Virus record (IMG/VR): IMGVR_UViG_3300008339_000552
Location: 1-22,351 of that record
From: a virus
Length of the DNA stretch: 22,351 nt
Reading direction: 5' to 3' (one strand)
Part shown: piece by piece, positions 1-22,351 of the stretch
Layout: each line of letters opens with the position of its first letter
How positions within the stretch are numbered: position 1 is the first letter of the stretch
Notes under the pieces: generated by a model
The model's input: the letters and a program-made list of their open reading frames with translations, nothing else
Databases searched by the model: none
Told to the model about the DNA's origin: nothing
Made by a program: the position numbers and the translations under genes

Positions 1-198
1 ATGATGAGCCTGCTACATTTTTGTTTTATGTCCTATTTACTGATAGGCTTATCACTTATTGGACTGATGGCCGTGATGATCCTAAAGCAAACCCTACGTT
101 TTTCAGTTGAGAATATTTTGGGTATGATGTTTACCGCTTTTTGCTGGCCAGTTGTTTTGGCAATGACAATAGTCGAATTGTTCAAAACTAAAGATTAA
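1..198 (+). CDS. Small two-helix membrane protein, unknown function
   Basis: I do not recognise this protein. It has 65 residues, most of them hydrophobic, with two likely membrane segments (about residues 5-28 and 38-60), a short basic stretch between them (KQTLR) and a charged C-terminus ending KTKD. An ATG ATG pair sits exactly at the left edge of the window, so the true start could lie further upstream and the protein may be longer. It ends 29 bases before the promoter box of the putative RNA gene. A membrane protein at this place could serve lysis, superinfection exclusion or nothing recognised; no motif decides between these. Confidence 0.55.
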   Translation: MMSLLHFCFMSYLLIGLSLIGLMAVMILKQTLRFSVENILGMMFTAFCWPVVLAMTIVELFKTKD

Positions 199-227
199 CT
201 TTATAGGCAACCATTTAACTGAATTAC

Positions 228-235
228 TATCTTTG
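228..235 (+). promoter_or_regulatory. Bacteroidota-type -7 promoter box (TATCTTTG) of the putative RNA gene
   Basis: TATCTTTG matches the TAnnTTTG -7 element known for the primary sigma factor of Bacteroidota. In that system transcription starts a few bases downstream, here at about 239-240, which is the first base of the pseudoknot stem GTTCAGG. No convincing -33 TTTG is found at the expected spacing. The box lies in a gene-free stretch, which makes a chance match less likely than in coding DNA. Confidence 0.5.
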
Positions 236-239
236 TAGT

Positions 240-596
240 GTTCAGGAGTTACAAGTATTGCCCCTTTCATTTTAACCCTGAACAGTTATAATGATTGGGG
301 CATTCTCTTTTTATTGGCGGTGCAAATACGCTTGGGTAAAAGGAGTAGCGTTACAAGGGGATGATGGCACAGCGCAGCGGTAGCATTAAGGACAAAGCCG
401 CAAGACCATCACACGAGCCGAGAATCGTGTTAAAGTAGTGTCCAAGTCAAAGGTCATCGGTGATACTTTGAAACTTGAAGGTGAGGGACTCATTCGACAG
501 ATTGATTGTCTTAGCATCTAAAAGGGAGTGACTGCTGAGGTGAAAGTCAGTAGGATATTCTCATTCCCTTTTGGTTCAGGATCTATTCTCTAGATT
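240..596 (+). ncRNA. Putative structured noncoding RNA with 5' pseudoknot
   Basis: No reading frame of useful length covers this stretch, but it is dense in complementary segments. Stems seen by eye: 240-246 with 277-283 (GTTCAGG/CCTGAAC), interlocked with 259-264/297-302 (TGCCCC/GGGGCA), which makes an H-type pseudoknot; 328-332/347-351; 362-367/406-411 enclosing 377-380/398-401; 411-416/425-430 (shares one base with the previous stem); a long hairpin 443-452/466-477 with a short 453-456/461-464 stem and TCGG loop on top; 496-499/507-510; and a 12-pair stem 520-531/561-572 with one G-T pair, enclosing 535-538/547-550. A weak hairpin 581-585/591-595 followed by AT-rich DNA may be the end. The region has its own promoter box at 228-235. 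Its base composition is richer in G and C than the AT-rich flanks. I could not match it to tmRNA, RNase P RNA, SRP RNA or group I introns. The stem list is manual and has no covariation support. Confidence 0.6.
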
Positions 597-609
597 AATT
601 AATATTACT

Positions 610-617
610 TATATTTG
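610..617 (+). promoter_or_regulatory. Possible -7 promoter box (TATATTTG)
   Basis: TATATTTG fits TAnnTTTG and sits just before the start of the first gene of the next cluster. With the ATG at 621 the transcript would be almost leaderless; the ATG at 633 would fit better. No -33 element is seen, and the local DNA is very AT-rich, so a chance match is quite possible. Confidence 0.3.
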
Positions 618-620
618 TAT

Positions 621-1001
621 ATGATAAAGAAAATGATAACAACTTTGAAAAGTAGAAATTCAATGAAACCAATTGAATACTTATTTACTGATGGTATATT
701 CAATTCAAAATTTTATTTGTATGAAGATGCAGATGGTTTCAAATGGATAGCCAAATACCCATTTAATCCATTGTTGAACAAAAGAACATTTCACTATACT
801 CAAAATGGTCAACAGTGGGTTTGTAATGATGGAATATTAAAACATTATCCAGAACATAATACGTGGGTTGTATCTTGGGGTGGTAAATCTCAAGAAATAT
901 CAAACACAGTAGACACATCAAATTTTATTGAAGGTGCTTTGATTAATGTAATAAATAAATATTCACCTTCTGAGAAAAAAGTTAGATCATTTCCAATATG
1001 A
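621..1001 (+). CDS. Hypothetical protein, aromatic-rich
   Basis: I do not recognise this protein. It has 126 residues from the ATG at 621 (an ATG at 633 is also possible; a TTG at 615 lies inside the promoter-like box and is less likely). The N-terminus is basic, followed by a stretch rich in Trp, Tyr and Phe (motifs such as FKWIAKYPF, QQWVCND and NTWVVSWGG) that suggests a small beta-rich fold. No signal peptide or membrane segment is visible. Its stop overlaps the next start by four bases (ATGA), so it is the first gene of a coupled cluster running to about 3.0 kb. Confidence 0.7.
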   Translation: MIKKMITTLKSRNSMKPIEYLFTDGIFNSKFYLYEDADGFKWIAKYPFNPLLNKRTFHYTQNGQQWVCNDGILKHYPEHNTWVVSWGGKSQEISNTVDTSNFIEGALINVINKYSPSEKKVRSFPI

Positions 1002-1354
1002 TAATCCTTCCCGCACAAATCGAATCAATCAAAAGTCGTAAAGATAAAACTACGGCCATTGTAATAGGCACTAATGAACTTACTCCAGCTACTGCAGGTC
1101 AACTATTCAGCCTTCAAAATTCATTCGTCTATTGTGCGATAAAAGAGGAGGAGTTTGCTACTAATGAAAGGGACATTCTTAATGACCTTAAAGCTGATTT
1201 TGAGATAGAGCGAAAGAGTAATGGTCAAAGGTTAAGGAACATCCTTTATAAGCTATGGGAAAGCGATAAGGAGGGGTTTCTTACCTTTACTAAATACTAT
1301 GACCATAAGATGGAACAACTAATAAATCACTTCAAAAGTAAATTAGAATTGTAA
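998..1354 (+). CDS. Conserved hypothetical phage protein
   Basis: This protein of 118 residues has an N-terminal beta-rich part with IESIKSRKDKTTAIVIGTNE, a middle part predicting strands (QNSFVYCAIKEEEF) and a helical C-terminus with the pattern QRLRNILYKLWE and a later YYDHKMEQLINHFK. The overall plan matches a family I remember from Bacteroidota phages and prophages for which no function is known to me. The start overlaps the previous stop (ATGA), which supports translational coupling. The C-terminal helices and scattered basic residues would allow nucleic acid binding, but nothing in the sequence proves this. Confidence 0.75.
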   Translation: MIILPAQIESIKSRKDKTTAIVIGTNELTPATAGQLFSLQNSFVYCAIKEEEFATNERDILNDLKADFEIERKSNGQRLRNILYKLWESDKEGFLTFTKYYDHKMEQLINHFKSKLEL

Positions 1355-1377
1355 GTATCAACAAAATTCAATCGCAT

Positions 1378-1668
1378 ATGCCATTTGAAAAAGGAAAATC
1401 GGGTAACCCAAACGGTAAACCTCCAGGTGCTAAAGGTCAAAAGACTTTGCAATGGGAGGCATTGGGCGAATCAATCACCGGTCAACAAGCGGAGCAGTTC
1501 AATGACTTCTTGAATAAGTTGTGGGGTTCACGTAATGATGAGGATAAGATGATAGCAAGTGAACTCTATTTGAAGACACTTGAATACTTTAAACCTAAGC
1601 AGGCACGTAACACCATAGTGGGTGACGCTGATGCTCCAGTACAAATAATAATAAGTGATAAGTTATGA
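1378..1668 (+). CDS. Terminase small subunit-like / DUF5681-like basic protein
   Basis: This protein of 96 residues starts with FEKGKSGNPNGKPPGAKG (residues 3-20), a basic Gly/Pro-rich motif of the type FKPGQSGNPKGRPKG found in DUF5681 proteins. In many phages such proteins stand next to the large terminase and are thought to help packaging. The rest is a short helical domain (about residues 30-72) and a basic tail. The start codon ATG at 1378 follows a 23-base gap, and the gene overlaps the next by four bases. A large terminase is not in the window, so the packaging role is inferred from the motif alone. Confidence 0.6.
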   Translation: MPFEKGKSGNPNGKPPGAKGQKTLQWEALGESITGQQAEQFNDFLNKLWGSRNDEDKMIASELYLKTLEYFKPKQARNTIVGDADAPVQIIISDKL

Positions 1669-1889
1669 AGCCAAAAGAATATGCTGCTGAATTAGTCAAA
1701 GCATTTAAGCCTATGGTAAGGTCAAAGATGTCTGAAGATGAGGGTAGTGTCCACGCACGTGCAGTTGACTGCGCATTACACCACATTGAGATGGTCTTAT
1801 CATTGGATATCCCCACGATGAGTGAAGGTGATGAGCAAGATTTTTATGATTGGTATAAGCTTGTCAAATTAGAACTGCAAAAGCTATGA
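1665..1889 (+). CDS. Small conserved phage protein, unknown function
   Basis: This 74-residue, helical, acidic protein begins MKPKEYAAELVKAFKP and contains HARAVDCALHHIEMVL, followed by an acidic C-terminus with YDWYKLVKLELQ. The plan, a starting helix, a cluster of Ala and Cys with a second helix, and a last helix ending in KLELQ or similar, is one I know from small proteins in Bacteroidota phages, always without an assigned function. ATGA overlaps with both neighbours tie it to the same transcript. No metal site or membrane segment is visible. Confidence 0.7.
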   Translation: MKPKEYAAELVKAFKPMVRSKMSEDEGSVHARAVDCALHHIEMVLSLDIPTMSEGDEQDFYDWYKLVKLELQKL

Positions 1890-2107
1890 AGGTGATATAC
1901 GAATTCACGGATGATGACTATGAGGAATTGGAGTTATTCCAACAATCTCGAAAATTATGGGTGACCTTTTGGGAGATAGAGCAGGAGATGCGCAGTTGGG
2001 TAAAATACAATAGCCAAAATCTTTCATCTGAACAACTGGATGGTGTGGATAAATTCAGAACACGTTTCTACGAGATAATAAATGAAAATCAAATAAAGTT
2101 AGACTGA
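1886..2107 (+). CDS. Small conserved phage protein, unknown function
   Basis: This 73-residue acidic helical protein begins MKVIYEFTDDDYEEL. It then has a segment rich in Trp (KLWVTFWEIEQEMRSWVKY) and ends FYEIINENQIKLD. Proteins with the same scheme (acidic start, a helix with LxEIxxxLR-like spacing, an ending of the type EFYxILNENxxxLD) occur in other phages as conserved hypotheticals. The start overlaps the previous stop by four bases, and its TGA overlaps the next ATG by one base. Function unknown. Confidence 0.7.
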   Translation: MKVIYEFTDDDYEELELFQQSRKLWVTFWEIEQEMRSWVKYNSQNLSSEQLDGVDKFRTRFYEIINENQIKLD

Positions 2108-2280
2108 TGGAAGAAAAAGAAGTTAACCCAGCTACACAATCAACATTCACCATCGCAGTGTTATTCGGTATGTGGCTACAACAAAAGGAGCAACGCAAGA
2201 GATTAGCAAAGGCAAAAATCACCGAACTTTTCACCGAATGGATCACCGAACTCGAAAAGAAATTACCCGACAATGAATAA
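2107..2280 (+). CDS. Small basic protein, unknown function (57 residues)
   Basis: This short frame starts at the ATG that overlaps the preceding TGA by one base (TGATG) and ends at the TAA at 2278-2280, inside the start of the next gene (8-base overlap). The product begins MEEKEVNPATQSTF, has a short hydrophobic segment TIAVLFGMWL (about residues 15-24), a strongly basic patch (KEQRKRLAKAK) and a helical acidic end. The hydrophobic stretch is too short to be a sure membrane helix. The close fit between both neighbours leaves otherwise unexplained sequence of the right length and is the main support for a real gene. Confidence 0.65.
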   Translation: MEEKEVNPATQSTFTIAVLFGMWLQQKEQRKRLAKAKITELFTEWITELEKKLPDNE

Positions 2281-2890
2281 GATAAAAGTATCACTTGACT
2301 ATAACACCATAACGGTGAAACAATACGTTGATTTCATATCGAATGAAGGTAATGAGGTAGGTCAAGTGTCCGCTATTCTCGGACAATCAAAAGACTTCGT
2401 GAGGCAACTTGCACCCGATCAATTGCAAAATGCAATCAATGCATTTCGTTCTATTATAGAACAACCACAAGCTTCAAAACAAAACAGATGGAAAGACTAC
2501 GGATTCGTTCCCGACATCAACGCTATCTCATTTGGTGAGTGGCTTGACCTTGATTCCAACTGCAAAGACTTTCCCAAGAACCTCAACAAGATACTTGCCA
2601 TCCTTTATAGACCAATCAGTAACCAACTTGGCAATAAGTACACCATTGAGCCTTACACTTCAGCACATCTAAAAAATGCAGATGACTTCAATGAGATGCC
2701 TTTATCAATTGCAAACGGTGCGTTGGTTTTTTTTTCGACTATCGAAAAAGAATTGGTGAACACTTCGCTTCAGTATTTGGATTCAGAAGTGACGAGGAAT
2801 CTGAAGGAAGCGATGATGATGATGGAGGAGGCATTGCAACAAGCGAACTCTCATCAAAGTACGGATGGTTTCACGTCATTGAAGAATTAG
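2273..2890 (+). CDS. Tail assembly chaperone, short form (G-like)
   Basis: This 205-residue product is the zero-frame reading of a gene that also has a -1 frame product. It has an N-terminal domain with a helix-rich core (YVDFISNEGNEVGQV, then FVRQL and IIEQ), then FGEWLDLDSN at about residues 85-95, a motif I associate with tail chaperones of Bacteroidota phages, and ALVFFSTIEKEL before a C-terminal helix with four Met in a row. Such chaperones bind the tape measure during tail assembly and are absent from the virion. The gene is followed at once by tail genes. Assignment rests on this motif pattern and, above all, on the frameshift arrangement described in the next entry. Confidence 0.65.
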   Translation: MNKIKVSLDYNTITVKQYVDFISNEGNEVGQVSAILGQSKDFVRQLAPDQLQNAINAFRSIIEQPQASKQNRWKDYGFVPDINAISFGEWLDLDSNCKDFPKNLNKILAILYRPISNQLGNKYTIEPYTSAHLKNADDFNEMPLSIANGALVFFSTIEKELVNTSLQYLDSEVTRNLKEAMMMMEEALQQANSHQSTDGFTSLKN

Positions 2891-3018
2891 CGGATAGGGA
2901 TATCACTAAATTTGATGCCATCACTAACACGCAAGCCTCAACAATCTTTGCGCATCTATCGTATCGGATAGATTATTTTAACTTTCAAAAACAATTACTG
3001 ACTAAAAACAACCATTAA
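2273..3018 (+). CDS. Tail assembly chaperone, -1 frameshift fusion (GT-like)
   Basis: After about residue 153 the -1 frame continues without a stop to the TAA at 3016-3018, giving a predicted product of 248 residues. The extension begins FDYRKRIGEHFASVFGF, passes through an acidic Ser/Asp/Gly linker (SDEESEGSDDDDGGG) and ends in a compact domain with YGWFHVIEELADRDITKFD. That last motif is typical of the T part of chaperones in phages of this group, where it also follows a flexible linker. The extension has no start codon that would fit a separate gene and would otherwise leave 2890-3033 without a gene. Known lambda-type GT proteins are made the same way, by a low-frequency -1 slip. I infer the same here; the ratio cannot be read from the sequence. 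Confidence 0.75.
2727..2735 (+). promoter_or_regulatory. Ribosomal frameshift site (T9) in the tail chaperone gene
   Basis: Nine T in a row follow the GTT codon region. The zero frame reads GTT TTT TTT TCG and the -1 frame reads on as TTT TTC GAC TAT. Both P- and A-site tRNAs can re-pair on TTT after a one-base slip, as in the classic X XXY YYZ type. Just behind the tract TCGA (2735-2738) can pair with TCGA (2742-2745), but this is a weak stem; I see no strong stimulatory structure. An assembly artefact in a homopolymer is possible but does not fit the two-product family. Confidence 0.7.
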
Positions 3019-3032
3019 AGCTACTTAACTAT

Positions 3033-3794
3033 ATGAGCGCATCATCTCTTTACACTTATAACGTTGTCATTGGTAAGTTTCAAGACTTCGCCAATAGTCA
3101 CGCATTAATTCGCAGATTCACACACGGACAAATTTCACAAGCTGATTTAGAGAAAGAAGGTGAATGGCCTTGGATGCACGTCACACCAACATCATTTTCA
3201 TTTGATGCAGGTTCATTAACTTATTCGTGGGATGTCTATTTTTCCGACATACCACGTGACAAAGAACAAAAGACTGAGTATCAACGCCAATCAATGAGTG
3301 AGTGCATACAACTTGCAGGTGACTTTGTAAATATGTTGGAAAATGGAACAATCTTCGATGAGTCGGTAGTATTGGGTAAACCAATTTCAGCGCAACCATT
3401 CATTGAGGAGTTTAGCCACGTCTTAACTGGAGTTCAATTGTCAATTGATATCACAGTTGATTATTTGTGGAACGCTTGTGAGATTCCTTATGGTAAGCAA
3501 ACCATTAGCGTGTTTACGCAGGTTATTGATTTCGAAAGTACTCCAATGAATAGCATTGTTTATTATTGTAACGAAGAATCCGCACACGCTTGTTATGGCA
3601 CAAATCAAACCAACATAACTGATTTTGTGACGATGCTTAATGCAAATCCTCCAGTTCAGAACAACGCTTGTTTTTTAGATTATGGCATTTATTATGACAA
3701 TGGAGATGGTAGGGTGCGATGCGAAATGCCAATAGAAGTATTTAATTCATTTTGTGCAGGTGGAGAGGTTACATTAGAAGCAATTTACGACTAA
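3033..3794 (+). CDS. Putative tail completion/terminator-like virion protein
   Basis: This 253-residue protein has an N-terminal helical region containing RRFTHGQISQADLE, then WPWMHVTPTSFSF, a strand TYSWDVYFSDI, a long helix (QRQSMSECIQLAGDFVNML) and an FIEEF-HVLTG-VQLSIDITVDYLWNACEIP segment. This order (helix, strand, helix, C-terminal strands ending in a Cys-Ile-Pro) resembles a family in Bacteroidota phages that I take to be tail completion or terminator proteins. A further C-terminal part has several Cys (CYG, CFLDYG, CAGG), which is unusual for a cytoplasmically assembled protein. Its position, between the chaperone and the fibre, supports a tail role. The next start overlaps its TAA by one base. 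Confidence 0.5.
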   Translation: MSASSLYTYNVVIGKFQDFANSHALIRRFTHGQISQADLEKEGEWPWMHVTPTSFSFDAGSLTYSWDVYFSDIPRDKEQKTEYQRQSMSECIQLAGDFVNMLENGTIFDESVVLGKPISAQPFIEEFSHVLTGVQLSIDITVDYLWNACEIPYGKQTISVFTQVIDFESTPMNSIVYYCNEESAHACYGTNQTNITDFVTMLNANPPVQNNACFLDYGIYYDNGDGRVRCEMPIEVFNSFCAGGEVTLEAIYD

Positions 3795-5431
3795 TGAAAA
3801 AACTGCAATACACAACCAATGATCCATCAGCGTCAACCGATTATTTGGCTGCTGACAATACTTGGAAAACAATACCAGGGGGAGGTGGTGGTAGTGGCAT
3901 CCCAAAGGGGACAACATCGGGAACTGATACTTACACCACAACAATAAGCGGAATAACTGCCTATAACGATGGTGATGCCTATCTAATTAGATTCGCCATT
4001 GGCAATACAACTGGAGCAACGCTCAACATCAATTCACTTGGAGCAAAAGATTTGTATAGAAACAATAACGGCTTGTTGATAGGTGGGGATATTATTGATG
4101 GTGCTGAAATGTTCTGCATTTATAACACTACATTAAACGGATTTCAAGTTATTGGCACTGCTCCAAATACTTTGCTCGCATACGTAACCAATGCTGATTC
4201 AGTTACTATCACAAAAGGACAACCAGTGTACGCATTTGGTGGACAAGGTGACCGATTGACCGTGAAGCTTGCATCTAATTCAAGTGATGCCACTTCAGCG
4301 CAAACAGTTGGATTGGTGGTGTCAGCTTCAATAGCTGCTAATCAAAAAGGATTGATAATGGTCAATGGTCTACTCGATGGATTAAGCACATTATCAACAT
4401 CAACGTGGGCGGATGGAGATGCAGTTTATCTTGGTGCAACGGCGGGAACTATAACGAAAGTAAAACCATCAGCACCTAACCACCTTGTATATCTTGGATT
4501 CGTCACAACGGCAAGTCCAGGAAGCGCAGGTCGTATGTATGTAAGGGTTCAGAATGGTTATGAGTTAGATGAAATTCACGATGTTAAGATAGCATCGGTT
4601 GCAAATAACGATGGGTTGTTCTACAATTCATCTAATGGACTTTGGGAAAACAAACAACTCAAAACATTTAATGGTAATTCAATTGTAGGTTCTGGAACTG
4701 AATTGGTTTTCAATTACGATAGGGCAAGATTTGGTATTGAAGGATTCAGCGATTTCATTTCACCTGCTGCAACCAATAACGCTATTGATTCAGCTTACAC
4801 GGTGTTCACCCAAGGTTCAGGAGCAACTGCATTAATAAGCGCAGCCCCTTCAGTTCGTGCCACAAATCAACAAGGCTTTATTCAACCTGCAACTGGTACA
4901 AATGCAACTGGTGCGGCAGGTATATTTAGCACAACAAGTGGCAATAACTTTTTAGCTTTGGGAGGTGGTGCATTTAGCTTCACAACATCTATTTTAATTC
5001 CAACCTTAAGCACATCACTTGAAAGGTATCGCATTGTTCTTGGTATGGGTACATCTGCCATTAACGCATCTGATCCAACTGGTATCTTTTTTACTTACGA
5101 TGAAGGTGGTATTCAAAATGGTACATCTCCCTCTCCAAATTGGCAATGCATAACGGCAGTAAGTTCAGTTCGTACGTTAACGACTACAAGTGTGGCAGCT
5201 ACAACAAGTGCTTGGCAAAAGTTCACCATTGAAATTAACGCAGCCTCTACATCAGTTCAATTTTACATTGATAATGTTTTGGTGGCAACGCACACGACTA
5301 ATATACCAACTGGCGTGAGTCAGGCAATAATACCAAAAATCCAAATTGGTAAATCAATAGGGTTAACTGCACGTAGTTTCTTTGCTGATTACTTTGGATA
5401 TAAACAAACATTCACAACTCCTCGCATATGA
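3794..5431 (+). CDS. Tail fibre / receptor-binding protein
   Basis: The start is the ATG overlapping the preceding TAA (TAATG); an upstream start at 3752 would give an unlikely Arg/Trp-rich leader inside the previous gene. The 545-residue product begins MKKLQYTTNDPSASTDYLAA, has a Gly-rich linker (about residues 29-35), then a beta-rich collar-type domain with LIRFAIGNTTGATLNIN and LYRNNNG, a further domain with VYAFGGQGDR and a C-terminal domain from about residue 365. The last part has SAWQKFTIEINAAS and VQFYIDNVLVATHTT, a pattern typical of a concanavalin A-like beta-sandwich that could bind host glycans. Low Cys and high Thr/Ser/Gly/Asn agree with a virion fibre. Confidence 0.75.
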   Translation: MKKLQYTTNDPSASTDYLAADNTWKTIPGGGGGSGIPKGTTSGTDTYTTTISGITAYNDGDAYLIRFAIGNTTGATLNINSLGAKDLYRNNNGLLIGGDIIDGAEMFCIYNTTLNGFQVIGTAPNTLLAYVTNADSVTITKGQPVYAFGGQGDRLTVKLASNSSDATSAQTVGLVVSASIAANQKGLIMVNGLLDGLSTLSTSTWADGDAVYLGATAGTITKVKPSAPNHLVYLGFVTTASPGSAGRMYVRVQNGYELDEIHDVKIASVANNDGLFYNSSNGLWENKQLKTFNGNSIVGSGTELVFNYDRARFGIEGFSDFISPAATNNAIDSAYTVFTQGSGATALISAAPSVRATNQQGFIQPATGTNATGAAGIFSTTSGNNFLALGGGAFSFTTSILIPTLSTSLERYRIVLGMGTSAINASDPTGIFFTYDEGGIQNGTSPSPNWQCITAVSSVRTLTTTSVAATTSAWQKFTIEINAASTSVQFYIDNVLVATHTTNIPTGVSQAIIPKIQIGKSIGLTARSFFADYFGYKQTFTTPRI

Positions 5432-5550
5432 TTTTGACGAAATATAGAATGATTACGGATAATGGCTATATTGAGACTTTGGATATGGCAGAGGCTGAAG
5501 CTTATGGCAATTATATAATAGTTACAGAGGAAGTTGCAGATGGCGAATAA
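5428..5550 (+). CDS. Small fibre-adjacent protein (40 residues)
   Basis: The ATG at 5428 overlaps the fibre stop (ATGA), and the frame ends at the TAA at 5548-5550, eleven bases into the next gene. The product starts MILTKYRMITDNGYIETLD, continues with an acidic, Ala-rich helix (AEAEAYGNY) and ends IIVTEEVADGE. Small proteins of this kind are common just behind tail fibre genes, where some act as fibre assembly factors or virion parts. Frame overlap on both sides supports a real gene; the function is a guess. Confidence 0.65.
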   Translation: MILTKYRMITDNGYIETLDMAEAEAYGNYIIVTEEVADGE

Positions 5551-6142
5551 TCCACTCACACAATTGATGCAGGAATTTGGGCAAGAGGTTGTCGAAAAGG
5601 CAATGCTTAACCTTGGTGTGTATAGAACTGTCAATGGAAAGAAAAGAAGGGCGGTGGCATCCGATACGTTACGCAAGTCGTTAGCATTTAGATACGACAA
5701 TAAATACAAGCGCATTGATTTCTTTGCAAAGGGTAAAGCTTCTGATTACGCTGACTTTGTTGAGCAAGGGGTAAACGGAACACAACGTAGTGTGAATTCT
5801 CCTTACTCATTTAGGTCTGGAAGTGGAAAAGGTGGAAAAGGTGGAATGGGTACAATGCAAAAGGCTATTTATGATTGGATGAAAGTTAAACGCATCCAAC
5901 CACGTGAACCAAATGGCTCATTTAAAAAGTTCAAAACACCAAAGGCCAAAGAGGCAGCAATGGAGGGAATGGCATTTAATATAATGAGGGCAATACGAAG
6001 GAGGGGAATACCTCCACTCTTTTATTATAGAGATGCAGTCAATGAAACGTTGGTTGATTTTAATGACAAATTTATGGCTGCATTAAAAAGTGAAATTACA
6101 ATAGCAATCGAAGAAAATTTAGCAGGTACAATAAAGGTATAA
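5540..6142 (+). CDS. HK97 gp10-like / tail completion protein
   Basis: The start chosen is the ATG at 5540 (MANNPLTQLM); a TTG six bases upstream would only add Met-Gln. The 200-residue protein has an N-terminal helix (LMQEFGQEVVEKAMLNL), then LRKSLAFRY, IDFFAKGKASDYADFVEQGV (residues about 58-78), a Gly/Lys loop, and a C-terminal region with RRRGIPPLFYYRDAVNETL and a long final helix. The scheme YADFVExGV followed by a GI-P-LFY helix matches the gp10/neck family that closes the tail or joins it to the head. It lies between the fibre and the tip proteins. Confidence 0.5.
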   Translation: MANNPLTQLMQEFGQEVVEKAMLNLGVYRTVNGKKRRAVASDTLRKSLAFRYDNKYKRIDFFAKGKASDYADFVEQGVNGTQRSVNSPYSFRSGSGKGGKGGMGTMQKAIYDWMKVKRIQPREPNGSFKKFKTPKAKEAAMEGMAFNIMRAIRRRGIPPLFYYRDAVNETLVDFNDKFMAALKSEITIAIEENLAGTIKV

Positions 6143-6145
6143 GAT

Positions 6146-7984
6146 ATGGCATATAATACGGCAATAAGAGGACTAACCGCACAAGGCATTGATGCATTTA
6201 CTGGAATGTGTTATTCCAATAACGATGTTTCATTTACGATGACATCAAGCGAGTTTGCTAATCCAGGTTTCAAATACATAGTTGAATTAACTGAAAATTT
6301 AACGAGTAAGATTTACACTTTTTATCTATCACCTAATGCGGTGGGTAGTGGGGTATTTAATGCCAAGACCATCTTTAACCAATTGATACCAACTGGAGTT
6401 ACCATCCCTAATAGTGACGATGTGATGCTTCAAATATCTGACGCATTATTGATGAATGACAATTTAGTAAATACCTTCACCATTGAATTGTACGAAGGTT
6501 ACGATGTTGCAGGGGTATTTACTGAAGATCCAACTGTATTGGTTGCTTATAATTTAATGTGCGTATATGGCAAGGGTAAAAGCAACTTTTTGGTTATGGG
6601 TAGCAATGACACCAAACCAATTGCACTATCGCAGTATTACGACAACACACTTGGATTCAACAAAGAAACGGTTGCCACTCGCATCAACATTCCTTTAAGC
6701 TTACAATCTGAAGTCATCAATTGGCAACGCATCTCACGTTCAAATGTTTTAGGAGCGCAAGATTCAGCTTACAAGATTCTTTCGTGGATTGCAGACGATG
6801 GAACGTACATCAATCAAAATTATCCCTACGTAAACATTGCGAATTTTAGATATGTATTGTACGACAATACCTATGATGATTTTGTGACTTTTGATATTCC
6901 AATGCAGTTTTCGGATAGCGCACTATTGCACATTCCTGCAGGTCTTAAAAATTTAGTTGATGGCTCATTCATCACACAAGCACAAGCTGATGATACTATC
7001 TTTTGGACAATTGTAGGGATAGATGATGAAGATGTTGAGATAACTGCCAAGTATGGATTTTATATTGACGAAGATTGCAAACATAATCCAGTTCATTTGT
7101 ATTGGTTGAATCAGATGGGAGGATGGGATAGTTACTCATTTATCAAGAAAAATGAAAGGTCTATTGATGTTGAAAAGAAAAGATATAAAAGTTATCTTGG
7201 CAACTATAACACGGCAAGCGTTGAAACTCCATTTGATACTAAAAATTATTCACGTGCATTAACCGAACGTGAGCCAATCGTAAAGACCTTCATTAACTTA
7301 ACAAGTGATTGGTTAACGGAATCCGAGTATAAAGCAATGAAAGATTTATTCTATTCAAAATCCGTTTGGATGGTAGATGATAACGTGGATGGTTACAACA
7401 TTTTGCCAGTAGTGGTAGAAGATACCAACTACTTAATGAAGCGTGAACGCAATTCACGAAAGTACAATCAAACTTTAAGACTTCAATTGGCTAATGAATA
7501 TGACACTCTAAATAACTTACCTGCTCAATTCCCAATACCTTCGCCTGATCCTTGCGAATTGTTTACCATTTTTGGAAAACAATCTGGAAGTACAACAATG
7601 ACAGTAGGGGCAAACGTTGATGATTCTTGTAATATAATAGCTACAAATGCAGGTCGAAATAGATACATAACGGTTACGGTGAGTGAGGTTGGGATGAGTA
7701 TAGTGCCAGGTCAAGCATATTACGTTGAAATCAATTACACACCGAATATACCTTATGCACACGGAGCGAATGGATTTATAGACCTTGGAAATGTGGCAAC
7801 TGGTGGTGGAACAAGAACGTATTTTTCAATGGATAATTCAGGCACTCCAATTATAGCAAGTGGTGTTTGGGGTACTGGTTTTTCTGCCAGTCAATACTTC
7901 CAATTACAACTGCCAGTTTGGAGTGGTGGCGGTACATATACAGGTAACATTTATGTAAAGGTCGGTCAAGGTAATTGTCCATAA
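6146..7984 (+). CDS. Tail tip/baseplate-like protein with C-terminal receptor-binding module
   Basis: This 612-residue protein is rich in aromatic residues and beta strands. The N-terminal half contains YIVELTENLTSKIYTFYLSP, FNAKTIFNQLIP and IELYEGYDVAG, the middle part holds CKHNPVHLYWLNQMGGWDSY followed by FIKKNERSIDVEKKRYKSY, and then LTSDWLTESEYKAMKDLFYS. This order I know from conserved tail proteins of Bacteroidota phages, where it stands near the tape measure. From about residue 467 a new domain begins (PCELFTIFGKQSGSTTM) and ends VKVGQGNCP; it is beta-rich and likely variable. The Cys at both ends of this module may pair. Function in host contact is inferred. Confidence 0.55.
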   Translation: MAYNTAIRGLTAQGIDAFTGMCYSNNDVSFTMTSSEFANPGFKYIVELTENLTSKIYTFYLSPNAVGSGVFNAKTIFNQLIPTGVTIPNSDDVMLQISDALLMNDNLVNTFTIELYEGYDVAGVFTEDPTVLVAYNLMCVYGKGKSNFLVMGSNDTKPIALSQYYDNTLGFNKETVATRINIPLSLQSEVINWQRISRSNVLGAQDSAYKILSWIADDGTYINQNYPYVNIANFRYVLYDNTYDDFVTFDIPMQFSDSALLHIPAGLKNLVDGSFITQAQADDTIFWTIVGIDDEDVEITAKYGFYIDEDCKHNPVHLYWLNQMGGWDSYSFIKKNERSIDVEKKRYKSYLGNYNTASVETPFDTKNYSRALTEREPIVKTFINLTSDWLTESEYKAMKDLFYSKSVWMVDDNVDGYNILPVVVEDTNYLMKRERNSRKYNQTLRLQLANEYDTLNNLPAQFPIPSPDPCELFTIFGKQSGSTTMTVGANVDDSCNIIATNAGRNRYITVTVSEVGMSIVPGQAYYVEINYTPNIPYAHGANGFIDLGNVATGGGTRTYFSMDNSGTPIIASGVWGTGFSASQYFQLQLPVWSGGGTYTGNIYVKVGQGNCP

Positions 7985-7993
7985 AATTAAACT

Positions 7994-10900
7994 ATGCAAA
8001 CAGCACTCATTTTATACACGCAAGGGGATGAAACACCTCTATTGGTTGACCTTTATGAGAACGAAAACATCTCTTTGAATTGGTCGTTCAATGACATTCA
8101 AGACCTTGCACCACGTGGTAACTATTCGAGGACTTTTCGGATTCCATTCACTCCAACTAATGCAAGTATTTTTGGATTCATTCAAGAGAATACTTTTCAA
8201 TTTAGTGGATTCAATCCAAAGCGTAAAATCAACGCATCTATCACGGTTGACACTATACCAATCATTGAAGGTTATGTGCAATTCAAAGCTGCCTATACGA
8301 GCAATGGTGAGGTGAGTGATTTGGAGATAGTATTCTTTGGTAACGTTGTAAATTTTTTCAAGACGATTGGAGATGCTGACTTTAAAAATTACATTTCATC
8401 GGAGTTGCAAGAAGACTATGATTTCATTGTGTCTTATGTTACAACGGCCGCAGTTAATGCAAGTGGAAATGTTTATCTTGGATTAACTGATAAAGGTGAC
8501 AATTGGGTAATGAATGTAAATGATTCAGGCACTCGAAATATTTTAAGTAGTGATTTTAATATTGTTCCAAAGATTGGTGAACTCACACCATTTGTAAGGT
8601 CAAGATACATCTTTGATAAAATCTTTGCGTTAAGCGGATTTGAATTCAATGAGGCTGATAGCACAACACTTACGGAGCAGTTGGATAAAATGTGGATTCC
8701 GTGGATTGGCGAAAGTGATTTAATAGCACAACAAGGAAATCCTGATACTGCACGATTCAAGTTAACTAATAGTGGATCAATTACACTTGATACAACTGAT
8801 TTCACATTAACAAATTTCGCAAGTGGAGGAAGTTGCTTTGTTGCTGAATTACCAACTTTAAACATTGACATTGATTCCGGTTCAAATATTGGTGCAAATA
8901 ATATTTATACAGTACCTTTTAGTGGTAGTTATGTCTTTGCAGGAAATATGACTATTCAAGCTGACAATTCAATAGGTTCAGTTTGGATGGGTTTTTTGGC
9001 GAGTGATGGAGTATCTTCTTTTTTAATAGCTAATGGTGGTTCAGCTAATTTTGTGGTATGGGATAATGCTTTACAAGATTATATCTATAACACCAATACT
9101 GATGTTGATGCAACAACTGGAACATCTTCCGCTTTTGTTCAAGAAGGATGGACAATTAAACCAATTCTTTACATCTTTACAGATGTTTATCTACAATCAT
9201 ACAATCTTAATCCATTAGTTACATTTACCATATCATCTTTTGAGGTTGGCACATTGGACATATCAAAGCCATTGTTTGGTAACGCAATTGATTGGGCAGC
9301 TAATGCTCCAGTAATGAAGTGTAGTGAGTTTATGTCATCACTTTTTAAGATGTTTAATTTGGTTGTTATTGCTGATGATATCAACCCAAATCTATTGACA
9401 TTTAAACCGATTCAAGAATATTTAGCTGAAGGAGTTGCAAAAGATTGGTCGAATAAATTAGACGTATCAAAAGACATTACACTCACATCAACGGCTGACT
9501 ATCAAGCGCAGCAAAACTTGTGGACATACAAGTCAATGAATGATTATTTTAATCAATTATATAACGCACAAGGAGGTCGTGTATATGGTAGGTTGTTGTT
9601 GATTGATCCCGAAAATGACTTTGCAACCAAAGAACAAAAAACTGAAATAATGTTTGGTGCTACTCCATTAAATAGCATCAAAGGTAGTGACTATCCTATA
9701 CCTAAATTTCAGTCAGGAAATGGACAATTTGCAGCACCTGGCGCACGCATTTTGTATAAAACTGAAGATGAGATAACATTCAATATTTATAATGATGACT
9801 TTGGTAATGTGCTACCATATACTGCATTTTTATTTAGTCATTACACCACGGCTATTCCATCAATTGCAGATGAAGATTTAAACTTTGGACAAGAAGTGCC
9901 TTTGCACTATTTAGATAGCACACCATATAAGACGTTATATCAACGCTATTGGAATAATTATATATCTGACATTTACGCACCTGATGCACGTGTTATTGAA
10001 GCTTTCTTTGCCTTGGATTTTGCTGATGTTTATCAATTCAAATTCAATGATAAAATCTTTATCAAAGATGCGTACTATAGAATTCTTGACATTAGTGATT
10101 ATGTGGTAGGAATGCAAGATAGCGTTAAGGTGAAGTTGATTAAATTTGTTAGCGCAACTCCCGATTGTTTACTTTCTCCAAAGCCAGTTATTGGAATTAA
10201 TGGAAACATTATTTGGGAAGATTCTGAAGGAGAAACACAACCTGGAACTGAGACTTGTTGTAACAATTACGGATATTTTTGGGTTGGTTCAGAATGCTAC
10301 GCAACTCCACGAGATGCAAAAGGTAGAGGAGGAAGGACAAAAATGTTTTCAGAGGTTACAACTACTCTTTCAAATGTTGAAACAACACCAGTTAACAAGG
10401 CGGCATACATAGCTGATAATGCAGTTGTGCAAGAAATCAATGAAAGAACTTTTGTAAATGGTAATAATGTTTTTGTTGGTGGTTCAAATAGTGGCAGTAT
10501 TGTGAGTGGTTCAAGTAATATAGTTGTTTCTGATTTGGGAAGCGTAATGGTACTTGGTACATCAGCGAGGGCAATCAATCAAGGTGTGACATTGGGCGCA
10601 GGTGGCGCATATGCAGGTGAGTATCAAAGTGGAATTATTCAAGTGCGTGGTGCAGGAGATTGGACAAATAACACCACACCAATAACGCTAACAAATGAAA
10701 TAGGTAATTACATAACCGTGCCCGATGATTCAGTTTGGTATGTAAAGCTTATGTTGACCATTGGGCAAATTAGCGCAGGTATTGATGGCAATGGAGTAGT
10801 TGAATTCAACATTCAATTGACTTCATCAGCAGGTGTGTTAAGTGTAAAGGATGCAATTATAGTTAGTGAAAATCTTGAAACGATTAGCGGAAACTTTGAA

Positions 10901-11023
10901 CTTGGAGTTGACATTGTGGGGTTGACATTTGCACCTCAATTACTGCTAAAAAATTCAACCTATCCCGAAAACAATATTTTCATTGGAGGTCAAATAATTT
11001 ACAATCAATACCATTATGAATAA
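7994..11023 (+). CDS. Large tail tip protein with YadA-like repeat region
   Basis: This is the largest product, 1009 residues. The N-terminus reads LLVDLYENENISLNWSFN, then GNYSRTFRIPFTPTNASIFG and a strand-rich segment with EGYVQFKAAYTSNG and LEIVFFGN. This conserved start occurs in tail tip proteins of Bacteroidota phages. The body to about residue 720 is largely beta. A Cys-rich joint follows (ETCCNNYGYFWVGSECY, near residue 753). Residues about 820-870 have the short-period pattern NGNNVFVGGSNSGSIVSGSS with further GSSN and GTSA turns, like the YadA-head type or other stacked beta repeats. A final beta domain ends GGQIIYNQYHYE. Host contact by the C-terminal part is an inference. It overlaps the next gene by eight bases. 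Confidence 0.6.
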   Translation: MQTALILYTQGDETPLLVDLYENENISLNWSFNDIQDLAPRGNYSRTFRIPFTPTNASIFGFIQENTFQFSGFNPKRKINASITVDTIPIIEGYVQFKAAYTSNGEVSDLEIVFFGNVVNFFKTIGDADFKNYISSELQEDYDFIVSYVTTAAVNASGNVYLGLTDKGDNWVMNVNDSGTRNILSSDFNIVPKIGELTPFVRSRYIFDKIFALSGFEFNEADSTTLTEQLDKMWIPWIGESDLIAQQGNPDTARFKLTNSGSITLDTTDFTLTNFASGGSCFVAELPTLNIDIDSGSNIGANNIYTVPFSGSYVFAGNMTIQADNSIGSVWMGFLASDGVSSFLIANGGSANFVVWDNALQDYIYNTNTDVDATTGTSSAFVQEGWTIKPILYIFTDVYLQSYNLNPLVTFTISSFEVGTLDISKPLFGNAIDWAANAPVMKCSEFMSSLFKMFNLVVIADDINPNLLTFKPIQEYLAEGVAKDWSNKLDVSKDITLTSTADYQAQQNLWTYKSMNDYFNQLYNAQGGRVYGRLLLIDPENDFATKEQKTEIMFGATPLNSIKGSDYPIPKFQSGNGQFAAPGARILYKTEDEITFNIYNDDFGNVLPYTAFLFSHYTTAIPSIADEDLNFGQEVPLHYLDSTPYKTLYQRYWNNYISDIYAPDARVIEAFFALDFADVYQFKFNDKIFIKDAYYRILDISDYVVGMQDSVKVKLIKFVSATPDCLLSPKPVIGINGNIIWEDSEGETQPGTETCCNNYGYFWVGSECYATPRDAKGRGGRTKMFSEVTTTLSNVETTPVNKAAYIADNAVVQEINERTFVNGNNVFVGGSNSGSIVSGSSNIVVSDLGSVMVLGTSARAINQGVTLGAGGAYAGEYQSGIIQVRGAGDWTNNTTPITLTNEIGNYITVPDDSVWYVKLMLTIGQISAGIDGNGVVEFNIQLTSSAGVLSVKDAIIVSENLETISGNFELGVDIVGLTFAPQLLLKNSTYPENNIFIGGQIIYNQYHYE

Positions 11024-11198
11024 TCCACAACAGACATTCAAGAACATTTGCGAGATGCAAAAGATGGGCATCAAGTCAGATGCTAAAACCTACCAAAATA
11101 AATTACCAAAATGGCTAACTGGTTGTATCAATATGACCATTCTTGCTACTTTAATTTGGGGTACTTATGAACTAATTAAAATGATTTTCAATGGCTGA
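11016..11198 (+). CDS. Small membrane-anchored protein, unknown function
   Basis: This 60-residue protein starts MNNPQQTFKNICEMQKM, has a basic middle part (TYQNKLPKWLTG) and one likely membrane helix near the C-terminus (INMTILATLIWGTYELIKMIF). It overlaps the previous gene by eight bases and the tape measure gene by eight. Its place directly before the tape measure is where some phages have the chaperone, but the sequence has no resemblance to the chaperone found at 2273. A role in tail assembly or in the membrane during DNA entry cannot be told apart. Confidence 0.6.
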   Translation: MNNPQQTFKNICEMQKMGIKSDAKTYQNKLPKWLTGCINMTILATLIWGTYELIKMIFNG

Positions 11199-12792
11199 TA
11201 ATAAGGTAGTTTTAGAATTCGAAATAAAAGGTAACGGAGAGGAAAAAGCGCAATCGGTAAGGGCGCAAATGAAGGCACTCCGTGATGAGTTATTAAGATT
11301 AGATGAAGGAACGGCGGAGTTCGACAAGGTGCAAAGAAAGCTTGGAGCATTAACCGATAAAGTTGGTGACTTATCCAAAGGCGTTAACACATTAGCTGGG
11401 GATCCGTTGGAGAGGTTGAACAACTCCTTCTCAATGATTGGTTCATCTATCTTATCACTTGATTTTGGAGCAGCTCAACAAGGATTGCAAGGGGTATCGA
11501 GTGCGGTAAAAGATTTCAAGTTTGGTGACCTTACAACAGCTGCAAAAGGCTTCGGTACAACGATGTTAGACTTAGGAAAATCGTTGCTATTGAACCCAAT
11601 CTTTTTGTTGGGTGGTATTATCGCAGCGGTTGTGATGAACTTTGATAAGTTGGTGAATGCAGGTGGATTGGTTGGTCGAATGTTTGGCTTTATTAAAGAA
11701 ACCATTGATGCCGTCACGGGTGGATTGGTGGACTTTATGGATTGGATTGGGTTAACTGACTCAAAGGCTGAGGAACGTGCAGAGAATCAAAAGAAGTTAG
11801 ATAAGGAAGCAGAAGATAGACGCAAGAAACAAGAGGAACAAGCGTTAAAAGATGCTGAACATTTACATAAAGAGAAAGAACGTTTAGCCAAAGAGGCAGC
11901 CGAAAAGGAGGCTCAAAGAATTCAAAAAATAAAAGATGACCAACGCTCATTAACTGAATTCCTAAAGGCTGAACAAGAGAAAAGATACCAAGAAACTTTA
12001 TCAAATGACGAAAGAGAAATAAGACAACTTCGTCTTTTGTATTTAGAGAAAGAAAGATTAGCGCACGGCAACAAAGAATTGCTGAAGCAATTGGATGCAT
12101 CGTATCAAGCTGATGTTTTGATGATGCAAGAGAAACAAGCAGAGGATGATATAGTAATAGAATCAAAAGCACTTGAAACAAAAAAGCAATCACTTCAATT
12201 AGTATTTGACGAAACAAAAAACAACTTTCAAAAAATACTTGATGAGGATAAGAAAAGAAAGGAACAAGAAATAGAACTCGAAAAATATACGGCTCAACAA
12301 AAATTTGATATTGCTTTTGCAGTCGCGGGTAACCTGATGTCTATAATGGATTCATTGGGTAAGCAAGATAAGGCAGCTGCGAAAAGAAGATTCAATATAA
12401 ATAAAGCGTTTGGTATTACACAAGCCACAATCAATACATATATGGCGGTCAACGCTGCGTTAACGGCAGGAGGTAACCCAATTAAGTTAGCTACTGGAGC
12501 GCAATTCGTAGAGGCAGGTCTTGCACTTACAATGGGTTTGGCAAATGTTGCTAAAATTGCATCAACTAAATTTAATGATGGTGGTAACACTCCTCCTCCT
12601 CCTCCAGGTACAATGGGTGGAGGTGGTATGGGTGGAGGTGGTTCAACATCCGCACCAGCACTTGATTTGTCATTTCTAAACAATGGACAAACGAAAGCAC
12701 AACCGATACAATCTTATGTTTTAGCTACTAATGTAACGTCGGCACAAGATGCACAACAAAAGATATTAGACCAATCAAAATTAATAAAATAA
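11191..12792 (+). CDS. Tape measure protein
   Basis: This 533-residue protein has the build of a tail tape measure: an N-terminal strand (VVLEFEIKGNGEEKAQ) with helix, hydrophobic helices (about residues 130-150, LLLNPIFLLGGIIAAVVMNF, and 155-185), a long charged coiled coil (about 190-375) rich in Glu, Lys and Gln, a second Ala-rich hydrophobic region with INKAFGITQATINTYMAVNA (about 402-421), and a Pro/Gly-rich tail (about 466-487, TPPPPPGTMGGGG). The TQATINTYMAVNAAL pattern is common to tape measures of Bacteroidota phages. At roughly 0.15 nm per residue the tail would be about 80 nm long, an estimate by rule only. It lies directly before the head genes. Confidence 0.85.
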   Translation: MADNKVVLEFEIKGNGEEKAQSVRAQMKALRDELLRLDEGTAEFDKVQRKLGALTDKVGDLSKGVNTLAGDPLERLNNSFSMIGSSILSLDFGAAQQGLQGVSSAVKDFKFGDLTTAAKGFGTTMLDLGKSLLLNPIFLLGGIIAAVVMNFDKLVNAGGLVGRMFGFIKETIDAVTGGLVDFMDWIGLTDSKAEERAENQKKLDKEAEDRRKKQEEQALKDAEHLHKEKERLAKEAAEKEAQRIQKIKDDQRSLTEFLKAEQEKRYQETLSNDEREIRQLRLLYLEKERLAHGNKELLKQLDASYQADVLMMQEKQAEDDIVIESKALETKKQSLQLVFDETKNNFQKILDEDKKRKEQEIELEKYTAQQKFDIAFAVAGNLMSIMDSLGKQDKAAAKRRFNINKAFGITQATINTYMAVNAALTAGGNPIKLATGAQFVEAGLALTMGLANVAKIASTKFNDGGNTPPPPPGTMGGGGMGGGGSTSAPALDLSFLNNGQTKAQPIQSYVLATNVTSAQDAQQKILDQSKLIK

Positions 12793-12794
12793 AT

Positions 12795-13391
12795 ATGAAA
12801 GAAGAAGAAGTAAAAGTCATCGAATATACGATAGACGATAGCGGTTATTTAGGAGTTCACGCAATGTCATTAGTTGAGAATCCTGCAATTGAAGTGGACT
12901 TTGTAGCATTGTCAAAAACACGCAAGGTGCAACAAGCAGCCATTGAGGAAGGTGAAAGAAAAATGGTATATGGTGCGGTGATGATTCCCGAGCAATTGAT
13001 ATACAGAGTTGATTCGATGAAGCGTGAATACTACTGCAAATACTCCAAAGAAACCATCAACAAAATCGCGCAAGAATACCTTAAAAGAAATATGCATCAC
13101 AACTCAAATTTGGAACACGAAATCCCAGTTGTTGGATGCACGGTTGTGGAGTCTTGGATAGTGGAAGGTCAGCACGACAAGAGCCAAAACTTTGGATTCT
13201 CTTTCCCCGAAGGCACGTGGTGCATTGGAATGAAGATTGATAACGATGAGGTGTGGCAATCAATCAAACAAGGTGACGTTAAAGGCTTTTCACTTGAAGG
13301 ATTCTTTACTGAAATCAGTGATGAATATATGACTCAACAAGAGATCGAAAAGATAATGAAAGAACTCGAAAACGAGTTAAGCGGATTGTAA
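12795..13391 (+). CDS. XkdF-like prohead serine protease
   Basis: This 198-residue protein has the features of the XkdF-like (S78_2) prohead proteases: MVYGAVMIPEQLIYRVD (residues 57-73), a helix with EYYCKYSKETI, the motif NSNLEHEIPVVG containing the likely catalytic His108, ESWIVEGQ, and GTWCIGMKIDNDEVW followed by VKGFSLEGFF with the likely catalytic Ser166. Such proteases cut the scaffold and the capsid delta domain during head maturation. It stands before scaffold and capsid as expected. The start ATG follows the tape measure stop by two bases. Two terminators follow directly after its stop. Confidence 0.8.
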   Translation: MKEEEVKVIEYTIDDSGYLGVHAMSLVENPAIEVDFVALSKTRKVQQAAIEEGERKMVYGAVMIPEQLIYRVDSMKREYYCKYSKETINKIAQEYLKRNMHHNSNLEHEIPVVGCTVVESWIVEGQHDKSQNFGFSFPEGTWCIGMKIDNDEVWQSIKQGDVKGFSLEGFFTEISDEYMTQQEIEKIMKELENELSGL

Positions 13392-13396
13392 CGATT

Positions 13397-13420
13397 ACAC
13401 CTTGTGCAGGTGTTTTATTT
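13397..13420 (+). terminator. Intrinsic terminator after the protease gene (first of two)
   Basis: ACACCT (13397-13402) pairs with AGGTGT (13408-13413) around a five-base loop, and TTTATTT follows. It begins six bases after the protease stop. Confidence 0.65.
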
Positions 13421-13430
13421 ACCCGACAAA

Positions 13431-13460
13431 AAAGGCCTTCCACGTTTGGAGGGCCTTTCT
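13431..13460 (+). terminator. Intrinsic terminator after the protease gene (second of two)
   Basis: AAAGGCCTTCC (13431-13441) pairs with GGAGGGCCTTT (13448-13458), eleven pairs with one G-T, around the loop ACGTTT. It ends in CCTTTCTTG, and a run of A lies before it, so it can work in either direction. Confidence 0.8.
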
Positions 13461-13559
13461 TGTGAAACCGAAACAACTAAACAAACTAAAAAAACACATT
13501 ACAACGGGAACAAAAGTAGGGGTTTTGCTACTTACTCAAAGAAAAAGTAAAACATAGAT
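13461..13559 (+). promoter_or_regulatory. Leader of the scaffold-capsid unit with a small hairpin
   Basis: This A-rich stretch follows two terminators and precedes the scaffold gene, so the scaffold and capsid probably have a promoter here. I find no TAnnTTTG box. AAGTAG (13514-13519) pairs with CTACTT (13528-13533) around GGGTTTTG, a hairpin of six pairs about 27 bases before the start codon. Its role is unknown; it could stabilise the message or mark a promoter of a phage-specific type. Confidence 0.4.
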
Positions 13560-14147
13560 ATGAACAAAGTAAGTGAAATCGTTTCCAAATATGCAGACCG
13601 CTTGAAGGCCTTTGGTATTCAGTTGTCCGCAGAAGGGGAAATCACAAAAGAAGCTCAAATGGCAATGGCCGTTTTAGCTGATGGCACGGAGGTATATTCT
13701 CCCGATGCTGAATTTAAAGTAGGTAGTGAACTTTTCATTATGGATGGTGACGGCAACCCCGTTCCTGCACCTGATGGAGAACACACAACCGCTGAAGGTA
13801 AAGTAATCGTGGTTGCAGGTGGTGTAATCACAGAGATTAAAGAACCAATGGAAGAAGAGCCAAAGGTAGAAATCGAAATCGAAGAAGAAAAGCAAGCTGC
13901 TTTTGAAGGTGTAAGCAAAGAGGAATTTGAGTCTACAATCAATTCATTGGTTGAAGCTTTCGAAGCAAAGATTGCCGCTCTAAATGCAGAGAAAGAAACT
14001 CTTTCTTCTACTATCGAAAAGATGAGCAAGCAACCTGCAGTTGATAGCGTTAAGAAGTCTACTTCAGTTGCTAAATCAGAGCCTATCAACTTGGCGAAAA
14101 TGGATTCTAAAAACAGAATCTTTTCAATTATAAATAAGTACAAATAA
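13560..14147 (+). CDS. Capsid scaffold protein
   Basis: This 195-residue protein lies between the protease and the capsid gene, the normal place of the scaffold. The N-terminus (VSEIVSKYADRLKAF) is helical. Residues about 38-95 form a small beta part (LADGTEVYSPDAEFKVGSEL, then GDGNPVPAPDGEHT and KVIVVAGGVITEI), a pattern I know from scaffold genes of Bacteroidota phages. An acidic stretch (residues about 95-112, rich in Glu) and a coiled coil (FESTINSLVEAFEAKIAALN) follow. The basic C-terminus (about 165-195) probably binds the capsid protein, as in other scaffolds. The start at 13560 has no Shine-Dalgarno sequence. Confidence 0.75.
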   Translation: MNKVSEIVSKYADRLKAFGIQLSAEGEITKEAQMAMAVLADGTEVYSPDAEFKVGSELFIMDGDGNPVPAPDGEHTTAEGKVIVVAGGVITEIKEPMEEEPKVEIEIEEEKQAAFEGVSKEEFESTINSLVEAFEAKIAALNAEKETLSSTIEKMSKQPAVDSVKKSTSVAKSEPINLAKMDSKNRIFSIINKYK

Positions 14148-14165
14148 AAATAAAAAAAGAAAAAA

Positions 14166-15083
14166 ATGGCTGATTCATTGACAATCACAAGCACCTATGC
14201 AGGTGAACTCGCGTTACCATATATCAACGCTGCCATCCTTTCAGGGGACACTTTGGCAAAAGGATATGTAACTTTGAAAGAAGGAGTTAAGTACAAGGCT
14301 GTATTAAAGAAGTTGGCTAACTCAGCTTCATTGGTTCAAGCTGCTGCTTGTGACTTCACTCAACAAGGTTCTTTGACTTTGACTGAGTCAATTTTGACCG
14401 TTACAGATTTGATGACTAATCTTGAACTTTGCAAAAAAGAATTTGCACAAGATTGGGAAGCTGCTGCAACTGGTCGTGGATTCATTAACGATGTAGTTCC
14501 TGCTAACTTTGCAGAGTTCTTAATCGGATATGCTGCTGCTAAAGTTGGTGAAACTATCGAGTACACAATTTGGCAAGGTGATACAGGTGGAACTTACGCT
14601 TCATTTGACGGATTTGAAAAGAAGTTGAAGGCTGGATTGAGTGGTTCTGCTGATCAAACTTGGGCTGCTACTTTAGATGTAACTACTGTTATTGCTAATA
14701 TGAATGCAGTTATCAACGCTTTGCCTGCTGCTTTGATTGGTTCACCTGAAACCAAGTTGTATGTTAACCGTGCTACTGCTCAGTTTTATCGCCAAGCAGT
14801 ATCTGCTTTAGGTTATGCTAATTTGTTCCAAGCTTCTGAAGATTTCAACTTGCAATTTAACGGATACGACATTTATGTTTGTCCTGGTATTTCAACTGGA
14901 ACTGTGATTGCAGCACAACCTTCAAACTTGTTTGTTGGTGTTGATGCTAACTCTGATTTCGCTGAAGTGAAAGTAGTTGATATGTCGATGACTGATGCAT
15001 CTGATAACGTACGCATGGCAATGAGATTCCGTACTGGAGTTCAAGTAGGTGTATTGACTGACTGCGTAATCGGTCACAACTAA
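14166..15083 (+). CDS. Major capsid protein (HK97 fold)
   Basis: This 305-residue protein is rich in Ala and Thr and has the length and makeup of an HK97-type capsid protein without a long delta domain. It contains KAVLKKLANSASLVQAAACD, then LELCKKEFAQDW, the long helix region with PANFAEFLIGYAAAKVGETI, the stretch NALPAALIGSPETKLYVNRA, YRQAVSALGYANLF and, near the end, MRFRTGVQVGVLTDCVIGHN. These are the patterns of the Bacteroidota phage capsid family. The leader is a run of A with little else, typical for strongly expressed Bacteroidota genes, and codon use looks more uniform than in the neighbours (many GCT and ACT). A strong terminator follows, so scaffold and capsid form a separate transcription unit. 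Confidence 0.85.
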   Translation: MADSLTITSTYAGELALPYINAAILSGDTLAKGYVTLKEGVKYKAVLKKLANSASLVQAAACDFTQQGSLTLTESILTVTDLMTNLELCKKEFAQDWEAAATGRGFINDVVPANFAEFLIGYAAAKVGETIEYTIWQGDTGGTYASFDGFEKKLKAGLSGSADQTWAATLDVTTVIANMNAVINALPAALIGSPETKLYVNRATAQFYRQAVSALGYANLFQASEDFNLQFNGYDIYVCPGISTGTVIAAQPSNLFVGVDANSDFAEVKVVDMSMTDASDNVRMAMRFRTGVQVGVLTDCVIGHN

Positions 15084-15096
15084 TTTAACCACAAGT

Positions 15097-15134
15097 AAAG
15101 GGGAAGGTGGTTAGTTCTACCTTCCCTTTATTTT
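15097..15134 (+). terminator. Intrinsic terminator after the major capsid gene
   Basis: AAAGGGGAAGGT (15097-15108) pairs with ACCTTCCCTTT (15119-15129), with one bulged G or a G-T pair, and TTTATTTT follows. It lies 14 bases after the capsid stop. Confidence 0.85.
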
Positions 15135-15156
15135 AACTAATAAAAAATATAATAAT

Positions 15157-15699
15157 ATGGCTTGTGAATTAACTGCAGGATTTATGTTAGATTGTAAAGA
15201 TACAATCGGTGGAATCAAAGCAATCTACTTGCAGCAACACGCTGACTTTTTAAGCGGTATCAGTATTGATGGTGCTGAAGAAGTTAATGGATTGCCAGCT
15301 GCAACCATCTATAAATACATTTGTCCAAAACACACTGGTAGCTTCACCGAGGAGGTGGCTTCAAGCGTTGAGAACGGTACAATTTTTTACACTCAAACGG
15401 TAACGGCTACATTCTTTAAGTTGTCTGCTCCACGCAGAAAGCAATTAGAGTTGCTTGGTAAAAATCGTTTGGTTGTATTTGTACAAGACAACAATGACAA
15501 TATCTGGATGGTTGGCCGTTTCGATGGTGCTGAAGTAACTGCTGCATCTACTGCAACTGGAGTTGCCAAAGGTGACTTGAATGGTTATACAATTACTCTA
15601 ACTGCTGAAGAAAAAAATAAGGCTTACAGATTGGAGTCATTCACTTCAATTCCTTTCGATAACTTCGCAGATATTGACGTTGAAGCACCTACTATTTAA
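15157..15699 (+). CDS. Probable major tail tube protein
   Basis: This 180-residue protein begins MACELTAGFMLDCKDTIGGI, a signature of a structural protein family that follows the capsid gene in Bacteroidota phages. The centre has SFTEEVASSVENGTIFYTQT and a strand VTATFFKLSAPRRKQLELL, then NRLVVFVQDNNDNIWMVG and, near the end, GDLNGYTITLTAEEKNKAY. The pattern of alternating strands with a central helix fits tail tube proteins. I rate tube above capsid decoration because of the central segment, but the sequence does not settle this. It lies between a terminator and a promoter-like site. Confidence 0.6.
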   Translation: MACELTAGFMLDCKDTIGGIKAIYLQQHADFLSGISIDGAEEVNGLPAATIYKYICPKHTGSFTEEVASSVENGTIFYTQTVTATFFKLSAPRRKQLELLGKNRLVVFVQDNNDNIWMVGRFDGAEVTAASTATGVAKGDLNGYTITLTAEEKNKAYRLESFTSIPFDNFADIDVEAPTI

Positions 15700-15708
15700 T
15701 TATCTTTG
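15680..15708 (+). promoter_or_regulatory. Promoter with -33 TTG and -7 TATCTTTG
   Basis: TATCTTTG (15701-15708) is a full match to the Bacteroidota -7 box. TTG at 15680-15682 lies 18 bases upstream, close to the usual 19-21-base spacer to the -33 box. Transcription would begin at about 15712, only a few bases before the next ATG, so the message would be nearly leaderless. It is the same -7 sequence as at 228-235. Confidence 0.5.
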
Positions 15709-15729
15709 TAAGTAGATGAATTACTTACA
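15707..15729 (+). promoter_or_regulatory. Perfect inverted repeat around the start codon, operator-like
   Basis: TGTAAGTA (15707-15714) and TACTTACA (15722-15729) are perfect inverted copies with a seven-base spacer GATGAAT that holds the ATG at 15716. It overlaps the end of the -7 box. It may be a repressor site or, in a read-through message, a hairpin hiding the start codon. Confidence 0.45.
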
Positions 15730-16120
15730 GACAAATACTGCATCTCAAAACCTCCTTCTCTCTTTAGAGGAGGGGGCTTTGCTTTTACCAACGTTTGAGT
15801 ATTATTTATTGATACTTCAAAACGAAATTACATTAGAAAAATTTGCGGTTATTCCAACGCTAATTAGTACAAATGAAAGAATCTCAATTTTGTCAATTAG
15901 TACAAATGCAGATGATGCCGTTAATGGCAGCATTCTCATTACTGAAGGAGGTCGTTATAACTACGTTATATACGGTCAAAATTCGGTTGGCAACCTTGAC
16001 CCTACTGATCCTGATGTGGTTGGAGAAATTAAGCGTGGCTATATTGAATTCAATACGCTAACCCAATATTTTGACCAACCTTCACTAACCATCCCAAACG
16101 ATATAGAATACAATGGCTAA
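15716..16120 (+). CDS. Small virion-associated protein before the portal
   Basis: This 134-residue protein begins MNYLQTNTASQNLLLSLEEG, then has strands TFEYYLLILQNEI, an AVIPTLISTNERISILSIS segment, and NGSILITEGGRYNYVIYGQ before NLDPTDPDVVGEIKRGYIEF. This two-part beta build is one I know from a family of small proteins that stand between the tail tube gene and the portal gene in Bacteroidota phages; a role in the neck or as a head decoration is possible. The ATG lies within an inverted repeat, and codons 12-24 form a terminator-like hairpin. It overlaps the portal start by eight bases. Confidence 0.7.
   Translation: MNYLQTNTASQNLLLSLEEGALLLPTFEYYLLILQNEITLEKFAVIPTLISTNERISILSISTNADDAVNGSILITEGGRYNYVIYGQNSVGNLDPTDPDVVGEIKRGYIEFNTLTQYFDQPSLTIPNDIEYNG
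15751..15786 (+). terminator. Terminator-like hairpin within the start of the 15716 gene
   Basis: The segments 15751-15761 and 15766-15776 pair over eleven positions (G-T pairs at two of them) around the loop CTTT, and CTTTGCTTTT follows. The stem is strong and has the T-rich end of an intrinsic terminator, yet it is in frame and encodes part of LLLSLEEGALLL. It may act as an attenuator. Confidence 0.5.
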
Positions 16121-17360
16121 TCTGATAGACGAAATAAAGCAAAGAGTTGGAGCAACTCAAATAGAGATGGCGAAATACGTCAAGATTGCGCCTATTGAAA
16201 AGGAAAATGTATCAAGGGGATGGGTAAATTTTGGTGAGGCTAATATGTATCCACAATATTTGATTGAGTTACAAAGTGAATCGCCAGTACACGGATCAAT
16301 TGTGAACTCAATTAGCCAAATGATTGCAGGGAAGGGAGTGAGTGGTGGTAATGATACCGCTAATGCGTATTTGAGTGGGTTAAAAATTGATTCAATTATA
16401 CCGCATATATCAAGAGACCTTAAATTATTTGGAGGTTATTATTTGGAGGTTATCTGGTCAATGGATAGAACAACCATTGCGCAGGTTAATCATTTGCCTT
16501 TTGAGAATTGTCGCCTTGCGTGTAGTGATGAAAATGATGATTTGATTGGTGTTTGGTATTCGAGAGATTGGAGCGATATGCGGAAAAAGAAAAACACACC
16601 GCATTTTATTCCAATGTTTGATGAAGAAAATAAAGAGACTTGCCCAAAACAAGTCCTTTTCATACATACGTTAAAAATGGGTAGTGAATACTATCCTAAA
16701 CCTGATTACATTGGTAGTGTTAACTACATTGAACTTACAAGACAAATTGGAGAATACCACGTTAACAATATTCTCAACGGATTTTTTCCTTCATTGATTG
16801 CGTCTTTCAACAATGGCATTCCATCTTTGGAAGAGCAACATATGATTAAGAATCAGTTACAGATGTCCATTCAAGGTGCTGAAAATGCAGGAAAGGTATT
16901 GACATTTTTCAATGAGGAAAGAGATAGAGGTGTTGAATTCACAGCGTTTCCAATTAACGATGCAGATAAGCAATATCAGTTTTTGAGCGAAGAGTGTACA
17001 AAGCAAATTATGATTGCTCACAGAGTCACATCACCTTTGTTATTTGGTGTTAGAGATGGCGGTGGATTGGGTTCAAATACCGATGAAATGAGAACTGCTT
17101 TGTTCATCTTTCAGCGTCAAGTAATTGAGCCTTTCCAAAGACTAATTGAAGATGGAATATCCATCATTTGTGAGGCATCCAATGTGGTTGCAACTCCAAA
17201 AATTATTTCAAATGAAATTTTGGAAGTACAACCAGTTGAAGCGCAGCAATCAGCAGTAAAAAAAAAGTTGAGTGCGAACACCAAAGCGTTTCTAAAATCT
17301 GTTGTTCAGCAGGAAATGATTTTACAGATGAGGAAGGTAGAATCTTCATTGATGAATTGA
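16113..17360 (+). CDS. Portal protein (main part)
   Basis: This 415-residue product carries the core of the portal family of Bacteroidota phages: VNFGEANMYPQYLIELQSES (residues about 37-56), VNSISQMIAGKGVSG, SRDLKLFGGYYLEVIW, FENCRLACSDENDDLIGVWY, then HHVNN-like NILNGFFPSLIASFNNG and QMSIQGAENAGKVLTFFNEE, and SPLLFGVRDGGGLGSNTDEM with a following helix of RQVIEPFQRLIEDG. Portals form the ring through which DNA is packaged and ejected. The C-terminal extension normally present in this family lies in the -1 frame directly downstream (see the next entry). The zero frame ends at TGA 17358-17360 after an A9 tract (17258-17266). Confidence 0.85.
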   Translation: MANLIDEIKQRVGATQIEMAKYVKIAPIEKENVSRGWVNFGEANMYPQYLIELQSESPVHGSIVNSISQMIAGKGVSGGNDTANAYLSGLKIDSIIPHISRDLKLFGGYYLEVIWSMDRTTIAQVNHLPFENCRLACSDENDDLIGVWYSRDWSDMRKKKNTPHFIPMFDEENKETCPKQVLFIHTLKMGSEYYPKPDYIGSVNYIELTRQIGEYHVNNILNGFFPSLIASFNNGIPSLEEQHMIKNQLQMSIQGAENAGKVLTFFNEERDRGVEFTAFPINDADKQYQFLSEECTKQIMIAHRVTSPLLFGVRDGGGLGSNTDEMRTALFIFQRQVIEPFQRLIEDGISIICEASNVVATPKIISNEILEVQPVEAQQSAVKKKLSANTKAFLKSVVQQEMILQMRKVESSLMN

Positions 17361-17911
17361 AAAGCAAAGCGGAATACATTGATGTTGAAGAATGGGAATT
17401 GATTAGTGAAGAGGATGTATTAGATCCTGAGAATGAATTAAACTACACCTCACAACTATTCAACAAGATGCCATCAATGTCAGATGCGAATGGTGGAGAT
17501 AAGTCACAATGGGGTGATGCAGGACTTTACAAATTACGTTATGCATATTCACAAAATCTATCTGCTAACTCACGTGAATTTTGCGTTGAAATGGTAGGAT
17601 TGTCAAAGGCAGGAGCGGTGTTTAGATACGAGGATATTGAAAATATGAGTGAGAAAGGAGTTAATGGAGATTTCGCACCAACTGGGGCATCAACTTATTC
17701 GATTTTCCGCTACCTCGGCGGTTCATTTTGCCATCATTTTTGGAAGCGTCAAATCTATATGAGAAAGAGAGATTCAAAAGGTAGAATTCTACCCAATGAA
17801 GGTCTTGAAAATGATAAAAGAGTAGCTAATAATCCGTTTGTTCCAAGAAAAGGAATTGAAGGAATTGCACCAATAAATAGACCAGGAAGAGGTTCACTTA
17901 AATACCAATAA
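17357..17911 (+). CDS. Portal C-terminal extension, in the -1 frame of the portal gene
   Basis: This frame is open from 17240 (after TGA 17237-17239) to the stop at 17909-17911, and the first usable start is the TTG at 17357, which gives 184 residues. No ATG occurs before about 17468. The sequence just upstream of the TTG still looks like real protein (FTDEEGRIFIDEL), so translation probably enters from the portal frame. Typical portal-extension motifs are WELISEEDVLD, LYKLRYAYSQNLSANSREFC, MVGLSKAGAVFRYEDIENMS and YLGGSFCHHFWKRQIYMRKR. If one A were added to the AAA at 17314-17316, both parts would join to one protein of 599 residues. A sequencing slip, a true deletion or a programmed -1 shift would all explain this. 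Role: end of portal or head-neck contact. Confidence 0.7.
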   Translation: MKSKAEYIDVEEWELISEEDVLDPENELNYTSQLFNKMPSMSDANGGDKSQWGDAGLYKLRYAYSQNLSANSREFCVEMVGLSKAGAVFRYEDIENMSEKGVNGDFAPTGASTYSIFRYLGGSFCHHFWKRQIYMRKRDSKGRILPNEGLENDKRVANNPFVPRKGIEGIAPINRPGRGSLKYQ

Positions 17912-17914
17912 AAA

Positions 17915-18490
17915 ATGCCAATACCACAAGAAATATTACTCATCAATGAGGACTACATCAAGAAGTTCACACCGCTTACTGATGCAGTTGATCCCAATCT
18001 TATCAGACCTGCCATCTATCTTGCTCAAGATAAGTATTTGACCAACTTTTTGGGGACAAATTTGACGGTTAAATTGAAAGCTGATGTTGCTGCGGGTGAA
18101 ATTACAGGCGACTATGAGATATTGCTCAATGAGTACGTGTTAAAGGTTGTGTTGTGGTGGACTATGGTTGAGATATATCCATCTCTTTTGTATAAGCACG
18201 ACAATGGTAACTTGGTGAGCAGACAAAGTGAAGATACTACTCCAGTCACAAAGAGTGAAATGGAATCATTGAAAGAAGCTGCAAGGCAAAACGCACGTTG
18301 GTATACTAAACGAATGGTTGATTATTTGTGTTATAATTCAACATCATTTCCCGAGTATACCAACAATACTGACAACAACATTTTCCCCGATCGTAACCCA
18401 TACGGAAAGAGTAACTTTTTAATAACAAATTCCTATAAAGAATGGCGCAACAAGTGGTCAATAAAAGACTTTCTCCCTCCATCGTATTAA
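17915..18490 (+). CDS. Head-tail connector-like protein
   Basis: This 191-residue helical protein begins MPIPQEILLINEDYIKKFTP, continues with NLIRPAIYLAQDKYLTNFLG, a central helix (YEILLNEYVLKVVLWWTMVE), the stretch NGNLVSRQSEDTTPVTKSEM and a final part with NARWYTKRMVDYLCYNSTSF. This matches a family (DUF6712-like) that stands behind the portal in Bacteroidota phages, where I expect head-tail connector proteins. An N-terminal helix bundle with the DPNLIRPAI motif suits an adaptor. It starts three bases after the preceding stop. The end overlaps a small basic frame at 18442. Confidence 0.6.
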   Translation: MPIPQEILLINEDYIKKFTPLTDAVDPNLIRPAIYLAQDKYLTNFLGTNLTVKLKADVAAGEITGDYEILLNEYVLKVVLWWTMVEIYPSLLYKHDNGNLVSRQSEDTTPVTKSEMESLKEAARQNARWYTKRMVDYLCYNSTSFPEYTNNTDNNIFPDRNPYGKSNFLITNSYKEWRNKWSIKDFLPPSY

Positions 18491-18549
18491 AGCGAAAAGA
18501 GTACGAAAAGCTATTGAAACAATATCTCAAAAAGCAGGAGAAAAGATGA
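18442..18549 (+). CDS. Very small basic protein, possible gene (35 residues)
   Basis: An ATG at 18442, out of frame within the end of the connector gene, opens a frame that ends at TGA 18547-18549 and overlaps the holin start (ATGA). The product begins MAQQVVNKRLSPSIVL and ends in a Lys/Glu/Gln-rich helix (KEYEKLLKQYLKKQEK). It would fill the 55-base gap that is otherwise empty. The overlap on both sides favours a gene, the small size and lack of known relatives speak against certainty. Confidence 0.4.
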   Translation: MAQQVVNKRLSPSIVLKRKEYEKLLKQYLKKQEKR

Positions 18550-18953
18550 AGATTAAATTGTGGCTATTGGGTATTGCAACGGTCTTTTTGCCAATCAAAG
18601 AACTGATGATAACCATTGGTTTTTTGGTGGCTATGGATATGGTGGTAGGTGTGTGGAAAGCTATCAAATTAGGTCAGCGAATTCGCTCAAGAAGGATGAG
18701 TGATACCATCACCAAATTGATGTTGTATCAAATTGCAATCGTAAGCGGATTCTTGATAGAAACTTACATAATAGATCAACTTATCCCCATCACTAAGTTA
18801 ATTGCAACCGTGGTAGCCATCATTGAATTCAAATCAATCATTGAAAGTATTGAGTCTGTAACTGGTAAGGATTTGTGGAGCAAGATTAAGACAATCATTG
18901 GAAGGAAATCAGAAGATATAACCGATGCGATGACTGATGGAAAAGGTAAGTAA
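18546..18953 (+). CDS. Holin (phage_holin_4 type)
   Basis: This 135-residue membrane protein has an N-terminal hydrophobic segment (WLLGIATVFLPIKE), a second with MITIGFLVAMDMVVGVWKA, a short basic part KLGQRIRSRRMSDTITK, a third with LMLYQIAIVSGFLIETYI, and a fourth with KLIATVVAIIEFKSIIESIE. The order DMVVGVWKA, basic loop, then KSIIESIE is the pattern of the phage_holin_4 (toxin secretion/phage lysis) family. Holins open the inner membrane at the set time so that the endolysin reaches the wall. The endolysin gene starts 17 bases before its stop, and the charged C-terminus (DGKGK) is typical. Confidence 0.85.
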   Translation: MKIKLWLLGIATVFLPIKELMITIGFLVAMDMVVGVWKAIKLGQRIRSRRMSDTITKLMLYQIAIVSGFLIETYIIDQLIPITKLIATVVAIIEFKSIIESIESVTGKDLWSKIKTIIGRKSEDITDAMTDGKGK

Positions 18954-19398
18954 GTACGTAAGCTACAAAGAGGTAACGCATAGCAATCAAGCGACTGCGC
19001 TACGAATTGGTAACGTTCCAAATGCTGAACAATTGGGCAATCTAAAGTTAGTTTGCACTAACATATTCGACAAAGTCCGTGAGCATTTCGGAAAGCCTAT
19101 TGGTATATCATCAGGATTCAGAAGCGTTGAACTTAATACACGTATAGGCGGTTCAAAAAGTTCACAACATATGCAAGGTAAAGCGTTGGATATTGATGCA
19201 GATATTCACGGTGGCATAAATAACAAAGAGATATTTGATTACATCAAAAATAATTGTACATTTGACCAACTTATATGGGAGTTCGGAAGTGAGAATGCAC
19301 CATCTTGGGTTCACGTATCTTACAACAAGGAAGGAAACAGAGGTCAGATATTGCGTGCGGTCAAGAGTGGTGGTAGGACAGTTTACCAACCATTCTAA
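18937..19398 (+). CDS. Endolysin, M15-type peptidase
   Basis: This 153-residue protein is a peptidase of the M15_3 type. The zinc ligands are visible as His78 and Asp85 in SSQHMQGKALDID and His126 in WVHVSY; ISSGFRSVELN (residues 58-68) is the usual motif before them. These enzymes cut the peptide part of peptidoglycan. There is no signal peptide, so access depends on the holin, whose gene overlaps the start by 17 bases. The C-terminal part ends GGRTVYQPF. The length suits a single catalytic domain without a wall-binding domain, common for phages of Gram-negative hosts. Confidence 0.9.
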   Translation: MEKVSKYVSYKEVTHSNQATALRIGNVPNAEQLGNLKLVCTNIFDKVREHFGKPIGISSGFRSVELNTRIGGSKSSQHMQGKALDIDADIHGGINNKEIFDYIKNNCTFDQLIWEFGSENAPSWVHVSYNKEGNRGQILRAVKSGGRTVYQPF

Positions 19399-19403
19399 AA
19401 TAT

Positions 19404-20399
19404 ATGGCAGAAAGTCAAAAGACAAAAATCGCACGTGAATTGCGTGAGCGTTTTCCCAATACACCAACGCTGACATTAGCGAAGAAATTATCTAAAGAAC
19501 ACTTTGAAACGTTCTTAGGTGTTGAAGATGCAAGGACTGTTCTTCGAACAATTGAGGGAAAGAATGGCGCAAGAAATCGAAAGAATTTAACCGACAAATC
19601 ATTGGTGAAAAGTGAAGATAGACCTAAAAATCCTTTCAAGTTACCAAAGTCGTATGCAAAAGGAAGGAAGCATATTGATATAAAGGGCAAAAAGATTTTA
19701 ATCCTATCCGATATTCACATTCCATACCACGACATCGATGCCATTTCAGTAGCTATCCAAACTGGATTAGATGAAGGAGTTGATACAGTTGTATTGAATG
19801 GTGACGCTTTGGATTGTCACATGATCAGTGACTTTGTGAAAGACCCAAAGAAGCGCAAGTTCAAAGACGAATTGTATGCGATGCGTACTTTCATTTCCGA
19901 ATTAAGACAAACTTTCCCGAAAGCAGAAATCATTTACAAAGAAGGTAACCACGAGGAAAGATACTGGCGTTATATGCGAGTGAAAGCACCTGAACTATTC
20001 GACATTGATGCCTTTGATTTTGCTTCATTGTGCCATCTTGATAAGCACAACGTGCAATGGATTGAAGGTAAAAATAAATTGAACGTAGGTGGGTTGTCAA
20101 TCTTTCACGGTCACGAATTTGGTAAGCAATTTATTCCATCCGTTAACGTTGCAAGGGGATTGTTTCTTAAGACAAAAGCAAATGCAATGTGTGGACATCA
20201 CCACCAAACTGCTGAACACACGGAAAGAGATGTTAACGGAAAGGTGATAACGTGCTGGGGTGTGGGTTGCTTATCTGAATTAAGTCCTGACTACAATCCA
20301 TATAGTAAATACAATCACGGATTTGCAATTATAACAAGGGGCAATGGAAAAGAATTTCACGTTAAGAACTATCGTATTAATCAAGGCAATATCTATTAG
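19404..20399 (+). CDS. Calcineurin-like metallophosphoesterase
   Basis: This 331-residue protein carries all motifs of the calcineurin-like phosphoesterase fold: SDIH (Asp103, His105), NGDALD (Asp134), GNHE (181-184), HGH (235-237) and GHHH (264-267). These bind two metal ions. Residues 1-70 are helical and basic (TKIARELRERFPNTPTLTLA) and may be a DNA-binding domain. The substrate is not known; nucleotides, DNA ends or a phosphoprotein are all possible. It is unusual as part of a lysis cassette: it sits between endolysin and spanin genes. Its end overlaps the next gene by 56 bases. It could be a repair or DNA-end enzyme carried here, or a late accessory factor. Confidence 0.85.
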   Translation: MAESQKTKIARELRERFPNTPTLTLAKKLSKEHFETFLGVEDARTVLRTIEGKNGARNRKNLTDKSLVKSEDRPKNPFKLPKSYAKGRKHIDIKGKKILILSDIHIPYHDIDAISVAIQTGLDEGVDTVVLNGDALDCHMISDFVKDPKKRKFKDELYAMRTFISELRQTFPKAEIIYKEGNHEERYWRYMRVKAPELFDIDAFDFASLCHLDKHNVQWIEGKNKLNVGGLSIFHGHEFGKQFIPSVNVARGLFLKTKANAMCGHHHQTAEHTERDVNGKVITCWGVGCLSELSPDYNPYSKYNHGFAIITRGNGKEFHVKNYRINQGNIY

Positions 20400-20655
20400 T
20401 ATTGGAATTGCTATTGGTATATTGATTTGCAGACCTAAAACAAGTAGGGTACAATTTGTAACCAGTTCAGATACCATTACTAAATATCAAATGCGCATTG
20501 ATACGCTAACAATTGAACGCACCAAATTAAAAACGATATATGAAAAGGACATTGATACTATTTACCTTCTTGATAGCACTGCCATTGATAGCGCATACGC
20601 AAGGGCAATACAAAGACTCATTGAACTCGAAGGAGCTGGATTCTTTGAGCGTTGA
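20344..20655 (+). CDS. Spanin-like inner membrane subunit (Rz-like)
   Basis: This 103-residue protein starts within the end of the phosphoesterase gene. It has one N-terminal membrane segment (TIVLIKAISISIGIAIGILI, residues about 9-28) followed by an outer part with a long helix (ITKYQMRIDTLTIERTKLKT and further). This is the build of the inner membrane spanin: an anchor and a periplasmic coiled coil. A second gene begins inside it out of frame, as in the Rz/Rz1 pair. No sequence similarity to lambda Rz is expected; the call rests on shape, size and position after the endolysin. Confidence 0.55.
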   Translation: MEKNFTLRTIVLIKAISISIGIAIGILICRPKTSRVQFVTSSDTITKYQMRIDTLTIERTKLKTIYEKDIDTIYLLDSTAIDSAYARAIQRLIELEGAGFFER

Positions 20656-20914
20656 ACGTAGGTTAGTTGTACTTGGTGTACGGACACTTGATTACTACAT
20701 TGAGTTAGATAAGAACCAACGTATGACAATTGATACATACACTCAACTGAATGAATATAATGTGCGATTTATTGCACAATTAGAGGGATTAAATAAGGGA
20801 TTAAGTGAGGCATTAAATGAACAATTAAGGGCAAAAAAAAAGTGGCGCAATGCCACTCTTTTGATATCAGGTGCGAATGTCATTTTTTTGACATCATTCT
20901 TTTTAAATAGATAG
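20540..20914 (+). CDS. Spanin-like partner with signal peptide and C-terminal membrane helix
   Basis: This 124-residue protein begins MKRTLILFTFLIALPLIAHT, a likely signal peptide, and ends in a hydrophobic segment ATLLISGANVIFLTSFFLNR. In between is a helical periplasmic part (SEALNEQLRAKKKWRN). It overlaps the previous frame by 116 bases in another frame. Classic outer spanins are lipoproteins with a Cys at the cleavage site; no lipobox Cys is visible here (LIAHTQGQ). The signal plus C-terminal anchor resembles a unimolecular spanin more than an Rz1. The last part of the gene holds the hairpin terminator of the leftward operon, and its stop overlaps the end of the first leftward gene by 35 bases. 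Confidence 0.55.
   Translation: MKRTLILFTFLIALPLIAHTQGQYKDSLNSKELDSLSVERRLVVLGVRTLDYYIELDKNQRMTIDTYTQLNEYNVRFIAQLEGLNKGLSEALNEQLRAKKKWRNATLLISGANVIFLTSFFLNR
20833..20857 (-). terminator. Terminator of the leftward operon
   Basis: AGTGGC (20841-20846) pairs with GCCACT (20852-20857) around GCAAT. Read leftward, the stem is followed by nine T (A9 at 20833-20841 on the plus strand), a strong intrinsic terminator, 23 bases after the stop at 20880. Read rightward only CTTTTG follows. It lies inside the last rightward gene. Confidence 0.7.
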
Positions 20915-21089
20915 CAAAATCAAGAGCCTCTTCGTATGCGTGCTGCATCCATTCACGCTCTGATAAATTCGCATTATCTACTGTCGTGCCATACTTCATT
21001 CGTCCCATCTTTTCACGTGAGATAAGGTCAGTTATTACTTCTTTGTAGACATCACTTTGGCAGTTGTCGAAATCGTGTGTTATATTCAT
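20880..21089 (-). CDS. Conserved small phage protein, YEEALD-type
   Basis: This 69-residue protein contains ISREKMGRMKYGTTVDNANL and then EWMQHAYEEALDFAIYLKR, a pattern found in many small phage proteins. The final helix with HAYEEALDFA recalls the acidic helix of all-alpha nucleotide pyrophosphohydrolases, but the protein is too short for a complete enzyme and the function is not established. It is the last gene of the leftward operon; its start overlaps the previous stop by four bases. Its 3' end overlaps the end of the rightward spanin-like gene, an arrangement that would cause antisense pairing if either transcript read through. Confidence 0.7.
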   Translation of the reverse strand: MNITHDFDNCQSDVYKEVITDLISREKMGRMKYGTTVDNANLSEREWMQHAYEEALDFAIYLKRMMSKK

Positions 21090-21346
21090 TTTTCTATATT
21101 ATTTCGGTAGTAATTATTTGTTGCATTTACAATTATTTCTAATTCACGAAAATTGCAATCTTGCACCTCTTTATTATTTCCTGCAATCATTCCTTGACAA
21201 TAAGCTTCAGTAATTTCATTTTTATATTGCCTTCTGGCATCTTCTAAATCTCTATTAAAATGCACTAAATATGCCTTGCCAAAATCATAGTAATGATCTT
21301 TCATTGACTTTCTAAATTGGTCAATTAGTTTTTCTATTGAGTTCAT
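21086..21346 (-). CDS. Hypothetical phage protein, unknown function
   Basis: I do not recognise this 86-residue protein with certainty. It is helical and charged, begins MNSIEKLIDQFRKSMKDHYY and contains NEITEAYCQGMIAGNNKEVQ, then NATNNYYRN at the end. The short pattern EAYCQGMIAG is like the EAYxxGxxxG pieces of many small phage proteins, including the neighbour at 21919. Both ends overlap neighbours by four bases. Codon use is richer in A and T than in the structural genes. Confidence 0.65.
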   Translation of the reverse strand: MNSIEKLIDQFRKSMKDHYYDFGKAYLVHFNRDLEDARRQYKNEITEAYCQGMIAGNNKEVQDCNFRELEIIVNATNNYYRNNIEK

Positions 21347-21708
21347 TGCTCTATTATTTTTTTTAAGTTTGGTGTAAAATAGTTTTCTCCTTTCATCACC
21401 TTTCCATCTTCACGATAAATGGGTTTATTGAACCTATCCAGTTTGCTCATATTACTTGCGTGGACTTCGTCAAACATCGCTTCAAGTTTGTCATCAATTC
21501 CAAGATGGATAGCATATCCAAAAAGTAAATATATTTGATCTATAATAGCATCAGATAACTCAATGAGGTCATCAGCGTTTTTCATCTCATCTAATTCTTC
21601 TTGAATTAATCTTTCGTGCAACATACAATCTTGCATTGTCTTGCATCCATCCATAGGTAGATTAAATCTTTGGCGAAATTCTCGCACTTGTTCTATTTGT
21701 TTCTTCAT
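21343..21708 (-). CDS. MazG-like nucleotide pyrophosphohydrolase
   Basis: This 121-residue protein has the signature of the MazG/phosphoribosyl-ATP pyrophosphohydrolase-like group: helix 1 (QVREFRQRFNLP), EELDE (residues 37-41), then ELSDAIIDQIYLLFGYA with Asp53 and Asp57, and HASNMSKLDRFNKPIYREDG (residues 83-102) with the conserved Asn-Met-Ser-Lys-Leu piece. Acidic residues of EExxE and DxxxD bind magnesium. Such enzymes split non-standard or signal nucleotides (dNTPs, or ppGpp precursors) and phages carry them for nucleotide control during replication. It sits in the leftward operon of small metabolic genes. Confidence 0.8.
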   Translation of the reverse strand: MKKQIEQVREFRQRFNLPMDGCKTMQDCMLHERLIQEELDEMKNADDLIELSDAIIDQIYLLFGYAIHLGIDDKLEAMFDEVHASNMSKLDRFNKPIYREDGKVMKGENYFTPNLKKIIEQ

Positions 21709-21935
21709 CTTAATACTCTTTTTAATACGCTAAATTTAGACTTAAATTCCTCTTTGGTAAACTTGCCTATTGAATAGTCAAAGAACCAACCTTCGCCATC
21801 TTTTGACCATTTGAAGTAATTACAAATGCGGCAACACTTCACCCTCTTATGGTCACTTGGTCTTTGATATTTCATCTTGTCCTTGCTAAACATCAGCAAA
21901 GGAAATTTACGATTGCAACTAAAGCACTTCTTCAT
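21705..21935 (-). CDS. Zinc-ribbon-like protein with two CxxC motifs
   Basis: The ATG at 21935 is chosen as the start because it gives MKKCFSCNRKFPLLMF, the usual start of this kind of zinc-ribbon protein; an earlier ATG at 21986 would add a poorly supported extension lying mostly in the neighbouring gene. The 76-residue product has CFSC (residues 4-7) and CCRIC (about 33-37), which together can bind one zinc ion, and a charged end with YSIGKFTKEEFKSKF. Small proteins of this type are common in phages and are thought to bind nucleic acid or to act as small endonuclease-like or regulatory proteins; the function here is open. Confidence 0.65.
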   Translation of the reverse strand: MKKCFSCNRKFPLLMFSKDKMKYQRPSDHKRVKCCRICNYFKWSKDGEGWFFDYSIGKFTKEEFKSKFSVLKRVLR

Positions 21936-22167
21936 TTCCAAATGTTTCTTTGTAGTATTGTTCAGATTGTTTAAGCATATCATCATTTGGTTTTAATAGT
22001 GTAATTATTGACCCATCATAATGAGCCTCTTCAATCTCCTCTTTGTGCATTGCTTTGGCTTTTGGTATTAGTTCTTTATACCATTTATCCAGTTCCGATT
22101 CAGGTGCAAATTCAATTTGTTTACTAAACTCATTTAGAAACCAATCAATACTACTTTGCTTATTCAT
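21919..22167 (-). CDS. Conserved small phage protein, unknown function
   Basis: This 82-residue protein starts MNKQSSIDWFLNEFSKQIEF and has AKAMHKEEIEEAHYDGSI and later EQYYKETFGNEE. The pattern SSIDWF, AKxMxKExIxxAxxDG, QYYxETFG is well known from many phage and prophage proteins without function. It overlaps the next gene by 17 bases if that begins at 21935, and its start overlaps the upstream gene stop by eight. Confidence 0.75.
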   Translation of the reverse strand: MNKQSSIDWFLNEFSKQIEFAPESELDKWYKELIPKAKAMHKEEIEEAHYDGSIITLLKPNDDMLKQSEQYYKETFGNEEVL

Positions 22168-22351
22168 TTACCACCTCCACTTTTTCAGATTCCTGTTTTG
22201 CGTTCTGAATCAATTTAGTCAATTCGGGCAGCATCCAGTAACCATAGGTTGCCATTTCATAAGTGAAGTCATCCAACTGCCGAGTAATATCAGGTAGTAT
22301 CGCACCATCCACATTCCAAAGTTCCGTTATTGTCTTGCCGTGTTCACGTTG
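22160..22351 (-). CDS. Partial protein at the right edge, unknown function
   Basis: The leftward frame is open from the window edge to TAA at 22160-22162, 63 residues of a longer protein whose start lies outside. It reads QREHGKTITELWNVDGAILP, then QLDDFTYEMATYGYWMLPEL and ends EKVEVVNE. I do not recognise it. Its stop overlaps the ATG of the next leftward gene by eight bases, which supports membership of the same operon. There is no start, so length and domain content are unknown. Confidence 0.6.
   Translation of the reverse strand, partial: QREHGKTITELWNVDGAILPDITRQLDDFTYEMATYGYWMLPELTKLIQNAKQESEKVEVVNE

Follow-up and report, generated by a model that had tools for sequence, protein, structure and literature searches.

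What does a phage keep in a gene-free stretch directly ahead of its late genes? The question is raised by positions 199 to 620 of the window, by which we mean the whole 22,351-nucleotide stretch of viral DNA analyzed here (IMG/VR record IMGVR_UViG_3300008339_000552). The earlier note, made from the sequence alone, claimed that this stretch has no supported gene and that it contains one novel structured RNA behind a promoter box, with a suggested kinship to the phage RNAs GOLLD and ROOL. To our knowledge, no class of large structured phage RNA has a settled function, and very few such classes are known. We show that positions 240 to 596 hold two real, undescribed RNA structures just before the late genes, a short leader (module A) and an RNA of about 290 nt (module B).

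Two structured RNA modules ahead of the late genes

The absence of a supported gene in 199 to 620 was confirmed by an open-reading-frame check of the window, and neither ARAGORN nor Rfam found a tRNA or tmRNA in 240 to 596. The plus strand of this segment folds with −107.5 kcal/mol, against −93.0 ± 5.3 kcal/mol in shuffled sequences (z = −2.7), and beats 100 out of 100 shuffles; the fold of the minus strand is ordinary (z = −1.05, with 14 of 100 shuffles equally good). Using the neighboring proteins as queries, we retrieved more than 100 related viral loci. All of these sequences are metagenomic, and metagenome contigs are also the only source of the phage itself. The first ~115 bases, corresponding to module A, are present in nearly all related phages, and the sequence after them changes abruptly; in locus L005, for example, module A is 98% identical to the window and is then followed by unrelated sequence. 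Because module A precedes a different RNA in other phages, the claim of a single structured RNA had to be amended to two separable modules, with a boundary at about 305 to 313. The locus is laid out as follows.

1 to 198: ORF1, a flanking open reading frame for a 65-amino-acid membrane-like protein
228 to 235, plus strand: promoter −7 box TATCTTTG of the Bacteroidota type, serving module A
240 to 312, plus strand: module A, an H-type pseudoknot leader with a U-rich tail (covariation in 41 sequences; fold z = −3.7)
about 305 to 595, plus strand: module B, a multi-pseudoknot noncoding RNA of ~290 nt
610 to 617, plus strand: promoter-like box TATATTTG, belonging to the cargo ORF that starts at 621
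621 to 1001, plus strand: cargo ORF with its start codon at 621, variable and without a family match
998 to 1354: ORF998, after the cargo ORF and followed by the late gene cluster

The late cluster past ORF998 includes genes for an XkdF-type protease, a portal-like protein, and an M15 peptidase. In relatives, a VRR-NUC nuclease and an ECF-type sigma factor are encoded upstream of ORF1 on the same strand (L012:3658-4510), which places the RNA locus where the late region begins. The closest cultured relatives are remote, namely the Nonlabens phages P12024S/L (portal, 30% identity) and Cellulophaga phage phi19:1 (ORF998, 34%), and together with the promoter type they lead us to infer a Bacteroidota host. 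A search of bacterial genomes for this host returned no relative of the portal protein and only two distant loci, in unrelated bins, for ORF998, and a DNA similarity search against deposited phages and plasmids gave nothing beyond one chance match of 27 nt.

At the position of the cargo ORF, relatives carry other open reading frames or none. The C-terminal motif SWGGKSQEISNTVDTSNF of the window's cargo ORF resembles GGGSLQMIDESIDTSSF of small cargo proteins that L034 and L063 encode at this position. The other end of the window (21343 to 21708, minus strand) encodes a PRA-PH-like protein from the MazG-related superfamily, whereas in L226 and L227 a PRA-PH-like gene is the cargo directly behind module B (L226:3611-3970, plus strand) and is followed by a ParB-like gene, suggesting that cargo moves between loci.

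Module B is built from the following helices, all on the plus strand.

305 to 315 with 335 to 345, plus strand: P1, two-sided changes in 8 of 11 pairs
328 to 331 with 348 to 351, plus strand: pseudoknot PKa, 100% of cells paired, nearly invariant with one G-U change only
363 to 367 with 406 to 410, plus strand: P3 (GATGG), invariant in 24 sequences, compensated in L226 (GATTG/CAATC)
377 to 381 with 397 to 401, plus strand: P3a, two-sided changes in 2 of 5 pairs
390 to 394 with 439 to 443, plus strand: interlocked pseudoknot PKb (GGACA/TGTCC), its 5' strand in the P3a loop, invariant in 24 sequences
411 to 416 with 425 to 430, plus strand: hairpin P4, ACACGA/TCGTGT replaced by ACGAGA/TCTCGT in 10 of 24 sequences
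447 to 471, plus strand: stacked hairpin P6/P6a with a TCGG loop, TCAAAG/CTTTGA replaced by CTAATT/AATTAG
522 to 531 with 561 to 570, plus strand: 3' stem P7, weak, enclosing P8
534 to 538 with 547 to 551, plus strand: P8, supported by covariation

Across 24 distinct sequences, 98.2% of the cells in this model are paired, and 19 of the 56 pairs show two-sided changes; sliding the partners by 1 to 3 columns lowers the paired cells to 38 to 47%. One control of the pair counting, control (a), ignores relatedness, a weakness shared neither by control (b) nor by a homolog found later. The helices of B had been fixed before the divergent homologs L226 and L227 (76% identity) came to light, and L226 keeps 55 of the 56 pairs, 12 of them compensated on both sides. 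The compensated pairs include two of PKb, which reads GGGTA/TACCC in L226 instead of GGACA/TGTCC, and one of P3, with GATTG/CAATC instead of GATGG/CCATC; neither helix had varied in the sequences known before.

Two trivial explanations can be weighed against these data. The first, that the complementarities in 240 to 596 are due to chance, could draw on the merely modest single-sequence z-score of the whole segment (−2.7), but it is practically ruled out by the fall in paired cells from 98% when partners are slid (to 32 to 54% in A and to the range given above in B) and by the compensations in the later-found homolog. The second holds that B encodes a short protein, with structure as a by-product. 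In its favor, a 41-codon frame starting at ATG or TTG recurs in about half of the B homologs. However, single-base insertions or deletions break this frame in 6 of the 24, including the window, and sequence changes in B track base pairing, not codons, so that this possibility is likewise all but eliminated.

The individual elements described in the earlier note fared well. Its interlocked pseudoknot held, with 240 to 246/277 to 283 crossing 260 to 271/290 to 301 and, in addition, 390 to 394/439 to 443 engaging the loop of 377 to 381/397 to 401. The stacked-stem hairpin with a TCGG loop held as well (447 to 452/466 to 471 plus 453 to 456/461 to 464, loop 457 to 460). The long 3' stem is present as P7, but with weaker covariation than the other named features: 95% of its cells are paired, and two-sided changes affect 2 of 10 pairs in one alignment and none in another. 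Covarying pairs were thus found at the kinds of stems it had listed, and a conserved reading frame, which it had named as grounds for refutation, was not found. Novelty also held: none of 4,227 Rfam families matched the window at gathering score, and a relaxed search of 1 to 1500 returned only chance-level matches to other families. A tRNA-like T-loop at the 3' end of B was considered and rejected, as it does not fit.

Module A and its predicted promoter

The claim of a promoter box just before the RNA held, with TATCTTTG at 228 to 235. Exactly 4 nt separate an upstream [T/C]AnnTTTG box from pseudoknot stem S1 in 59 of 60 distinct copies of module A. The sigma-A box TAnnTTTG of Flavobacterium psychrophilum spans −12 to −5 (PMC9723704), and from this spacing and the position of the box we predict that transcription starts at G240, the first base of S1. 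Since TAnnTTTG is not enriched genome-wide in the window (28 found versus 29 expected), the promoter claim rests on the fixed position of the box in homologs. Many A promoters also carry GCAACC some 20 to 25 nt ahead of the TAnnTTTG box, perhaps as a −35-like element. It could be the −35-like element of the phage ECF-type sigma factor encoded just upstream of the locus (L012:4028-4510).

Five elements make up module A.

240 to 246, plus strand: 5' strand of stem S1 (GTTCAGG), the predicted RNA 5' end, pairing with 277 to 283
260 to 271, plus strand: 5' strand of hairpin S2 (GCCCC-TT-TCATT), pairing with 290 to 301
277 to 283, plus strand: 3' strand of S1 (CCTGAAC), within the loop of S2
290 to 301, plus strand: 3' strand of S2 (AATGA-TT-GGGGC), covariation in 41 sequences
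302 to 312, plus strand: U-rich tract after S2, a terminator-like tail overlapping the 5' strand of P1 of module B

S2 consists of two helices (260 to 264/297 to 301 and 267 to 271/290 to 294) split by an invariant tandem U.U mismatch whose 5' side is 265 to 266. Over 41 distinct sequences, 98.4% of the cells in A are paired and two-sided changes occur in 8 of 17 pairs, compared with 32 to 54% paired cells after sliding partners by 1 to 3 columns. Both stems contribute: S1 has two-sided changes in 3 of 7 pairs (e.g., C-G to G-C in 17 of the 41) with 98.2% of cells paired, and S2 in 5 of 10 pairs with 98.5%. The GCCCC/GGGGC stem and the U-rich tract are conserved in the 41 copies, with runs of T7 to T9 in several relatives. 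A simple terminator scan of 1 to 1100 called no terminator, the A hairpin included, as the tandem U.U mismatch and the large loop escape the scan; "terminator-like" is therefore our reading of the alignment.

The architecture of A outlasts its sequence. In L081, L088, and L094, where module C follows, A is replaced by unrelated sequence, and the replacement keeps the pseudoknot topology, the tandem U.U mismatch, the U tract, and the promoter spacing. With E values from about 1e-4 to 6e-6, a covariance model of A furthermore matches an element of a distant phage group (L238, L239, and L241 to L245) that features a kissing-loop complementarity (GTGGAT/ATCCAC) followed by 6 to 9 T and directly precedes protein genes that differ between phages; the gene behind it in L239 has no Pfam match. 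Without expression data, the replacement and the distant-group elements before protein genes favor a role of A as a transcription leader or attenuator, which we consider likely, with transcription and attenuation both inferred. A would then represent a simple new design: the transcript uses its 5' end to lock the loop of the terminator-like hairpin it carries, and this arrangement persists even where the sequence has been replaced completely.

Alternatively, A could be a complete stand-alone RNA of ~73 nt with its own terminator, and B a separate gene that is merely an incidental neighbor. The strong hairpin and U tract at the end of all copies of A, as well as the near universality of A while its followers vary, speak for this. 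However, the fused A-B arrangement leaves no room for a promoter of B, and the U tract doubles as a strand of P1; tRNAs directly behind the U tract also need transcription from A, and the A-like elements of the distant group sit as leaders of protein genes. We therefore regard a stand-alone A as unlikely.

We favor a transcript that reads from A into B, because B has no visible conserved promoter of its own (either A or a tRNA precedes it, depending on the locus) and because of the behavior of P1. In fused A-B loci, the 5' strand of P1 lies within the U tract of A and covaries with 335 to 345, so that in these loci any RNA with B must pass through the tract. In loci with a tRNA between A and B, P1 is built from other sequence, with both strands changing together, indicating that B is a self-contained module. 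The read-through model remains an inference without transcript data.

Several known leaders resemble A in part. In phage lambda, the late-region promoter pR' produces a short leader, 6S RNA, that meets the terminator tR'; the resemblance lies in a promoter at the start of the late region whose short leader runs into a terminator (terminator-like in A) ahead of tRNAs, accessory genes, and late genes. A differs in that its 5' end is locked into the loop of the terminator-like hairpin and that an unrelated structured RNA follows. H-type pseudoknot attenuators, such as leaders of the preQ1-I type, also place a pseudoknot next to a terminator; in A, by contrast, the terminator-like hairpin is itself one of the pseudoknot stems, its loop holds the RNA 5' end, and there is no Rfam match.

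Three mutually exclusive modules at one site

In every intact interval, A or a variant of it precedes a single further module, which is B, C, or D; these three are unrelated. Module C comprises ~110 nt plus a near-invariant pyrimidine tract of ~60 nt and is weakly structured, with 28 pairs of which 4 show two-sided changes. Module D (L154:8119-8453) spans ~335 nt, has paired ends (AGGTTTTT/AAAAACCT), and is strongly structured (90 consensus pairs, 28 with two-sided changes, in 14 sequences), making it probably the best-supported new RNA of the set. Against Rfam 15, none of the four modules matched at gathering score (only nearby tRNAs did), and relaxed thresholds gave chance-level matches. The locus yields four undescribed structured RNAs, each modeled with support from covariation, in a group of compact phages.

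Of the 53 loci that contain ORF998, 22 carry C, 18 carry B, and 13 carry D, and none carries two types. On the ORF998 tree, the RNA type changes at least 21 times, against a mean of 24.6 in shuffled data and a possible minimum of 2. Because this tree is short (354 columns) and only 10 of its 50 inner branches are starred, the figure of 21 comes from parsimony applied to an imperfect phylogeny; the starred branches alone force 4 to 6 changes per type. Exchange of B, C, and D among related phages is frequent, although it may reflect frequent recombination instead of selection for variety. The pattern looks as if phages exchanged RNA parts like genes, with three unrelated RNAs swapped repeatedly at the same spot, and it offers a natural experiment: since close relatives differ in the RNA they carry, the function of an ornate phage RNA becomes testable by cassette swap.

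When 2.9 million viral contigs were scanned with exact patterns, B and C turned up outside this site and phage group only as one chance match (L127); for D, about 11 additional chance matches came from contigs that contain no D elsewhere. Because the patterns were exact, other phages may still hold structure-level relatives of B. In the open-access literature searched, we found no description of these RNAs, nor any account of a phage site where structured RNAs form an exchangeable set.

The tail of C, a near-invariant pyrimidine tract of ~60 nt (CTTTTTCTTTTCTTTCTTTTTCTTTTTTACC...), follows a G run (L006, interval after A; L182:2586-2761), and its conservation without structure suggests a protein- or RNA-binding tail or a special transcript end. 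The motif TTGGTTCAGG, shared by B and C, resembles S1 of A; we dismissed this resemblance as coincidence, as B keeps the motif whatever S1 a phage has.

Possible roles of the exchanged RNAs

The reading we prefer, at a probability of roughly 0.6, is a two-module transcription unit in which A is an attenuator-like leader and B a trans-acting, exchangeable RNA. The data establish the structures, the spacing of the promoter, the mutual exclusivity, and the exchange, whereas transcription, attenuation, trans action, and the target are inferences. Positions 240 to 595 would be transcribed as one unit from G240 by a host-type TAnnTTTG promoter. The first seven nucleotides of A pair with the loop of the GC-rich hairpin before the U tract, and A may pass only part of the polymerases, protect the RNA 5' end, or both. 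Read-through past A would produce module B, with the tRNA that lies between them in some relatives being cut out by processing. The folded ~290-nt RNA would then most likely act in trans late in infection, through a host or phage factor, as one of three unrelated and mutually exclusive alleles (B, C, and D) exchanged at the site. No binding partner or target of B has been identified.

It remains possible that B acts in cis. The most concrete version of this idea is that B, C, and D, still part of the growing late-operon transcript as its leader, modify RNA polymerase to disregard later terminators; this would be processive antitermination like that by the HK022 put RNA or the EAR element, which they resemble in being structured sense-strand RNAs that open a long operon. 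Indeed, B, C, or D marks the very beginning of the late cluster in every phage, always in sense orientation, no intact site lacks an RNA, and the modules could substitute for one another functionally. Several points make this explanation unlikely, however. The downstream genes have promoter-like boxes of their own, and the G run and long pyrimidine tract of C look like a transcript end. Moreover, put RNA and EAR are smaller than B, C, and D, which are also unlike one another, and B and D are both larger and more ornate than known antitermination RNAs.

A second alternative, a special case of the trans-acting reading, is that the exchangeable RNAs are weapons or shields against host defense or rival phages, with swapping driven by conflict. 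It is supported by three unrelated alternatives, one per phage, with at least 21 exchanges among close relatives, and by the adjoining variable small cargo genes, a pattern usual for conflict loci. On the other hand, the presence of an RNA at every intact site is more in keeping with a basic than with an accessory function, and there is no match to a known defense-related RNA class. We consider this explanation improbable as well.

Regarding the suggested kinship to GOLLD and ROOL, these are large noncoding RNAs of phages and prophages with several pseudoknots, often located by tRNA genes, and of unknown function (PMC12286853); GOLLD can hold tRNAs in a linker, and a homo-oligomeric cage counts among the features of the two classes. 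Only the setting proved similar: a phage, tRNA genes near the RNA in relatives, and several pseudoknots (PKb, the one in A, and the near-invariant PKa). GOLLD and ROOL measure ~600 to 800 nt or more, compared with ~290 nt for B, and in our locus the phages share the 5' leader but swap unrelated RNAs in the 3' part. Membership is rejected because both size and Rfam model differ, and no kinship is detectable. B may nevertheless work like GOLLD or ROOL.

Returning to the trans-acting, exchangeable RNA, it is tempting to speculate further that the site is a dedicated RNA-allele locus, with B, C, and D as functional equivalents behind a common self-locking leader, an extension in which we place rather less confidence than its opposite. 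If it were true, takeover, immunity, or counter-defense, which are usually borne by proteins, would here be carried by interchangeable RNAs.

The interval between A and its follower also accommodates other RNAs. In several relatives, tRNA genes lie between A and B or C, with none in the window. Further RNA-like inserts of ~140 to 215 nt occur in L034 and L058 (between A and B) and in L101, and these correspond to tRNAs or degenerate tRNA-like pieces, some of them uncalled by ARAGORN.
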